From Peribacillus sp. FSL P2-0133 (GTDB lineage: Bacteria; Bacillota; Bacilli; Bacillales; DSM-1321): DNA of 64,000 nucleotides. The stretch spans positions 1,796,001-1,860,000 of the forward strand of contig NZ_CP150254.1 in NCBI RefSeq assembly GCF_037975445.1, written 5' to 3'. This document shows positions 1 through 64,000 of this stretch, piece after piece; the stretch's first letter is position 1, and the number at the start of each line of letters is the position of its first letter. The notes under the pieces were generated by a model. That model was not told the DNA's origin. It did not search any database and saw only the letters and a program-made list of their open reading frames with translations. The position numbers and the translations under genes were made by a program.

Positions 1-1
1 C

Positions 2-295
2 ATCTTTTCGAATGAATTCAATCATGCGACAATCAATGGTCAAGGGTTCATGGCCATTGCCGCTATGATTTTTGGTAAATGGCACCCAATCGGGGCAATG
101 GGTGCAGCACTATTCTTTGGTTTGGCTCAAAGTTTAAGCATCGTTGGCTCGAGCCTTCCTTTCTTCAAGGATATTCCATCTGTTTACCTCTTGATCGCTC
201 CTTATGTTCTGACGATCATTGCACTAACTGGTTTCATTGGACGTGCAGATGCTCCGAAAGCATCCGGACAGCCATACATCAAAGGGAAAAGATAA
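2..295 (+). CDS. ABC transporter permease, C-terminal part (nucleoside/BMP-type)
   Basis: Partial gene: the frame is open from the window edge and ends at 295. The visible part (about 97 residues) holds hydrophobic segments and the run NGQGFMAIAAMIFGKWHP, typical of inner-membrane permeases of the BMP/ribose-type ABC family. These work with a lipoprotein and an ATPase to import nucleosides (B. subtilis NupP/NupQ are relatives). The ATPase and binding protein would lie upstream, outside the window. A clear terminator follows, so this is the last gene of its operon. The family is fairly sure; the substrate is inferred. Confidence 0.8.
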   Translation: MFSNEFNHATINGQGFMAIAAMIFGKWHPIGAMGAALFFGLAQSLSIVGSSLPFFKDIPSVYLLIAPYVLTIIALTGFIGRADAPKASGQPYIKGKR

Positions 296-301
296 TTATT
301 T

Positions 302-334
302 AACCGGTCAGCAAACTTTGCTGGCCGGTTTTTT
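302..334 (+). terminator. Rho-independent terminator after the ABC permease
   Basis: Inverted repeat AACCGGTCAGCAAA / TTTGCTGGCCGGTT with almost no loop, followed by TTTTCTTTT. Confidence 0.85.
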
Positions 335-505
335 CTTTTGAGATTGAGCCATAAGTGATGGTGAGCTGGTGAAATACCAAAAAAAGTAGCTGTAACTTGC
401 ATGATTTTTCCTTTCACATGTATATTTTAAGTAGATGTTTAAAAGGGTTCCAATCTACAAACAATAAGCTAATAAAGGTGATTTATATAATGAGGAGGAT
501 TATTC

Positions 506-1786
506 ATGTCTATTGCTTCCGATACAATTACGGAAAAAAGCGGCTACAAGCTTCATGTGGTCCAGACGGATAAATATAAAACGAATACTCTCGTGCTGAA
601 GATGAAGGCCCCGTTGACAAAAGAGGACGTTACATATCGTGCATTGCTGCCATATGTGTTACAAAGCAATACAAGTAAATACCCTACAACACCCGAGCTT
701 CGATCTTATCTTGATGATTTATATGGAGCAGGGTTTTACGTCGATGTAGCTAAAAAAGGAGAATATCAAATCATAAGTTTTACGATCGATATCGTTAATG
801 AAAAATTCCTTAGTGATTCAACCCCGCTTCTCGAAAAGGCTTTTGGGTTATTATCAGAGGTGATCTTTAATCCGAAGAAGAACGGTGAAGCCTTTGACTC
901 TAAAACGGTTTCGAATGAAATCCGTTCTTTAAAACAGCGGATTCAATCCATTTCCGATGACAAGATGCGATATTCAGCTACACGCCTTGTAGAGGAAATG
1001 TGCAAAAACGAACCATATTCTCTAGAAGCGAGCGGCAATCTTCAAGACTTGGAAACGATAACTCCAGAATCCCTTTACGCCCATTATAAAAAAGTGCTGA
1101 CGGAGGATGAAATCGATTTATATGTAATCGGTGACATCGATGAATCGGAAGTGGAGGTTCTAGCTGACAAGTATGTGTCGTTGCAAGAACGAGTGCCTGT
1201 GGGACTGCCAAGGAAGCCAGGCAAGGTAGTGGAGAAGGAAAATGAAATCATTGAAAATTCAGATGTGAAACAAGGTAAATTGAATATCGGTTATCGAACC
1301 CAAGTTGCATACGGTGATCCGGATTATTATGCTCTTCAGCTATTCAATGGGATTTTTGGTGGCTTTTCACATTCGAAACTTTTCATTAATGTCAGGGAGA
1401 AAGCCAGCCTTGCTTATTATGCAGCTTCAAGGCTCGAAAGTCATAAAGGACTTTTAATGGTCATGGCGGGCATTGAAAATGCCAACTACAAGCAGGCATT
1501 GGATATCATCCACGCACAAATGAAGGAAATGAAGCAAGGGAACTTTTCCGAAGAAGAACTGGCACAGACAAAGGCAGTCGTTAAGAACCAACTCCTTGAA
1601 ACCATTGACGTTTCGAGAGGACTTGTGGAAATTTTATATCATAATGTGGTTTCCGGGCAGGATATATCACTCGACGATTGGTTTGCAAAAACAGAACGGA
1701 CGACAAAGGAAGAAATCATTGCAGTCGCTCAAAAGATTCAGCTTGATACGATTTATTTCCTAACGGAAGCGGAGGTGCAAGGGTAA
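506..1786 (+). CDS. ymfF: M16 peptidase-like protein YmfF (EF-P modification-associated)
   Basis: 426-residue member of the M16 (insulinase/processing peptidase) superfamily. The zinc-binding HxxEH motif expected near residue 60-75 is absent, so this is the non-catalytic-type half of a pair with YmfH, as in B. subtilis. In Bacillus this pair and the next gene, ymfI, are linked to 5-aminopentanol modification of elongation factor P. The ATG at 506 follows GAGGAGG (492-498). The stop overlaps the ymfH start by one base (TAATG), indicating translational coupling. Confidence 0.9.
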   Translation: MSIASDTITEKSGYKLHVVQTDKYKTNTLVLKMKAPLTKEDVTYRALLPYVLQSNTSKYPTTPELRSYLDDLYGAGFYVDVAKKGEYQIISFTIDIVNEKFLSDSTPLLEKAFGLLSEVIFNPKKNGEAFDSKTVSNEIRSLKQRIQSISDDKMRYSATRLVEEMCKNEPYSLEASGNLQDLETITPESLYAHYKKVLTEDEIDLYVIGDIDESEVEVLADKYVSLQERVPVGLPRKPGKVVEKENEIIENSDVKQGKLNIGYRTQVAYGDPDYYALQLFNGIFGGFSHSKLFINVREKASLAYYAASRLESHKGLLMVMAGIENANYKQALDIIHAQMKEMKQGNFSEEELAQTKAVVKNQLLETIDVSRGLVEILYHNVVSGQDISLDDWFAKTERTTKEEIIAVAQKIQLDTIYFLTEAEVQG

Positions 1787-3072
1787 TGGAAAAAATAGCA
1801 TTCACTCAATTGAAAGAAGAACTTTTCCATGAAAAAATGGATAATGGTCTCGAAGTATATATTCTTCCGAAAAGTGGGTTCAATAAATCATTTGCGACTT
1901 TCACGACGAATTATGGTTCAATCGACAACCATTTCAAACCATTGAATGGAACGGAATTCTCTAAAGTACCTGATGGGATCGCCCATTTTCTTGAACATAA
2001 GCTATTTGAAAAGGAAGATGGTGATGTTTTTCAGCAATTTTCAAAGCAGGGAGCATCTGCAAATGCCTTTACTTCTTTCACCCGTACAGCATATTTATTT
2101 TCCAGCACGTCCGATTTCGATAGGAATCTAACCACCTTAATTGACTTTGTCCAGGATCCTTACTTTTCGGAAAAGACGGTAGAGAAGGAAAAAGGAATCA
2201 TTGGGCAGGAAATCAATATGTATGATGATAATTCAGACTGGCGATTATATTTCGGGACGATAGCCAATATGTATCATCAACATCCAGTGAAAATCGATAT
2301 TGCCGGTACTGTGGAATCCATTGCAGATATTACGAAGGATATGCTTTACGAATGTTATAATACGTTTTACCATCCTAGCAACATGCTCTTATTCGTTGTA
2401 GGACCGGTAGATGTCGAAAGCACCATGAAACTGATTCGGGATAATCAAAATAATAAAGGGTACAACGAACAACCTGCAGTGGAACGTAAATTTGACGAAG
2501 AGCCGGAAGTCGTTGCCAAGGATAAGGAAGTCTTAAGGATGAATGTCCAGACACCAAAAGTGATGCTGGGCATCAAGGCCATCAACGTGCACCAATCAGG
2601 ATTACAGCTTTTGAAAAGGGAATTAGCGACCAATATTTATTTGGAAATGCTGTTTGGCAAGAGTTCACCTTTGCATGAGGAGCTATATGAGGAAGGGTTG
2701 ATTGATCAAAGCTTTTCTTATGATTATACACAGGAACAAGGTTTTGGGTTTGCGTTAATTGGCGGGGACAGTGCCAAACCTGACGAGTTGACGGAGTCTT
2801 TATTTGGTATCCTGCAAAAATCAAAAGCCGGAACCGGCCTGAATGAAGAAAGCCTGCAAAGGACAATCAAGAAAAAAATCGGTTCTTTCCTTCGTTCCCT
2901 GAATTCGCCGGAATATATAGCGAATCAATTCACCAGATATGCATTCAATGATATGAACTTGTTCGATGTTGTATCGGTATTGGAAAAACTAACGATCGAA
3001 GATATCAGGGAGGTCGCCAAGGACTTAATATCCGATCAACGGATGACTGTCTGCCAGGTACTTCCTAAATAA
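1786..3072 (+). CDS. ymfH: M16 family peptidase YmfH (EF-P modification-associated)
   Basis: 428 residues. The inverted zinc motif HFLEH is at residues 67-71 and a downstream glutamate, probably E142 in GIIGQEI, is the likely third ligand, so this member of the ymfF/ymfH pair looks catalytically competent. It probably acts as a heterodimer with YmfF. Its start overlaps the ymfF stop by one base, and ymfI follows after 18 bases, so all three look like one operon. The link to EF-P maturation comes from knowledge of the Bacillus family, not from this sequence. Confidence 0.92.
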   Translation: MEKIAFTQLKEELFHEKMDNGLEVYILPKSGFNKSFATFTTNYGSIDNHFKPLNGTEFSKVPDGIAHFLEHKLFEKEDGDVFQQFSKQGASANAFTSFTRTAYLFSSTSDFDRNLTTLIDFVQDPYFSEKTVEKEKGIIGQEINMYDDNSDWRLYFGTIANMYHQHPVKIDIAGTVESIADITKDMLYECYNTFYHPSNMLLFVVGPVDVESTMKLIRDNQNNKGYNEQPAVERKFDEEPEVVAKDKEVLRMNVQTPKVMLGIKAINVHQSGLQLLKRELATNIYLEMLFGKSSPLHEELYEEGLIDQSFSYDYTQEQGFGFALIGGDSAKPDELTESLFGILQKSKAGTGLNEESLQRTIKKKIGSFLRSLNSPEYIANQFTRYAFNDMNLFDVVSVLEKLTIEDIREVAKDLISDQRMTVCQVLPK

Positions 3073-3090
3073 TATAAAGGGGGCGGCAAT

Positions 3091-3816
3091 GTGGGGAAAC
3101 GTTTTGCCCTTATTACTGGAGCCAGCGGAGGAATCGGCAGGGAAATCGCTATAAAGCTTGCCGAGGAGAATTACTCACTTTATTTACATTATAACAGCAA
3201 TGAAGAAGCGATACTTGAACTGATTGAAGAACTGAAGCCTCATCAAGTCGAACTTATTCCGGTTCAAGCGGATTTGGCTGCACCGGATGGATACAAGAAA
3301 TTGGCGGAAAATATTTTTGCCCTCCATGCAATCGTCCTTAATAGTGGCAATAGCTATTATGGGCTTATATCGGACATGGATGAGACAATCGTTAATGAAA
3401 TGGTCCAGCTGCATGTAACGAGCCCTTTCCAATTAACCAAGGAACTGCTTCCAAAGCTTATGTACCAAGAACAGGCTGCCATCGTTGCGGTCACATCGAT
3501 TTGGGGGCAGACAGGTGCATCTTGTGAAGTATTATATTCTATGGTCAAGGGCAGTCAAAATGCTTTTATCAAGGCGCTTAGCAAAGAAGTATCGCTTAAT
3601 GGAATCCGGGTGAATGCCGTTGCCCCCGGTGCGATTTCCACTTCCATGCTCGAATCATTCAGTGCAGAAGATCTGGAGATCATCAAAGGCGATATCCCGA
3701 TGGGCAGGATGGGGCATTCCAAAGAAGTCGCCGAGGCCGTATATTATTTACTTTCCGACAAGTCGTCTTATATAACCGGGCAAATCTTAGGCGTAAATGG
3801 CGGATGGTACACATGA
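3091..3816 (+). CDS. ymfI: EF-P 5-aminopentanone reductase YmfI (SDR family)
   Basis: 241-residue short-chain dehydrogenase/reductase. The Rossmann motif TGASGGIG is at residues 9-16 and the catalytic triad is S136, Y149 and K153 (YSMVK). In B. subtilis YmfI reduces 5-aminopentanone to 5-aminopentanol on the lysine of EF-P, which fits its place directly after ymfF-ymfH. The GTG start at 3091 follows AAAGGGGGCGG with normal spacing. Generic FabG-type activity cannot be excluded from sequence, but the context is diagnostic. Confidence 0.9.
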   Translation: MGKRFALITGASGGIGREIAIKLAEENYSLYLHYNSNEEAILELIEELKPHQVELIPVQADLAAPDGYKKLAENIFALHAIVLNSGNSYYGLISDMDETIVNEMVQLHVTSPFQLTKELLPKLMYQEQAAIVAVTSIWGQTGASCEVLYSMVKGSQNAFIKALSKEVSLNGIRVNAVAPGAISTSMLESFSAEDLEIIKGDIPMGRMGHSKEVAEAVYYLLSDKSSYITGQILGVNGGWYT

Positions 3817-3895
3817 TTTTTTTTAGACATGTATAATTTTCTCGGTTCCTTCACAAAATATCTATGTACTATTTTGAAGGAAAGGGTGACCATTC

Positions 3896-4153
3896 ATGTC
3901 TGTACTGGACAATTGGGATCAATGGAAAAATTTCTTAGGCGACAGATTAAATCAAGGTGAACAACAAGGTTTGTCAGAAGGTGCTGTTAACAACTTGGCT
4001 TTCGAAATCGGTGATTACCTGGCTAATCAGGTTGAGCCCCAGAATGATCAAGAGAAAGTGCTTGCTGATCTTTGGTCGGTCGCAAGCGATGAAGAAAAGC
4101 ATGCCATGGCAAGCGTCATGGTCAAGTTAGTCGAGAACAATGCAACGAAGTAA
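3896..4153 (+). CDS. ymfJ: DUF3243 family protein YmfJ
   Basis: 85-residue acidic soluble protein starting MSVLDNWDQWKNFL, matching the small DUF3243 protein at this locus in bacilli. No catalytic motif is visible and the biochemical role is unknown. The ATG follows GAAGGAAAGGGTGA. A strong symmetric terminator follows directly, so it ends its transcript. A TATAAT at 3832-3837 in the short upstream gap may give it its own promoter, though no good -35 is seen. Confidence 0.85.
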   Translation: MSVLDNWDQWKNFLGDRLNQGEQQGLSEGAVNNLAFEIGDYLANQVEPQNDQEKVLADLWSVASDEEKHAMASVMVKLVENNATK

Positions 4154-4159
4154 AATATC

Positions 4160-4202
4160 AATCCAAAAGGCCCTGTTATTAATTAACAGGGCCTTTTGGA
4201 TT
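4160..4202. terminator. Strong symmetric terminator after ymfJ
   Basis: Near-perfect inverted repeat AATCCAAAAGGCCCTGTTA / TAACAGGGCCTTTTGGATT around an AT-rich loop. The flanking A and T runs would let it work on both strands. Confidence 0.85.
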
Positions 4203-4396
4203 GAAGTGGATGACTATTTATCCCCTTATATAAAAATGAATATTTTTCTAGGGTTTTTCCTTTTAACTTATCACGAAATGCTATATTATAGAAGCTAGAC
4301 AATTAATATTAAAGTGTTCAGACCTTGAAAATTTACGATGGATAAGTTTTTTGCCCCTGAATAGGGTAAAAACTTTTAGGCTTAAGGAGTGTTATC

Positions 4397-5188
4397 GTGG
4401 ATAATAAAGAATGGTATTTTGAATATGAAATTCAAGTCAACCGTCCTGGTTTATTAGGGGATATTTCATCCCTTCTGGGTATGCTTTCCATTAATATCAT
4501 CACCATCAACGGGGTCGATGAAGGCAGGCGTGGTTTACTTTTGTTGGCGAAAGACAGCCGTAATATAGAAAGATTCGAGTCAATCCTCCGTACGATGGAT
4601 ACGATTAAGGTCATTAAGCTTAGGGAACCTAAATTGCGTGATCGCCTCGCAGTCAGGCATGGACGTTATATTCAACGCGATGCCGATGAGAAAAACACCT
4701 TTAGGTTTGTTCGTGATGAACTAGGCTTGCTTGTCGATTTCCTGGCCGAGCTATTTAAACAAGAAGGTCATAAATTAATTGGGATACGAGGGATGCCTCG
4801 TGTCGGGAAAACTGAATCTATCGTAGCCTCGAGTGTATGTGCTAATAAGAGATGGTTGTTTGTGTCATCGACCCTTTTAAAGCAGACTATCCGCAGTCAG
4901 CTTATTGAGGATGAATATAATAATGATAATTTGTTCATTTTAGATGGAATTGTTTCCACTCGCCGTGCAAATGAGCGTCATTGGCAGTTGATCCGCGAAA
5001 TAATGAGGCTTGATGCTGTCAAAGTAATCGAACATCCGGATGTTTTTGTCCAAAATACGGAGTATACCCTCGAAGACTTTGATTATATTATTGAATTGCG
5101 AAACAATCCTGAAGAAGAAATAACATATGAAGTTGTCGACCAAAAAGACCAGTTTTCAGGGTCCGATTTTGGTTCCTTTGACTTTTAA
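4397..5188 (+). CDS. ymfK: DUF3388 protein YmfK (ACT-like and P-loop-like segments)
   Basis: 263 residues. The first 75 residues read like an ACT regulatory domain (EIQVNRPGLLGDISSLLGML). A P-loop-like motif GMPRVGKT lies at residues 132-139. The match is to DUF3388, conserved at this position in bacilli and without an assigned function; a ligand-controlled NTP-binding role would be an inference. The GTG start at 4397 is preceded by AAGGAG at 4384-4389. rodZ follows after a short gap, so the two are probably cotranscribed. Confidence 0.85.
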   Translation: MDNKEWYFEYEIQVNRPGLLGDISSLLGMLSINIITINGVDEGRRGLLLLAKDSRNIERFESILRTMDTIKVIKLREPKLRDRLAVRHGRYIQRDADEKNTFRFVRDELGLLVDFLAELFKQEGHKLIGIRGMPRVGKTESIVASSVCANKRWLFVSSTLLKQTIRSQLIEDEYNNDNLFILDGIVSTRRANERHWQLIREIMRLDAVKVIEHPDVFVQNTEYTLEDFDYIIELRNNPEEEITYEVVDQKDQFSGSDFGSFDF

Positions 5189-5205
5189 AATGGCAGGTGT
5201 TTTAT

Positions 5206-6105
5206 TTGACTGAGTTAGGTAATCGATTAAAGGAAGCTAGGGAAGCCAAAGGTCTTAGCTTAGAAGATTTGCAGGAATTAACAAAGATTCAAAAGCGTTA
5301 CCTCATTGGCATTGAAGAGGGAAATTACAGTATGATGCCTGGAAAGTTTTATGTACGGGCATTCATAAAGCAATATTGTGAAGCGGTCGGACTGGATTCA
5401 GAAGAGATTTTCGAACAATATAAGAGTGAAATACCATCGGTCTATAGCGAGGAATTGCCAGAACAGCTTTCAAGGGTCCAATCCAGAAAAACGATACCGG
5501 CAGGGGATTCGAAGGTTGTAGAAATGTTACCGAAGATCTTGGCTGTCGTTTTAGTAATTGGTGCGGCCGTATTGATTTGGGTGCTGGTATCGAACTATAT
5601 GAGTAACCCGGATAATGATGACAAAAAGAACGCTAAAGAGAATGAAGCCGTGGGCTACAATAAAAGTGATGGGTTTAACGAAGAAAAAGAGAATGCAGAC
5701 CAAAAACAGAATGAAGAAAAATCGGATTCATCTGATGAGAAGAATGAAGATGATGCAGTTGTCAAAGATGAAAAGAAAGAGCAAAAACTTGCCGTCACCA
5801 GTTCCAGCGGTAAAAATAGTACGTATGAATTAAAAAATACCGATACCTTTAAATTAAAGGTGACCTCCAAAGGCTCACCATGGGTAGGCATCAAAAATGG
5901 TGAAGGTAAATTACTTTTCCAGGGCACTATCGACAAGGACAAAAGTCAGGTAATTGATTTCACCAATGAAAAAGAAGCTGTCATCAATATAGGCAGAGCA
6001 TATGAAACTGAGATTTATGTGAATGATGAGAAGCTGGAGTATTCCATTTCACCGACTGAAGTGAATACGCAATTGGTTACGATACAATTTACGAAAGCCG
6101 AATAG
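5206..6105 (+). CDS. rodZ: RodZ-family cell-shape protein (YmfM)
   Basis: 299 residues in the RodZ order: N-terminal Cro/CI helix-turn-helix (about residues 4-70), one transmembrane segment (about 105-128, ILAVVLVIGAAVLIWVLV), a Lys/Glu/Asp-rich linker, and a C-terminal beta domain (DUF4115, about 200-295). RodZ links the MreB-type cytoskeleton to the elongation machinery. The TTG at 5206 is preferred because GGCAGGTG lies about 6 bases before it; a GTG at 5197 in the same frame overlaps that site. pgsA follows, as in B. subtilis. Confidence 0.88.
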   Translation: MTELGNRLKEAREAKGLSLEDLQELTKIQKRYLIGIEEGNYSMMPGKFYVRAFIKQYCEAVGLDSEEIFEQYKSEIPSVYSEELPEQLSRVQSRKTIPAGDSKVVEMLPKILAVVLVIGAAVLIWVLVSNYMSNPDNDDKKNAKENEAVGYNKSDGFNEEKENADQKQNEEKSDSSDEKNEDDAVVKDEKKEQKLAVTSSSGKNSTYELKNTDTFKLKVTSKGSPWVGIKNGEGKLLFQGTIDKDKSQVIDFTNEKEAVINIGRAYETEIYVNDEKLEYSISPTEVNTQLVTIQFTKAE

Positions 6106-6128
6106 TCATCTTTTAGATGACTATTTTT
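6101..6128 (+). terminator. Hairpin terminator overlapping the rodZ stop
   Basis: AATAGTCATC / GATGACTATT stem with a TTTTA loop, then TTTTTG. The left arm contains the rodZ stop codon. Confidence 0.7.
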
Positions 6129-6270
6129 GCTCTATATAATAGTAAGGCGACGGGAAATGGTTTACCCGGCATATAAGATTGGATTTTGAGTTAAATTATA
6201 CATATAAGCATTATTTCAGATCTAAGACGCATTGCCCAAATGGCAGGCGTAAATTTTGGAGGTAAAAGTT

Positions 6271-6855
6271 TTGAATCTGCCTAATAAGATTACAGTAGCA
6301 AGAATCTGTTTAATTCCAGTATTTTTAATCATCATGCTTGTTCCCTTTTCATGGGGAACGCTAACTTGGGGAGAATACAGTTTGCCAGTGGCGCACTTAG
6401 CTGGAGCCATCCTCTTTATTATCGCTTCCACTACGGATTGGATCGATGGCCATTTTGCCAGAAAATATAATATGATTACTGATTTAGGGAAATTTTTAGA
6501 TCCATTGGCTGATAAACTTCTGGTTTCGGCTGCCTTAATCGTTTTAGTTGATCTAGATTTAATGTACGGTCAATCTTGGATTGCCATCGTGATCATAAGT
6601 CGCGAGTTTGCAGTCACCGGATTACGTTTGGTGTTAGCGGGTACAGGGGAAGTGGTAGCAGCGAACCAGCTTGGAAAAATTAAAACATGGGCACAAATTG
6701 TTTCTATTTCGGCTTTATTGCTGCATAACCTTCCATTTGCCCTCATTTCACTGCCTTTTGCTAATATCGCATTATGGATTGCATTAATCTTTACAATCTG
6801 GTCAGGTTTGGATTATTTTATAAAAAACAAAGAAGTATTTGTTAATTCAAAGTAA
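6271..6855 (+). CDS. pgsA: CDP-diacylglycerol--glycerol-3-phosphate 3-phosphatidyltransferase
   Basis: 194-residue membrane enzyme making phosphatidylglycerol phosphate, the first committed step to phosphatidylglycerol and cardiolipin. The CDP-alcohol phosphatidyltransferase signature is intact: D-x2-DG-x2-AR-x8-G-x3-D-x3-D within DWIDGHFARKYN...LDPLAD. Several hydrophobic helices surround it. The TTG at 6271 (MNLPNKIT) is chosen because GGAGG at 6258-6262 sits 8 bases upstream; the TTG at 6256 would leave no room for a ribosome site. The length agrees with the roughly 193-residue B. subtilis enzyme. Confidence 0.93.
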   Translation: MNLPNKITVARICLIPVFLIIMLVPFSWGTLTWGEYSLPVAHLAGAILFIIASTTDWIDGHFARKYNMITDLGKFLDPLADKLLVSAALIVLVDLDLMYGQSWIAIVIISREFAVTGLRLVLAGTGEVVAANQLGKIKTWAQIVSISALLLHNLPFALISLPFANIALWIALIFTIWSGLDYFIKNKEVFVNSK

Positions 6856-6877
6856 AACGAATGGTGGTTTTGAAAAG

Positions 6878-8110
6878 ATGGATGCAGAAATCATTGCAGT
6901 GGGCTCAGAGCTTCTTCTAGGACAAATCAATAACACTAATGGAAGATTCTTATCGCAGCAGTTTGCGGAAATGGGGATCAACGTTTTTTACCATACTGTG
7001 GTCGGGGATAACGACCGCCGTTTACAACAAGCTATAGAAATCGCTGAATCAAGGGCGAACTTGATTGTCTTTACCGGTGGACTTGGTCCTACCAAAGATG
7101 ATTTGACGAAAGAAACGATTGCTCGCCATATAGGGAAAAAGCTCGTTTTTAATGATGAAGCTTTGCAATCCATTGAAGCTTACTTCCAAAAACGGGAACG
7201 TCCGATGACGGAAAACAACAAAAAGCAGGCCCTTGTCTTAGAAGGCAGTGAAGTGTTGGCAAACGATCATGGGATGGCACCGGGAATGGTCTTGTCCAAA
7301 TCTGGGATTACATATATGCTTCTACCTGGTCCGCCAAGTGAAATGGAGCCGATGTTTTTAAGTTATGGTTATGAAAAGATCATGAATAAATTGGAAAAGC
7401 ATGAACGGATCGATTCCAAGGTTCTTCGGTTCTACGGTATAGGCGAAGCCGAACTGGAAACGGTGATTGAAGATCTCCTTGTCAATCAAACGAATCCGAC
7501 AATTGCCCCACTGGCAGCCGAAGGGGAAGTGACGTTAAGGATCACCGCTAAAGACTCATCTAAAGAAAAATGCGAAGAGCTTATATTGGAAGCGGAAAAA
7601 GAAATTCTTAGCAGGGTCGGCAAGTTCCATTATGGAAGTGATAATACTTCGCTAATAAAGGAACTTGTAAAAGAATTAACGGTCCGCAAGCTTTCGATTG
7701 CGGCAGCTGAAAGCTTGACCGGAGGGATGTTCCAAGAACAGCTGACAACCATCCCGGGCGCCGGTAAAGTCTTCAAAGGCGGAATTGTCTGCTATACGAA
7801 TGATGCGAAGTCTAATGTCCTCGGCGTCAGTGATGATACCATTTCCGAGTATGGGGTGGTCAGCGGTGAGTGTGCTATGGAAATGGCCTCTAATGTCCGG
7901 AGCAAGCTCGATGCGGATGTAGGCATAAGCTTTACGGGCGTTGCAGGGCCGGATGAACAAGAAGGCAAGCCTGTAGGTACAGTATTTATTGGCATTTCCT
8001 ATCGGGATGGAAACACTCATTTCAAGGAGTTGAATCTTTCAGGCAGCAGGGCGCAAAACCGTATTCGGAGTGTGAAGTACGGCTGTCATTACCTATTAAG
8101 GGATTTATAA
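6878..8110 (+). CDS. cinA: CinA-family competence/damage-inducible protein
   Basis: 410 residues in two parts: an N-terminal MoeA/MogA-like (MoCF) domain with IAVGSELLLGQINNTN, and a C-terminal CinA domain (from about residue 265) with AAESLTGG and the TGVAGP motif. CinA proteins act in pyridine nucleotide salvage (ADP-ribose pyrophosphatase and/or NMN deamidase, depending on lineage) and are transcribed with recA in several Gram-positives. The ATG at 6878 is the family start and has GGTGG at 6863-6867. A terminator follows, and recA also has its own promoter. Confidence 0.92.
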   Translation: MDAEIIAVGSELLLGQINNTNGRFLSQQFAEMGINVFYHTVVGDNDRRLQQAIEIAESRANLIVFTGGLGPTKDDLTKETIARHIGKKLVFNDEALQSIEAYFQKRERPMTENNKKQALVLEGSEVLANDHGMAPGMVLSKSGITYMLLPGPPSEMEPMFLSYGYEKIMNKLEKHERIDSKVLRFYGIGEAELETVIEDLLVNQTNPTIAPLAAEGEVTLRITAKDSSKEKCEELILEAEKEILSRVGKFHYGSDNTSLIKELVKELTVRKLSIAAAESLTGGMFQEQLTTIPGAGKVFKGGIVCYTNDAKSNVLGVSDDTISEYGVVSGECAMEMASNVRSKLDADVGISFTGVAGPDEQEGKPVGTVFIGISYRDGNTHFKELNLSGSRAQNRIRSVKYGCHYLLRDL

Positions 8111-8117
8111 ACGCTAT

Positions 8118-8146
8118 AAGCAGAGCTTTTTACAGCTCTGCTTTTT
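8118..8146 (+). terminator. Terminator after cinA
   Basis: AAGCAGAGCT / AGCTCTGCTT stem with a short loop, followed by TTTTT. Confidence 0.85.
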
Positions 8147-8300
8147 ATTTGGTTTTAGAAGTTTGTTTCTTGAAAAATAGGGATAAAAAGAAAAAAGTTA
8201 ATTCAATGAAAATGTTTTTTTGGGGGAGTAAGTGAAACGAAATGGAGATTTCCTTTAGATAAAACGCTTTTTTTATAAATAATATCCCAGAAGAAAAAAA

Positions 8301-8314
8301 CGAATGAATGTTCG
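8301..8314. promoter_or_regulatory. LexA (SOS) box upstream of recA
   Basis: CGAATGAATGTTCG matches the Gram-positive LexA/DinR operator CGAAC-N4-GTTCG with one mismatch. It ends 9 bases before the recA -35 hexamer, so bound LexA would block the promoter. Confidence 0.85.
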
Positions 8315-8323
8315 ACTTTTTGC

Positions 8324-8352
8324 TTGGCAAAATAGTAAAAAGAGTATATAGT
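8324..8352 (+). promoter_or_regulatory. SigA promoter of recA
   Basis: TTGGCA (8324-8329), 17-base spacer, TATAGT (8347-8352). It lies between the LexA box and the ribosome site GGAGG at 8448-8452. Confidence 0.7.
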
Positions 8353-8459
8353 AAAGATAGGTTTTGAGACAGGGTACAAACCTTGATCTCAAATAATTGC
8401 TAACGTAAGTACATCTTTAATCGGGCAGCCGATTATTTGAATATAGAGGAGGAAATTGA

Positions 8460-9506
8460 GTGAGTGATCGTCAAGCGGCTTTAGATATGGCGTTAAAGCA
8501 AATTGAAAAACAATTTGGTAAAGGTTCTATTATGAAACTTGGGGAACAGACTGATCGTAGGATTTCAACGATTTCAAGCGGTTCTTTAGCATTGGACGTA
8601 GCATTGGGAGTGGGCGGATATCCAAGAGGCCGGGTCATTGAGATATATGGACCTGAAAGCTCGGGTAAAACGACTGTTGCATTACATGCTATTGCAGAGG
8701 TACAAAAGACTGGCGGCACGGCTGCATTCATTGATGCCGAGCATGCGTTAGATCCAGCATATTCAGAAAAACTTGGTGTGAATATCGATGAGTTACTGCT
8801 TTCACAGCCTGATACGGGTGAACAAGCCTTAGAAATCGCTGAAGCGTTAGTTCGAAGTGGAGCGGTGGATATCATTGTCATTGACTCGGTGGCAGCACTT
8901 GTTCCTAAAGCTGAAATCGAAGGCGAAATGGGAGATTCCCATATGGGTCTTCAAGCCCGGATGATGTCTCAGGCACTTAGAAAACTGTCTGGTTCCATTA
9001 ATAAATCAAATACCATTGCCATTTTCATTAACCAAGTCCGTGAAAAAATCGGTGTTATGTTTGGAAATCCGGAAACGACTCCGGGAGGCCGGGCATTGAA
9101 GTTCTATTCAACTGTTCGTCTGGAAGTGCGCCGTGCGGAACAATTAAAACAAGGTAATGAAATCGTCGGTAATAAAACGAAAATCAAAGTTGTAAAAAAC
9201 AAGGTTGCTCCACCATTCCGTCAAGCAGAAGTTGACATCATGTATGGTCAAGGGATTTCACAGGAAGGTGAAATCATCGATATGGGTGCAGATCTTGATA
9301 TCGTCCTTAAAAGTGGCTCGTGGTATTCATACAATGAAGAGCGTGTCGGACAAGGTCGCGAAAATGCGAAGCTGTTCTTGAAAGAAAATCAGGATATCGC
9401 TCAGGAAATTTCTCAGAAAATCAGAGATCACTATAATCTCGATGGAGAGCATGAATTACCGCCAGAAGAAAATGAACCAGAAGAGCATTTTGAATTGCTT
9501 GATTAA
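8460..9506 (+). CDS. recA: Recombinase RecA
   Basis: 348 residues. RecA forms the ATP-dependent filament on single-stranded DNA for homologous recombination and triggers LexA self-cleavage. Walker A GPESSGKT is at residues 64-71; Walker B is [12 protein letters not shown]. The C-terminal tail is acidic ([13 protein letters not shown]). The start is GTG at 8460 behind GGAGGAAA. Regulation by SOS is visible from the LexA box at 8301-8314. Unlike B. subtilis, no pbpX lies between recA and rny. Confidence 0.98.
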
Positions 9507-9518
9507 TGATATTTATAA

Positions 9519-9551
9519 AAGGCCTAAGCTTGTTCGCTTAGGCCTTTTATG
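9519..9551 (+). terminator. Terminator after recA
   Basis: AAAAGGCCTAAGC / GCTTAGGCCTTTT stem with a short loop ending in T's. Confidence 0.85.
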
Positions 9552-9697
9552 TATATTTTGAGAAAAGTGCGAAATTTTCAGCGGATTAAAGGGCATTGAA
9601 ATCAGATTTACAGACTTCTTCCATAATGAATGCTGTAGATTATGATGGTTGATATTAAGAAAACTTGAATAATCATTGATACATAAGGGACAAACGC

Positions 9698-9726
9698 TTG
9701 ACAATAAAAATTCTCAACTATACAAT
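9698..9726 (+). promoter_or_regulatory. SigA promoter of rny
   Basis: Near-consensus TTGACA (9698-9703), exactly 17 bases, TACAAT (9721-9726). This gives a leader of about 125 bases before the rny start. The rest of the recA-rny gap contains only the recA terminator. Confidence 0.8.
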
Positions 9727-9859
9727 TAATATGTATATTTTACAATTTTTCAAACTAAAATTTTGAAAATTAAGTGCTGTATATTGAATTTATGTGCAAT
9801 GTACTTGCCGACAGTTCAACATTTTATGTAAAAAGTTCATAGCAAGGGGAGGTGAAACG

Positions 9860-11419
9860 ATGGAACCCATGACAATCATCTTCACTTTGCTTGGCCTAAT
9901 CGTCGGTGCAGTTGTTGGTTATTTTATTCACAAATCAAAATTTGAGAGTAAAATAGCAGGGGCAAAGGGCTCTGCAGAACACATCCTTGAGGATGCAAAA
10001 CGTGAAGCGGAAGCACTTAAGAAAGAAGCCTTGTTGGAAGCAAAAGATGAAATTCATAAAGTTCGTGCCGATTCGGATCGGGAAGCCCGTGAAAGAAGGA
10101 ACGAATTACAAAAACAAGAAAATCGGTTATTGCAAAGAGAAGAGAATCTGGACCGCAAGGATGAAACGTTAGACAAACGTGAGAGCCTTTTGGAGAAAAA
10201 AGAAGATTCTCTAAACCAAAGACAACAGCATATTGAAGAGATGGAAAGCAAAGTGGACGAGACGGTTCGTAAGCAGCAAACAGAGCTTGAACGTGTTTCC
10301 GGTTTAACTCGTGAAGAAGCTAAAGCAATCATTATCGACCGAATGGAAAACGAGCTGGCTCACGATGTAGCGCTTATGATTAAAGAAAGTGATACCCGTG
10401 CCAAAGAAGAAGCTGATAAAAAAGCAAAAGAAGTCCTTTCTCTTGCCATTCAGCGTTGTGCGGCTGATCATGTTGCAGAAACCACCGTTTCTGTAGTGAA
10501 TCTTCCAAACGATGAAATGAAAGGACGGATAATCGGACGTGAAGGACGAAATATCCGGACGTTAGAAACGCTAACAGGTATTGACCTTATTATTGATGAT
10601 ACTCCTGAAGCTGTCATTTTATCCGGATTCGATCCAATTAGACGGGAAACGGCACGCTTGGCTCTTGAGAAACTTGTTCAGGACGGACGGATCCATCCGG
10701 CTCGCATTGAAGAAATGGTTGACAAAGCAAGACGTGAGGTAGATGAACATATTCGTGAAATTGGTGAACAAACAACTTTTGAAGTTGGAGTTCACGGTCT
10801 CCATCCAGATCTCATCAAAATACTAGGACGTTTGAAGTTCCGTACCAGTTATGGGCAAAACGTACTTAAACATTCAATTGAGGTGGCCCAGCTTTCAGGT
10901 TTACTGGCCGCTGAGCTTGGTGAGGATGAAGTTCTTGCCCGCCGTGCAGGTTTATTGCATGATATTGGGAAAGCGATTGATCATGAAGTAGAAGGCAGTC
11001 ATGTTGAAATTGGCGTTGAATTAGCAACCAAATATAAAGAGCATCCAACTGTCATTAACAGCATCGCTTCACATCATGGCGATACGGAACCAACTTCCAT
11101 CATATCAGTGCTTGTGGCTGCCGCTGATGCATTATCAGCTGCAAGACCGGGAGCTAGAAGTGAAACGCTTGAAAATTACATTAGAAGACTTGAAAAACTT
11201 GAGGAAATTTCCGAATCCTATGATGGAGTGGAAAAATCTTTTGCGATTCAAGCCGGACGAGAAGTGCGGATTCTAGTGAAACCAGAACAAATCGATGATC
11301 TTTCGGCACATCGACTCGCTCGTGATATCCGGAAAAGGATTGAAGAAGAGCTCGATTACCCAGGTCATATAAAAGTCACGGTCATCCGTGAAACAAGAGC
11401 AGTCGAATACGCCAAATAA
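9860..11419 (+). CDS. rny: Ribonuclease Y
   Basis: 519-residue membrane-anchored endoribonuclease that starts turnover of many mRNAs in bacilli. Domains in order: N-terminal transmembrane helix (about residues 5-23), a long Lys/Glu/Arg-rich coiled coil (about 30-190), a KH domain ([15 protein letters not shown]), and an HD domain whose metal motif is in [12 protein letters not shown]. The ATG at 9860 is preceded by AGGGGAGGTGA and gives the usual Rny length; an upstream in-frame ATG at 9794 lacks a ribosome site. ymdB follows, as in B. subtilis. Confidence 0.96.
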
Positions 11420-11432
11420 TTGTAAAGGAAAG

Positions 11433-11462
11433 ACGAAGTGGTGCAAACCACTTCGTTTTTTC
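11433..11462 (+). terminator. Terminator after rny
   Basis: ACGAAGTGGT / ACCACTTCGT stem with a 4-base loop, followed by TTTTTT. Confidence 0.85.
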
Positions 11463-11572
11463 TATTTCCGATTTTAGTCGTTAAGCGTAATTCCTATAAT
11501 TACCCCAAATTATGTTACAATACATACTTGAATAATTCATATTATTTAGGTGAATCTAGAAAGGATTTTACA

Positions 11573-12370
11573 ATGAAATTGCTATTTATTGGAGATGTAG
11601 TGGGGTCTCCTGGTCGTGACATGATCCAAGAATACCTTCCTAAGTTAAAAGAAAAGTATCGTCCGCATATCACGGTCATCAATGGCGAGAATGCAGCAAG
11701 TGGCCGGGGAATTACAGAAAAGATTTACCGAAGTTTTTTAGAGTGGGGAGCGCAGGCGGTGACCATGGGAAACCATACATGGGATAATCGTGATATTTTC
11801 AATTTTATTGATGAAGCGAAATATCTCGTCCGTCCAGCTAACTTTCCAGACGGGGCACCTGGAGAAGGAATGAAATTTTTAAAATTGAACCATCATGAAA
11901 TAGCGATCATCAATTTGCAAGCGAGAACGTTCATGCCTGATTTGGATTGTCCGTTCAAAAAGGCGGAAGAACTCGTGGCGGAGGCTCGAAAAAAGACACC
12001 GATCATCTTTGTCGATTTTCATGGAGAAGCTACGAGTGAAAAGCAAGCTATGGGGTGGTTCCTGGATGGGAAGGTTACAGCCGTTGTCGGTACACACACA
12101 CACGTCCAGACAGCCGATAACCGTATATTACCTGCAGGCACCGCTTACATATCAGATGTAGGCATGACAGGACCATATGATGGCATCCTTGGTATGGAGA
12201 GAGGGGCAGTCATCCATCGGTTCCTAACTAGCCTTCCTGTTCGTTTCGAAGTGCCAAAAGAGGGTCGGACGCTATTGAGTGGGGTTCTCCTTGAAATTGA
12301 TGATAAAACCGGCAAGGCAATAAAAATAGAAAGGATACTGATTAACGAAGATCATCCATTTTATCAATGA
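11573..12370 (+). CDS. ymdB: YmdB metallophosphatase/phosphodiesterase
   Basis: 265 residues. A calcineurin-like dimetal phosphodiesterase of the YmdB type, which hydrolyses 2',3'-cyclic nucleotides and affects biofilm and motility decisions in B. subtilis. Metal motifs are visible in order: IGDVVGSPGRD, NGENAASG, GNHTWDN, FVDFHGEATSEK and GTHTHVQTAD. The ATG at 11573 follows AGAAAGGA. It is flanked by terminators on both sides, suggesting it has its own promoter in the short AT-rich gap after rny. Confidence 0.94.
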   Translation: MKLLFIGDVVGSPGRDMIQEYLPKLKEKYRPHITVINGENAASGRGITEKIYRSFLEWGAQAVTMGNHTWDNRDIFNFIDEAKYLVRPANFPDGAPGEGMKFLKLNHHEIAIINLQARTFMPDLDCPFKKAEELVAEARKKTPIIFVDFHGEATSEKQAMGWFLDGKVTAVVGTHTHVQTADNRILPAGTAYISDVGMTGPYDGILGMERGAVIHRFLTSLPVRFEVPKEGRTLLSGVLLEIDDKTGKAIKIERILINEDHPFYQ

Positions 12371-12374
12371 TTCG

Positions 12375-12408
12375 AACGGATGGACAGTCAAACTGTCCAT
12401 CCGTTTTT
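12375..12408 (+). terminator. Terminator after ymdB
   Basis: AACGGATGGACAG / CTGTCCATCCGTT stem, then TTTT. Confidence 0.88.
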
Positions 12409-12544
12409 CCATTCAGTAATAAATGGTGGACAATCCCGGTTTTCTTTGTCATACAAGTTTTACTTGATGAATATAGTAGCAGTGGAAAGTGTTATAACTA
12501 TTGAGCCAAGTTAGAATCGGCAGGGAAAACAAGGAGGACTAGGA

Positions 12545-12805
12545 ATGGAAATATTAAAAGTTTCAGCAAAATCTAATCCTAATTCTGTAGCAGGCGCACT
12601 AGCGGGAGTGCTCAGGGAAAGAGGAGCAGCCGAAATTCAAGCAATCGGTGCAGGTGCGTTAAATCAAGCCGTCAAGGCAGTAGCAATCGCGAGAGGGTTT
12701 GTCGCACCTAGTGGAGTCGACTTGATTTGTATTCCTGCTTTTACAGATATACTTATTGATGGCGAAGAGAGAACGGCAATAAAACTAATCATTGAACCAA
12801 GATAA
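12545..12805 (+). CDS. spoVS: Stage V sporulation protein S
   Basis: 86-residue Alba-like nucleic-acid-binding protein. It is nearly invariant in spore formers and needed for normal septation and coat assembly in B. subtilis. The sequence MEILKVSAKSNPNSVAGALAG and the glycine/alanine-rich middle are diagnostic. Ribosome site AAGGAGG is at 12531-12537. In B. subtilis it is SigH-dependent. A GATGAATAT at 12466-12474 matches the SigH -10 pattern RNNGAATWW, but no convincing -35 is seen, so the promoter is left open. Confidence 0.96.
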   Translation: MEILKVSAKSNPNSVAGALAGVLRERGAAEIQAIGAGALNQAVKAVAIARGFVAPSGVDLICIPAFTDILIDGEERTAIKLIIEPR

Positions 12806-12939
12806 TTTCATGTTTGGGTGCCCTGTTTGTCGGAAGGCGAGCAGGCTCTTTTTTGTCCTGAAATCCAAATGACGAAAATTCAATGTCCCTTTATAATGGA
12901 ATATATGATCTTAAAAAAGATACAGGAAGGAGAATTACA

Positions 12940-13866
12940 TTGGCGATTTTTGATGCACATTGTGATGTGCTGATGAAAATGTTCATCGATCCGGATATTT
13001 CTTTTACGAATAGTGATAAATTACATATAACAAAGCGGGGATTATTGGATGAAGGGGGAAAGGTCCAATGTTTTGCAATATATATTCCTGAAAAAGTCCA
13101 CCCTGATATGAGGTTTCAAGCCGCTTTGGCGATGGTGGATATTTTTCATGAAAAGATTTTATCAGAGCCGGAAATGAAATTTATAAAGACCAAGGCAGAC
13201 ATCGAATCTTTAAAAGAAAAGGAAATAGGTGCAATGCTAACTTTGGAAGGGTGCGATTGCATTGGGAATGATTTGTTGAAACTGAGAACACTTATTCATC
13301 TAGGAGTGTCCTCCGTAGGTCTAACTTGGAATTACGCTAACTTGGTAGCGGATGGGGCATTAGAAACAAGAGGGGGCGGCTTGACAGGGTTTGGAACAGA
13401 GGTGGTGGCCCTATTGAATGAGAAGTCAATTTGGTGTGATTTATCCCATTTATCTGAAGCTGGATTTTGGGACACCCTAAAGTTGGCGAAATTCCCAATT
13501 GCCTCTCATTCGAATGCTCATCATCTTTGTCCGCATCCACGAAATTTAAAGGACGCGCAGATTAATGCCCTTTTGCAGAAAAATGGGGTGATCGGCGTAA
13601 CCTTTGTCCCGCAATTTCTTTCAAATGGCGGTTCGGCTACGATAAAGGATATCTTGAAACATATAGAACATATATGCAGTTTGGGCGGGGAAAGACAAAT
13701 TGGATTAGGGTCTGACTTTGATGGAATCGATCATATGGTGGAAAATTTAAAGTCATATAAGGATTATCATAACTTAATCAATGAACTGATCAGGCTTTAT
13801 TCCAGTGAGTTTGTAAAAGGACTCCTTTTTGATAATTTCACTCGTAATTTTCCCCTGAAAAGGTAA
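12940..13866 (+). CDS. Membrane-type dipeptidase (peptidase M19)
   Basis: 308-residue zinc dipeptidase of the renal dipeptidase (M19) family, which cleaves L-Xaa-D/L-Xaa dipeptides. The TIM-barrel metal motifs are in order: FDAHCDVLMKMF (HxD), LTLEGCDCIG (bridging Glu), SHSNAHHLCPHPRNL, and LGSDFDG near the C terminus. The TTG at 12940 follows GGAAGGAG; longer in-frame readings have no ribosome site. It has no signal peptide, so it is cytosolic despite the family name. It sits between spoVS and the 2-oxoacid oxidoreductase. The physiological substrate is unknown. Confidence 0.88.
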   Translation: MAIFDAHCDVLMKMFIDPDISFTNSDKLHITKRGLLDEGGKVQCFAIYIPEKVHPDMRFQAALAMVDIFHEKILSEPEMKFIKTKADIESLKEKEIGAMLTLEGCDCIGNDLLKLRTLIHLGVSSVGLTWNYANLVADGALETRGGGLTGFGTEVVALLNEKSIWCDLSHLSEAGFWDTLKLAKFPIASHSNAHHLCPHPRNLKDAQINALLQKNGVIGVTFVPQFLSNGGSATIKDILKHIEHICSLGGERQIGLGSDFDGIDHMVENLKSYKDYHNLINELIRLYSSEFVKGLLFDNFTRNFPLKR

Positions 13867-13944
13867 TATCTTAAGTGATTTTCAATTCTTACTATATAGA
13901 TATGAATAAATATTCTGAAAATATAAAAAATAAAAGCAAAAAGG

Positions 13945-13973
13945 TTGCAATTTAATGATTTAACCGATAGAAT
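13945..13973 (+). promoter_or_regulatory. Probable SigA promoter of the 2-oxoacid oxidoreductase operon
   Basis: TTGCAA (13945-13950), 17 bases, TAGAAT (13968-13973), about 120 bases before the alpha-subunit start. Confidence 0.5.
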
Positions 13974-13987
13974 TGAAAGCGTTTAGT
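13973..13987. promoter_or_regulatory. Candidate cre (CcpA) site
   Basis: TTGAAAGCGTTTAGT fits the Bacillus cre consensus WTGNAANCGNWNNCW with one mismatch. It begins on the last base of the -10 hexamer, a position where CcpA binding would repress. Confidence 0.5.
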
Positions 13988-14091
13988 ACACCTTTCCTAA
14001 ATTAGAACGATTAATTATACATAGTTGAATGTTCTGAAGAGAGGTGCGGTTAAATGCATTTATATACGAACGTCCTAAAGGAGTGTAAGAC

Positions 14092-15849
14092 ATGATCAAT
14101 CAACTTTCATGGAAAGTTGGCGGACAACAAGGTGAAGGTATTGAAAGTACAGGAGAAATATTCTGTATTGCCCTCAATCGCTTAGGTTATTACTTGTATG
14201 GCTACCGTCATTTCTCATCCCGAATCAAGGGTGGACACACGAATAACAAAATTCGTGTAAGTACTACGGAAACTCGTGCTATCTCTGATGATTTAGACAT
14301 CTTAGTTGCTTTTGACCAAGAAACAATTGACGTCAATTATAAAGAATTACATGAGGGTGGCATCATAATCGCAGATGCAAAATTCAAACCTGTCTGCCCA
14401 GAAGATACCAAGGCAGAATTATATATTGTTCCATTTACGGAAATAGCAGCTGAATTAGGAACATCATTAATGAAAAATATGGTGGCCATCGGCGCGACAT
14501 GTGCTGTTCTAGGAATGGAAATTTCCGTATTCAACGATGTGGTTGATGAAATATTCGGCCGTAAAGGTGAAGAAATCGTTAAGAAGAATATGGATGCCAT
14601 TACTGCTGGCTATAAGGCAATGGAAGTAATGCTTGGAGAAAAACTGGGAGCAATGGAACTGGAAAAGGCAGACGGCCAAAAACGAATGTTCATGATCGGT
14701 AACGATGCCATCGCTTTAGGCGCAGTTGCAGGCGGTTGCCGCTTCATGGCAGCGTACCCGATTACCCCGGCTTCTGAAATTATGGAATACTTAATTAAAA
14801 AACTTCCTCAATTTGGTGGGACGGTCATACAAACTGAAGATGAAATCGCGGCGGCTACAATGGCAATCGGTGCAAACTATGGCGGTGTACGCGCCATCAC
14901 AGCTTCAGCTGGACCTGGACTTTCCTTGAAAATGGAAGCGATTGGTTTAGCGGGCATTACCGAAACGCCAATTGTCATCGTCGATACTCAACGTGGCGGT
15001 CCATCTACGGGACTTCCTACAAAACAAGAGCAATCAGATTTAATGGCAATGATTTATGGTACACATGGTGAAATACCTAAAATCGTCATGGCTCCGAGTA
15101 CTGTTGAGGAAGCTTTTTATGATACGGCAGAAGCATTCAACCTTGCAGAGGAATATCAATGTCCAGTTATCGTTTTATCCGACCTACAGCTATCATTAGG
15201 TAAACAAACAGTTCAGCCGCTTGATTATGGCAAAGTGGAGATAAGACGCGGAAAATTGGTTGACTTTGAAATTGAAGAGTCTGAAAACAAATCTTACTTC
15301 AAGCGTTATGAAGTAACGGAAGACGGAGTCTCACCACGTGTAGTGCCTGGTATGAAAAATGGAATTCACCATGTTACAGGTGTTGAACATGATGAAACGG
15401 GCAGACCTTCTGAGACGGCTATGAATCGTAAATTGCAAATGGATAAACGGATGCGTAAGCTGAATAATTTAACTAACACATTCCAAACACCAGTATACAA
15501 AAACACACCGCATGAAGAAGCGGATTTATTAATTCTTGGCTTTAACTCAACACGCGGGACGATTGATGAAGCGATCGGCCGGTTAGAAACGGATGGAATG
15601 AAAGTGAATCATGCGCATATCCGTTTGATTCATCCTTTCCCAGCTGATGAGGTCCTATCATTGGTGCAAAGTGCTAAGAAAGTAGTGGTTATTGAAAATA
15701 ATGCGACTGGACAATTGGCTAATATTATCAAGATGAATGTTGGACATGTTAATAAAATTAAAAGCATCCTAAAATATGATGGCAACCCATTCCTCCCGCA
15801 TGAAATTCACACACAATGCAAGGAGATGTTCGAATATGGCAACGTTTAA
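14092..15849 (+). CDS. 2-oxoacid:ferredoxin oxidoreductase, alpha (gamma-alpha fused) subunit
   Basis: 585 residues. The N-terminal part (about 1-185) is the gamma domain (GGQQGEGIESTGEIF). The rest is the alpha domain with the YPITPASE motif that contacts the substrate/thiamine diphosphate site and a C-terminal transketolase-like domain. With the beta subunit it oxidatively decarboxylates a 2-oxoacid (2-oxoglutarate or pyruvate type) to acyl-CoA, reducing ferredoxin. The start follows AAGGAGTG. Its end overlaps the beta-subunit start by 14 bases. B. subtilis lacks a close copy, but related bacilli carry the pair here. The substrate is not determinable from sequence. Confidence 0.92.
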   Translation: MINQLSWKVGGQQGEGIESTGEIFCIALNRLGYYLYGYRHFSSRIKGGHTNNKIRVSTTETRAISDDLDILVAFDQETIDVNYKELHEGGIIIADAKFKPVCPEDTKAELYIVPFTEIAAELGTSLMKNMVAIGATCAVLGMEISVFNDVVDEIFGRKGEEIVKKNMDAITAGYKAMEVMLGEKLGAMELEKADGQKRMFMIGNDAIALGAVAGGCRFMAAYPITPASEIMEYLIKKLPQFGGTVIQTEDEIAAATMAIGANYGGVRAITASAGPGLSLKMEAIGLAGITETPIVIVDTQRGGPSTGLPTKQEQSDLMAMIYGTHGEIPKIVMAPSTVEEAFYDTAEAFNLAEEYQCPVIVLSDLQLSLGKQTVQPLDYGKVEIRRGKLVDFEIEESENKSYFKRYEVTEDGVSPRVVPGMKNGIHHVTGVEHDETGRPSETAMNRKLQMDKRMRKLNNLTNTFQTPVYKNTPHEEADLLILGFNSTRGTIDEAIGRLETDGMKVNHAHIRLIHPFPADEVLSLVQSAKKVVVIENNATGQLANIIKMNVGHVNKIKSILKYDGNPFLPHEIHTQCKEMFEYGNV

Positions 15850-16702
15850 AGAGTTTCGGAATGATGTAAAACCTAACTGGTGTCCTGGCTGCGGAGATTT
15901 CTCCGTTCAGGCTGCCATGCAGCGTGCGGCAGCCAATGTAGGATTGGAGCCGGAGAATTTGGCCGTTGTTTCCGGTATCGGCTGTTCAGGTCGTATATCG
16001 GGTTACATCAAGTCCTATGGTTTTCATGGCATCCATGGCCGCTCACTGCCAATTGCCCAAGGAGTAAAAATGGCCAACCGTGAATTGACCGTTATAGCTT
16101 CAGGCGGTGACGGAGATGGTTTTGCAATCGGGATGGGACACACCATCCATGCGATCCGCCGTAATATCGACATTACGTATATTGTCATGGATAACCAAAT
16201 TTATGGATTGACAAAAGGCCAGACTTCTCCTAGGTCCGCTGCTGGATTTAAAACCAAATCCACTCCAGAAGGATCAATAGAACAAGCTGTTTCACCTATG
16301 GAATTAGCATTGTCAGCTGGTGCTACGTTTGTCGCCCAAAGCTTTTCCACTGACTTGAAAGACCTGACGGCGATCATTGAAGCAGGGATAAACCATAAAG
16401 GGTTCTCCTTTATCAATGTTTTCTCTCCTTGCGTAACATATAATAAGATCAATACGTATGATTGGTTTAAACAAAACTTAACTAAATTGAACACGATTGA
16501 AGGCTATGATTCATCAAATAAAGAACAGGCCATGCAGACTTTGATGCAACATGACAGCCTTGTGACAGGGATTATTTATCAGGACTCTTCACGCCCTTCG
16601 TACCAGGAATTAGTGCCAGGGTATGCTGAAAAAGCGTTAAATAAATCAGAGCTGACACTGGATCAAGAACACTTTGATAAGCTTGTTGCTGAATTTATGT
16701 AA
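15836..16702 (+). CDS. 2-oxoacid:ferredoxin oxidoreductase, beta subunit
   Basis: 288 residues. Binds thiamine diphosphate through GDGDGFAIG...DNQIYGLTKGQ and a [4Fe-4S] cluster. Four cysteines fit the archaeal-type pattern: C16 and C19 (NWCPGCGD), C50 (GIGCSG) and the one in FSPCVTYN. The ATG at 15836 has AAGGAG at 15820-15825 inside the end of the alpha gene, so the two subunits are translationally coupled. No dedicated ferredoxin gene is adjacent. A strong terminator follows. Confidence 0.93.
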   Translation: MATFKEFRNDVKPNWCPGCGDFSVQAAMQRAAANVGLEPENLAVVSGIGCSGRISGYIKSYGFHGIHGRSLPIAQGVKMANRELTVIASGGDGDGFAIGMGHTIHAIRRNIDITYIVMDNQIYGLTKGQTSPRSAAGFKTKSTPEGSIEQAVSPMELALSAGATFVAQSFSTDLKDLTAIIEAGINHKGFSFINVFSPCVTYNKINTYDWFKQNLTKLNTIEGYDSSNKEQAMQTLMQHDSLVTGIIYQDSSRPSYQELVPGYAEKALNKSELTLDQEHFDKLVAEFM

Positions 16703-16708
16703 AAAGTT

Positions 16709-16745
16709 AAAAGGTTCACCCCTTAAGATGGGGTGAACCTTTTTT
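16709..16745 (+). terminator. Terminator after the oxidoreductase operon
   Basis: AAAAGGTTCACCCC / GGGGTGAACCTTTT stem with a 7-base loop, then T's. Confidence 0.9.
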
Positions 16746-16762
16746 GTGAAAAATTAAGCGCT

Positions 16763-16800
16763 CCAGTAATTATGCCTCATGCTAGAACGCTTATTACTGG
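16763..16800 (-). terminator. Possible terminator for the Asp-Arg-rich protein gene
   Basis: Inverted repeat CCAGTAATTA / TTATTACTGG (9 of 10 pairs) with an 18-base loop. On the - strand it is followed by AGCGCTTAATTTTTC. The long loop makes it weak. Confidence 0.4.
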
Positions 16801-16840
16801 CTTAGCTTAACAATCGTTATGGCATCCGCCGAAGTTACGG

Positions 16841-17158
16841 TTAAAAACCGCAACCGAAACCGCCGAAACCGAAGAAATTGCAACGATTCCTTCTTCTACA
16901 ACAACAACGGTCATTGTGATGATGATGATGATGATGACGATCACAATCGCGGTCCCGATCACGGTCTCTGTCCCGATCGCGGTCCCGATCACGGTCTCTG
17001 TCCCGATCGCGGTCTCGATCGCGCCTATTACAGCCCCTCACAGCACGACAAAAATCGTCTGCGATTCTATCGTTATTTCTGTCCCGATCTCTGTCCCGAT
17101 CTCTGTCCCGATCGCGGTCCCGATCATGATGATCATGATTATTGCATCCACATGACAT
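16841..17158 (-). CDS. Low-complexity (Asp-Arg)n, His7, Cys-rich protein; candidate spore coat protein
   Basis: 105 residues starting MSCGCNNHDHHDR. Two long runs of alternating Asp-Arg are separated by a short segment (NNDRIADDFCRAVRGCN). Then come seven histidines, NDRCCCRRRN, and a tail of Phe/Gly with cysteines (FFGFGGFGCGF). The ATG at 17158 is supported by AAGGAG at 17173-17168 with 9-base spacing. No known domain is recognisable. Its extreme charge alternation, Cys/His content and location near spoVS and cotE suggest a coat or exosporium protein (CotG/ExsB-like in style), but that is inference. The + strand reading frames here are mirror artefacts of the GATCGC/CGGTCC repeats. Confidence 0.6.
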   Translation of the reverse strand: MSCGCNNHDHHDRDRDRDRDRDRDRDRNNDRIADDFCRAVRGCNRRDRDRDRDRDRDRDRDRDRDRDRDRDCDRHHHHHHHNDRCCCRRRNRCNFFGFGGFGCGF

Positions 17159-17388
17159 ATAAGTCACTCCTTCATAATTTTGTTTTACAAGATATCTTAT
17201 TCGAGAGCGGACAAGATGCTATAGAAACATGACCCATTTAACAAAAATGTACGAATGCCCTAAAAATCATCATTATTAATGTGAAAAGGTCGGTACAAAA
17301 GTGATTATGGTATTTTTGTGATGGATTTTTCATATCTTTATATATTAAGGTAGATGAAGAGAGCAGCCCTATTTCAGGGGGAATGTAC

Positions 17389-18432
17389 ATGTTGAGAGGT
17401 AAAATGAAAGCCGTGGTCAAACACCACAGAGGTTATGGGGCACAATTACAAGTTGTCGATATACCGGATATTCGTGATGACGAGGTCTTGATTCGAGTGA
17501 AAATGACCTCGATCTGCGGAACGGATATTCATATTTTCACCTGGGATGAATGGTCACAGGGAAGAGTGAGTCCACCATACGTATTTGGGCACGAATTTGC
17601 TGGGGAAGTAATCGAGATAGGAGCAAGGGTCAGTAATGTTTCAGTTGGTGATTGTGTATCTGCCGAAACACATATCGTTTGCGGTACATGCAGGCAGTGC
17701 TTAACCGGGCAATTCCATATTTGTAAAAAAACAAACATTATCGGTGTTGATAAACAAGGGTGCTTTGCAGAGTATATAGCTCTGCCAGCCAAAAATTTAT
17801 GGAAAAATCCAAGTGATATGCCACTCGATATTGCTACCATCCAAGAACCGATGGGTAACGCAGTCCATTCAGTGCTAGCTGGCGAGGTGCTGGGTAAAAC
17901 GGTGGCAATAATCGGTTGTGGTCCAATTGGGCTTATGGCGATTGCTGTAGCAAAGGCCGCGGGAGCTGATAAAGTAATCGCTCTAGATATTAATGATTAT
18001 CGACTTCAGCTTGCCAAAAAGATGGGTGCAACAGACCTCATTCATTCAATTAAACAGGATCCATTGGAAATCACGAAAGGCCTCACAAGTGCGGATGGGG
18101 TGGATGTTGTTTGCGAAATGAGCGGTAATCCTGCAGCTATCCAACAAGGGTTTAAGATGGCGACGAATGGTGGTAGAATATCAATACTAAGTCTGCCTTC
18201 TAAGCCCGTCACGCTTAATATAACGGAGGATATTGTATTCAAGGGTCTTACTGTCCAAGGGATAACTGGAAGGAAGATGTTTTCAACCTGGCAACAGGTT
18301 TCAAGTCTGCTTGAAAGTGGCAAGGTTGATGTAAAACCAATGATTACCCACCGTTTTTCACTTGGCGATTTTGAAAAGGGATTTGAACTGATGATCAAAG
18401 GTCAGTGTGGTAAGGTTCTCCTTATTCCTTAA
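17389..18432 (+). CDS. tdh: L-threonine 3-dehydrogenase
   Basis: 347-residue zinc-dependent medium-chain dehydrogenase that oxidises L-threonine to 2-amino-3-oxobutyrate. Catalytic zinc residues are C43 (SICGTD) and H68-E69 (FGHEF). The structural zinc lobe has four cysteines in CGTCRQCLTGQFHIC. The NAD site is GCGPIGLMAIAVAKAAGA. The ATG at 17389 gives MLRGKMKA, aligned with the family start, 8 bases after GGGGG. The partner kbl, usually next to tdh in B. subtilis, is absent here; miaB follows instead. A different polyol substrate remains possible. Confidence 0.85.
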   Translation: MLRGKMKAVVKHHRGYGAQLQVVDIPDIRDDEVLIRVKMTSICGTDIHIFTWDEWSQGRVSPPYVFGHEFAGEVIEIGARVSNVSVGDCVSAETHIVCGTCRQCLTGQFHICKKTNIIGVDKQGCFAEYIALPAKNLWKNPSDMPLDIATIQEPMGNAVHSVLAGEVLGKTVAIIGCGPIGLMAIAVAKAAGADKVIALDINDYRLQLAKKMGATDLIHSIKQDPLEITKGLTSADGVDVVCEMSGNPAAIQQGFKMATNGGRISILSLPSKPVTLNITEDIVFKGLTVQGITGRKMFSTWQQVSSLLESGKVDVKPMITHRFSLGDFEKGFELMIKGQCGKVLLIP

Positions 18433-18771
18433 TCATCTGAAAAGGTTGAAATTGAATTGTCTGGATTTGGAAAATATCAGCAATGGAAAACGTCATCCAA
18501 AAATGATGAGAGGCTAATTTTGTAATAGCCTCTTATTTCATGTTCCTATTTTCCGTATTTGTGAAAAAATTCTTACAATCGAAGAAGCCACGACAGAATG
18601 ATTGTTTCTTGCTGTTAAAAGCTTTATACTATAATAATGTGGATATATCACACTTAATAGCTAATATTTACTGGGAATTCTTAAAAAGGAAACCGTATAA
18701 AACCATTTGAAGATAGGTCTTGAAATAGTTGGTGAAAGAAATAAACTAACTATTTTGAAAGGAGATTAACT
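18433..18771 (+). other. Intergenic region tdh-miaB
   Basis: 339 bases without a gene. It holds a terminator (18510-18532, GAGGCTA / TAGCCTC stem) and an AT-rich stretch (TATACTATAATAATG around 18626) that probably carries the miaB promoter. Nothing else was seen. Confidence 0.6.
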
Positions 18772-20316
18772 ATGAACGAGAAACAACGATTAGAATCACA
18801 ACAAGTACAGGCTGAGAATCCAGCGGACAAAAAATCCGAAAAGGACTTCAGCAAGTACTTTCAAGCCGTTTATATTCCGCCTTCCTTAAAAGATGCGAAA
18901 AAGCGAGGAAAAGAAGAAGTAGAATATCATGATGACTTTGCAATTCCTGAAGGTTTCCGTGGAATGGGAGAAGGTAAAAAGTTTTACATTCGTACTTATG
19001 GCTGTCAAATGAACGAACATGATACAGAAGTCATGGCGGGCATCTTTATGGCACTTGGTTATCAGCCGACAGACACGGTGGATGATGCTAACGTCATTTT
19101 ACTTAACACTTGTGCGATTCGGGAAAACGCAGAGAATAAAGTGTTTGGTGAATTGGGGCATTTAAAATCATTGAAATTGGAAAAGCCGGATCTATTGCTT
19201 GGGGTTTGCGGTTGTATGTCACAAGAGGAGTCAGTTGTAAAGCGGATTCTAGAGAAGCACCATTTTGTGGATATGATTTTCGGAACGCATAATATCCACC
19301 GGCTGCCGCAAATTCTTAATGAAGCTTATCTTTCCAAGGAAATGGTCATTGAGGTTTGGTCCAAAGAAGGTGATGTAATCGAAAACCTTCCGAAAGTGCG
19401 TAAAGGAAAAACGAAGGCGTGGGTCAATATCATGTATGGCTGTGATAAGTTTTGTACTTACTGCATCGTACCTTACACAAGGGGGAAAGAAAGAAGCCGC
19501 AGGCCTGAAGATATAATCCAAGAAGTCCGTCATTTAGCGGCACAGGGTTACAAGGAAATAACCCTGCTTGGGCAGAATGTGAATGCTTACGGCAAAGATT
19601 TTACGGATATCGAATATCGTTTCGGCGATTTGATGGATGAAATCCGTAAAATCGATATTCCGCGTATTCGTTTTACGACAAGCCATCCCCGTGATTTTGA
19701 TGATCACTTGATTGAAGTACTGTCTAAAGGCGGCAATCTCGTTGACCATATCCATCTTCCAGTTCAATCGGGAAGTACGGACACACTTAAAATCATGGCC
19801 CGTAAATATACACGCGAACAATATTTAGAGCTAGTAAAAAAGATCAAGGAAGCTATCCCAAGTGCATCGCTAACCACTGACATCATTGTAGGCTATCCGA
19901 ATGAAACGGAAGAGCACTTTGAAGAAACAATGTCTTTATACCGTGAAGTTGGTTTCGATGCAGCATATACTTACATCTATTCACCACGTGAAGGAACACC
20001 GGCTGCTAAAATGCAGGATAATGTACCGATGGAAGTGAAAAAGGAACGTCTGCAACGCTTGAATGCCCTTGTCAATGAAACGTGCGCATTGAAAATGAAA
20101 GAGTATGATGGACAGATTGTTGAAGTGCTCGTTGAAGGCGAGAGCAAGAAGAATGCGGAAGTATTAGCAGGTTATACAACGAAAAATAAGCTCGTGAACT
20201 TCAAAGGACCCAAATCCGCTATTGGCCAAATCGTAAAAGTGAAAATCACCGGAACGAAAACATGGTCATTAAATGGGGATATGGTTGAAGAAGCAACGGC
20301 GATTGAGGTGGAGTAA
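18772..20316 (+). CDS. miaB: tRNA-2-methylthio-N6-dimethylallyladenosine synthase MiaB
   Basis: 514-residue radical-SAM methylthiotransferase that adds the methylthio group to i6A37 of tRNAs. The N-terminal UPF0004 domain supplies cluster cysteines in [15 protein letters not shown] and GVCGCM. The radical-SAM motif CDKFCTYC has C224, C228 and C231. A TRAM domain closes the protein. The first 65 residues are a charged extension usual for bacilli. Ribosome site GAAAGGAG precedes the ATG. ymcA follows with no gap. The partner miaA lies at 47.4 kb in this window. Confidence 0.96.
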
Positions 20317-20317
20317 T

Positions 20318-20746
20318 ATGACTAAATATACTAAAGATGACATTCTGAATAAAGCGGCCGAGCTTGCTGAAATGATCGCCAGCACGGAAGAAGTCGATTT
20401 CTTTAAACGGGCAGAAGCTCACATCAATGAAAACCAAAAAATCCGTGAAATGATCGCCAGCATCAAGAGCTTGCAAAAACAGGCTGTAAACTTCCAGCAT
20501 TACGGCAAAGAGAAAGCATACAGCCAAGTTCAGGCCAAAATTGATTTGCTGGAAAAACAATTGGATGAACTTCCGATCGTGCAGGAATTCAAACAATCCC
20601 AAGTGGATGTAAATGATCTTTTACAAATGGTCTCATCACAAGTATCGAACAAGGTGACCGACCTGATCATTGAATCGACCGAAGGAGACGTCCTTCGCGG
20701 TGAGACAGGTTCACAGGTACAAGCAGGCGGCGGAAGCTGTTCATGA
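20318..20746 (+). CDS. ymcA: RicA family regulator YmcA
   Basis: 142-residue helical protein of the YlbF/YmcA family. With YlbF and YaaT it forms the RicAFT complex, which promotes maturation of some mRNAs through RNase Y and affects competence, biofilm formation and sporulation. The C-terminal GGGSCS cysteine fits the cluster-binding tail of RicA. The ATG at 20318 uses GAGGTGGAG within the end of miaB, so it is coupled to it. Its functional partner rny is in the same window. Confidence 0.92.
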   Translation: MTKYTKDDILNKAAELAEMIASTEEVDFFKRAEAHINENQKIREMIASIKSLQKQAVNFQHYGKEKAYSQVQAKIDLLEKQLDELPIVQEFKQSQVDVNDLLQMVSSQVSNKVTDLIIESTEGDVLRGETGSQVQAGGGSCS

Positions 20747-20753
20747 ATATTAT

Positions 20754-20785
20754 AAAAAGCCCTTCTGATTTCAGAAGGGCTTTTT
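20754..20785 (+). terminator. Terminator after ymcA
   Basis: AAAAAGCCCTTCTGA / TCAGAAGGGCTTTTT stem with a minimal loop. Confidence 0.9.
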
Positions 20786-20841
20786 AATATTCGGAAATCC
20801 TTATACAGTGCCCATTCGTGACACATATCCCAAAACTTGAG

Positions 20842-20849
20842 CATAAAAT
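20842..20849 (+). promoter_or_regulatory. Possible SigE -10 element of cotE
   Basis: CATAAAAT resembles the SigE -10 (CATACAMT), with an ATAT-containing stretch (CACATATCC) near the -35 position. cotE is known to use SigE and SigK in B. subtilis. The spacing here is slightly short, so this is only a candidate. Confidence 0.3.
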
Positions 20850-20959
20850 AACCTAGGTTTAAAACATTACAGCAGTTTTCAAACAATTAAAATTCTACGC
20901 ACACTAGACTTTTACCACGCATAGGATGAATGGAAACTGTATGAGGAGGGTTCGCTAGC

Positions 20960-21499
20960 ATGTCACAATATAGAGAGATAATTACTAAAGCGGTGGTGGC
21001 AAAAGGACGTAAATTCACAAAGTCCTCTCACACCATTTGCCCGGCTCATCATCCTTCTAGCATTCTAGGTTGTTGGATCATCAACCATAAATACGATGCA
21101 AAGAAAGTCGGCAAAAAGGTAGAAATTCACGGCAGCTACGAAATCAACGTCTGGTATTCTTATAACCGTAATTCGAAGACGGAAGTTGTAACTGAAAAAG
21201 TACAATATACCGACGTTATTTCGCTGAAATACCGTGATCCTGATTGTCTTGATGACCATGAAATCGTTGCAAACGCTGTCCAACAGCCGAATTGTTTAGA
21301 AGCTGTCATCTCCCCATGTGGACAAAAAATCATTGTCCATGTGGAAAGGGAATTCTTTGTGGAAGTCGTCGGCGAAACGAAAATTTGTGTCGCTGTTAGT
21401 CCAGATGGCCGCTGCGAGGATGACTGGGGCTCTGATTTCGATGATGAGGATTTCGAAGATTTAGATCCGGATTTCCTTGATGAATTCGAAGACGAATAG
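20960..21499 (+). CDS. cotE: Outer spore coat morphogenetic protein CotE
   Basis: 179 residues. CotE forms the ring from which the outer coat assembles and anchors many coat proteins. The start [18 protein letters not shown] and the central [11 protein letters not shown] segment are family hallmarks. The C terminus is strongly acidic ([19 protein letters not shown]), as expected for CotE. The ATG follows GAGGAGGG. Transcription is probably separate from ymcA because of the terminator between them. It would recruit outer-layer proteins such as the candidates elsewhere in this window. Confidence 0.96.
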
Positions 21500-21514
21500 A
21501 ATTTAGAAATTAAT

Positions 21515-21546
21515 ACCGGATGACATTCCCTTCATCCGGTTTTATT
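21515..21546 (+). terminator. Terminator after cotE
   Basis: ACCGGATGA / TCATCCGGT stem with an 8-base loop, followed by TTTATTT. Confidence 0.85.
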
Positions 21547-21777
21547 TAATTTGAAGCGGGACAAGTCCATTGCAGGGCTGGCCATGATTTAAAAAAGGGA
21601 TGGAATGTTACTATATCAGTGCGTATGGCTTTGCATAGGTAGCTCAAAAAAAAGTTTGAATTCAAAGGATAATTGATTTACCATGCAATTTCGAATACAG
21701 GCAATGTTGCTTTCCCGTATGTTATAATGAAGGACATAAATGTGTAATAGATTTTAGTTTGGAAAGGTTTTGAAGGA

Positions 21778-24405
21778 ATGGCAGGATATACTCCGATGAT
21801 ACAGCAATATTTAAAAATTAAGGCAGAGTATCAGGATGCCTTTTTATTTTTTCGTTTAGGCGATTTTTATGAAATGTTTTTTGACGATGCACTGAATGCA
21901 TCACAAGAGCTCGAAATCACATTAACGAGCCGAGAAGGCGGTAGTGAAGAGCGAATTCCGATGTGCGGCATTCCGTATCACTCGGCTGCTAATTATATTG
22001 ATATATTGATAGAAAAAGGTTTTAAAGTAGCTATTTGTGAACAAACCGAAGATCCGAAGCAAGCCAAAGGTGTGGTACGCAGGGAAGTTGTCCAGCTGAT
22101 TACTCCGGGAACGAAAATGGATAGTAAGGGTCTACGTGAAAAGGAAAATAATTATATTGCCACCATCACATATTTCACGGATGGTCAGTTTGGCTTTGGA
22201 TACAATGATTTATCGACAGGGGAAAATAAGGTCACTTTGATTGAGAGTTTCGAGGAAGTCCTGAATGAATTTGCCATACTTGGTGCGAGTGAAGTGGTCA
22301 TTGCCGAGGATTTCAATGAAGAATGGAAAAAAAGGCTGCAAGAACGGGGCGCTGCCGCTCTATCCCTAGAGAATAATTTGGTTCAAAGCGAGTCATTCGT
22401 TGCATTGCTTCATCTGTTAAAAGACCAGAAACTGGCGACAACGACCTCGCGTTTATTGAATTATCTTTACCGTACCCAAAAACGCAGCCTGGATCATTTA
22501 CAGCCAGTGCTTGCATATGAAACATCACAATATATGAAAATTGATTATTATAGCAAACGCAATTTGGAATTAACTGAAACCATTCGCTCCAAAGGTAAAA
22601 AAGGCTCATTATTATGGCTGCTTGATGAAACGAAAACGGCCATGGGCGGAAGGATGTTGAAACAATGGATTGATAGACCGCTTATTAATAAAAAGCAGAT
22701 CGAGCGGAGACAAAGCCTTGTTGAAACCCTGAAAAATCAATACTTCGAACGGCAGGACTTACGTGAACGCCTTAAGGAAGTGTACGACTTGGAGCGGCTT
22801 GCCGGAAGGGTGGCCTTCGGGAATGTAAACGCTCGGGACTTGATTCAACTGAAACGTTCATTGCAACAGGTGCCGATCATTCGTGAAATCGTGAAATCAA
22901 TGGCATCCAATCAGGATATTTCAATTTTGGCCGATAAATTGGATCCTTGCGAAGAAGTGACGGATTTGCTTGAAACGGCGCTTGTAGAAAACCCGCCATT
23001 GTCCGTGAAGGAAGGGAATATCATTCAGGATGGTTTCCATAAGGAGCTGGATACATACAGGGATGCCAGCAGAAACGGGAAAACTTGGATTGCGCAGCTT
23101 GAACGCGAAGAGCGGGAACGTACCGGGATCAAATCATTGAAAATCGGATATAATCGTGTATTTGGCTATTACATTGAAGTCACACGAGCCAATTTGCATC
23201 TGCTTGAAGAAGGCCGGTATGAACGAAAGCAAACTTTAACGAATGCCGAACGTTATATCACACCTGAATTGAAAGAAAAGGAAGCTTTGATTTTACAAGC
23301 AGAAGAAAAAAGCATCAGTTTGGAGTATGACCTATTCCTCAATCTTCGTGAAGAGGTCAAAAGCTATATCCCGCGCTTACAGGATTTAGCGAAAGGCGTC
23401 AGTGAACTAGATGTCCTGCAGTGCTTTGCAACGATTAGCGAAGAACGCCATTATGTGAAGCCAGTCTTTTCTGATGATCGGAGAATCGTACTGAAGGAAG
23501 GCCGGCATCCAGTGGTCGAGAAAGTCCTTCAATCACAGGAGTATGTCCCCAATGACTGCTTTATGGGTGGAGAAAGGGAGTTACTTTTGATCACAGGACC
23601 CAATATGTCGGGTAAAAGTACGTATATGCGTCAAATTGCGCTAACATCGATTCTAGCGCAAATTGGATGCTTCGTATCAGCAAGTATAGCTGAATTGCCT
23701 ATTTTTGATAAGGTGTTTACTAGGATTGGCGCGGCAGATGATTTGATTTCCGGTCAAAGTACATTCATGGTCGAGATGCTTGAAGCAAGAAATGCCATTA
23801 TGAATGCGACAGAAAACAGTTTGATATTATTTGATGAAATAGGGCGGGGAACATCAACTTATGATGGGATGGCGCTTGCTCAGGCCATCATTGAATATAT
23901 TCATGAGGAAATTGGGGCAAAGACTCTCTTTTCGACTCATTATCACGAATTGACTGTATTGGCGGCGGAACTGCCAAAATTGAAAAATATCCATGTCAGT
24001 GCCATTGAGCAAAATGGAAATGTCGTTTTCCTTCATAAAATAAAAGAAGGGCCAGCAGATAAAAGCTATGGAATCCATGTGGCTAAGCTAGCTGATTTAC
24101 CTGAGCAGTTAATAGATCGGGCGGCTGCTATTTTAGCGCAGCTAGAAAATGAAAATGGACAGGCAAAGGCGATGCCTGAACAGCCTGCTGCCGCTGTAGA
24201 AGCACCTATTGCCGAAGCTGCCCCGGTAACATCCGTCAATGAAGCACAGCTTTCCTTCTTTGGGGAAGAGGCTCCAAAAGGAAGAGTGAATTCTTCACCT
24301 AAGGAAAAAAGGGTGCTGGATGACATAAAATCACTGGATATCCTTGAAATGACGCCGCTTGAGGCAATGAATACCCTTTATAAATTACAAAAGAAACTTA
24401 AATGA
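21778..24405 (+). CDS. mutS: DNA mismatch repair protein MutS
   Basis: 875 residues. MutS recognises mismatches and small loops. The mismatch-binding domain starts with [30 protein letters not shown], carrying the Phe-x-Glu reading motif (FYEMF). The ATPase domain has Walker [10 protein letters not shown] at residues 607-615, Walker B with [11 protein letters not shown], and STHYHEL. The C-terminal tail has the linker and beta-clamp-type segment QLSFFGEE. The start at 21778 is the conserved family start. mutL follows after 22 bases, forming the usual mutSL operon. Confidence 0.98.
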
Positions 24406-24427
24406 GAATTAAAGCGAGGCGATAAAA

Positions 24428-26368
24428 ATGGGAAAAATCATACAGCTTGATGAGGCTTTATCAAATAAAATCGCAGCTGGCGAAGTTGTTGAACGCCCAG
24501 CCTCAGTCGTTAAGGAACTTGTGGAAAACGCAATAGATGCAAACAGTACCATTATAGAGATTGAATTGGTGGAGGCTGGGCTTGGTTCCATTCGGATCGT
24601 GGATAATGGCGATGGGATTTTGGCTGATGACATAGAAGCGGCATTTAAACGCCATGCCACAAGTAAAATAAAAGATGAAAATGATCTTTTCCGAATTCGA
24701 ACACTTGGCTTCCGCGGTGAAGCAATGCCCAGTATTGCTTCAGTTTCCCGTTTTGAAATGAAAAGCAGCACAGGCGAAGGTGTGGGAACGCGCATACTTC
24801 TTGAAGGCGGCATGGTTAAGGAACTCGAGGCTTCATCAAGCCGGAAAGGAACGGATATCCTGGTTTCCGACTTGTTTTACAATACTCCTGCAAGGTTGAA
24901 ATACATGAAAACCATTCATACCGAGCTAGGAAATATTACGGATGTCGCTAACAGGCTCGCACTTTCGCATCCGGATGTTTCTATCCGGTTATCACACAAC
25001 GAGAAGCGAATCCTGCATACGAATGGTAACGGTGATGTCAGGCAGGTGCTAGCCGCAATCTATGGTACGAATATTGCCAAAAAGATGATTCCGGTTCAGG
25101 CAAGCTCCTTGGACTTTAAATTATCCGGATATATCGTTATGCCTGAGGTCACCCGGGCTTCAAGGAATTATATTTCAACCATGATAAACGGCCGCTTCAT
25201 TAAAAACTATGCGCTCGTGAAAGCAATCCTGGATGGATACCATACACTTCTTCCAATTGGGCGTTTTCCAATTGCTTTGTTGAATATTGAAATGGATCCG
25301 ATTCTTGTCGATGTCAATGTACATCCATCCAAAATGGAGGTAAGGCTCAGCAAGGAACAGGAATTGTACAGTCTTGTATGGGAAACGATCAAATCTTCGT
25401 TTAAAAAGATGTCTCTAATACCAAGTGGATATACACCAACACCAAAGCCGGAGCAGGTGAAAAGTGAGCAAACTACGCTGGAATTGGACCATGTTGTGGA
25501 AAGCGGCAAGCGGGTCCTTGAAGAAGCCAAGAAAGAAGCTTCACTCTTGAAGGATACCTTGATTCGGGAAAAGCAGGAACAAAAGAGTTACGTGGATCAT
25601 AATGAAGATTTCAATCTTGAACCAATAAAGGAAATAATCTATAGCAATGAACAGCAGCAAATGGCAGATGCCTATATTCCGGTCTTACAAGATGATGAAA
25701 GCAAACCGAATTACGAGTCAGCTGAAAAGTATACAACCTACACTGTCGAACAAGAGGAAGAAATTGAGGTAAATGAACCGGAAAGCCGCATCCCTCCCAT
25801 GTACCCAATTGGGCAAATGCATGGAACCTATATTTTCGCCCAAAACGAAAAAGGTTTGTACATCATAGACCAACATGCTGCCCAGGAACGGATCAAATAC
25901 GAATATTTTAAAGAAAAGGTCGGACGTGTTGAAAACGAGCTACAGGATATGCTGGTTCCCATCACCCTTGAATTTTCAACAGACCAATGTATCAGGATAA
26001 ATGAATATCGGCATGAATTGGAAAAAGTCGGCGTCTATTTAGAAGAGTTTGGCTATAACGCCTATATTGTCCGATCTCATCCACAATGGTTCCCTAAAGG
26101 AATTGAACAGGAAATCCTTGAGGAAATGATAGAACAATTGCTATCGATGAAAAAGGTCGACATTAAAAAATTGCGTGAAGAAGCAGCCATCATGATGAGC
26201 TGTAAAGCCTCAATAAAGGCAAACCGTCATCTTCGCAATGATGAAATCCAAGCACTATTGGATGAACTAAGGCGGACAACCGATCCCTTCACATGTCCTC
26301 ATGGAAGACCTATCATCATCTCTTATTCCATTTATGAAATGGAGAAAATGTTCAAAAGGATCATGTAA
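24428..26368 (+). CDS. mutL: DNA mismatch repair protein MutL (endonuclease type)
   Basis: 646 residues. The GHKL ATPase domain has [16 protein letters not shown] and [10 protein letters not shown]. The variable linker is about 330-460. The C-terminal nicking endonuclease is intact: [12 protein letters not shown] (about residues 481-492), [12 protein letters not shown] and CPHGRP, as in Gram-positive MutL lacking MutH. Note AMPSI in place of the more common ALASI in the ATPase motif. The ATG at 24428 follows GCGAGGCGA. A strong terminator ends the operon. Confidence 0.98.
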
Positions 26369-26374
26369 TGAAAA

Positions 26375-26418
26375 GCAATGGAGAACCCTTATGTAATGGG
26401 GTTCTCCATTGCCTTTTT
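26375..26418. terminator. Terminator after mutL
   Basis: GCAATGGAGAACCC / GGGTTCTCCATTGC stem with a short loop and T-run. Confidence 0.9.
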
Positions 26419-26497
26419 CGATTCTGATTTATTAGACGCCATCCATGAAAGGGATATAGGACTTGGACAGGGTTAATTAAGTTCACAACACTTATCT

Positions 26498-27151
26498 TCA
26501 ATAATAATAATATGGGGGAGTGGGCTGGAATTGATAGTTGTATGCCGGGGCAGTATACATTTGGTTATCATAGTGATTATTATATTGCGGATATTGCTGC
26601 ATGTCTTCTTCGTACGCTCGATGGCAGCTGGCTGGCGGACCGATGAATGTTGAGGGTTGAACTGGCGCAATTGCTTTTTTCCATTGGTTTTCATCCATGC
26701 AATACGTATGTGCCATAATATTTGCAGGTGTCAATTTTAAGATATCCGAACCCAGGATCACCTCAGGTGTTGGTGCATTAAAAATGGCCAGCAGGTGAGT
26801 ATTATCCGTATTAGCCACTTCATAATGCCACCAACCTTGTGGAACATTGGCTACTTGGCCAGGTTTAATGGGGTAATTTTGTATTTGCTTAGTAAAAGGA
26901 TTCAGTAATGAAACGGTTGCAGCTCCAGAAATGCAATACACTAGCTCTGCAGCATTTTGGTGATAATGCGGTTCTACGACATTGTTTGAACTAAGGTAAA
27001 TATCTAATAGAGAAACATTTTCGAGTGTGTTCAATTGTTTGATACCTAATACATTTATATAGTTTTGATTGTCTTTTTTCATTAAATTGCTTTTATTAAC
27101 ATCAAAAAAGTATTGTGTGGATGGTGAAGTATAGTCCATATAGGAAACCAT
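26498..27151 (-). CDS. Cupin-domain protein with Tyr/Pro/Gln-rich C-terminal tail
   Basis: 217 residues. A single cupin lies at about residues 45-145, with the metal motif EPHYHQNAAELVYCISG and the second motif PQGWWHYEVAN, as in oxalate decarboxylase-like monocupins. The last 35 residues are rich in Tyr, Gln and Pro and end PTPPYYYY. The start at 27151 has AAAAAGGA 9 bases upstream. A Tyr-rich tail of this kind is common in cross-linked spore coat proteins, and oxalate-decarboxylase-type cupins such as OxdD occur in spore coats. A coat function is therefore plausible but unproven. Confidence 0.75.
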   Translation of the reverse strand: MVSYMDYTSPSTQYFFDVNKSNLMKKDNQNYINVLGIKQLNTLENVSLLDIYLSSNNVVEPHYHQNAAELVYCISGAATVSLLNPFTKQIQNYPIKPGQVANVPQGWWHYEVANTDNTHLLAIFNAPTPEVILGSDILKLTPANIMAHTYCMDENQWKKAIAPVQPSTFIGPPASCHRAYEEDMQQYPQYNNHYDNQMYTAPAYNYQFQPTPPYYYY

Positions 27152-27494
27152 GAATTTATCATTCCTTTTTTTAATACTTGATTTTTCAGGATATGTTAAA
27201 TCTCATTTTAATGTGCAATAACCCAGTGGGTTATTTGCTCATGGAGCTAATAAGGAGTGCTGATGGTCCCGACATCGAATGAATGAGATGCAGTGATTTC
27301 ATGTAACGAATAGGCCGAAAACAGATGGTTATGAGATAAATGTTATTTTTATATATTATAAAATCGAAACTACTAATCTGATTATTGGATATAATCAAAC
27401 TTTTGATAAGCAGAATTTTCCCATTGCGTGACTTTAAATTACAGTGATATAATGTTCTTTATGATTTTAAAGTTTAACATAGGAAGTGGCTAAA
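27152..27494 (+). other. Divergent intergenic region, cupin gene / OPT transporter
   Basis: 343 bases without a gene. It contains a perfect 8-bp inverted repeat AATAACCC-agt-GGGTTATT at 27217-27235, 66-84 bases upstream of the cupin start. The remainder is AT-rich. Promoters for both genes must lie here, but no near-consensus hexamer pair was found. Confidence 0.5.
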
Positions 27495-29387
27495 TTGTCG
27501 AACAATTCAAAAGAGAGTAAATTCGTCCCGTACGTCTCTGCATCTAAATCTCTACCGGAATTGACTGCAACTGCAATCATTCTAGGGATCATTCTTGCAA
27601 TCGTATTCGGGGCGGCAAATGCATACTTAGGCCTACTTATTGGTTTAACTGTCTCTGCTTCAATACCCGCAGCGGTAATTTCAATGGCTATCTTAAGAGG
27701 GGTTTTTCGCAGGGATTCAATATTAGAAAACAATATTGTGCAAACGATGACCACGGCAGGTGAGGCTATTGGTGCCGGTGCTGTATTTACCATACCAGCA
27801 CTATTCATGTGGGACATGGACGTGAGTCAAGCATTCATCATTTTCGTTGTATTAACTGGGGGATTTTTAGGGGTCTTCATGATGGTTCCCCTTCGACAGC
27901 TTTTGATTGTAAGGGAACATGAAACATTACCATATCCTGAAGGTACGGCATGTGCCGAGGTCCTGAAATCAGGAGAAAAGGGTGGTACAAGCGCGAAACT
28001 AATCGGAGCCGGTTTGGTTATCGGCGGTGTCGTTAAAGGGCTTGGTGATGGGTTTAAGCTTTTCAAGACAGAGGTTGAAACAGGAATCACGAATTTTAAA
28101 AATGCAGTGGTTGGTCTTGATGCCTTTCCTTCCCTTTTGGGTGTAGGTTATATTATTGGACCGCGTGTTGCAGGACAAATGCTAGGTGGGGGTTTATTAG
28201 CCTGGGTCGTTCTAATACCGGCCATCAGCTTTTTTGGCGGAAGCAATGGAACAGCCATTTTCCCTTCTGATGTACCGATCGGTGAATTGGATGCATGGGG
28301 AATTTGGGATAATTATATACGCTATATTGGTGCTGGTGCCGTTGCAACTGGCGGATTAATCACATTGATCAAAACATTACCAATACTTTTCAGTTCAGTT
28401 TTTGATACTCTTAAAGGCGTAAAAGCCAATAAAGGACAACTAAAATCAGGTTCAATCCGTACAGAACAAGACATGCCGGCTAAATACGTTTGGCTGGGAA
28501 CGATCATCGTAATTTTAATCATTGCTTTCACACCTATAACAGATGTAGGAATCATCGGTGCGATTGCAATTGCGATTTTTGGATTTTTATTCGTAACAGT
28601 GGCTTCAAGGGTTGTTGGAATCGTCGGAAGTTCTTCTTCCCCTGTTTCTGGAATGACGATAGCTACACTATTGATTGTGGCCATTGTCTATAAAGCTACT
28701 GGTTTTACTGGTACGACTGGAATGGTAGCCGCATTAACCGTCGCGGCGATCATTTGTACAGCACTTGCGGTTTCAGGTGATGTTTCACAAGATCTAAAAA
28801 CAGGATATATAGTCGGCGGAACACCATGGAAACAACAAGTTGCCATGATGATCGGTGTTGTTGCGTCCGCTTCGGTCATTGGTTTTATCCTGGTTCTGAT
28901 GGATAATGCATATACGATGGGATCTGCAGAACTACCTGCACCTAAAGCGGCACTAATGAAAATACTTGCTGAAGGTGTTCTTGGGGGGGATTTACCTTGG
29001 ACTCTCATCTTTATCGGTGCTGCTATTTCCATCACATTAGAGTTTTTCGGTCTGAATTCACTTGTTGTTGCAGTCGGCATTTACTTGCCGGTTCATACTA
29101 GTGCCCCAATCATGATCGGTGGATTTATTCGATTCTTCGTTGAGTTCTTCTCGAAAACAAAAGAAGCGCTTAAAGCACGGGTTGATAGAGGGGTATTATT
29201 TGCCTCAGGTTTAATTGCAGGTGAATCATTGATTGGTGTACTTATTGCCATATTGATCGCAGCAGGTGTCCAAGTTCCGGCTGCGGCTAAATTAGCCAGC
29301 AATTTGCTGCCATTCTTACTATTCCTAGCTCTAGCTGGATTGCTATGGTTCGTATCCAGCAAAGGGAAAAAAGAAGATGCTTCATAA
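27495..29387 (+). CDS. OPT family oligopeptide transporter
   Basis: About 630 residues with roughly 15 hydrophobic segments. Family motifs include GAANAYLGLLIGLTVSASIPAAVISM near the N terminus and LPYPEGTACAEVLKSGEKGG in the centre. OPT carriers are proton-coupled importers of peptides or metal-chelating peptides. The TTG at 27495 is preferred because AGGAAGTGG lies just before it; a GTG at 27486 would overlap that site. It overlaps the PqqD-like gene by 11 bases, so the two are coupled. Confidence 0.88.
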   Translation: MSNNSKESKFVPYVSASKSLPELTATAIILGIILAIVFGAANAYLGLLIGLTVSASIPAAVISMAILRGVFRRDSILENNIVQTMTTAGEAIGAGAVFTIPALFMWDMDVSQAFIIFVVLTGGFLGVFMMVPLRQLLIVREHETLPYPEGTACAEVLKSGEKGGTSAKLIGAGLVIGGVVKGLGDGFKLFKTEVETGITNFKNAVVGLDAFPSLLGVGYIIGPRVAGQMLGGGLLAWVVLIPAISFFGGSNGTAIFPSDVPIGELDAWGIWDNYIRYIGAGAVATGGLITLIKTLPILFSSVFDTLKGVKANKGQLKSGSIRTEQDMPAKYVWLGTIIVILIIAFTPITDVGIIGAIAIAIFGFLFVTVASRVVGIVGSSSSPVSGMTIATLLIVAIVYKATGFTGTTGMVAALTVAAIICTALAVSGDVSQDLKTGYIVGGTPWKQQVAMMIGVVASASVIGFILVLMDNAYTMGSAELPAPKAALMKILAEGVLGGDLPWTLIFIGAAISITLEFFGLNSLVVAVGIYLPVHTSAPIMIGGFIRFFVEFFSKTKEALKARVDRGVLFASGLIAGESLIGVLIAILIAAGVQVPAAAKLASNLLPFLLFLALAGLLWFVSSKGKKEDAS

Positions 29388-29742
29388 ACGCCAATCAAAA
29401 AAGAGGAACCTGTTAACTATGGTTCCCCTTTTGGAAAGACGCGTCACTATGGTACATGAATCTTCGGAAGCAACTTTTTTGGTCATTCAAAGGACCAATT
29501 TTGTGGAACGAATTACAATTCGTTTCTTTAAACAACCATCAGTCCGTAAAATCAAGCTTGATAAGTTTGGGGCATATGCCATTAAACAGATGCAGTTCCA
29601 AAGGAATGTAAATCAGATTTCTGAAGCGATGAGTGAACATTTTGGTGAGGAAGCAGAACCAGCCTTACCGCGGTTGATGAAGTTTCTGGAAATTCTTGAG
29701 GTTCATGATTGGATCATATGGGATGATGAAGAAGAAAAATGA
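29377..29742 (+). CDS. PqqD-like peptide-binding protein
   Basis: 121 residues. From about residue 35 the sequence fits the PqqD fold (small winged helix): KLDKFGAYAIKQM, then an Asn/Gln helix and a final strand HDWIIWD. PqqD proteins bind precursor peptides for radical-SAM or other modification enzymes. Here no such enzyme is adjacent and the gene instead overlaps the OPT transporter. The ATG at 29377 lies inside the transporter's end, and in-frame internal starts are possible. The domain is fairly sure; the role is unknown. Confidence 0.65.
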   Translation: MLHKRQSKKRNLLTMVPLLERRVTMVHESSEATFLVIQRTNFVERITIRFFKQPSVRKIKLDKFGAYAIKQMQFQRNVNQISEAMSEHFGEEAEPALPRLMKFLEILEVHDWIIWDDEEEK

Positions 29743-29781
29743 AAAAAAGCTGAAGCTCTTTTTGAAGCTTCAGCTTTTTTC
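29743..29781 (+). terminator. Terminator after the PqqD-like gene
   Basis: AAAAAAGCTGAAGCT / AGCTTCAGCTTTTTT stem with a short T-rich loop. Confidence 0.88.
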
Positions 29782-29961
29782 TGTTTTGGATTTGGTAAAC
29801 AAAATTTTCATTAGGTTTATTATATTCTAATGATCTCCATTTTAAGAAATTGTACTATAGGTATAATTATTTGTAATAACTTTATAGATATTGTATTCTT
29901 GTACTGGTATTCATGATGAATAAAGCAGTGATATTCAATTTTGAAGAGCAGGTGGGTTATT

Positions 29962-30771
29962 ATGGGAAGAGTACAAGGTAAAGTAGCATTAGTGACAGGT
30001 GGAGCTTCGGGTATAGGGTTATCCATATCCACACTGATGGCTAAAGAAGGCGCAAAAGTCGTGATTGCTGATTTTAACGAAGCAGGAGCAAAAGAAGCGG
30101 CCGAAAACATTAAAAAACAAGGTGGGGAAGCGGCTGGAGTATTCTTGGATGCTGGACAAGCAGATTCTATCCAGGCAGCAGTCGACTTTACAATTGAACA
30201 ATATGGTACGGTTACGGTACTTGTTAATAATGTGGGTTTAACTAACCTGCATAAAGATCTGGATGTCGTGAATTTAGATTTGGAAGAATGGGACCGACTT
30301 ATGGATGTGAATTTAAAAAGTGTCTTATTGGGAAGCAGGTTTGCAATTCCTCACATGATTAAAGCGGGAGGGGGATCGATAATCAATACTGCCTCGATGG
30401 CTGGGTTTACAGGTGACTCCGTACGATCTGCATATGGTGCGTCCAAAGCGGGGGTAGTGAATTTGACCCGTTATATCGCTGCACAGTATGGTAAAGATTA
30501 TATTCGTTGTAATGGAGTGGCACCAGGCCTTATTTTAACTCCTGCAGCGAAAAATAATATGCCTCCGGCCGTACTCGATATTTTTGCCAAATTTAATGCA
30601 TTGCCATATCATGGTGAAGCGGATGATATCGGATATACAGTTCTATTCCTTGCATCTGATGAGTCCAAATTCATTACAGGTCAGACGATCCAAGTAGAAG
30701 GCGGTCATTATATGGCCAACCCAAGCATCTCTGATTTTAATGATTATGTAACTAAAGCAAAATCCAATTAA
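29962..30771 (+). CDS. Short-chain dehydrogenase/reductase
   Basis: 269-residue classical SDR. NAD(P) motif TGGASGIG is at about residues 14-21, followed by an acidic residue in VVIADF that suggests NAD(H). The active site is S in NTASMAG with YGASK (Tyr/Lys). The C-terminal pattern ITGQTIQVEGGHY is typical of 3-hydroxysteroid or sugar-alcohol type SDRs. The ATG at 29962 follows GCAGGTGGG. It stands alone between terminators. The substrate cannot be assigned. Confidence 0.85.
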   Translation: MGRVQGKVALVTGGASGIGLSISTLMAKEGAKVVIADFNEAGAKEAAENIKKQGGEAAGVFLDAGQADSIQAAVDFTIEQYGTVTVLVNNVGLTNLHKDLDVVNLDLEEWDRLMDVNLKSVLLGSRFAIPHMIKAGGGSIINTASMAGFTGDSVRSAYGASKAGVVNLTRYIAAQYGKDYIRCNGVAPGLILTPAAKNNMPPAVLDIFAKFNALPYHGEADDIGYTVLFLASDESKFITGQTIQVEGGHYMANPSISDFNDYVTKAKSN

Positions 30772-30800
30772 TTGTCTGGACATTCATATAACAAAACTTT

Positions 30801-30835
30801 ACCCTGGATAAGATTAGCCTTATCCGGGGTTTTTA
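30801..30835 (+). terminator. Terminator after the SDR gene
   Basis: ACCCTGGATAAG / CTTATCCGGGGT stem (one mismatch) with a 6-base loop, then TTTTT. Confidence 0.85.
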
Positions 30836-30883
30836 ATTAGGAAGCCCTAAATTTTAAAAATCATGAAGCAGGTGCAAATAACA

Positions 30884-31492
30884 ATGGAAGAAACGAATTA
30901 TGATTTAATGCTGAACATCAGGACGGAAGGTGAACAAAAAAAATTCAATGATTCTTTGCATTATCACCGCTATGAACCTACGCCATACAGTGCATTAGAA
31001 CATTTATTCAAAAAATATGCACTGAAAAGAAATGATCGCATTGTGGATTTTGGATGCGGTAAAGGACGCTTGAATTTTTTTATCCATCACTTATATCAAT
31101 CATCTGTGGTTGGCGTGGAGATGAATGAAAATTTCTATAAAGAAGCGATCGAGAATCTGAATGGCTACATGAAGAAAAGGAAAAACAACAATGGAAATAT
31201 AGAATTCCACTGTTGTTTGGCAGAAGAATATGATATTGATACGAAAGACAATCGTTTTTATTTCTTTAATCCGTTCTCGGTACAGATTTTCATGAAAATC
31301 ATCAATAACATTTTGCTTTCCTTTGAAAAAGAACCGCGCCAAATAGAACTTATATTATTTTATCCTTCACAGGATTATATTTTTTTCCTCGAAAATCAAA
31401 CTGCCTTCGAGCTGAAAAACGAAGTGATGTTACCTGGCTTGACTGAATCTAATCCTTTTGAGAAATTCGTCATATACGAATTGTTGAATTGA
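30884..31492 (+). CDS. Class I SAM-dependent methyltransferase
   Basis: About 202 residues. SAM-binding motif I is IVDFGCGKGRLNFFIHH and the post-I acidic residue is in VVGVEMN. A later NPF sits where the catalytic loop is expected (FYFFNPFSVQIF), a pattern of N-methyltransferase-like proteins in bacilli annotated only as hypothetical methyltransferases. The ATG at 30884 has AGGTG 10 bases upstream; an ATG at 30863 in the same frame lacks a ribosome site. The substrate is unknown. Confidence 0.75.
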   Translation: MEETNYDLMLNIRTEGEQKKFNDSLHYHRYEPTPYSALEHLFKKYALKRNDRIVDFGCGKGRLNFFIHHLYQSSVVGVEMNENFYKEAIENLNGYMKKRKNNNGNIEFHCCLAEEYDIDTKDNRFYFFNPFSVQIFMKIINNILLSFEKEPRQIELILFYPSQDYIFFLENQTAFELKNEVMLPGLTESNPFEKFVIYELLN

Positions 31493-32167
31493 ATGGAGAC
31501 ACGTTTTTTTGGGTGATATCAAGTAAATATTAAAAGCACCCAAGCAATCATTGGTGCTTGGGTGCAATGAGTGAAGCCATTAAAGATGCTTAATTTACAG
31601 CATATTGTAAAATCTTTTGAGACTGTGATTCATATTGTTTTTCTATATAAATTTGATGCCAAACCATAAAAGTTAAAATGGTCCAGAGCTTCCGGCTGTT
31701 GTCCGTATATCCCTAGTCTATTAGATTAGTTTATTATGCAATATTTATCAATTTTACCCATGTAATCAATGTATTTGTAATTATGTAAATATATATCTAT
31801 ATCCAGGTGCGCAACGAAAAAAGGCAATCGTTATGATTTCCTCTCATAATGTAGTCGAATTCGATGAAAAGCCAGTTTGCCTACAGAGTTTTTTTAATAA
31901 GTTCCAGTTGGTTTCAGAAATTCGCTCCCTTTCCGCCGATTGTCTGCAAAGCCTCACCAAAGCAAGCATCCAGCGGAGACTTGTCGGCAGGAGTATCGCA
32001 AATTACTTCAATCTTGTGAGGGTTTCATCAGTAAAAAATGTCTCCTTTTAAAAATCATGATTCGGTGTGAGCATTCCGTATTAGAATCAATATGCCGTAT
32101 AAAAAGTATACAAAAAAATGGGATGCCTTAATTAATAAGGCATCCTTCTTCTTTTATATATTTATAA
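31493..32167 (+). other. Non-coding region with hairpin and degenerate intergenic repeat
   Basis: 675 bases without a credible gene. A strong hairpin GCACCCAAGCA / TGCTTGGGTGC lies at 31536-31565, with a T-run only on the - strand side. At about 31915-32045 the sequence has the composition and phrases (CTTTCCG, AAGCCTC, CAGCGGAGACTTG, GGCAGGAGTATCGCA, CTTCAATC) of the GC-richer repeats scattered between genes in many Bacillus genomes, here eroded. Short open frames across it look accidental. Confidence 0.45.
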
Positions 32168-32893
32168 TCAATAGTTCCGCTCGATGACAAAATGTGCACG
32201 ATCGCCTCTAAAGAGAGTTTTAGAGAATTCAATGACCGATCCGTCATTCTCATATGTGTAAGTTTCTAAGGAAAAACAAGGTGAACCGTTCGGTACATCC
32301 AATTTGTCAGAAATGGAATCGTCGGCAAGTGAAAACTCCAAGTGTTCGACTGTTTTTTTTACTTTTAAATTAAATTGTGTCTCAAGTACTTTAAAGAGTG
32401 ATTTTTCGCAGGCTTCGATATTTAGCCCGGGTGTTTTATACCAAGGGAGAAAGGCAATTTCATATTGAAGGGGGATGTCGTTTACGTAACGAATCCGTTC
32501 CAGTTTATTTACGGGGTCTCCAATATTTTGTTTGAAAAGCTTGGCAAGGGTAGCATTTGCTTCAATCACCTTTAAGCTAATGACCTTTGTAGAAGGGTTT
32601 TTTCCTTGCATCGTGACTTGCTCAGAGAACTTTTCAACCGTGCTTGTAAGAAATTGCTTCACTTTATTCTCCGAAACGAAAGTCCCTTTGCCTTGAACAC
32701 GGTAGATGTAGCCTTCGACGTTCAATTGCTGTAAGGCCGTACGAACTGTTGTCCTGCTTACTCCGTATATTTTACAAAATTCGGCCTCAGTCGGTAATTT
32801 TGTATTTGGTTGATATTCGCCATTTTTTATGAGATCGATAATCGATTCCTTAACTATGGAATGCAATGCCGCTTCTTTATTCATGGTCTCCAC
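32168..32893 (-). CDS. GntR/HutC-family transcriptional regulator
   Basis: 241 residues. N-terminal winged helix-turn-helix (about 15-80: LPTEAEFCKIYGVSRTTVRTALQQL) and C-terminal UTRA ligand domain (about 100-240) that senses a phosphosugar. The GTG at 32893 follows AGGAGG with 7 bases; longer readings upstream have no ribosome site. It is divergent from the PTS operon, whose promoter carries two operator-like palindromes, so it most likely represses that operon until phosphorylated sugar is present. Confidence 0.9.
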   Translation of the reverse strand: METMNKEAALHSIVKESIIDLIKNGEYQPNTKLPTEAEFCKIYGVSRTTVRTALQQLNVEGYIYRVQGKGTFVSENKVKQFLTSTVEKFSEQVTMQGKNPSTKVISLKVIEANATLAKLFKQNIGDPVNKLERIRYVNDIPLQYEIAFLPWYKTPGLNIEACEKSLFKVLETQFNLKVKKTVEHLEFSLADDSISDKLDVPNGSPCFSLETYTYENDGSVIEFSKTLFRGDRAHFVIERNY

Positions 32894-32973
32894 AGTGATT
32901 CCTCCTATGTTCATTCCCAATCTATACATATAGATTATCTCGGATAAGTTCAATAATCAACTTTAAATCGAAA

Positions 32974-32989
32974 ATTTGTAGTAACAAAT
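32974..32989. promoter_or_regulatory. Operator 1 for the GntR regulator (candidate)
   Basis: ATTTGTAGTAACAAAT is a near-perfect palindrome lying 11 bases upstream of the -35 of the PTS promoter. It shares 14 of 15 bases with the reverse complement of operator 2. Confidence 0.65.
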
Positions 32990-33000
32990 TAAAAATTGTG

Positions 33001-33029
33001 TTGATATTTTTCCAATTTGTAACTACAAT
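33001..33029 (+). promoter_or_regulatory. SigA promoter of the PTS operon
   Basis: TTGATA (33001-33006), 17 bases, TACAAT (33024-33029). The -10 lies inside operator 2. Confidence 0.75.
33015..33029. promoter_or_regulatory. Operator 2 for the GntR regulator (candidate)
   Basis: ATTTGTAACTACAAT palindrome covers the -10 hexamer. Its centre is about 40 bases (four helical turns) from operator 1, which allows cooperative or looped binding. Confidence 0.65.
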
Positions 33030-33173
33030 GTATGTATGAGGGTAATAATACCCATTTCATATAGCCTTTCAAGGGAAGTGATAAAACAAAGTAACATGGA
33101 TTATTACAAAAATGCGGTTTAGTCTTACTTAAAAATACTGAATAATCAATCATTAAAAAGGGGGGTAATTTCA

Positions 33174-33482
33174 ATGAATATCTTATTATGTTGTTCTGCG
33201 GGGATGTCTACTAGTTTATTAGTTACCAAGATGGAGGAAAGCGCTAAAAAACAAGGGATAGAATGTCGTATATGGGCTGTGGGTTCTACAGAAGTGAACA
33301 ATGAAATAGATAAGGCCGATGTGATTTTATTAGGTCCGCAGGTTAGATATCTTCTTTCCAAGTTACAGGAAGCGGGGAAAGAAAAGGGTATTCCAGTCGC
33401 AACCATCAATCCAATGTTCTATGGACTATGTAATGGTGAAGAAGTATTAAAACAAGCCACTACTTTAATAAAAGGAGAATAA
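33174..33482 (+). CDS. PTS lactose/cellobiose-family IIB component
   Basis: 102-residue cytosolic phosphocarrier. The phosphorylated cysteine is C7 in [14 protein letters not shown], the hallmark of the cellobiose/chitobiose IIB family. It takes phosphate from IIA and passes it to the sugar bound by IIC. The ATG is preceded by AGGGGGG. It is the first gene of an operon IIB-IIC-IIA-GH4-ChbG, the order of chb operons with a GntR regulator in place of ChbR. Confidence 0.93.
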
Positions 33483-33486
33483 GGAT

Positions 33487-34836
33487 ATGATGACTTTTAT
33501 TGATAAGTATATTATGCCTGGGGCGGTAAAGGTAGGAAATAACCGGCATTTGCTTGCGATTCGTGACACATTGATTGGAATGATAGCGATTACAATGATT
33601 GGGTCATTCGCCGTCCTGTTTAATAATCTCGGGCAAGTCATCAAGCCTTACGGAAGAATGATGGAGGCCATCTTCGGTCCTGCATGGAATACGCTGGGCG
33701 GTGATATTTGGTTTGGAACCTTTGCATTCATGACGGTATTCGCGGTATTCGGCATCTCTTATAAATTGGCACGATCATACGGTGACGATGGTTTTGAAGC
33801 GATGCTGGTTTCCGCAGCCTGTTTCTTCTTATTATTGCCTCAAATCGGAAATGTCACTTTAACCATCGATGATAAGGATGTAACAGGCGGGGCATGGGGT
33901 TTTGTAAGCGTTAACTATTTTAATGCAACAGCCCTATTTACAGGTATTGTCGTTGCCTTAATTGCCACTGAAATCTTTGTGAGACTTTCACGAGTGAAAT
34001 ATTTAGTCATCAAGCTGCCTGATGGAGTACCCCCAGCGGTAGCACGTTCATTTGCAAAGTTAGTGCCGGGTATGGCGACGATCTTTATCGCTGGTGTATT
34101 CGGACTGCTATTCCGTAAAATTACGGATGGGCAGATACTGAATGACTGGCTTAGTAAAGTGATTGTATCTCCATTACAAAGTGCAGTAGATTCACTGCCA
34201 TTCGCTATTTTACTAGTATTTCTTGTTCATTTATTATGGATGATCGGTTTGCATGGACCCAATATCCTTGGCGGGATCACGACACCGCTTTTTGAAAGTT
34301 CGGGAGTGAAAAATATCGATTTATATGCAAAAGGCGTCAAAGACATGGATCAATACGGGGTATTGGCGGGTTCTTTCCTGGATGCATTTGTTTATTTAGG
34401 CGGATCTGGTGCAACATTGGGCCTTATCATTGCAATGATTATTGCCGGTCGGAAACGGTATAAACAGATGATTGCACTCGGAGGGGCACCAGGAGTGTTC
34501 CAGATTAACGAACCCATTCTTTTCGGATTGCCTATCGTTCTGAATCCAATGTGGTTCATCCCATTTGTTCTCGGCCCGGTAATTACAACTGTGATTTCTT
34601 ATATCGCAGTAAGCAGCGGAATGGTTTTCCCAATTGTCGCCAAGATTCCATGGGTTACCCCTCCGATCGTGGGTGGATTCCTGGCAACAGGCGGGCATAT
34701 GTCCGGAGCGGTCTTGGCTGCAATCAACTTAGTCATTTCAACAGTCATTTATTTACCATTCGTTTATGCTCAAGTGAAGATAGACACCAAAAATAAAACA
34801 GAGCTTACAAAAGATTCAGAAACGCTAAGCGTTTAA
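33487..34836 (+). CDS. PTS lactose/cellobiose-family IIC component (permease)
   Basis: 449-residue integral membrane permease with about 10 hydrophobic segments. It contains the family signatures LWMIGLHGPN and GGAPGVFQINEPILFGLPIVLNP; the latter forms the sugar site with conserved His/Glu positions. It imports a beta-linked disaccharide, probably N,N'-diacetylchitobiose given the chbG neighbour, with cellobiose as the alternative. It starts 4 bases after the IIB stop, with AAGGA as a close ribosome site. Confidence 0.93.
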   Translation: MMTFIDKYIMPGAVKVGNNRHLLAIRDTLIGMIAITMIGSFAVLFNNLGQVIKPYGRMMEAIFGPAWNTLGGDIWFGTFAFMTVFAVFGISYKLARSYGDDGFEAMLVSAACFFLLLPQIGNVTLTIDDKDVTGGAWGFVSVNYFNATALFTGIVVALIATEIFVRLSRVKYLVIKLPDGVPPAVARSFAKLVPGMATIFIAGVFGLLFRKITDGQILNDWLSKVIVSPLQSAVDSLPFAILLVFLVHLLWMIGLHGPNILGGITTPLFESSGVKNIDLYAKGVKDMDQYGVLAGSFLDAFVYLGGSGATLGLIIAMIIAGRKRYKQMIALGGAPGVFQINEPILFGLPIVLNPMWFIPFVLGPVITTVISYIAVSSGMVFPIVAKIPWVTPPIVGGFLATGGHMSGAVLAAINLVISTVIYLPFVYAQVKIDTKNKTELTKDSETLSV

Positions 34837-34852
34837 GAAAGAAGTGATGAAA

Positions 34853-35200
34853 ATGGAAAAAGAAGAATTATACCAACTATCCTTTCAATTGATTTTATAT
34901 AGCGGGAATGCGAGAAGCTTTGCAATGGAAGCGATGCAGGAAGCAAAGAAAAGGAATTTTGATTCTGCTCGCGTGAAAATAGCCGAAGCTGAAACAGAAT
35001 TACTGCAGGCCCATAAATACCAAACCCAATTAATCCATGCTGAGGCGGGCGGGGACCAATTTGATCTTCCCATTATCCTGGTGCATGCACAAGATCATTT
35101 AATGACAGCGATGACTATAAAGGATCTTGCAATTGAAATGATTGATCTACGCGAAGAATTCTTACATGCAGATGCTGTGAAGGAGAGGACTGCTGAATGA
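34853..35200 (+). CDS. PTS lactose/cellobiose-family IIA component
   Basis: 115-residue all-helical phosphocarrier. With the ATG at 34853 (after GAAAGAAGTG) the phosphorylated histidine in VHAQDHLMTA is residue 78 and the metal-binding aspartate is residue 81, exactly the numbering of lactose-type IIA. This supports that start over in-frame GTG/ATG codons at 34844 and 34847. Its stop overlaps the next start (ATGA). Confidence 0.92.
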   Translation: MEKEELYQLSFQLILYSGNARSFAMEAMQEAKKRNFDSARVKIAEAETELLQAHKYQTQLIHAEAGGDQFDLPIILVHAQDHLMTAMTIKDLAIEMIDLREEFLHADAVKERTAE

Positions 35201-36540
35201 GCAAGGGGTTGAAGATTGTCACGATTGGCGGAGGTTCGAGCTATACGCCTGAATTGATTGAAGGTTTCATCAAATATCATGAAAAACTTCCTGTGAGTGA
35301 AATTTGGCTCGTGGACATCGAAGCGGGAAAGGAAAAGCTAGAAATTGTCGGGAATTTGGCAAAAAGGATGATTGAAAAGGCTGATGTGAATATTGAAGTC
35401 CATCTCACGCTAGATAGAAAGAAAGCGCTTAAAGGCGCTGATTATGTAACAACCCAGCTGCGGGTTGGCCAGCTCGCAGCAAGGGCGCTTGATGAAAAGA
35501 TTCCATTGAAACACGGAGTGATCGGACAGGAGACGAATGGACCAGGCGGGCTTTTCAAGGCTTTTAGAACGATTCCCGTCATTCTGGATATTGCTCATGA
35601 AATGGAGGAATTATGTCCGGAAGCATGGCTGATTAACTTCACGAATCCTGCAGGAATGGTAACGGAAGCAGTTCTGCGTCACAGTAATATTTCCAAAATC
35701 ATCGGCCTTTGCAATGTGCCGATTGGTATGGAACGAGGTGTTGCGGATTTAATGGATGTAGAGCCATCAAGAGTCCGGATCGACTTTGCTGGCTTGAACC
35801 ATATGGTTTACGGCTTGGATGTATTCGTTGATGGCGAGAGTGTCAAAGATCAAATCATCCATTTGATTACAGATCCATCTAATGCTGTCACGATGAAGAA
35901 TATCCATGCAATGGGCTGGGAACCGGAATTCCTAAGAGCGTTAAACCTATTTCCGTGTCCATACCACAACTACTATTATAAAACGGGAGATGTGCTAGCC
36001 CAAGAATTGAAGGATGCAGAAAAAGGGGAAACACGTGCAGAGGTCGTTCAAAGACTTGAAACAGGTTTATTCGAGCTATACAAAGACAAGGATCTGGCAA
36101 TCAAGCCGCCGCAGCTTGAAGAGCGCGGAGGTGCGTACTACAGTGATGCTGCTGTGCGGTTGATTTGCTCGATGCATACTGATAAGCGAGATATTCAAGC
36201 GGTAAATACCGTAAATCATGGTGCGATTGAAGGCATTCCCTATGGCTCGGCGATTGAAACTAGTTGCGTGATAACTAAGGATGGTCCTAAGCCAATCAAT
36301 GTAGGTGAGCTTCCTATCGCAGTCCGCGGTTTAATTCAGCAAATCAAATCCTTTGAGAGGGTAGCCATCGAAGCTGCAATTACAGGGGATTATGAAACTG
36401 CGTTGCTTGCCATGACGATCAATCCACTCGTTCCAAGTGATCGGGTTGCAAAACTTATCTTAGACGAAATGCTTGAGGCGCATAAAGATTATTTGCCGCA
36501 GTTTTTTGAAAAAAAGGAGTTGCAGGATAATTTATCATGA
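35197..36540 (+). CDS. Family 4 glycoside hydrolase (6-phospho-beta-glucosidase/chitobiase type)
   Basis: 447 residues. GH4 enzymes use NAD and Mn2+ to cleave phosphorylated disaccharides by an oxidation-elimination route. The NAD motif GGGSSYTPELIEGF is at residues 11-24. Metal ligands are C172 (LCNVPIG) and H202 (GLNHMVYG), the CelF/ChbF/LicH pattern. It would hydrolyse the phosphorylated sugar delivered by the PTS. It overlaps IIA and chbG by 4 bases each, so expression is tightly coupled. Confidence 0.93.
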   Translation: MSKGLKIVTIGGGSSYTPELIEGFIKYHEKLPVSEIWLVDIEAGKEKLEIVGNLAKRMIEKADVNIEVHLTLDRKKALKGADYVTTQLRVGQLAARALDEKIPLKHGVIGQETNGPGGLFKAFRTIPVILDIAHEMEELCPEAWLINFTNPAGMVTEAVLRHSNISKIIGLCNVPIGMERGVADLMDVEPSRVRIDFAGLNHMVYGLDVFVDGESVKDQIIHLITDPSNAVTMKNIHAMGWEPEFLRALNLFPCPYHNYYYKTGDVLAQELKDAEKGETRAEVVQRLETGLFELYKDKDLAIKPPQLEERGGAYYSDAAVRLICSMHTDKRDIQAVNTVNHGAIEGIPYGSAIETSCVITKDGPKPINVGELPIAVRGLIQQIKSFERVAIEAAITGDYETALLAMTINPLVPSDRVAKLILDEMLEAHKDYLPQFFEKKELQDNLS

Positions 36541-37268
36541 TTGAAGTCCTTGTAAATGCAGATGATTTCGGGTTAACTAAAGCGGTGAATTATGGGATTT
36601 TGGATAGCCACAAATATGGAATTGTCAATTCGGCAACGATCATGATGAATGCGAAAGCAACGGAGCATGCGATTGAAATCGCAAAGAAGACACCTTCTCT
36701 GAAGGTAGGTATACACTTAGTGCTGACATGGGGTAAACCTTTATTGAGTGATGTTCCAAGTTTAGTTGACGAATCAGGTTTCTTTAAAAAGCAAGGGTTG
36801 ATATATGGGGATCCTGCCGGTATTTCCTTGAGGGAATTGGAGAGGGAGTGGTCAGCACAAATCGAAAGATTCTTGGAATTTGGTCTATTTCCAACTCATT
36901 TCGACAGCCATCATCATGTACACGGGATCACAGCATTTCTACCTGTAATAAAAAAGCTGTCTGATAAATACGGATTGCCAGTGCGTAATGCCGGAAGGCA
37001 CCTGGCTGGGATTCAAACCGTTACAGATATATTCCTGGACGATTTTTATGGAGATATGGTGGTTGAAGATTATTTTCAAAACTTGAAGGGGAGGGTAACG
37101 GATGGGGCGAGCGTGGAGATAATGACCCATCCTGCTTATATGGATGAAGAATTGATGGAAGTCTCCTCTTATAATGATAAACGCCTGAAAGAAACCCGGA
37201 TTTTGACGAATGCAAAATTACCTGAGGGATGTTCCCTTAGATTCAGCATCAACCAAGTTAAGATTTGA
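36537..37268 (+). CDS. chbG: Chitooligosaccharide deacetylase ChbG (YdjC family)
   Basis: 243 residues. Metal-dependent deacetylase of the YdjC/ChbG family. The N-terminal VNADDFGLTKAVNYGI gives the catalytic and metal aspartates D10/D11, and THFDSHHHVHG (H121-H129) supplies the metal histidines. In E. coli ChbG removes one acetyl group from diacetylchitobiose-6-phosphate, needed for induction and hydrolysis. Its presence favours chitobiose over cellobiose as the operon's substrate. It is the last gene before a terminator. Confidence 0.88.
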   Translation: MIEVLVNADDFGLTKAVNYGILDSHKYGIVNSATIMMNAKATEHAIEIAKKTPSLKVGIHLVLTWGKPLLSDVPSLVDESGFFKKQGLIYGDPAGISLRELEREWSAQIERFLEFGLFPTHFDSHHHVHGITAFLPVIKKLSDKYGLPVRNAGRHLAGIQTVTDIFLDDFYGDMVVEDYFQNLKGRVTDGASVEIMTHPAYMDEELMEVSSYNDKRLKETRILTNAKLPEGCSLRFSINQVKI

Positions 37269-37280
37269 TTTCTTAAATAC

Positions 37281-37318
37281 AAAAGAGGACCATTCATCAA
37301 ATGATGAATGGTCCTTTT
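37281..37318. terminator. Bidirectional terminator between chbG and ndh
   Basis: AAAAGAGGACCATTCATCA / TGATGAATGGTCCTTTT stem. A- and T-runs on both sides serve the converging operons. Confidence 0.9.
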
Positions 37319-37345
37319 AAATTCAATGAGTGCTATATCTAAAAA

Positions 37346-38527
37346 TTAATAAGCCAAGCTGAATAGGGCTTTGATGTGTGATAGATAGCGAACATTACTT
37401 GCTTCTTTCATCAATGTAGCCGGAAGGCCTTTAAGGGAAGTGTTATTGGCCCCAACGGTTGCCACCGCATCCTTACGGCCAAGGCTCGCAAGTGTACCTG
37501 AGTTTACAGGTGAAAATTCTTCAAGTTTCTTGCCTTCAAAGGCTGCATATAGGTTGTATCCAACAAGCTCACCCATTTGCCAAGCATTTTGTGCAGTAGG
37601 AGCGTATGGACGGCCGCCTTCTGGAGGGAACGCAACGGCACTGTCCCCGACAACGAATACGTCATTATGGGATTTGGATTGCAAATACTCATTAACGGTC
37701 GCTTTGCCGCGATCCACTTCAAGGCCTGATTCGCCTACGATAGGAAGAGCCGCAACTCCGCCTGTCCAAACAAGCGTATTGGCCGTTATCGTTTGTCCAT
37801 CTTTCAATTCGATTTGATTTCCTTTAACACCCGTTACAGGCAGACCTGTCAAGAATTCAACGCCGCGTGCTTCCAAGCTTGTCATCGCACGTTCGATCAA
37901 GTGGTCAGGCAGGACCGGAAGGATTTTTGGACCAGCTTCTACAAGCTTGATTTTCAAGTCCTTGAAGTCCACTCCGAATTTTTTGGCGATTTTAGGGAAA
38001 TGATCCACGATTTCACCGATTAACTCGACGCCCGTCAATCCGCCGCCGCCGATCACGATAGTTGCGTCCGCTTCATTATTCGTTTGTGCATATTCGCGGA
38101 TGCGATCTTCGATATGTTTGTAAATCTTGTTTGCATCGTTTACGGATTTCAAGACCATGCTGTTTTCCTCAAGTCCCGGAATGCCGAAGAATCCTGTTTG
38201 GCTTCCTAAAGCAACAACCAGGGCATCATAAGATAAAGTGGAACCATTGGCAAGTTTCACTTCTTTGTTATCGACTGAGAAAGAATCCACTTTGGAAATG
38301 ATAAGGTCGATATCTTTTCCTTTGAAAAGTTTTTCCAACGGAATGGAAACAGCTTGTTCAGAAATGGATCCGCCTGCAAGACGGTGCAATTCAGTGATGA
38401 TTTGGTGTGTTGGAAATTGGTTCACCACTGTAACCTGTACTTCATCTTTTTTGTAATATTCACGTACGGATAAGGCAGATAGCAATCCAGCGTAACCTGC
38501 ACCTAAGATGACGATTTGTTTTGACAT
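37346..38527 (-). CDS. ndh: Type II NADH dehydrogenase
   Basis: 393-residue membrane-associated flavoprotein passing electrons from NADH to menaquinone without proton pumping. The FAD dinucleotide fold is at the N terminus (VILGAGYAGLLSAL). A second fold, for NADH, has VIGGGGLTGVELIGEI at about 158-173. FAD-binding VFVVGDSA lies near 290, then APTAQNAWQMGE. The start has GGGGGA before ATG. The upstream DUF1641 gene matches the B. subtilis yjlC-ndh operon, which is under redox (Rex) control; no clear Rex box was identified here. Confidence 0.9.
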   Translation of the reverse strand: MSKQIVILGAGYAGLLSALSVREYYKKDEVQVTVVNQFPTHQIITELHRLAGGSISEQAVSIPLEKLFKGKDIDLIISKVDSFSVDNKEVKLANGSTLSYDALVVALGSQTGFFGIPGLEENSMVLKSVNDANKIYKHIEDRIREYAQTNNEADATIVIGGGGLTGVELIGEIVDHFPKIAKKFGVDFKDLKIKLVEAGPKILPVLPDHLIERAMTSLEARGVEFLTGLPVTGVKGNQIELKDGQTITANTLVWTGGVAALPIVGESGLEVDRGKATVNEYLQSKSHNDVFVVGDSAVAFPPEGGRPYAPTAQNAWQMGELVGYNLYAAFEGKKLEEFSPVNSGTLASLGRKDAVATVGANNTSLKGLPATLMKEASNVRYLSHIKALFSLAY

Positions 38528-38566
38528 AGTTAATCCCCCGTCCTTACTGATTGAAAGTTTATCAAA

Positions 38567-39004
38567 TTATTTTTGGTTTTTACGTTCTGAAGAGACTTCA
38601 AGAAAAGCTTGGGCGAAACGGAAAAGTTTTTGTGCTTGAGGGTCTTTCATCATTCTTAACAGACCAAAAAGACCGATCACGTCATGATTCACTTCAGCAC
38701 GATCCTTAGCTTCGATGGCAGTAACCGCAAGCCCTTTCACTGAATCGACTACAGGTGTCGCGATCTCCGAAATGGCGCTGACCGTATCGTTTTTCAAAAC
38801 ATCATCAGTCGCAACCGATTGAGCGAAATCATAAGACTTTGTTAAAATATTCACTAACTCAGTTAGTTTTGGTAACTGCTCAACTAAAGTGTTCAATGAT
38901 TCCTGAACCTCGGGCTTTAAAAGCTGATCAAGGATATCCAATTGTTCTTGGTTTGCAGAAATATTAAGTGTTTCATGTTCAGGTTTTGAGATTACATCTA
39001 CCAT
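38567..39004 (-). CDS. yjlC: DUF1641 protein (YjlC-like)
   Basis: 145-residue helical protein with the DUF1641 pattern LLKPEVQESLNTLVEQLPKL and a C-terminal FGLLRMMKDPQAQKLFRF motif. DUF1641 proteins accompany redox enzymes such as formate dehydrogenase and NDH-2; their function is not settled. The start at 39004 is preceded by AAAGGGGAA. Only 39 bases separate it from ndh, so they form one operon. Confidence 0.82.
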   Translation of the reverse strand: MVDVISKPEHETLNISANQEQLDILDQLLKPEVQESLNTLVEQLPKLTELVNILTKSYDFAQSVATDDVLKNDTVSAISEIATPVVDSVKGLAVTAIEAKDRAEVNHDVIGLFGLLRMMKDPQAQKLFRFAQAFLEVSSERKNQK

Positions 39005-39452
39005 ATCTAATTCCCCTTTAAACTTAATTATTTTGATTTATGTGTTTTCCGCCGATACTACTAATCATACGACTCTAACCTCTTAATTTCAAATATTTCT
39101 TTTGTGATACGAATATAATTTTTATAGTTATTATTAACAGTTATTAGGTGGTTTTTGTGATTTCTCTTAATATTCCAAAAAAATATTATGATTATTCTGG
39201 TTATAATACCTTAAATAAAGAGACATTCTATAAGATTACGATTGGGATTCACCGCATTTCCTATAATAATAGGGGCAGGATCTTTCGGTTGTCGCCGGCT
39301 ATGGGCAGAATATGTAGACATCTTTTGTTTTGAATATATGTTTGGTTTGCTATAATGTCCATAATCTTTGAATATGCCATGCCTGAATGAGACCCAGGAA
39401 TATTTTATCTGATTTAGGGTAAAGAATATTATCGGAATTGGAGATGATGCCC
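39005..39452 (+). other. Intergenic region upstream of yjlC
   Basis: 448 bases, AT-rich. It must contain the yjlC-ndh promoter on the - strand. A TATAAT at 39351-39356 may serve the small + strand gene at 39453. No palindromic redox-regulator site was recognised. Confidence 0.4.
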
Positions 39453-39659
39453 TTGGTAGAACGCAGTATATTAAAGATTCGTGGTGAGAATATCGAAATA
39501 TCCTCCAGGTATAATGAAAAATATAGTAAATGGAATTGTACAGCCAAAATTCCCAATAGTTCAATCATTGCTTATTGTCGTGATAAGAATAGGCTTCGTG
39601 CTGAGACAGTTTCTATGAGCAGGTTATTAATTACTTATGATGACTATAAAGTTGTCTGA
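39453..39659 (+). CDS. Small hypothetical protein (68 aa)
   Basis: Begins with TTG at 39453 (MVERSILKIRGENIE) 9 bases after GGAG. It is basic, with no membrane segment and no recognised domain. It is bracketed by a TATAAT about 100 bases upstream and a clear terminator (39687-39729), which argues for a real transcript. Two in-frame ATG codons at 39444/39447 are alternatives, but the GGAG would abut them. Confidence 0.45.
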   Translation: MVERSILKIRGENIEISSRYNEKYSKWNCTAKIPNSSIIAYCRDKNRLRAETVSMSRLLITYDDYKVV

Positions 39660-39686
39660 GTTGTAATGGGATAATTCATAAATAGG

Positions 39687-39729
39687 AAAAAGGCGCATAA
39701 CCTAGAAGATAATGGTTGGGCGCCTTTTT
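39687..39729 (+). terminator. Terminator
   Basis: AAAAAGGCGC / GCGCCTTTTT with an inner AACC/GGTT pairing. Confidence 0.8.
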
Positions 39730-39777
39730 AATTGTATAAAGAAGGAGGAATAATGCTAAGTTTCATCATCGTCCCCC

Positions 39778-39863
39778 TATATATCTTCGAAAATGGAGAT
39801 ATATCTTCGAAAACTCCTGATTTATCTACGAATTATATGATTTATCGATTTTTCGACAAAAAC
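39778..39863 (+). repeat. Degenerate tandem repeat, about 20-21 bp period
   Basis: Four consecutive units of the form GATWTATCTWCGAAAN6: 39778-39797, 39798-39818, 39819-39838 and 39839-39863, the last altered (TTATCGATTTTTCGAC). Units 1 and 2 share TATATCTTCGAAAA. A small frame with a strong AGGAGG and ATG at 39753 runs through the repeats, but its sequence is low-complexity and probably not a gene. The rest of 39730-40120 holds nothing recognisable. Confidence 0.5.
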
Positions 39864-40120
39864 TCTTTATATAAAAGCTATTTTCTTATTGAAATGCAAC
39901 GAAATTGTCAAAAAAAATATCAGAAAATACTGATAAGGATAGTAAAATTATGTTAATATATTTAAAAAAAGTATTATTTTCTAAGTAATGATAATTTATT
40001 TTTCAACGATCTCCATAAATGGAGTGTAGGTCCTGACCTTTTTATAAACAGCAATTAGCAGGCTTACAGAATAAGATTATCAATTGATTTTGCTACAATA
40101 AACTGAAATGGAGTGATAGA

Positions 40121-40576
40121 ATGGTTAATATTAACGGATATGGAAAAGCGACACAAGAAGCAGTGAATAATTTTCAGGAATTTGTGGGTTTTGAGATCCC
40201 TGCAGATTATAAACAATTTCTCCTTACGCATAATGGCGGCACAACTGCGGTTCGAAACAGTAAGTTTTATGTAGATGGATTAGACACGCTCGTTTGCTTA
40301 AATTTACTTTATGGATTAGAGCTTCAAGATAAAGAACTGGATTTACAGAAATGGCATGAAGAAAATAGGGAAGACTTACATAAGAATTGCATTATAATAG
40401 GTAATGATACATGTGCAGGTAAAATCTTACTGATAGATAATGAAGAGGAAAAGGGAGTTTACTTCTGGGATCAGGGTTGGTATTCGGATCCATCAAGTCA
40501 GGATGAAAATATTTATAAAGTTGCATCGAGTTTTAAATCCTTCATTGAGGGATTGAAAATCCCGGAAGAAATCTAA
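40121..40576 (+). CDS. SMI1/KNR4 (SUKH) family protein
   Basis: 151 residues. The SUKH pattern is clear: an N-terminal helix, then FEIPADYKQFLLTHNGG, a central strand-rich part, and IIIGNDTCAGKILLIDNEEEKGVYFWDQ. In bacilli such proteins are usually immunity proteins against secreted polymorphic toxins or YeeF-type nucleases. No toxin gene is adjacent, so this is an orphan. The ATG at 40121 follows GGAGTGATAG. Confidence 0.82.
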   Translation: MVNINGYGKATQEAVNNFQEFVGFEIPADYKQFLLTHNGGTTAVRNSKFYVDGLDTLVCLNLLYGLELQDKELDLQKWHEENREDLHKNCIIIGNDTCAGKILLIDNEEEKGVYFWDQGWYSDPSSQDENIYKVASSFKSFIEGLKIPEEI

Positions 40577-40679
40577 TTTTATTTGAATCCCCTTGATTGG
40601 CTCATACCATTCAAGGTTTTTTATTGTCATTTCAATAGCTGAATTGATATGAAGGATTGATGTGAATGAGGAGAAAACG

Positions 40680-41387
40680 ATGTATAAAATATTATTGGTT
40701 GAAGACGATTTCAAAATAGCGGGAATCTTGGTCAATTATTTAAAAAGGTACGGGTATGAGGTATTTGAAGTGAAGCAACTGGACCAAGTCTTTGCGGAGT
40801 TCCAAGAGGTAAAGCCAGATTTGGTTTTATTGGATATTAATCTGCCCTATTATGATGGTTTTCATTGGTGCCGGCTAATAAGGACGGTTTCAAAGGTTCC
40901 CATCATATTCATCTCTGCAAGGACAGATGAAATGAACCAAGTCATGGCCATTGAATATGGGGGAGATGATTATTTAACAAAACCGTTTCATTTGGAAGTG
41001 GTACTAGCGAAAATAAAGAGTGTCCTACGCAGGGTTTATGGTGAATATGCGGAAATATCTTCATTCCACCAACAAATAAAGGAAATGGACGGATTAACGC
41101 TTTATACGGAAAAAGCGATGATCGAATATCAGGACAATCGGGTAACGTTAACTCAAAATGAGTTGAAATTATTGAGTTGTTTACTACGACAGTATGACAC
41201 CATTGTCTCGCGTGAAGATTTACTTGAAGCATTATGGAATGATGATTCATTTGTTGATGACAACACATTGACCGTCAATGTCACAAGGGTACGGAGAAAA
41301 CTTGAGGATATTGGCGTCAACCAAGCCATAACAACTAGCAGGGGAAAAGGATATCGACTAAAAATAGTGCAAGGTGAAGAAAAGTGA
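40680..41387 (+). CDS. OmpR-family response regulator (Bce-type)
   Basis: 235 residues. Receiver domain with phospho-acceptor D52 (LVLLDINLPYYDG) and the conserved lysine in LTKPFH. The C-terminal winged helix has LTQNELKLLSCLL and VTRVRRKLEDIG...GKGYRL. The length and neighbours (short kinase, ABC ATPase, large FtsX-type permease) identify a BceRS/PsdRS/YxdJK-type system that senses peptide antibiotics through its transporter. The ATG at 40680 has GAGGAG at 40668-40673. Its stop overlaps the kinase GTG. Confidence 0.92.
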   Translation: MYKILLVEDDFKIAGILVNYLKRYGYEVFEVKQLDQVFAEFQEVKPDLVLLDINLPYYDGFHWCRLIRTVSKVPIIFISARTDEMNQVMAIEYGGDDYLTKPFHLEVVLAKIKSVLRRVYGEYAEISSFHQQIKEMDGLTLYTEKAMIEYQDNRVTLTQNELKLLSCLLRQYDTIVSREDLLEALWNDDSFVDDNTLTVNVTRVRRKLEDIGVNQAITTSRGKGYRLKIVQGEEK

Positions 41388-42445
41388 AGCTGAAATCCTT
41401 TATAAAAGACCGTCTTTATTTTATTTTTTATACCGTTCTATTGGTAAGCCTGCTTATTATTGCTTATGCATTAGCCGTTCTGGAAGCGGGGAATCACATA
41501 TCGATTTCAAATATCATCTATTTAATTATTCTCGCGTTGTTTATGATGTTTCTATTTTTAGCGGCCGATTACATAAGGCATTACCGTTTTCTTAATCAAT
41601 TAGCAAGGATGAAGCAAGAAACGAGCTTATCGTTTGAATCTGTCGAAGCCTTTAGGGAACCCCTGTCAAATGAACAAAAGTTGTGGATGGAACTTTTTCA
41701 ACAAATGAATCGGATAACAATTGGGCAATTACAAGAACAAATCAAACAGAAGGAGCAATATGAGCTGTTGATTCATCAATGGGTTCATCAAATGAAGACA
41801 CCTGTTTCAGTCATTTCCTTACTGGTTCAAGAAGGCAAAAGGACATTTACGAATGAGTCGATGAAGGATTATCTTAAAGAGGTAGAAGAAGAGAATGATC
41901 GATTTCGCAGAGGACTGGAAATTATATTGCATGGAGCAAGGCTGCAGCGTTTTTCGGAGGATGTAAAATCGGAAAGGGTTGACTTAATTAATCTAGTCAA
42001 GCAAGTGATTAACGAGGAAAAGAAACAGTTCATCAAACGGTTCATATATCCCAGGCTTGACACGGAACTTGAGAATTTATATGTGCATTCGGATCGTAAG
42101 TGGCTCCACTTCGCCATTAGTCAGGTGGTCTTTAATGCACTGAAGTATTCAAGGCAGGAAGAGCATGACAGCATAACGTTCAGCATTGTTGAAAAAGAGT
42201 CGGAGATTTTCCTTAGGGTAACTGATCAGGGAATTGGAATTGTCCCACATGATGTAAAACGGGTGTTTGATCCATTTTTTACTGGAGAGAACGGGCGAGT
42301 CCAACAAGAGTCAACCGGGATGGGATTATATCTAGTGAAGGAAATCGTTAACAGGCTTGGGCATGGTGTTACCATTCAATCGACTGTATCAGAAGGGACT
42401 ACTGTGGAATTTCTCTTTAAGACAAATACCTTACATGAAAGGTGA
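41384..42445 (+). CDS. Intramembrane-sensing histidine kinase (BceS-like)
   Basis: 353 residues. Two transmembrane helices lie within the first 65 residues with almost no extracellular loop, the mark of intramembrane-sensing kinases. The phosphorylated histidine is H135 in WVHQMKTPVS. ATPase motifs are NALKYS, DQGIGI and GMGLYLVKEI. Such kinases detect drug flux through their partner BceAB-type transporter rather than by a sensor domain. The GTG start overlaps the regulator stop (GTGA). Confidence 0.92.
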   Translation: MKLKSFIKDRLYFIFYTVLLVSLLIIAYALAVLEAGNHISISNIIYLIILALFMMFLFLAADYIRHYRFLNQLARMKQETSLSFESVEAFREPLSNEQKLWMELFQQMNRITIGQLQEQIKQKEQYELLIHQWVHQMKTPVSVISLLVQEGKRTFTNESMKDYLKEVEEENDRFRRGLEIILHGARLQRFSEDVKSERVDLINLVKQVINEEKKQFIKRFIYPRLDTELENLYVHSDRKWLHFAISQVVFNALKYSRQEEHDSITFSIVEKESEIFLRVTDQGIGIVPHDVKRVFDPFFTGENGRVQQESTGMGLYLVKEIVNRLGHGVTIQSTVSEGTTVEFLFKTNTLHER

Positions 42446-42456
42446 CAGAATTGTAA
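42443..42456. promoter_or_regulatory. Bce-type response-regulator box upstream of the ABC genes
   Basis: TGACA-GAAT-TGTAA matches the BceR-family operator TNACA-N4-TGTAA in every defined position. The first three bases are the kinase stop codon. A TATACT at 42511-42516 downstream may be the -10 of the transporter promoter. Confidence 0.7.
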
Positions 42457-42542
42457 GGGTGTTAAACGATTATGTAATAAACTTCGATGGGAGCCTCCCG
42501 CTTTATTCATTATACTTACGGTAAGAAAGGGAGGTTTTCAGG

Positions 42543-43319
42543 ATGTCGATTTTAAAAGCGGAGCAATTATCCAAAACTTATTTTCAAAAACAGGGGAATT
42601 TATTTCATAAAGCGTTACATAATTTCACCATGAATGTACAGAAAGGGGAATTTGTCGGGGTGATGGGTCCATCAGGCAGCGGGAAAACCACTCTGCTTAA
42701 CTTAATGGCCACGATTGATAAGCCCACCACAGGTAAAGTCATTCTAAATGATCAAAATCCTAATGAATTAAACAATCAAGACCTGGCTTTGTTTCGCAGG
42801 AGGGAAATTGGATTTGTTTTTCAAGACTTCAATCTTCTTGATACACTTACCGTTCGCGAAAATATCCTCCTTCCTTTAGCGTTAGATCATTATAAATTGC
42901 AGGAAATGGAAAATAGGGTGAATCAGTTGGCGAGCCTTCTTGGTATAGAAGGGATTTTAGAAAAGCGGACTTATGAAATTTCCGGAGGTCAGCAGCAACG
43001 AACGGCATGTGCACGAGCGATGATTCATGAGCCTTCCATTATTTTAGCGGATGAACCTACTGGTAATTTGGATTCCAAATCCGCCAAGCAGGTAATGGAT
43101 ACCCTCACGACACTTCAGGAGAAAAAGGGAGCAACCATCCTCATGGTCACTCATGACCCGACTGCCGCCAGCTTCTGTGACCGGATTCTATTCATAAAGG
43201 ATGGTAAGTTCTTTTCGGAGGTGCACAGCGGAGGGGAAAGACAGAGTTTCCATCAAAGGATTTTAGATACGTTAAGCGTTTTGGGAGGAGTCTATCATGA
43301 ACATCCGACTTCTCGCTAA
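42543..43319 (+). CDS. ABC transporter ATPase (BceA-like)
   Basis: 258 residues. Complete nucleotide-binding domain: Walker A GPSGSGKTT (about 45-53), signature ISGGQQQR, Walker B IILADEPTGNLD, and the H-loop in VTHDP. It belongs to the MacB/LolD/BceA group powering FtsX-type permeases that free lipid-II-cycle targets from peptide antibiotics. The ATG follows GGGAGG. Its end overlaps the permease start by 23 bases. Confidence 0.93.
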   Translation: MSILKAEQLSKTYFQKQGNLFHKALHNFTMNVQKGEFVGVMGPSGSGKTTLLNLMATIDKPTTGKVILNDQNPNELNNQDLALFRRREIGFVFQDFNLLDTLTVRENILLPLALDHYKLQEMENRVNQLASLLGIEGILEKRTYEISGGQQQRTACARAMIHEPSIILADEPTGNLDSKSAKQVMDTLTTLQEKKGATILMVTHDPTAASFCDRILFIKDGKFFSEVHSGGERQSFHQRILDTLSVLGGVYHEHPTSR

Positions 43320-45237
43320 GAGAAATATCCAGGGAAATGCACAACGATATCTAGCTTATTTTTTCAGTATTGTCCTTTCCGTCTCAATCTTTTTTATTTA
43401 CGCATCATTTATCTTTCATCCTGATGTGGTCCATGCGAATATTCCTGGGGGACAGCTAATTAGTAGGGGACTCATTGCAGCAGAAATAGTGATTATCATA
43501 TTTTCGGTTTTCTTTATCGCTTATTCGAATGCCGCATTTATACAGCCGCGAAAAAAAGAGTTTGGGCTGCTGACACTGCTTGGAATGTCCAAATCCCAAC
43601 TAAGAAAACTGATTTACCTGGAGCAAACGATGGTTTCCCTCATATCAATCCTGATTGGGGTAGGCTTGGGGTTTTTATTCTCAAAGTTATTCTTAATGGC
43701 AGTTTCTTGGTTATTGGCTGTAGAGCAACCAATATCGTTTGTTTTTGTCCCTGAGGCCTTTGTTTATACGATTGTTGGTTTCGTTTTGCTATTTCAGCTA
43801 TTATCGCTCCTTTCATTGTTCCACATTGGAAATGCGGAGGTGGTCGATTTACTAAAAGATAAACAAAAACCAAAAAAGACGCCCTTCGTTTCAAAGTGGT
43901 TAATTGCATTATCGGCCGTTAGCTTAGGCGTTTCTTATTATTTGGCAGGCACTATGTCATTGAACAATTCTTATATTCGAGTAATGCCCATTTTACTCTT
44001 CGTACTGATCGGCACCTATTTTTTATTCAGCCAAAGTATTGTCGCTCTTTGCAGCAGGCTTTACCGGAAGAAGAAAAGCTTATATGGTGGAACGAATTTA
44101 ATTTCTCAAACAAACCTGATATTTAATATTAAAGACTATTCCAGATTATTCTTTTTGACCTCGATCATTACAGCCGTCATTTTGACAGCTGCAGGCACAC
44201 TTTTCATGTTCAGTGCAGACTTAAAAAAGCAAGGGATGAATAACATTCCTCAATCAATTGGCTGGGTGGAAAATGATGCTTCTATAAATTCCATTATTGA
44301 ACCATCCGCAGTAGAGAAAGCATTAAAGGAAGATGGATTCAAGATCCTTTACAAAGTAAATATGACAGGTGTACCCATTACCTACATGTTACCCCATATG
44401 AGAACGGGAGAATCTAATGAAAATAGGTCATTATTAATCTCGGAAAGTGATTATAACAATGTGGCTGCATTGCGAAAAATTGATCCGGCAAAGTTATCTG
44501 GAAAGGAATCGTTATACGTTTTTCCTTATGGAGGACTGGATTATCAATTCGTCCAAAAGGGAGAACAAAAGGAACTTCACTATGGTAAACAAACCATACA
44601 GGTAACAATGATTGGTCAGCGCAATCAATCCATAGTCGCCCCCATAAAGTCAGCAACGACCCTGATGGTGGTCGATGATCGGCTGTTTCATGAAATAACT
44701 GCTGATGTGCCTTTAAAAGAAAAGGTAAGAGTACGCGGGTATGAAATTAGTGATTGGGAAGAATCAATGGAAACATCCAGTAAAATCGAAAAAATGTCTA
44801 ATAATCCAGACCAGAATCAATTACAAACAAGAGCTCCGATTTATCAAGAAATGAAACAGGGAAGCATTTTGATACTTTTTATAGGCTTGTTTGTCAGTTT
44901 ATTATTCTTTATCGTCCAAGGAAGCATGATGTATCTGCGAGTTTTTACGAATTTAGAAGATAAAAAAATCCAAATTCATGCCCTTCATCGATTGGGACTG
45001 ACAAAAAAAGAAATCCGGCAAATTTTAAGTGCGGAAATACGCATCCTCTTTTTCGCTCCTTTTCTAATAGGGATGATTCATGCCATAATCGCATACGTGG
45101 CATTAAGCAATTTATTGGGATCCAACTTGTTCGTCTATTCTGCTATGGTCATCGGAACGTATTTTCTTTTTCAACTGCTATATTATCAAGTAACAAAAAA
45201 GATGTATGAGCGCGCAGTCATCAATTCGATTAAATAA
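43297..45237 (+). CDS. ABC transporter permease (BceB-like, FtsX family)
   Basis: 646 residues in the BceB layout: ten transmembrane helices, a large extracellular domain (about residues 310-510) between helices VII and VIII that recognises the peptide, and FtsX segments (PRKKEFGLLTLLGMSK). The ATG at 43297 has GGGAGGAG just before it, inside the ATPase gene. Together with the kinase it forms the sensing complex. The specific drug (bacitracin, nisin-like or other) cannot be told from sequence. Confidence 0.92.
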   Translation: MNIRLLAKRNIQGNAQRYLAYFFSIVLSVSIFFIYASFIFHPDVVHANIPGGQLISRGLIAAEIVIIIFSVFFIAYSNAAFIQPRKKEFGLLTLLGMSKSQLRKLIYLEQTMVSLISILIGVGLGFLFSKLFLMAVSWLLAVEQPISFVFVPEAFVYTIVGFVLLFQLLSLLSLFHIGNAEVVDLLKDKQKPKKTPFVSKWLIALSAVSLGVSYYLAGTMSLNNSYIRVMPILLFVLIGTYFLFSQSIVALCSRLYRKKKSLYGGTNLISQTNLIFNIKDYSRLFFLTSIITAVILTAAGTLFMFSADLKKQGMNNIPQSIGWVENDASINSIIEPSAVEKALKEDGFKILYKVNMTGVPITYMLPHMRTGESNENRSLLISESDYNNVAALRKIDPAKLSGKESLYVFPYGGLDYQFVQKGEQKELHYGKQTIQVTMIGQRNQSIVAPIKSATTLMVVDDRLFHEITADVPLKEKVRVRGYEISDWEESMETSSKIEKMSNNPDQNQLQTRAPIYQEMKQGSILILFIGLFVSLLFFIVQGSMMYLRVFTNLEDKKIQIHALHRLGLTKKEIRQILSAEIRILFFAPFLIGMIHAIIAYVALSNLLGSNLFVYSAMVIGTYFLFQLLYYQVTKKMYERAVINSIK

Positions 45238-45766
45238 AAGCTATCATACGTAAATGGAATCAGGGGGTCAGGTCCTGATTCCATTTTTGTTTTCCTTATT
45301 GATAAATTAGTTAATATGTACTATTGAAAGGGGAGTGATTCCCTATTACCACGCAAATTAATATAAAAAGTGTGAATTATGGTGTAATTTTACAGATAAA
45401 ACCTCTAGATTCTTGTAATATTTTCATATAAAGGGTAAAATTATTTATTTGAAAGAGAAAGTACCAAACCGAACATCGTCAATCCCCCCTTTTTCTTACA
45501 TAAAATTATATTAATATAATTAATTATTGGAAATTAAATGATTTATTAGAAAAAATTATTAGTTTGTTCAGTGCAGATAAAATATGAAAAAGTTATATGA
45601 TCGAAAGTTAGTGGGTAATCTGTTAATTACTTGATTTATTATAGTATTATATGCCTGGAATTATAGAGATTATTAGATTTTTCTCTATTTCTTTGTCCCT
45701 TTATATAGTAAACTCAGAATAGGTTCGTTAACTTTTAGCTGCTAGAGATGAGGTAAGTTTAATCCT
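45238..45766 (+). other. Intergenic region after the Bce module
   Basis: 529 bases. It starts with a terminator at 45252-45288 (AAATGGAATCAGG / CCTGATTCCATTT, then TTTTG). The remainder is very AT-rich and carries no gene or recognisable leader RNA. It should contain the promoter of the orphan kinase. Confidence 0.6.
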
Positions 45767-47089
45767 ATGAAAAATAAAAAGTTAAGGGCACTTATTTATT
45801 TGACCATTCTTTTATTGATTGTTTTCATTCTTCTAAATATGTTTTCAACATATTTAAGCATTAAAAATTCTGTGCAAAAATCCGTTGCTAATCAAAACTT
45901 GGTAGCTGCTAGATCTATTGCCGACTCGATGGATATAGAGGCCTATCAGCGATTTCTTAATAACCAAGTAAATAGCCGTGATTATAGGGATATAAAAGCT
46001 TACTTAGAGGATGCCCGTGAAAAAATAGGAGCATTATATGTTTATACCATCATGATTGATAATCCGGAAGTCTCTAAGGCTATGATTACTGGGTTTTCTA
46101 AAGATCATAAAGGGGATTTTCCTATCGGTGGTGCATGTACTGTTCCGCCGGAGCAGGTCAAACAGGGGTATGAAGGAAAAAGCTTCATTACCGGGATTCT
46201 AGAAGATCCGGAGTATGGTGAGTATTTGACTGTGGGAGTGCCGATGAAAAATCAAGATGGCGACATAATTGGTTTTTTGGGCATTGATGTGAGCGCAGAA
46301 GATATTAATGCCATTAACGGCAAGGTATTGAAAAGCAGCATTGCCATTCTAGTTTATAATGGTGGATTTGTTATCATGCTGCTGGTTACCTTTTTTGTCA
46401 TTCAAAAATGGTATCAAAAGGAACTGACACGTGAAGTGGGGGATACGGAAGATACGTATCAATCGGAATTTCAATCACTCATTGCTTCAGTCCGCTCATT
46501 AAGGCATGATTTTTCCAATCATATTCAGGTAATACATGGACTGCTTAAATTAGAGGAAAACGCAAAAGCACTCGAATACTTAACCGGTCTTTCAAAAGAA
46601 GTGCATACAATTGAATCGATGAAATTGGATGTGACTCACCCGGGCTTATCTGTTCTGTTAGAGACAAAAAGGCTCTCGGCCCAGAATTATAACATCGATA
46701 TTGAGGTTGATGTTTCACCCGAATCCTTCAATCGAATTAAAACAATCGATTTGATTAAATTATTATCAAATGTTATCGACAATGCTATTGAGGCAACAAT
46801 TGAATTGCCAGAGCAAGAACGACGAATGAATATTGCCTGCAAAGCTGATGATGAAAAGTATACCTTTATGGTAACGAACACTGGACCAATGATTTCGGAA
46901 TTAGATCTCGAGAACATATTCGCCAGCGGGTTTTCAACCAAAAAGGCACAAAAGGGCAAAGTTCGCGGACAAGGATTGTTCATCGTTAAAGACTTAGTGA
47001 ACAGATATGATGGAGAGATTCATGTACAATCCACTGAAAAAGAAACGACCGTTTCGATGATCATACCCGTTAATGGAAAAATTGGCTAA
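45767..47089 (+). CDS. Orphan sensor histidine kinase (GHKL/SpoB-type)
   Basis: 440 residues. Transmembrane helix 1 (about 7-27), an extracellular Cache-like domain (about 30-185) with FLGIDVSAEDI at its end, transmembrane helix 2 (about 192-212), then a dimerisation helix with H247 in LRHDFSNHIQVIHGL. The ATPase has N-box NVIDNAIEA and a G-box RGQGLFIVKDL. This H-box (RHDFxNH) is shared with AgrC/CitA/DcuS-type kinases. No response regulator is next to it. The ATG at 45767 has GAGGT 12 bases upstream. Confidence 0.85.
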   Translation: MKNKKLRALIYLTILLLIVFILLNMFSTYLSIKNSVQKSVANQNLVAARSIADSMDIEAYQRFLNNQVNSRDYRDIKAYLEDAREKIGALYVYTIMIDNPEVSKAMITGFSKDHKGDFPIGGACTVPPEQVKQGYEGKSFITGILEDPEYGEYLTVGVPMKNQDGDIIGFLGIDVSAEDINAINGKVLKSSIAILVYNGGFVIMLLVTFFVIQKWYQKELTREVGDTEDTYQSEFQSLIASVRSLRHDFSNHIQVIHGLLKLEENAKALEYLTGLSKEVHTIESMKLDVTHPGLSVLLETKRLSAQNYNIDIEVDVSPESFNRIKTIDLIKLLSNVIDNAIEATIELPEQERRMNIACKADDEKYTFMVTNTGPMISELDLENIFASGFSTKKAQKGKVRGQGLFIVKDLVNRYDGEIHVQSTEKETTVSMIIPVNGKIG

Positions 47090-47117
47090 ATTGATCTAAA
47101 GGAAAGACAAAAAATAT

Positions 47118-47160
47118 AAAGGTATGGTTCCTCAAATGCAGAAGGAATCATACCTTTTTT
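47118..47160 (+). terminator. Terminator after the orphan kinase
   Basis: AAAGGTATGGTTCCT / AGGAATCATACCTTT stem (one mismatch), then TTT. The remaining 237 bases to miaA show nothing else. Confidence 0.82.
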
Positions 47161-47397
47161 CGATTCTATTAACTGGATTATATTCCCTTCTGCCAGGGGA
47201 AGGAGCAATGGAGCTGTGAGCTTCAAATGTATTTTTGGCAATTTTACACTCTGACAATCTAAGCGATATAAAGATGACGATTATTACCGTGAAAAGTTGA
47301 ATAAAAGTACCTGAATTGGACATACTGGGTAGATGTTTAGCTGCTTTCATCGAGATTATGATAAGATAGGGAAAAAATCATTTAAGGCAGTGAGATT

Positions 47398-48381
47398 GTG
47401 AAACAACAAAAAGGAAAACTTCTCGTTATCATTGGACCGACTGCTGTTGGGAAGACAAAGATGAGCATTGAGATGGCAAAGTTATTTAATGGTGAAATTA
47501 TTAGCGGAGACTCCATGCAGGTTTATAAAGGGATGGATATTGGGACTGCAAAAATCAAGAAGGAAGAAACAGAGGGAATTCCTCATTATTTACTTGATAT
47601 TAAAGACCCTGATGAACCTTTTAGTGCGGCAGAGTTCCAGGAGCGGGCTAATGCTTGTATCGAGGAGATCCACAGCAGAGGAAAACTTCCCATTATCGTC
47701 GGAGGAACAGGATTATACATACAATCGGTCATTTATGATTATCAATTTTCGGAGGCACCATCCGACCCTGTTTATAGGGAGGGACTCGAAAAACAGGTTA
47801 GGGATTTGGGGATTGATCCCATTTTTGAACAATTACGCAGCGTTGACCCGGAAAGCGCGAATCGAATTCATCCTAATAATGTAAGAAGGGTGATCAGGGC
47901 ACTAGAGATTTTTCATTGTACTGGTAAAACAATGAGTGAGCAGCTGAATGAACAGCCTACAGAATTGAAATATGATACGTGCATCATTGGATTGACAATG
48001 GAACGTGAAAAGTTATATCAACGCATCGATCAACGTGTTGATGGCATGGTGGAAGAAGGGCTGATTCAAGAGGTAGAGTCATTTTATGAAAAAGGTTTGA
48101 GGGATTGCCAATCAATCCAGGCTATAGGCTATAAAGAAATCTATGATTTTTTTGATGGTAGGGCTTCATTGGATGAAGCAGTTGAGACATTAAAGCAAAA
48201 CTCCCGACGATATGCAAAAAGGCAATTGACCTGGTTTCGGAATAAAATGGATGTAATTTGGTTTGATATGACCGATCTCGAGGGTTTTCCAAAAAAAATA
48301 CATGAAATATCTGGATTTATAGCAGGAAAGCTTTTCAGTGAAGGCGAATACATAAATTTAGAGAGAAAAGAGGAGGACTAA
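47398..48381 (+). CDS. miaA: tRNA dimethylallyltransferase
   Basis: 327 residues. MiaA adds the dimethylallyl group to A37 of tRNAs reading U-starting codons; MiaB then thiolates it. P-loop GPTAVGKT (about 13-20), the substrate motif SGDSMQVYKGMDIGTAK, and AIGYKEIYDF with the following RRYAKRQLTWFRN tRNA-binding stretch are all present. The GTG at 47398 follows AAGGCAGTGAG. hfq begins 3 bases after its stop, the conserved miaA-hfq operon. Confidence 0.95.
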   Translation: MKQQKGKLLVIIGPTAVGKTKMSIEMAKLFNGEIISGDSMQVYKGMDIGTAKIKKEETEGIPHYLLDIKDPDEPFSAAEFQERANACIEEIHSRGKLPIIVGGTGLYIQSVIYDYQFSEAPSDPVYREGLEKQVRDLGIDPIFEQLRSVDPESANRIHPNNVRRVIRALEIFHCTGKTMSEQLNEQPTELKYDTCIIGLTMEREKLYQRIDQRVDGMVEEGLIQEVESFYEKGLRDCQSIQAIGYKEIYDFFDGRASLDEAVETLKQNSRRYAKRQLTWFRNKMDVIWFDMTDLEGFPKKIHEISGFIAGKLFSEGEYINLERKEED

Positions 48382-48384
48382 TAC

Positions 48385-48618
48385 ATGAAACAATCAGTAA
48401 ATATTCAAGATCAGTTTCTTAATCAATTACGTAAAGATGGTACGTATGTGACGGTATTTTTATTAAACGGTTTCCAGATTAGAGGACAAGTGAAAGGGTT
48501 CGATAATTTTACCGTTTTATTTGAATCAGAGGGTAAACAACAATTAGTCTATAAACATGCGATCTCTACATTTGCTCCACAACGTAATGTTCAGATTGAT
48601 TACGAAGTGAAGGAATAA
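48385..48618 (+). CDS. hfq: RNA chaperone Hfq
   Basis: 77 residues. Sm1 motif [27 protein letters not shown] and Sm2 YKHAISTF are typical of Gram-positive Hfq. Forms a hexameric ring binding sRNA and A-rich RNA; its role in bacilli is modest. The start has AGAGGAGG within the end of miaA. A terminator follows. Confidence 0.97.
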
Positions 48619-48635
48619 TCATATATATGAATGTG

Positions 48636-48671
48636 AAAAACAGGTTTAGCTTATAGCGACCTGTTTTTTTT
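48636..48671 (+). terminator. Terminator after hfq
   Basis: AAAAACAGGT / ACCTGTTTTT stem with a 13-base loop, then T's. Confidence 0.85.
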
Positions 48672-48803
48672 GCATGCACTTCTCTGTTCTTTTTCAAAGA
48701 ATCGATAATTTTACGTACCTGATTTGAATATATATTAAGGAACGGATTATTTTCCGGGAAACCGCAGGAAATGACATTATCCCTAATAAATTGGTGAACG
48801 GGA

Positions 48804-49001
48804 ATGGAGTTTGTCGAAACAAATCCTCCAATGAAAAAATCCTGTCAGAATAAGTCGCTTACCAGGCAGGGATGGGGCTTAATCTCGAAAAGAAATAAAC
48901 GAATTTTCCGATGGGTTAGTTTTGGCTATGCAGCATATGCCTATGACCATCATAAATCGAAAATTGTGGTGTTTGAGTTAGGGTCCAAGATGGAGAGGTG
49001 A
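48804..49001 (+). CDS. Small basic hypothetical protein (65 aa)
   Basis: Starts MEFVETNPPMKKSCQNK at an ATG 6 bases after GGTGA. It is rich in Lys/Arg with an aromatic stretch (RIFRWVSFGYAAYAYDHH). It lies directly before spoVK, the place where B. subtilis has small ymz genes, but no sequence match can be asserted. Its stop is 5 bases before the spoVK start, suggesting cotranscription. Confidence 0.45.
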   Translation: MEFVETNPPMKKSCQNKSLTRQGWGLISKRNKRIFRWVSFGYAAYAYDHHKSKIVVFELGSKMER

Positions 49002-49006
49002 ATGCA

Positions 49007-49963
49007 TTGGAACAACCGATCCGTATGAAAAATAACGGGCAAATCAATATTGTGTTTAATGCGGAAAACAGAAAAGCGCTACAAAAGGATCTGCCGATAA
49101 AAGAAATTTTGGTGCAGGAAATCCCCCACCAGCATGTGGCATTGAAAGAGATTGAAGATGAACTGAAATCGCTGGTCGGAATGGAAGAAATGAAACGGAT
49201 GATAAAAGAGATATATGCCTGGATTTACATCAATAAACAACGTGAGGCAAAGGGGCTGAAAACTGGCAGGCAAGCACTGCATATGATGTTTAAAGGAAAT
49301 CCCGGAACAGGGAAAACAACGGTTGCACGCTTAATCGGTAAGTTGTTTCAAAAAATGAATGTACTTTCGAAAGGGCATTTAATTGAGGCGGAGAGGGCAG
49401 ATTTGGTCGGGGAATACATTGGTCATACTGCCCAAAAAACAAGGGATTTAATTAAAAAGGCCATTGGCGGGATTCTATTTATTGATGAAGCCTATTCCTT
49501 GGGAAGAGGCGGCGAAAAAGATTTTGGAAAAGAAGCCATAGATACCCTTGTCAAGCATATGGAGGATCGGCAGCACGAATTCATTTTGATCCTTGCTGGA
49601 TATTCGAGGGAAATGGATTATTTCCTCAGCCTTAATCCTGGCCTTCATTCCAGGTTCCCGCTTGTTATTGATTTTCCGGATTATACGATTGAACAGTTAA
49701 TGGAAATAGCCGATCTGATGCTGCAGGAAAAGGAGTATCTAATGAATCGGGATGCCGAAAGGAAATTAAAAGAACATTTAATCATATTGCGTTCATTTCG
49801 GGGACCTATTTCATTTTCCAACGGACGTTATATCCGCAATGTACTTGAAAAGTCTATTAGGGCGCAGGCAATGCGGCTTTTACTGGAAGATTCATTTGAA
49901 AAATCCGATTTACTGACGCTTACCAGCCAAGATTTGATTTTCGAGGATGATGAGAAAGAATGA
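49007..49963 (+). CDS. spoVK: Stage V sporulation protein K (AAA+ ATPase)
   Basis: 318 residues. Single AAA+ module of the CbxX/CfxQ family made in the mother cell during sporulation and needed for spore maturation. Walker A GNPGTGKTT, Walker B ILFIDEAYSL, and sensor/arginine-finger region LHSRFPLVIDFPDYT are intact. The TTG at 49007 gives MEQPIRMKNNGQINI, the family start, 6 bases after GGAGAGGTG; the in-frame GTG at 48998 lies inside that site. Confidence 0.94.
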   Translation: MEQPIRMKNNGQINIVFNAENRKALQKDLPIKEILVQEIPHQHVALKEIEDELKSLVGMEEMKRMIKEIYAWIYINKQREAKGLKTGRQALHMMFKGNPGTGKTTVARLIGKLFQKMNVLSKGHLIEAERADLVGEYIGHTAQKTRDLIKKAIGGILFIDEAYSLGRGGEKDFGKEAIDTLVKHMEDRQHEFILILAGYSREMDYFLSLNPGLHSRFPLVIDFPDYTIEQLMEIADLMLQEKEYLMNRDAERKLKEHLIILRSFRGPISFSNGRYIRNVLEKSIRAQAMRLLLEDSFEKSDLLTLTSQDLIFEDDEKE

Positions 49964-49967
49964 CATG

Positions 49968-49997
49968 GAAAAGCCCGCCAAGATGGCGGGCTTTTCA
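49968..49997. terminator. Bidirectional terminator spoVK / TRIC
   Basis: GAAAAGCCCGCCA / TGGCGGGCTTTTC with a 3-base loop; it serves the converging genes. Confidence 0.9.
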
Positions 49998-50000
49998 AAT

Positions 50001-50609
50001 TTATGTTTTAGGCACCCATTTCTTATTAGGAAGATGCCAATTATTGGTGTAAGAAAGGACTCGCAATATCGTGATGACGGCAAAGAGCGAATAAAGCTGC
50101 CATGACTGGGATAATAAACCACTGCCTAAAGCCAAGCCTGCAATGATGGCCCATACTACGTAGATTTCTTTTCTGAAGACCAATGGCTTTCTTCCAGCTA
50201 GCACGTCACGGAGTATCCCGCCGCCGCATCCGGTTAATGCAGCTGATACAATGATGGCGCTTATTGGATGATTAAGTTCCACAGCATACATCGCCCCTTG
50301 GATGGCAAAGGCTGAAAGGCCAATGGCATCAGTGAGGTTTCCCCATCTGTCCCAGTGCTTTGAAAGGTTTGTAGGAAAAACAAAAACGATGGTGATGGAT
50401 ACTAAAGCGATGACAAAATAGAAACTTTGATCCCATAACGCTGAAACGGGGACACCGATCAACAGATTACGGATTGCCCCTCCGCCAAAGGCGGTTATGA
50501 TTCCTAAAATATAAACTCCTAAAATATCATACTCTTCTTCCATGGCGATGATGGTTCCGCTAATAGCGAATGCAATCGTACCTATGAAGCTTAATACTTC
50601 CCATGTCAT
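50001..50609 (-). CDS. TRIC (trimeric intracellular cation channel) family protein
   Basis: 202-residue membrane protein with seven hydrophobic segments in two repeats. Each repeat carries the glycine-rich kink GGGAIRNLL (about residue 43) or GCGGGILRDVLAG (about 127), the UPF0126/TRIC signature. Prokaryotic TRICs form potassium-permeable trimers. The start at 50609 follows GAGGGAC. It is the only - strand gene in this core stretch and is not part of the sporulation or hflX operons. B. subtilis YvgT is a relative. Confidence 0.88.
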   Translation of the reverse strand: MTWEVLSFIGTIAFAISGTIIAMEEEYDILGVYILGIITAFGGGAIRNLLIGVPVSALWDQSFYFVIALVSITIVFVFPTNLSKHWDRWGNLTDAIGLSAFAIQGAMYAVELNHPISAIIVSAALTGCGGGILRDVLAGRKPLVFRKEIYVVWAIIAGLALGSGLLSQSWQLYSLFAVITILRVLSYTNNWHLPNKKWVPKT

Positions 50610-50777
50610 ATGAATGTCCCTCTATGTCTTTTCGATTTTGATGGTAAGGCCAAATATGATTTTAGCATGTTATCGGAATTTTTAAAACGGTTAAAAGCTT
50701 CGTTTTGAGGAAATTTTTATATATTCAATTTTTTTGTTATGATTAACTGAAATCTACCAGAAGGTGGTGCATGTGAT

Positions 50778-52031
50778 TTGGAAGAAGCAAAAAAGGAAAC
50801 GGCCGTGTTGATTGGGTGTCAAACAACTGAGGCTAATGAACGGTTCGAATATTCACTCGATGAACTGGCTTCTTTGGCGAAGACGGCGAATGGTGAGGTT
50901 TTAATGACCATCTCCCAGAAAAGGGAAAGTGTCGATCCGGCTACATATATAGGAAAAGGAAAAGTGGAGGAACTTCGGAATCTGGAAGAGGAGCTGGAGC
51001 CGGATTTATTTATCTTTAATGATGAACTATCCCCGAGCCAGATTCGGAACCTTTCGAAACAATTGGAGGCAAGGATCATTGACCGGACACAGCTAATATT
51101 GGATATCTTTGCTCAGCGGGCGAGATCCAGAGAAGGGAAGTTGCAAGTTGAACTTGCCCAGCTCCAATATTTATTGCCGCGTTTGGTCGGACAAGGGACG
51201 GCGATGTCCAGGCTAGGAGGCGGAATCGGCACCAGGGGACCAGGGGAGACGAAGCTGGAAAGCGACCGACGCCACATCCGTGGGAAAATAGATGAAATCA
51301 AGCAACAATTAAGTGGGATAGTGAAGCATCGTGAACGCTATCGTGATAGAAGGAAACGTAATAAGACATTTCAAATAGCACTTGTGGGATATACGAATGC
51401 AGGTAAATCAACGCTGTTCAACCGTTTGACAGAGGCGGATTCATACGAGGAGAACCAATTGTTCGCTACATTGGATCCCATGACACGAAAGGCGATTCTT
51501 CCTAGCGGATTTACCGTGCTGCTGACGGATACGGTTGGATTCATACAAGATTTGCCGACATCTTTAATTGCCGCATTCCGTTCTACCCTGGAAGAAGTGA
51601 AAGAAGCGGATCTGTTGCTTCATGTGGTCGATTCCTCAAGTACAGATTACTTTAATCATCAGAAAACGGTGCAGGATTTGCTAAATGACTTAGATGTCCC
51701 TTCCATTCCACAGCTAACGTTGTATAATAAGAAAGATAAGATTCACACTGATTTTGTCAGGTCAGCAAGTCGTGCTTCATTAATGATCAGTGCCTATGAA
51801 CAATCGGACCTGAATCAAATCATGGAAGAAATTGAAAAGTACGTGATTGAAGAAATGGTCCCGTATCATGTTTTCCTGCCGTCGAGTGAGGGTAAATTAT
51901 TATCACAGCTGAAAAATGAAACCATATTGCGCACGCTCTCCTTTAATGAAGAATCGGAAAGGTATGAATGCAAAGGTTTTTGTCTAGCTGATCATCCAAT
52001 AACCGGGCAGCTGGAGAAATATTCATTATAA
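50778..52031 (+). CDS. hflX: Ribosome-associated GTPase HflX
   Basis: 417 residues. Rescues or splits stalled ribosomes. The N-terminal HflX domain ([12 protein letters not shown]) includes the Gly-rich linker [17 protein letters not shown]. The G domain begins at about residue 200 with G1 [10 protein letters not shown]3 DTVGF and G4 YNKKD. The TTG at 50778 has AGAAGGTGG about 10 bases upstream. The downstream PLP gene follows after 12 bases, as ynbA-ynbB in B. subtilis. Confidence 0.94.
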
Positions 52032-52043
52032 AGGGGAATTTTG

Positions 52044-53312
52044 ATGTATCATCAGTTAACTAATGGAGAAGTGTTGAAAAGCATTGCCCAGGAAGTGGAA
52101 GCAATGATTTCTCCGTTACATAAGCAAGTGGACGAACGAATTGAAGAAAATCAATTCCGCGTATTACAAAGTTATCAAGCACATAGAGTGAGTGATTCCC
52201 ATTTCATCCCGACTACAGGGTATGGATACGACGATATTGGCCGCGATACGCTGGAATTGATATATGCAGATGTATTTGGAGCGGAAGCTGGATTGGTGCG
52301 CCCCCAAATTATTTCAGGCACACACGCCATCTCCACCGCTCTTTTCGGCATATTGCGCCCAGGGGATGAATTGTTATACATAACTGGAAAGCCGTATGAC
52401 ACTTTGGAAGAAATTGTGGGCATCCGGGGTTCGGGTATCGGATCTTTGCGTGATTTTCAGATCAGCTATAAGGCCGTTCCGTTAGAGGAAACTGGAACCG
52501 TTGATTTCGAAGCTGTCAAACAAGCCATCCAACCAAATACGAAGATGATCGGTATACAACGGTCAAAAGGGTATGCTACACGTCCTTCCTTTACGATTGA
52601 TGAAATAAGGGAAATGATTTCTTTTGTAAAAGACATTAACCCTGAAATCGTCGTGTTCGTGGACAACTGTTATGGAGAGTTTGTTGAGACACAAGAACCA
52701 TGTCACGTCGGAGCGGATTTAATGGCAGGTTCACTCATTAAAAACCCCGGTGGCGGGATTGTGAAGACCGGAGGATACATTGTTGGTAAAAAGGACTTGG
52801 TTGAAGCTTGTTCCTATCGGTTAACATCACCAGGAATAGGGGCTGAAGCAGGTGCGTCGCTTTATAGTCTGCAGGAAATGTACCAAGGGTTCTTCCTTGC
52901 TCCACATGTCGTGGGCCAAGCTGTTAAAGGAGCCATATTCACAGCTGCCTTTTTAGAAAAACTCGGTATGAATACATCTCCTAAATGGGATGCGAAGCGA
53001 ACTGACCTGATTCAATCCGTCCAATTTAATGACCGGGATAAGATGGTCGCCTTCTGTCAGGCCATCCAATATGCATCACCAATCAATTCACATGTGACAC
53101 CATATCCTGCCTATATGCCAGGATATGAAGACGATGTAATCATGGCAGCGGGCACCTTTATACAGGGGGCCAGCATTGAACTTACGGCAGATGGTCCGAC
53201 AAGGGCTCCATATGTTGCCTACGTTCAAGGCGGATTGACATACGCCCATGTTAAAGTAGCTGTATTGACTGCTGTGAATGCGCTAATGGACAAAAAGCTG
53301 ATTCAATTGTAA
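52044..53312 (+). CDS. ynbB: Methionine gamma-lyase-family PLP enzyme (YnbB, aluminium-resistance type)
   Basis: 422 residues. Fold type I PLP enzyme of the aluminium-resistance/cystathionine lyase-related group. Conserved stretches: RPQIISGTHAIS, FVDNCYGEFVE, and the Schiff-base lysine probably in SLIKNPGGGIVKTGGYIVG. Substrate and physiological role are not established; the old aluminium-resistance name reflects homology only. The ATG at 52044 follows AAGGGGA with 6 bases; a TTG at 52041 is in frame but too close. It is always found near hflX and glnRA in bacilli. Confidence 0.88.
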   Translation: MYHQLTNGEVLKSIAQEVEAMISPLHKQVDERIEENQFRVLQSYQAHRVSDSHFIPTTGYGYDDIGRDTLELIYADVFGAEAGLVRPQIISGTHAISTALFGILRPGDELLYITGKPYDTLEEIVGIRGSGIGSLRDFQISYKAVPLEETGTVDFEAVKQAIQPNTKMIGIQRSKGYATRPSFTIDEIREMISFVKDINPEIVVFVDNCYGEFVETQEPCHVGADLMAGSLIKNPGGGIVKTGGYIVGKKDLVEACSYRLTSPGIGAEAGASLYSLQEMYQGFFLAPHVVGQAVKGAIFTAAFLEKLGMNTSPKWDAKRTDLIQSVQFNDRDKMVAFCQAIQYASPINSHVTPYPAYMPGYEDDVIMAAGTFIQGASIELTADGPTRAPYVAYVQGGLTYAHVKVAVLTAVNALMDKKLIQL

Positions 53313-53434
53313 ATGAAACTAAGTTAGGTATGTTATGGGAATCCAAATACAATTGGATTCCTGTAAAAGCAATAGTCATAATATTTGAGTAGTAATAAAT
53401 CATTTAATTTTTCTGAAAAAAACACGTCATAAAA

Positions 53435-53464
53435 TGTAACATGATATTGACAAGTTTAATAACA
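53435..53464. promoter_or_regulatory. GlnR operator region at the glnRA promoter
   Basis: TGACA-N7-TAACA at 53448-53464 fits the GlnR/TnrA consensus TGTNA-N7-TNACA with one mismatch. An adjoining TGTAA...TTGACA dyad (53435-53452) has a spacer one base too long. Both overlap the -35. Confidence 0.6.
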
Positions 53465-53475
53465 TGATATAAGAT
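53447..53475 (+). promoter_or_regulatory. glnRA promoter
   Basis: Perfect -35 TTGACA (53447-53452) and, 17 bases on, TAAGAT (53470-53475). A TATAAG two bases earlier is an alternative -10. Confidence 0.6.
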
Positions 53476-53507
53476 AATTTTAGATAAACAAAAGGAGGAT
53501 GCTAAGA

Positions 53508-53912
53508 ATGAGCGGCAACAACATTCGGCGTTCGATGCCTCTTTTTTCCATCGGAATCGTCATGCAGCTAACTGAGTTGTCTGCACGCCAAATTCGGTAT
53601 TACGAAGAGCATCAACTTATTACTCCTATGAGAACAGATGGAAATCGTCGGGTTTTTTCATTAAACGATATCGATCGACTGCTTGAGATTAAAGACTTAA
53701 TCGAACAAGGAGTCAATCTTGCCGGCATCAAAAAGATTTTCACTGTAAAGGAACAGAATTTACCTAAAACTCAAGAATTAGAACAAGCGGAAAAGATAAG
53801 ACAGGACCTTAGTGACGAGGAGCTTCGCAAGCTTCTGCGTGCCGAGCTTTTACAAGGAAGCAAGCATCGAACATCTCTTCGACAAGGGGATATGTCCCGT
53901 TTTTTCCAATAA
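53508..53912 (+). CDS. glnR: Nitrogen-metabolism repressor GlnR
   Basis: 134-residue MerR-family repressor of glnRA and other nitrogen genes, controlled by feedback-inhibited glutamine synthetase. The winged helix has [22 protein letters not shown]; a short coiled coil and a C-terminal tail ([10 protein letters not shown]) interacting with GlnA follow. The ATG at 53508 lies 9 bases after AAAGGAGG; an upstream ATG at 53499 abuts that site. It autoregulates through the operator overlapping its promoter. Confidence 0.97.
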
Positions 53913-53950
53913 AAATATGATTTATGAATGATTATTAGGGGGAATAGAAA

Positions 53951-55285
53951 TTGGCAAAGTTCACACGTGAAGACATCACTCGTTTAGCGAAAGAAGAAAA
54001 TGTTAAGTACATTCGTTTACAATTTACTGACATTTTAGGGACAATTAAAAACGTTGAAATCCCAGTCAGTCAATTAGAAAAAGCACTTGATAATAAAATG
54101 ATGTTTGACGGATCTTCCATTGAAGGATTCGTACGTATCGAAGAGTCTGATATGTACCTATATCCTGATTTAAATACATGGGTTATCTTCCCTTGGACTT
54201 CCGAAAAAGGTAAAGTTGCACGTTTAATCTGTGATATTTACAATACGGATGGAACACCTTTTGATGGAGATCCACGTGCAAACCTAAAACGTGTACTTGC
54301 AGAAGCAAGAGAAATGGGCTTCACAGATTTCAATCTTGGACCTGAACCTGAATTCTTCCTATTCAAACTGGATGCAGCAGGCGAGCCGACTCTAGAATTG
54401 AACGATAAAGGCGGATACTTTGACCTTGCACCTACTGACCTAGGAGAAAACTGCCGTCGTGATATCGTTCTTGAGCTTGAAGAAATGGGATTTGAAATCG
54501 AAGCATCCCACCATGAAGTAGCTCCAGGACAACATGAAATTGACTTTAAATATGCAGATGCAATTTCAGCTTGTGATAACATCCAAACATTTAAATTGGT
54601 TGTTAAAACGATTGCCCGTAAACATGGTTTACACGCAACATTCATGCCAAAACCATTGTTCGGTGTTAACGGATCTGGTATGCACTGTAACGTTTCTCTA
54701 TTCAAAGGCAACGAAAACGCATTTTATGATAAAGAAGGTAAATTGGAATTAAGTAAAACAGCTGAGCAATTTATCGCAGGTATCATTAAGCATGCTCCAA
54801 GCTTCACTGCGGTAACAAACCCAACTGTTAACTCATACAAACGTCTAGTTCCTGGTTACGAAGCTCCTTGTTATGTTGCATGGTCCGCTAAAAACCGTAG
54901 CCCACTAATCCGTATCCCAGCTTCACGCGGAGTAAGTACTCGCGTAGAGGTACGTAGTGTCGATCCAGCAGCAAACCCATACTTGGCACTTGCAGTTCTG
55001 CTAAAAGCTGGTCTTGACGGTATCAAGAACGACTTGACTCCTCCAGCTCCAGTTGACCGCAATATCTATGTAATGAATAAAGAAGAGCGTGAAGAAGTAG
55101 GTATCGTTGATCTACCAGCTACTTTATATGCTGCATTGGAAACATTAAAATCCGATGAAGTCATCAAAGAAGCATTAGGTGAACATTTACTTGAACACTT
55201 CGTCGAAGCAAAAGAAATCGAGTGGGATATGTTTAGAACACAAGTTCACCCATGGGAACGCGAACAATATATGTCAATGTATTAA
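53951..55285 (+). CDS. glnA: Glutamine synthetase, type I
   Basis: 444-residue dodecameric enzyme making glutamine from glutamate, ammonia and ATP, and partner of GlnR/TnrA in nitrogen sensing. Motifs: FDGSSIEGF, the ATP site [14 protein letters not shown], glutamate/metal region EPEFFLF and [12 protein letters not shown]; the latch arginine region is [13 protein letters not shown]. The TTG at 53951 follows AGGGGGAA. Its last 17 codons and terminator recur at 60489-60596 as a direct repeat, so the 3' end has been a recombination site. Confidence 0.97.
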
Positions 55286-55336
55286 TCTTTAAAACCCTTG
55301 GCACCTTTGGTGTCAGGGGTTTTTTTATTTCGGGCA
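55229..55336 (+). repeat. Direct repeat copy 1: glnA 3' end plus terminator (attL-like)
   Basis: Begins ATGTTTAGAACACAAG inside glnA, runs through the stop codon and the terminator and ends at CGGGCA. It matches 60489-60596 with only 2 differences in 108 bases (A versus G within the GAACAATAT stretch, and G versus A in the last bases). Confidence 0.9.
55291..55330 (+). terminator. glnA terminator
   Basis: AAAACCCTTGGCACC / GGTGTCAGGGGTTTT stem with two mismatches, then TTTTTT. Confidence 0.88.
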
Positions 55337-55505
55337 TTCATTCATAAATACAAGAGAATTATCTGAACAAATCGGGAAAGTTATGTGGAATTTTGGTTTT
55401 CATCAAGGTACTGGTCCCGATGAATGGGATGAAGAAACAGGGATCTATCGGGACGCCAGAAGGTATCGGGGAAAATTATACAGAGACGATCTAGACACTT
55501 TATAA
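55337..55505 (+). pseudogene. 3' fragment of a phage tail/head-completion gene
   Basis: The frame is open from the repeat boundary and encodes HSFINTRELSEQIGK, then MWNFGFHQGTG, ending RRYRGKLYRDDLDTL. The coherent acidic/basic sequence with no start at the boundary suggests a phage gene cut at the junction; it directly precedes the major tail protein, as a tail-completion gene would. An internal ATG at 55383 would give 40 residues but has no ribosome site. The family assignment is tentative. Confidence 0.45.
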
Positions 55506-55543
55506 GGTGTCTTTTTTTATTATTCTAAATAGGAGTGATTAAT

Positions 55544-56170
55544 TTGGCAGAAGAGAAAAAAAGCTATAGAGCATCTACCGGTGTGAATGAATTTTATTAT
55601 GCGGTTTTAACAGATGACGATGACCATTCATTTACGGCTGGTGAAATTACCCGGATTAAATTTCTGCAAAATATTGAGGTAGAAATGCCGCAAGAAGCGA
55701 TGAGGGCCTATGGGGATAGTGGTACAGCTGAAATTGCTATTTCAGGTGGAAATGTAACAGTATCCACTCAATTTCACAAAGTACCCATTCAGGATAAGAA
55801 TATTTTATTTGGTCTAGAAACAGTGGACGGACTTTCGTCCATTGGCGGTGAGGATGTGCCACCTTATGTGGCAGCGGTATTTACTAAGACATTTGAGGAC
55901 GGTTCTAAAGAGTGGGTGGGGCTTACAAAAGGAATGTTCATGCGTTCTAAAATTTCCGGTAAAACCAAAGAAGAAAACAAAGAATTTGATAATGAAGAAG
56001 TCACTGGAGAATTTATGGAGCGTTATGTAGAAGGAACCGAATCTGAAAAATCAGTTCTTTTCGGAGCTGACAAAAAAGGTGAAACAGACAGCCGGGATTC
56101 TCTATTCCAAAAGATATTTGGCAAACCTTATCCAGGAACAACTGGAGAGCAAGGTGGTGTGGAAGGATAA
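55544..56170 (+). CDS. Phage major tail protein (phi13/TP901-1 type)
   Basis: 208 residues with the family architecture: TGVNEFYYAVLTDDD at the N terminus, an immunoglobulin-like beta fold, KTFEDGSKEWVGLTKGMF in the middle, and a Glu/Lys-rich C-terminal half (KTKEENKEFDNEEVTGEFMER). Forms the tube of siphophage tails. The TTG at 55544 has AGGAG 8 bases upstream; a GTG at 55535 overlaps that site. Tail assembly and tape-measure genes are missing downstream, so it is a stranded prophage remnant even though the frame is intact. Confidence 0.78.
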   Translation: MAEEKKSYRASTGVNEFYYAVLTDDDDHSFTAGEITRIKFLQNIEVEMPQEAMRAYGDSGTAEIAISGGNVTVSTQFHKVPIQDKNILFGLETVDGLSSIGGEDVPPYVAAVFTKTFEDGSKEWVGLTKGMFMRSKISGKTKEENKEFDNEEVTGEFMERYVEGTESEKSVLFGADKKGETDSRDSLFQKIFGKPYPGTTGEQGGVEG

Positions 56171-56172
56171 AG

Positions 56173-56195
56173 AGCAGGAATATTCCTGCTTTATC
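56173..56195 (+). terminator. Hairpin after the tail protein
   Basis: Perfect AGCAGGAA-ta-TTCCTGCT palindrome with a broken T-run after it. The rest of 56171-56438 shows no gene. Confidence 0.5.
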
Positions 56196-56438
56196 TTAAT
56201 TTTTCCTTTTAGTGAAGGTTCTAAAGAAACAATTTACTGTCCTAGACACTTCTTTCAACTGGTGAATTACTTTCATTAAAGGCTGTTTATTTAATGAAGT
56301 AAATCTTTTTGTATCTGGGTTCAATTTTGTAATTGGTAACCAAATGGAAATATTTGTTTTTATGTGAATAAGTCGAAAATATATAAGGGTGAACAAAACC
56401 TTGTATATTTTCGACTTGATGCAAAAGCACCAGTTTTA

Positions 56439-57155
56439 TCATTGACAACTGTACTTGAACTTAGGTTCTGTCTGAATATAAAAGGCATTTCTTACTTGTG
56501 CACTCCAATTTGCAAAGGCTGATCTCCATTCAGGAGTGTTAAAGAATTGATCAACAGTTTGAGTTTCAGAACGCCAAACTATAAATAGGTTGAGTGGGGC
56601 AATTCCTCCTGCCCAAATTCCATTATTTGCGTCAGTATCTTCTTCCCTAACTAATAATAAGGGTAGACCAAATTGAAAAGCCATTGAAGGTTCTACTTGT
56701 GAATAAACTGATCCTTCCCAGAACGGAGTGGATGGTGGAAGGGGTCCCTCATTAACGCCAACGGTCTTAATTTGAAAACGACGGAGGTTTACTGCTAACA
56801 TTCCATAGCTTGATGAAACTAACCGACGAATATCGGTTAAAATGGCTTCGGGATAACTTTCGCTTAAAGGTAATGTACGTGGAAAAAGCAAAGCATTCTC
56901 AATCTCAAAAATTAGACGGTTTAGAAACTGTTGTTGGTTATCATTTAAATGAGTTGTCGTACTTAAAAATATGGGAATACGATAAGCACGGTCAATACAC
57001 TCTTGGTGTGCCGATCCTATTTTTGCTTCATCTTTACGTAAAGAGCTATGCTCATTATTACTCACTTTCTCTTCATCTTTGCGTAAAGAGCTATGCTCAT
57101 TATTACTCACTTTCTCTTCATCCTTGCGTGAAGAGCTATCCTTATTTTTACTCAC
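56439..57155 (-). CDS. Protein with 15-residue N-terminal repeats and a possible NDT/TIR-like domain
   Basis: 238 residues. The first 45 are nearly three tandem copies of SSLRKDEEKVSNNEH (the first begins at the GTG start 57155, after AAGGTGAG). The body reads IPIFLSTTTHLNDNQQQFLN, then PRTLP, SSSYGMLAVNLR and VEPSMAFQFGLPLLLVREE. This order (strand with Ser/Thr, helix, later Gly-x-hydrophobic strand, conserved Glu, Gly-(L/K)-P) resembles nucleoside 2-deoxyribosyltransferase/TIR-like Rossmann folds used in signalling and anti-phage systems. That assignment is inference; no partner gene is adjacent. Confidence 0.6.
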   Translation of the reverse strand: MSKNKDSSSRKDEEKVSNNEHSSLRKDEEKVSNNEHSSLRKDEAKIGSAHQECIDRAYRIPIFLSTTTHLNDNQQQFLNRLIFEIENALLFPRTLPLSESYPEAILTDIRRLVSSSYGMLAVNLRRFQIKTVGVNEGPLPPSTPFWEGSVYSQVEPSMAFQFGLPLLLVREEDTDANNGIWAGGIAPLNLFIVWRSETQTVDQFFNTPEWRSAFANWSAQVRNAFYIQTEPKFKYSCQ

Positions 57156-57160
57156 TTTCT
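57020..57160. repeat. 45-bp in-frame tandem repeat
   Basis: Two nearly identical 45-bp units and a third diverged one (GTAAAGAGCTATGCTCATTA core), encoding the 15-residue repeats of the preceding gene. Confidence 0.85.
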
Positions 57161-57528
57161 CACCTTCTTTTTATTAATTCTTCATAGTTTATGTAGATTA
57201 GTTTTTAAAGAGCTTATCTCTACTAAATATAGGCGGTTTGCTGTTTTACAAATCAATTCTGCTGTAGACTCAGAAAGTTATCACCTATAGAGTATCCGAA
57301 ATTAATGATTGAATAAATTGGAAAATTGAGGGGGAGGTTAGAAACCTTCTTCAACTACCGGGTGCTTTAGTTCCATAGAGCATAAAAGAAGACCACAATG
57401 AGTGGTCTTTTTTATTTGTTCAAGAATCAACATTTCTCTAGCCCGAACTTATTTGGGAAGGAATTTTTTTCTGCCTTTAACAAGAACGCCTGTTCGTATA
57501 TAATAGATGTAAAGGAGGGATCTTACTG
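57156..57528 (+). other. Intergenic region upstream of the yolD-like gene
   Basis: 373 bases. It contains a short hairpin terminator at 57386-57413 (GACCAC / GTGGTC between A- and T-runs) and, near its end, the SOS box and -10 of the yolD-like gene. No gene was seen. Confidence 0.5.
57483..57504 (+). promoter_or_regulatory. LexA box and -10 of the yolD-like gene
   Basis: AGAAC-GCCT-GTTCG (57483-57496) fits the LexA operator CGAAC-N4-GTTCG with one mismatch. It is followed directly by TATAAT (57499-57504). The -35 is weak (TTTAAC). Confidence 0.7.
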
Positions 57529-57873
57529 ATGAGTACAATTCGTGATAGAGGGCTCGTTAAATGGCAAGCTGCATTAATTATGCCGGAACATAAAGCTTTA
57601 AATAAAAAAATAGGTGAGGTCGATTATTTTCTAAATAAAAAACCTATCCTTGATGAATACCAGGTTGAAGAGTTTGAAAACAATATTCACTATGTGATGG
57701 AATATCATTTACCGATAAGTTTTACATTACATAATGAGGGAAATTCAAAAGAATTGCATGGATATTGTGTGTACATTCATCCTGTTACGAAAGAGTTACG
57801 AATCCAGAAGAAAGATAGTTCCTTTGAGTATATTCAATTTGGTAATATCATTAATGTAATCGTTGAGGATTAA
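57529..57873 (+). CDS. YolD-like protein
   Basis: 114 residues with the YolD-like start IRDRGLVKWQAALIMPEH and a C-terminal SH3-like strand region. YolD proteins are normally encoded in front of the Y-family polymerase gene uvrX/yqjW and are SOS-induced. Here the SOS box is present but no polymerase gene follows, only a terminator. The ATG has AAAGGAGGG upstream. It may modulate a polymerase encoded elsewhere or be a leftover of a lost pair. Confidence 0.82.
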   Translation: MSTIRDRGLVKWQAALIMPEHKALNKKIGEVDYFLNKKPILDEYQVEEFENNIHYVMEYHLPISFTLHNEGNSKELHGYCVYIHPVTKELRIQKKDSSFEYIQFGNIINVIVED

Positions 57874-57882
57874 TAAATTAAT

Positions 57883-57909
57883 AAAAGCCCCGAAGAGTAA
57901 GGGCTTTTT
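57883..57909 (+). terminator. Terminator after the yolD-like gene
   Basis: AAAAGCCC / GGGCTTTT stem with a 10-base loop. Confidence 0.8.
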
Positions 57910-57968
57910 ATATCATAAATAACCAACTAATTCTAACTTATTGTTTGTGGAAGTTATTACTATTATAA

Positions 57969-58232
57969 TTACACTATAGTATCTAAATCACTAATTTCAA
58001 CTTTACCTGGACGGGATGTGTCGAGATAATTAACTTTTACATATATTTTATCATTTTCTATACTCACTAAAATCACTTTCCTATCTCGATTTTTAAGCTT
58101 GTTCGGATTCAAAGGATTTACAATGTATTTATTACCTATTATTAAATCTATTTTTCTAATAATTTTCCCATTACCCCCAGTAATAGATAAAACGCTTTTA
58201 TGTTTAATTTCTTTTATTGAGATAGTCTGCAT
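57969..58232 (-). CDS. Hypothetical protein (87 aa)
   Basis: Small basic beta-rich protein (MQTISIKEIKHKSVL ... VEISDLDTIV) without recognised domain, signal or membrane segment. The ATG at 58232 lies behind AGAGGGTGGGAG. Alternating hydrophobic/charged strands and Asn-Pro loops (IVNPLNPNKLKNRDRK) suggest a small SH3-like or RNA/DNA-binding barrel, but that is a guess. Confidence 0.5.
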   Translation of the reverse strand: MQTISIKEIKHKSVLSITGGNGKIIRKIDLIIGNKYIVNPLNPNKLKNRDRKVILVSIENDKIYVKVNYLDTSRPGKVEISDLDTIV

Positions 58233-58270
58233 TTTATTACTCCCACCCTCTCCCTATGAAAATTTCTTAA

Positions 58271-58447
58271 TATGATTACAAAAAAAATAACCCTTATTCA
58301 CCGGCAAGTTCTACAAAGGCGGACTATATTGGAGTTAAAACATTGAACGGTTCAACATACTTCAGGAATGATTTTGCTATTGGGACTCATACTTTTAAAC
58401 TTAAAGGGTATAAAACTGTTAATGGTCAAACAAAGGCCTATTGGTAA
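58271..58447 (+). pseudogene. C-terminal remnant of an unknown gene
   Basis: An open frame with no start codon encodes YDYKKNNPYSPASSTKADYIGVKTLNGS, then TYFRNDFAIGTHTFKLKGYKTVN and GQTKAYW, and stops at 58447. The composition looks like a real secreted or surface protein end. A stop at 58268 closes it upstream, so the 5' part has been lost. A hairpin follows (58468-58498). Confidence 0.4.
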
Positions 58448-58467
58448 TTGGTAGTAGAAAAATAATG

Positions 58468-58498
58468 AAGAGATATGCTCATTGCATATCTCTTTTAA
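58468..58498 (+). terminator. Hairpin terminator
   Basis: AAGAGATATGC / GCATATCTCTT stem with a 5-base loop and T-run. Confidence 0.75.
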
Positions 58499-58517
58499 TT
58501 AGGAGAAGATTGGTTTT

Positions 58518-59483
58518 ATGAAAAAATACTACATAGCTGCGTTATCTGTTTTGATATTGCTTGGGGTTTTTTACTGGTTTTATGCTTCATCTCCACCTAA
58601 AGAATTAAGATTAAGTACGTCTAATAATGATGATATTGAAAAAGAAAGCGAAGAAACGAATGCGGCTGAGTATGGTTCGGTTGGGTATGGTTTGATAGAT
58701 TTGAATGGTAAACTTATCGATGAAGGAAGTGCACTTAATAGTAAAAACAATGAAGTGACAGTTGTTGCCTCAGTAGACAATGACATTGATGAGGACAGAA
58801 AGTATGCTTTACTTATTTTTGAAGATTATAAACAAGTAAATTTCAAAGCTGAAAATAAGGAGCAGGAAGTAAATAAATTTTTCTTTGAAGCGAAACCTAA
58901 TACCTCCATAAACTTCAAAGTTTCTGTTCCCATTCGTTCCGACTCCAGTGAATTGACTTTTGTAATCGTTCAAAAGCCAGAGTATAAATTGAAGGAGCTC
59001 GACCTAAATAGGGCAGGGATTTTAGAACAAGTTTTATGTATGCGGTATTCCATCAACAAAGCTGACAGCGGGAAAGATGCAAAAAAAGTAAAGGAAGTAA
59101 AACCTGATACTATTGTAAAGGATGGATTCAATGAAAATATATCTATCACAAATAGTCAGGAAAAGTTGCAATCAATTATGACTGAAAAAGAAGGCAAGAA
59201 ACTTAAGTTCTCTGCCGGAAATGAGACAAATGCTGAGATCAGATATGCAATCATAGCTTTAAAAGATTGGGAACAAGTTGCAGTTAGAGATAACACAGAC
59301 GTCTTATATACCACTGTTCCACCAGAAACTAGACATCTTTTTGATTTTAATTTACCCGACATTGAAAGAGAAAGTAATTTCCAACTCATCGCCTTCCCAT
59401 TTCCTTATGAAGTAAATGCTGATAATTATGAGAGTCAACAAACTTTTGGTTCCTTTAGAGTTGTTATTCAAAATAAAGAATAA
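58518..59483 (+). CDS. Membrane-anchored extracellular protein of unknown function (321 aa)
   Basis: N-terminal uncleaved-type transmembrane anchor (residues 5-23, IAALSVLILLGVFYWFYA) with no lipobox cysteine. A Glu/Asp/Ser-rich linker follows, then two similar beta-rich halves: KYALLIFEDYKQVNF near residue 95 and RYAIIALKDWEQVAV near 243 look like an internal duplication. The ATG follows TTAGGAGA. A 32-residue membrane peptide gene follows within 30 bases. No known family was recognised. Confidence 0.65.
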   Translation: MKKYYIAALSVLILLGVFYWFYASSPPKELRLSTSNNDDIEKESEETNAAEYGSVGYGLIDLNGKLIDEGSALNSKNNEVTVVASVDNDIDEDRKYALLIFEDYKQVNFKAENKEQEVNKFFFEAKPNTSINFKVSVPIRSDSSELTFVIVQKPEYKLKELDLNRAGILEQVLCMRYSINKADSGKDAKKVKEVKPDTIVKDGFNENISITNSQEKLQSIMTEKEGKKLKFSAGNETNAEIRYAIIALKDWEQVAVRDNTDVLYTTVPPETRHLFDFNLPDIERESNFQLIAFPFPYEVNADNYESQQTFGSFRVVIQNKE

Positions 59484-59510
59484 GATTATTAACGGAAAGG
59501 AAGAATCGGA

Positions 59511-59609
59511 TTGTCTACTATAATTAATATATTAGGTTTCGTGGGTATTATCGGATTTATAGTTTTTTTAGCAATAGCAAAAACTATAAAAGATAAATCT
59601 AAAAGGTAG
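59511..59609 (+). CDS. Small single-pass membrane protein (32 aa)
   Basis: TTG start at 59511 with GGAAAGGAAG upstream. One transmembrane helix (ILGFVGIIGFIVFLAIA) is followed by a positively charged tail (KTIKDKSKR), so the C terminus is cytosolic. It directly follows the 321-residue membrane-anchored gene, suggesting a joint function at the membrane. Too short for family assignment, but the ribosome site and topology are good. Confidence 0.5.
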   Translation: MSTIINILGFVGIIGFIVFLAIAKTIKDKSKR

Positions 59610-59730
59610 TTGGTTTTATTAGTGGAATCACTTTCCCGGATAAGAGGTCTGGATTACCAGGCCTTTTTTTGTTCCTTACTTATACAGCATTGTAAGACGA
59701 GTCAAAAATCAAAAGGAGAATTCATATACC

Positions 59731-60141
59731 CTATTCCAACATGAAGCAGGTCTTTCCTATTTTTGGATAAGTTTTCCGTAAATAGGACTCCTCAAATACA
59801 GTATAAGTTCGTATATCCTTTTTTCTCTTCATTGGTACTTGGCGGATCATGCCTAGGTCTTCAAGTTTTTTCATTAAACGTTGTACTGTTTTATAAGAAA
59901 CTTCAAGCTTATCTGCAATTGTATTCTTACACATATAGCTCACATCGATTTGATTGCAGCTGTGACGCTTTAAAATCTCTAACAATTTAATTAATCTAGC
60001 TTGTACATCTACACGTTTTACAGAAGCACGAATGGCGTCTCGACAAACTCGTACATTCTTATTTAATTCTTCTACGTCAATGAAAGATGATAAGTTGTTA
60101 TATGCTTCTTCATTTGCGATTACATAGATACGTTTCTTCAT
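59731..60141 (-). CDS. Helix-turn-helix protein, replication/relaxation-regulator type, possibly truncated
   Basis: 136 residues from the ATG at 60141 (MKKRIYVIANEEAY). The centre carries a winged-helix pattern IADKLEVSYKTVQRLMKKLEDLGMIRQV, found in small Bacillus plasmid or mobile-element regulators. After KRKKD the sequence is short and ends at FMLE, whereas I recall relatives continuing, so a 3' truncation is possible. The frame stays open upstream to 60297, but without a ribosome site. Three short repeats lie upstream at 60359-60390. Confidence 0.6.
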   Translation of the reverse strand: MKKRIYVIANEEAYNNLSSFIDVEELNKNVRVCRDAIRASVKRVDVQARLIKLLEILKRHSCNQIDVSYMCKNTIADKLEVSYKTVQRLMKKLEDLGMIRQVPMKRKKDIRTYTVFEESYLRKTYPKIGKTCFMLE

Positions 60142-60488
60142 TAATTTGGTCTCTTTTAGGAAACAAAAAAGCAACGATTCACCATTGATTAGCAAACCGT
60201 TACGAAGAAACCCATAATGTAATAAACTACATCTAAGGGTGCAGCAAGTGTTTGCATATTCAGAGTAGGCGGACGGTTTAAGAAGTGCTACCAACACGAC
60301 TTTAACACGCTGTGCTCTTTTATTTTGTTTTTTTAAATGAATATTACACTAAAATACTGCCCGAAAATCACCCGGTAAATGCCCGATAATGCTTGAGTTA
60401 TTATGATTTATTTTGATAGATAAATTCAAAGGAACCCTTATAAATAGGTATTTTTGTGCAAGATTGACACTATATTAACGGTTAGTAC
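60142..60488. other. Region upstream of the helix-turn-helix gene with iteron-like repeats
   Basis: 347 bases without a gene. On the - strand, three tandem units ATTATCGGGC, ATTTACCGGGTG and ATTTTCGGGC occupy 60359-60390. The rest is AT-rich. Confidence 0.4.
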
Positions 60489-60596
60489 ATGTTTAGAACA
60501 CAAGTTCACCCATGGGAACGCGAACGATATATGTCAATGTATTAATCTTTAAAACCCTTGGCACCTTTGGTGTCAGGGGTTTTTTTATTTCAGGCA
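60489..60596 (+). repeat. Direct repeat copy 2: displaced glnA 3' end plus terminator (attR-like)
   Basis: Carries the last 17 codons of glnA in frame after an ATG, with one change (Gln to Arg in WEREQY), the stop, and the complete terminator (60551-60590). It starts at ATGTTTAG and ends at CAGGCA. No ribosome site precedes it, so it is not expected to be translated. Confidence 0.9.
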
Positions 60597-60746
60597 AATA
60601 TAGGTTAAACAAATTTATGCTATGACTCTTGATAAACGAACAAAAGCATGTTTTGAGAAAAGATTAATTATTTTTGTGTTCCTTCATCAGCTCTAATAAA
60701 TCATATTTGCACCAGAACCCATTTGTTAGTGAGGATATAGCATTTT

Positions 60747-60800
60747 TAGTAGGTTGATTAACTAATTATGAGTCTGCATTTCCTAGGGCAGCACTTAAAG
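60747..60800 (-). pseudogene. Relic of a further DUF3992/Ena-like gene copy
   Basis: 48 of 54 bases match 61357-61410, the internal part of the intact DUF3992 gene at 61283-61621 (starting TAGTAGGTTGATTAACT). No open frame survives. It lies just past the stop of the other paralogue. Confidence 0.65.
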
Positions 60801-60804
60801 TGTT

Positions 60805-61152
60805 TTAAGCTAGAATACGCTTGTATAGCGTCAGATTGTATGTCCCACTTGTTCCTGCGGGCATTTGAATAACAAAAGAAGTTGGATTTTTCACATTTTT
60901 ACCAATCGTATTTCCTGGTGGTACTGGCCCGATCGTAGTTGTAACAGGAGCTGTTGATGAATTGACTGTACCTGTTACAGTTGTAACGCTTGCAGCAGAA
61001 TTAAAAATCTCAAAAGTCCCTTCAATGTAAGTACCAACGGGAGCAGTAAATACCGTCTCATCTACTACTCCAATTGTTGGACCATTAAAATTACCGCAAA
61101 TGCTTTCTTGAAATATCTGAGCAGGAGGACAACAAGAGTCATAAAAACACAT
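60805..61152 (-). CDS. DUF3992 protein, S-ENA-like endospore appendage subunit (paralogue A)
   Basis: 115 residues from the ATG at 61152 (MCFYDSCCPPAQIF), preceded by AAAGGAGAA. An N-terminal Cys-Cys (C7-C8) connector and C19 (ICGNF) precede an eight-strand jelly-roll-like core (GTFEIFNSA) and the terminal strand YNLTLYKRILA. This is the layout of Ena1A/Ena1B, which polymerise into disulfide-locked fibres on B. cereus-group spores. The cysteine of the last strand seen in Ena1B and in the paralogue at 61283 is Asn106 here. The family call rests on pattern recognition. Confidence 0.72.
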   Translation of the reverse strand: MCFYDSCCPPAQIFQESICGNFNGPTIGVVDETVFTAPVGTYIEGTFEIFNSAASVTTVTGTVNSSTAPVTTTIGPVPPGNTIGKNVKNPTSFVIQMPAGTSGTYNLTLYKRILA

Positions 61153-61282
61153 TGTATATTTCTCCTTTCGATTGATTTTTTCCAGATATGTTTTATCTGT
61201 TCGATACTTGATCTTCATTCCTCTAATAGAGTATGAAGTCCGTTTTAAAAGATATAGAGTAATAAATTCCTTTATATCTTTA

Positions 61283-61621
61283 TTACGCTAGAACACGCTT
61301 ATACAAATTGATACAATATGACCCATTATCTCCAGCACCTGCTGTAATAGTAAAACTAGTAGGTTGATTAACTGATTGTGAGTCAGTATTTCCTGGAGCA
61401 GCACTTAAAGCTATCGCTGGAGTTGATGTCCCTGTAGCCGTTACTGTAGCAGTACTAGAAGCTGAGTTGAAAATTTCAAAAGTTCCTGAAGAATAAGCGC
61501 CTGCTGGAGCAGACCATATTTCCACACCCGTTAAAGGGCCGTTAAAATTACCACAAATTTTTTCTTGAAACACCTGTGCAGGAGGGCAGCAACCTCCGTT
61601 AATTCCATTTGAACCACACAT
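61283..61621 (-). CDS. DUF3992 protein, S-ENA-like endospore appendage subunit (paralogue B)
   Basis: 112 residues, start MCGSNGINGGCCPPAQVF behind GGAGGAATT. C11-C12 form the N-terminal connector; C23 (KICGNF) and C103 (SYCINLYKRVLA) match the positions that in Ena1B accept disulfides from neighbouring subunits. The core is Thr/Ser/Ala-rich beta. It shares CGNFNGP, GTFEIFNSA and LYKR-LA with the gene at 60805, so the two arose by tandem duplication. It would be made in the mother cell and exported to the spore surface by assembly, as no signal peptide is present. Confidence 0.75.
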   Translation of the reverse strand: MCGSNGINGGCCPPAQVFQEKICGNFNGPLTGVEIWSAPAGAYSSGTFEIFNSASSTATVTATGTSTPAIALSAAPGNTDSQSVNQPTSFTITAGAGDNGSYCINLYKRVLA

Positions 61622-61921
61622 TATGAATTCCTCCTATTTACTATTAAACAGCTTGTATTAGCCATTCAATATTATAGAATGTAAATTTTGCAATTTTGCA
61701 ACTGACATGAGTGTAATATTTGCTAAATTATTTTAATTCCGTTAATAGAAATAGAAAAGGTGGAAGGCAATTTCCCTTAAATATGTGGAATACTTATGAA
61801 GGATAAAGAAGTGAATAGAACTCCTTTAGGATTTAAAATAGTTTGATTACTTGTAGAAAAGTTTACGTTTCAGTAACTATTTTTTTATTTTACAATGGCT
61901 GGGTTCCTTGTTGCATTTTTC
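61622..61921. other. Intergenic region between DUF3992 genes
   Basis: 300 bases, AT-rich. It must contain the promoter of the 61621 gene; on the - strand CATTCTATA (one mismatch to the SigK -10 CATANNNTA) is seen, but without a good -35. A direct repeat TGCAAAATTGCAAAAT is near it. Confidence 0.35.
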
Positions 61922-62413
61922 TTATTTATCTTTTTTTTGTTTACGTTTGTCATCGCAAATAACAGGAAAGCATACTTCCAAATAATATTTCCCCTCAGTT
62001 CTCCCTGTGTCTATCCCAAATACGATAATCGATTCGGCAGCATCTACTGTTGCTGAAAGCGTATTGCCAGAAGGAACGGAGAATTCAACTGGACTTTCAT
62101 CATTTCGATTCACGAGAACCCGAACCGATGCAGTGCTCATAGCACTATTGAATACAGAGATTGTTACGGTAGCGTCCATCAAAATTCTCGCTTTCCAAAT
62201 TTCTAGACTCGGAACCTGATCGGTCAATAACAGATTACCACATGTGCTATTGCATACAATTGGTCCTGACATTTCTGTAGGTATATTTACTTTCACTTTG
62301 ATTTTTTTCTCGACTATGCATTTGCATTTTTTGTGCCCACAAACTCTACATTTTTCATGCTTGCATCTGCATTTAGTGTACTTGCAATCTGAACATTTTT
62401 TTTGTTTACTCAA
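61922..62413 (-). CDS. Cys-rich DUF3992-like protein (Ena1C-like)
   Basis: 163 residues. The TTG at 62413 lies behind GGGGGTGG. The N-terminal 35 residues hold nine Cys and many Lys (KCSDCKYTKCRCKHEKC). Next come GPIVCNSTCGNLLLT, then a beta core (VTISVFNSAMSTASVRV, ESIIVFGIDTG) and YYLEVCFPVICDD, the DUF3992 pattern. The C-terminal tail is Lys-rich. It is longer than the two neighbours, as Ena1C is in the B. cereus cluster, where that subunit is needed for fibre assembly. The Cys-rich extension could be metal-binding or a cross-linking anchor. Confidence 0.65.
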   Translation of the reverse strand: MSKQKKCSDCKYTKCRCKHEKCRVCGHKKCKCIVEKKIKVKVNIPTEMSGPIVCNSTCGNLLLTDQVPSLEIWKARILMDATVTISVFNSAMSTASVRVLVNRNDESPVEFSVPSGNTLSATVDAAESIIVFGIDTGRTEGKYYLEVCFPVICDDKRKQKKDK

Positions 62414-62478
62414 ATTACTTCCACCCCCTAATTCAAGTTACTATATTTCTATTAATATACTGTACAAATTGCCTGTAC

Positions 62479-62694
62479 TTATAACTTGAACAAGGGTTTT
62501 ATGATTAAAAATGGGACTACTTTTGGTGTATTTATGGGAATCACGTTAGTTAAACAGGAAGGTTTTCCATTGTCAGGAACCGCGGTTTCTATACCGTTAA
62601 AAATAACCGTTTCTTTAGTTGTATTTTCTAAATCATCCCTAACTTGAAGATATGTAAATTCATCCCCGGTGAAATATCGTGAAACAGAAATGAA
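62479..62694 (-). pseudogene. Remnant reading frame without a start codon
   Basis: Codons from 62694 to the stop at 62479 encode a coherent sequence (SRYFTGDEFTYLQVRDDLENT, continuing to ETVIFNGIETAVPDNGKPSC and PLFKL). No ATG/GTG/TTG is usable and a TAG (62697-62695) closes the frame upstream. Probably a decayed gene of the spore-surface cluster. Confidence 0.45.
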
Positions 62695-62769
62695 CTATTT
62701 CCGAAAAAAAATGAACAATAGAACAACCTACTATGTAGATAAGGGCAAATAAGCCCTTTAAAGTACTAA

Positions 62770-63174
62770 TTAATATCCAAAATACCTGGGAGGGCAGCAT
62801 GGATTGTGCGTTGGCTTTCCACATATCAGGTGTTGTGTATAACATTCGTTCACCACGGATTGAGTGTGAGGAAAGTAATGCTTATACGTGTTTACATGTT
62901 TATTGACAGTTGTAGTATGTGATGGATGAACGACAGGAATTACTGTGTTCGATACGTTCGTATTAATATATTGCTGTGTTGGAGAGACTTGCGCTGGAGC
63001 AACTTGAGTAGGAAGTGTTTGCGCGGGGCAATGTTGTACTGGAGACGTAGGCATTGGACTAAAGGCTCCCATAACGTTGGAGTGTTTACCAGTTGATGCG
63101 CCCATTACTCCAGGTGCGTTCCCGAACGCTCCCATTACATGGGGGTTATTTCCTCCAATATTACGAAAAAACAT
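62770..63174 (-). CDS. CotD-like spore coat protein
   Basis: 134 residues. The C-terminal half has the CotD pattern VVHPSHTTTVNKH and HYFPHTQSVVNE, ending CGKPTHNPCCPP. The N-terminal half has a repeated PxVMGAF/PGVMGA motif and a Gln/Pro/Thr linker (AQVSPTQQYI). CotD is an inner-coat, SigK-controlled protein in B. subtilis. The ATG at 63174 follows GAAAGGATG. Its place beside the DUF3992 genes defines a spore-surface cluster. Confidence 0.82.
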   Translation of the reverse strand: MFFRNIGGNNPHVMGAFGNAPGVMGASTGKHSNVMGAFSPMPTSPVQHCPAQTLPTQVAPAQVSPTQQYINTNVSNTVIPVVHPSHTTTVNKHVNTYKHYFPHTQSVVNECYTQHLICGKPTHNPCCPPRYFGY

Positions 63175-63396
63175 TTATAATACATCCTTTCATTAAGATT
63201 TCATTACACTTGTAGTTTATGAAAAAAATGGTAGGTTTGTACTATTGAAAAAGCCTTTTAAGACAAGAATAGGCATAGAACATATGTTGCAATCAAAGTC
63301 GTCTCATTGGGCGGCTTTTTATTATGTATACATCCTAGGCATACAGAGAGTTAAAGAGAATTTTTATGTTAAGGGGGGACCTGAACATTTTAGGAA

Positions 63397-63618
63397 ATGG
63401 ACATGCCACAACGATTAGATAATCATGAATAACGTATAACGAATTTAGAAACTAACTACAGCGAGGTCATTAAGGAAATATCTTAAACAAGGGATCAGAT
63501 TGAATCTCCATTCACTGATATGGATTTAAATTTAAGGTTATGGCCCGGTGCATTTGTTGGCCTTAGTGGGACCGGATTTTATGAGTTAGTTACCAAAAGA
63601 GAAGGAACTTCAAAATAA
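63397..63618 (+). pseudogene. Phage XhlA/holin-like protein with two in-frame stops
   Basis: Reading through, the frame gives MDMPQRLDNHE-stop-RITNLETNYSEV, then IKEIS-stop-TRDQIE, and GAFVGLSGTGFYELVTKREG. This is the layout of small phage lysis-module proteins (coiled coil, then membrane segment). Both stops are TAA in one uninterrupted frame, so it is inactivated by point mutation. A hairpin (63617-63641, CCCATTGGG core) ends it. It sits just before an endolysin, its usual partner. Confidence 0.6.
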
Positions 63619-63684
63619 GCTGCCCATTGGGTGGCTTTTTCTTATTAATTTCAATTAAAAATATGGGTTCTGGTATGAATTCAG

Positions 63685-64000
63685 TGGTGAAAGCATCAAC
63701 CTTAGAAATGATTAAGCGTGCCTATAAAGAAGGTATTTACGCACAAATCAGCGCTGGTTATCGCTCCATGGAAGAACAGGCGGCTTTATTTGGCCAAGGT
63801 CGTTTTTATAGCTACAAAGGTAAAAATTATAGCAATCTAGCCAAGCCAAAGGTGACAAACGCTAAGCCAGGACAATCATTCCATAACTTTGGAGTAGCAA
63901 TTGACTTTTTTCTTGTCAGTGAGGACGTAAAAACCATTGTGGGCTATTAACTCTAAATGGAAACGAGTAGCTGTTATTGGTAAAGAATTAGGGTTTAAAT
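63685..64000 (+). pseudogene. M15 L-alanyl-D-glutamate endopeptidase (phage endolysin), frameshifted and cut by the window edge
   Basis: The frame encodes the Ply500/CwlK-type M15 core: MIKRAYKEGIYAQISAGYRSMEEQAALFGQGR, then GQSFHNFGVAIDFFL with metal residues His and Asp. It breaks at about 63938. The expected continuation WAINSKWKRVAVIGKELGFK is in another frame (from about 63939 to the window end), while the original frame hits TAA at 63948-63950. The C-terminal metal histidine region is beyond the window. No ribosome site is seen for the N terminus. Confidence 0.65.

Follow-up and report, generated by a model that had tools for sequence, protein, structure and literature searches.

An S-ENA-type gene set at the phage hotspot of the glnA 3' end in a Peribacillus-like chromosome

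Three small cysteine-rich genes beside a CotD-like gene in a Peribacillus-like chromosome raise the question of whether they encode disulfide-linked spore appendages, and how they came to lie among phage remnants. In the window (the whole stretch of 64,000 nucleotides that was analysed), all three open reading frames in 60805-62413 on the minus strand match PF13157 (Enas, the DUF3992 family) above the cut-off of 22 bits, so that the HMM search favours the earlier note, which had read them as DUF3992 genes.

The ena genes and their predicted products

The short subunit gene enaA (60805-61152, 115 amino acids) scores 36.1 bits (E 7.3e-9) when taken as the longer frame 60805-61218, and its start is most likely ATG 61152 (MCFYDSCCPP), which is preceded by a ribosome site of the AAGGAG type, rather than 61218. 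The second short subunit gene, enaB (61283-61621, 112 amino acids), scores 44.7 bits (E 1.5e-11), and the Ena1C-like anchor gene, enaC (61922-62413, 163 amino acids, TTG start at 62413), scores 37.6 bits (E 2.5e-9). The gene order on the single strand is enaC-enaB-enaA, an anchor gene grouped with two genes for short subunits as in S-ENA clusters. None of the three frames is interrupted, and sequence resembling a ribosome site precedes them as judged by eye. EnaA and EnaB are 56% identical to each other; compared with relatives, both have dN/dS of approximately 0.15-0.24, over a long comparison that is silent on the recent branch. The GC3 of enaA and enaB is below that of four housekeeping genes, and that of enaC and cotD falls inside the housekeeping range. 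Adjoining enaA is a broken piece of another enaB-like gene (60747-60800, minus strand, 54 nt, 89% identical to enaB 61357-61410) with an in-frame stop.

Profile comparison of the short subunits gives as best matches the fibre subunits Ena2A (9i0y, E 3.7e-13) and Ena1B, with a profile match also to 7a02 (E 9.4e-10), and the EnaC profile (A3) matches Ena1C (9t3p, E 2e-8). The AlphaFold model of EnaB (pLDDT 88.7) retrieves ENA chains as its top five Foldseek matches in the PDB (E 2.0e-7 to 4.9e-7; next 1.2e-3), and the top five for EnaC are likewise ENA chains, 9t3p first (E 1.9e-8), with unrelated jelly rolls from 8.8e-5. Both proteins are thus predicted to adopt the ENA jelly-roll fold proposed in the earlier note, EnaC being closest to the Ena1C anchor ring, and solved ENA structures are the best matches of both models.

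EnaB has cysteines at positions 2, 11, 12, 23 and 103, the last four being the equivalents of Ena1B Cys10, Cys11, Cys24 and Cys109, so that all four linking cysteines are kept: the pair C11-C12 of the N-terminal connector, and C23 and C103 as acceptors. EnaA has cysteines at 2, 7, 8 and 19, including the connector pair C7-C8, and its alignment has no equivalent of the C-terminal Cys109 (GTYNLTLYKR in place of GTYCITLYKR). EnaC has eight cysteines within residues 1-32, in an N-terminal extension ahead of the ENA domain as in Ena1C-type proteins, and further ones at positions 148 and 153. The alignment places Tyr144 of EnaC (EGKYYLEVC) opposite the cysteine of EGRYC in 9t3p, which, judging from its spacing of 6 to the next cysteine, is probably Cys142. 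This residue is essential in Ena1C of Bacillus paranthracis, where C142S does not restore fibres (PMC12921279). Its loss from the window EnaC is not unique, because the EnaC of another genome (G402) has serine there. HMM search, profiles, cysteine alignments and the EnaB and EnaC folds agree with the S-ENA-like A/B/C layout that had been suggested, and the gene set is a variant of the S-ENA type.

The Cys-rich leader of EnaC (residues 1-50 with the eight N-terminal cysteines, 62264-62413, minus strand) is an extension of a different type from those of other aligned EnaC proteins. By tblastn it matches the leaders, likewise rich in cysteine, with which collagen-like proteins begin in six further members of the genus, out of 36 genomes searched. 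The likeness goes beyond cysteine spacing: at each of 15 loci, from these six genomes and G130 and all continuing into Gly-X-X repeats, none of 500 shuffles with cysteines fixed was as good. The same test was failed by a collagen-like protein of Bacillus sp. EAC (L125), with 167 and 209 of 500 shuffles as good. That EnaC shares its leader with collagen-like proteins of the genus therefore suggests an interchangeable spore-docking module.

Upstream of enaC on the same strand, the neighbour that had been called CotD-like (62770-63174) does match the inner spore coat protein family (PF11122, 41.5 bits, E 1.9e-10), and its product is 93% identical to CotD in a glnA-flanked island of another genome of the genus (G028). 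A candidate sigma-K-like promoter of cotD (63213-63240, minus strand, ACA-N16-CATAAACTA) agrees with the sigma-K consensus at 9 of 9 positions, 1.1% of single-base shuffles being as good; the same scan found no convincing sigma-K promoter for enaA, enaB or enaC.

The glnA hotspot

The glutamine synthetase gene glnA (53951-55285, plus strand, Gln-synt_C and Gln-synt_N) has its 3' end as an attachment site. Nucleotide comparison finds a 108-nt repeat of this end at 55229-55336 and a 98% identical second copy at 60489-60596 (both plus strand), an att-like scar to the left of the ena genes; a third copy, at window coordinate 109095-109140, is weak (46 nt, 85%). A variable tract extends from glnA to approximately 110 kb in window coordinates, and since the third copy is so short, its outer boundary rests on comparison with relatives. 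A placement of the ena genes outside the island, to the right of the second copy, was rejected in favour of this larger tract, which encloses them, and a tRNA attachment site was rejected because ARAGORN detected no tRNA gene anywhere in the window. Among 14 relatives that were examined, 12 carry beside glnA a tyrosine integrase or what is left of one; in the window's own genome a single integrase query gave no match between 47 and 116 kb. The 3' end of glnA is a hotspot of integration, and the duplicated repeat, the variable tract and the integrases of relatives confirm the mobile neighbourhood that had been proposed for the cluster.

The earlier note's placement of the cluster between phage relics also holds. 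To its left, the first element contains a phi13-type phage major tail protein relic (55535-56170, plus strand, TIGR01603 127 bits, phrog_88), a stretch without assigned strand (56202-57159) that is 91.9% identical to Priestia megaterium plasmid pBM300, a YolD-like gene (57529-57873, plus strand, PF08863 70 bits) and, at its end, a phage HTH/replication-type gene (59731-60297, minus strand, phrog_1835 E 1.3e-39); DNA at 59813-60614 recurs together with the glnA repeat in two other genomes (G007 and G001). To the right is a fragment of a VanY-type peptidase (63627-63950, plus strand, PF02557 49.4 bits), which may be a phage endolysin. A further open reading frame follows this fragment beyond the window end, and a short frame of Gly-X-X repeats lies 4 kb beyond cotD (window coordinate 67273-67620).

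Ancestry and alternative readings

EnaB has matches in only 4 of 43 genomes of the family, which within the genus amount to its own genome and G032, where the match is short and weak. S-ENA-type arrays are present in two genomes of another genus of the same family (G037 and G038), as would be expected if an ancestral S-ENA set had been inherited vertically and lost in nearly all relatives, and a variant of this history with ancient paralogy and differential loss is possible. A single clade with the G037 and G038 S-ENAs is nevertheless rejected, with p-AU of 3.5e-7 in a tree of 20 rows and 7.7e-8 in one of 25 rows, p values that are weakened because the tested clades were chosen after the first tree had been seen. 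The short subunits of the window have no recent common ancestor with their counterparts in that genus, and as the set moreover sits in the glnA hotspot and EnaB is so rare among its relatives, vertical inheritance is very improbable.

The 20-row tree included six of the eight short genes of G038 and two of the four of G037, and lacked the gene of G691, a genome from another family of the class; the final 25-row tree added this gene, that of 'Pseudomonas' ISL-84 (whose ENA frame is intact) and remaining array genes, with eight of eight and three of four, respectively. Five entries of the initial 25-row tree (Gottfriedia, Alkalihalobacillus, G037_3, G022 and G011) were later dropped as long branches, and most of the 79 PF13157-positive genomes are outside the trees. 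In the 25-row tree EnaA groups with the ENA of Bacillus sp. EAC (97/89; 75% identical), a sister relationship of EnaA and EnaB is rejected (p 0.0017), and EnaB forms one group, weakly (84/79), with the G691 protein and two ENAs of a phage contig. A phage ENA as the closest relative of EnaB, supported in the 20-row tree (97/94), was given up once G691 had been added and proved nearer; a clade of EnaB and the phage ENAs alone is neither supported nor rejected by the 25-row tree (p-AU 0.27). The nearest relatives of EnaB are G691 (68% over 108 columns), whose ENA is chromosomal by its neighbours and outside any phage, and then the phage contig (63-64%).

This temperate phage contig (IMGVR_UViG_2537561999_000003; G424, locus L140) holds a full EnaA/B/C-like set, which substantiates the suggestion that appendage genes travel with mobile DNA. 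A phage source for the window cluster itself is weakened because the chromosomal G691 protein is nearer to EnaB and because the phage-contig EnaC is just 39% identical to that of the window. Of five scans of viral contigs, a method that works from short patterns of peptides and may overlook relatives, one found an ENA, and those with A7, A5, A6 and EnaC as query found none. By tblastn, EnaB has no match in the plasmid or phage collections, and neither EnaC nor a phage ENA has one in the phage collection; the ENA of G011 has one match among plasmids, in Paenibacillus sonchi (38%). At E up to 0.01, none of the six ENA and CotD proteins scanned matches a PHROGs family.

Taking together the computed family, EnaB and EnaC folds, cysteine pattern, leader homology and hotspot, the locus is probably an S-ENA-type set, with an EnaA/EnaB fibre and an EnaC ring anchor, horizontally acquired into the phage hotspot at the glnA 3' end of a Peribacillus-like chromosome. 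EnaB, with EnaA mixed in, would build a staggered fibre held by disulfides, stacking through its N-terminal Cys-Cys connector; EnaC would form a ring at the base of this fibre, such as the nonameric tethering ring of the Ena1C anchor, and the leader that it has in common with collagen-like proteins of the genus would dock this ring on the spore surface. The receptor of the Ena1C linker has been called unidentified (PMC12921279), and a docking leader shared by EnaC and collagen-like proteins would make the docking of fibre to spore a testable step.

The missing cysteines of EnaA and EnaC, the enaB-like fragment, the weak ena promoters and the phage gene relics round the cluster could all mean that the set was acquired and is now a decaying relic from which anchored fibres are no longer made. 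This is unlikely in view of the three intact frames with their ribosome-site-like sequences, of dN/dS values well under 1 (subject to the length of that comparison) and of G402, whose EnaC also lacks this cysteine. It is considerably less probable still that the products are coat components that assemble as rings or sheets and make no long fibre, as the rings without fibres made by Ena1C (PMC12921279) and the adjoining cotD gene might indicate, since EnaB has the full set of fibre cysteines with the connector and the short-subunit profile fits fibre subunits best. Horizontal acquisition of a fibre-forming set remains the preferred reading. A more speculative extension is that temperate phages carry complete, interchangeable appendage kits of two subunits and an anchor as lysogenic-conversion genes, the anchor being re-fitted, once the kit has entered a phage hotspot, with the collagen-like-protein leader of the host lineage and so fitting the foreign fibre to a new spore. 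Viruses may in this way move spore hairs from one species to another; with a full S-ENA-type set on a phage contig, the adhesion of spores would become a lysogenic-conversion trait, which would help to account for the patchy distribution of S-ENA-type genes.

Comparison with known systems

The window set has the PF13157 fold in common with the L-ENA (Ena3A with L-BclA and ExsL), but no collagen-like or ExsL-like gene adjoins it in the lists of open reading frames inspected by eye; elsewhere in the genus, subunits resembling those of the L-ENA do have collagen-like and ExsL-like genes beside them, all labelled by likeness. A scan of ten proteins at E up to 1 gave no match to DUF4183, the domain that would mark an F-ENA. 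Ena2A of Bacillus thuringiensis, the best profile match of the short subunits, is 18% identical to EnaB in the Foldseek alignment and comes from a different organism and place. The G691 protein that is nearest in sequence to EnaB has 428 amino acids with the ENA domain at its start, and no EnaC-like frame appears among the frames of at least 90 amino acids in the 20 kb listed for that locus.

The phage contig resembles the window in having two short ENAs, one of them 63-64% identical to the window EnaB, with an EnaC-like gene, but its EnaC is encoded on the other strand, has retained a cysteine equivalent to Cys142 and begins with a different N-terminal linker, and its ENA set adjoins phage lysis genes. 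Temperate phages of Bacillus anthracis are reported to change spore surface architecture; the passages on this deal with phage sigma factors and an altered exosporium, and not with phage-borne appendage genes (PMC2716549).

The S-ENA of B. paranthracis (7a02, 9t3p) differs in that ena1C is opposite in orientation to ena1AB (PMC12921279), whereas the window genes share one orientation with enaC first, and in that Ena1C has a linker with 4 cysteines and 9 prolines (PMC12921279) where the window EnaC has its eight-cysteine leader; the window EnaA is without the Cys109 equivalent and its EnaC has tyrosine at the Cys142 position. Both systems have PF13157 jelly-roll subunits with an N-terminal Cys-Cys connector, and in both two short subunits and a longer Cys-rich anchor are encoded in one cluster.

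Family, fold and cysteines of the ena genes

An earlier note had read this cluster as three DUF3992 genes beside a CotD-like gene, and the HMM search that it proposed bears this out. On the reverse strand, enaA (60805-61218), enaB (61283-61621) and enaC (61922-62413) match Enas (PF13157) of Pfam with 36.1, 44.7 and 37.6 bits, respectively, against a cut-off of 22, and cotD (62770-63174) matches CotD of Pfam with 41.5 bits. All four frames are intact, none has a relevant NCBIfam model, and the genome contains no further Enas match at E-values up to 0.1. The coding-strand order is enaC-enaB-enaA. The true start of enaA is likely ATG 61152; a ribosome-binding site is present and the resulting MC...CCPP N-terminus is common to most relatives.

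Built from 13 short subunits, one profile recovers the solved fibre subunits Ena2A (9i0y, E = 3.7e-13) and Ena1B (7a02, 9.4e-10); another, built from seven EnaC-type proteins, recovers Ena1C (9t3p, 2e-8). The predicted folds agree with the Ena jelly roll: ENA chains rank first in the PDB for the AlphaFold models of EnaB (mean pLDDT 88.7) and EnaC (74.4, with low values as far as residue 48), followed for EnaC by other jelly rolls from E = 8.8e-5. The S-ENA reading, that is, kinship with the Ena1A/Ena1B/Ena1C fibres of Bacillus paranthracis, is well supported as to family and fold.

The cysteines of EnaB (2, 11, 12, 23 and 103) cover all four linking positions of Ena1B (Cys10, 11, 24 and 109; PMC8619143). 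EnaA has cysteines 2, 7, 8 and 19, with Asn at the Cys109 position, and EnaC has Tyr144 at the position of an Ena1C cysteine that, from its spacing in 9t3p, we take for Cys142. That position is Cys in five of the other six EnaC-type proteins of the profile and Ser in one (G402); a C142S mutation in B. paranthracis did not restore fibres (PMC12921279). EnaC retains C148 and C153, either of which might stand in for Cys142. As judged from these positions, EnaB is a full S-ENA-type subunit and the other two are variants; EnaC is Ena1C-like, its equivalence to Ena1C falling short of proven. The S-ENA-like layout claimed earlier is supported. Fibre formation, predicted from the genes, is plausible, though the absence of two cysteines is cause for real caution.

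ENA genes are expected to be expressed late in the mother cell, likely under sigma K (PMC12921279). A consensus scan gives cotD a full sigma-K-like promoter (1.1% of single-base shuffles as good), and the best sites of the ena genes are no better than chance (shuffles as good: enaA 21%, enaB 86%, enaC 100%).

The leader of EnaC

EnaC residues 1-50 comprise two CxxC...CxC repeats followed by KVKVNIP, a leader that the other aligned EnaC proteins lack. Across 397 genomes of the order, the only matches to EnaC starting before residue 20, apart from itself, are collagen-like frames of G130 and G033; another early match, in G151 from residue 30, is an ENA domain. A leader-only search of 36 genus genomes gave matches in seven, including its own, in which no second copy passed the threshold; the best E-value was 1.1e-9, and identity was 41-50% in the six best matches outside its own genome. 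Frames were read at 14 of 21 loci of the other matches, covering all six other genomes (two loci, L180 and L185, being the same frame), and in G130. In all of them the leader continues into Gly-X-X repeats, whose longest run ranges from 10 to 167 triplets. Each leader alignment scores above all 500 shuffles with cysteines held fixed. A protein of Bacillus sp. EAC (L125) was rejected as a leader carrier by the shuffle test (209/500). We infer that the leader is a shared spore-docking module, here joined to an ENA ring domain, and that the leader-bearing collagen-like proteins are probably located on the spore. One 158-kb contig (G031:C1; L176, L182, L186, L189, L191 and L192) encodes several proteins with a CxxCGHxKCKC leader and then collagen-like repeats, and its 40-60 kb part matches Peribacillus plasmids.

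A variable tract behind glnA

The site with gene order miaA, spoVK, hflX, glnA (named from domains and order) is chromosomal. The glnA end and terminator (55229-55336) recur as a 98% identical 108-nt repeat at 60489-60596, with a weak third glnA copy at 109095-109140 (46 nt, 85%). All 36 genus genomes contain the glnA end, and 22 of them give more than one match, some of the extra ones far from glnA. A tyrosine integrase or remnant directly follows glnA in 12 of the 14 relatives (of 35) whose downstream DNA was compared, the exceptions being G008 and G024. Among literature titles, none dealt with glnA as an attachment site in Bacillus. Some 'Listeria phage' records matching the glnA region (H25-H28) have the appearance of chromosomal scraps.

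The ena genes sit within a variable tract that starts at 55.3 kb and ends near 110.2 kb in window coordinates, after which the shared backbone returns relative to G020, G021 and G024 (from about 111.3 kb relative to G016, G029 and G007). Because the parts at 63.5-65.2 and 68.8-72.5 kb recur beside the backbone in G020 and G021, the tract was assembled in several steps. By eye, its right part (85.6-106.4 kb), which runs from terminase-like to amidase-like frames, resembles a tailed prophage. The element between the first two glnA-end copies (55.3-60.6 kb) contains genes for a phi13-type tail protein and YolD, as well as a phage HTH gene. It also holds a 958-bp stretch (56202-57159) that shares 91.9% identity with P. 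megaterium plasmid pBM300 and includes a 238-aa unknown protein with repeats near its N-terminus. On the plasmid, annotations nearby include YheC/YheD, YvrJ and collagen-like genes. A glnA-flanked island in G028 holds a cotD 93% identical to that of the window.

Ancestry of the short subunits and a phage-borne set

PF13157 as a family is common, with matches in 79 of the 397 genomes searched from the order; the mere occurrence of an ENA gene outside the B. cereus group is therefore no novelty. Within the family, EnaB matches four of 43 genomes: its own, G032 (weakly, a short frame), and G037 and G038, which belong to another genus and have tandem ena arrays. In a 25-row tree of short subunits, a group of 11 (99/97) unites the window genes with Halobacillus, Paenibacillus cremeus, Bacillus sp. 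EAC, ISL-84, G691 (another family of the class) and a phage; support values are 97/89 for EnaA with two Bacillus sp. EAC genes and 84/79 for EnaB with G691 and the phage pair. Uniting the window genes with G037/G038 was rejected (p-AU 7.7e-8; 3.5e-7 in an earlier tree), as was a sister relationship of EnaA and EnaB (0.0017; 0.008 earlier); EnaB with the phage pair alone was not rejected (0.27), though another tree was best. Comparison with relatives gives dN/dS values of about 0.15-0.24 for EnaA and EnaB. GC3 is 0.23 in enaA and 0.21 in enaB, compared with 0.29-0.45 in four neighbouring housekeeping genes, a range that includes enaC (0.33) and cotD (0.35).

Other ENA genes were seen in further genomes. 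Divergent S-type pairs adjoin a tyrosine-recombinase-like frame in L079 (G011:C4, 2724-4259; a contig of only 10.4 kb, plasmid-like by eye) and L078 (G022:C2, 9035-10581), and a lone ENA-like protein with 14 Cys (L071, G021:C10, 10443-10898) adjoins YolD and a MobA/MobL-like relaxase frame (named by eye). Eight short ENA genes form a tandem array, joined by an EnaC-like gene, in L121 (G038:C54, 7311-13044; another genus of the family). In G037, the C-terminal tail of EnaC includes a hydrophobic stretch. The ENA domain is fused to a longer N-terminal part in P. cremeus (L136, 6484-7089) and lies inside a 428-aa frame in G691 (L216, 8592-9878). A contig of 'Pseudomonas sp. ISL-84' (L135, JAGGRA010000096.1) has Bacillus-like genes and encodes an S-ENA relative in an intact frame; the record is probably misnamed or contaminated.

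The sole ENA match in the scans of viral contigs is a 39.3-kb linear record (IMGVR_UViG_2537561999_000003) with terminase, portal, major head, tape measure, holin, endolysin, repressor-type, AimR and FtsK/SpoIIIE-like genes. An EnaC-like gene, two short ENAs and YolD occupy the interval between its endolysin and FtsK-like genes, 3.0-5.0 kb from one contig end, so that phage genes flank the set; all three ENA-type genes pass PF13157. Among 398 genomes of the class, the best match of a phage short ENA is the EnaB of the window (E = 2e-39), followed by G691 (4e-35). The available portions of the ENA and spore-phage literature, including PMC12921279, PMC11952670, PMC8619143, PMC11602404 and PMC2716549, contain no mention of ENA genes in phages. 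The suggestion that appendage genes travel with mobile DNA is supported in two respects and limited to them: the place of the window genes, in a variable tract at the glnA hotspot, and ENA genes in general, through the phage set. Phages SpaA1 and TS-12 share DNA with the lysis region of the ENA phage contig, but in place of the ENA set their amidase-FtsK interval has a gene of repressor type plus a few small ones.
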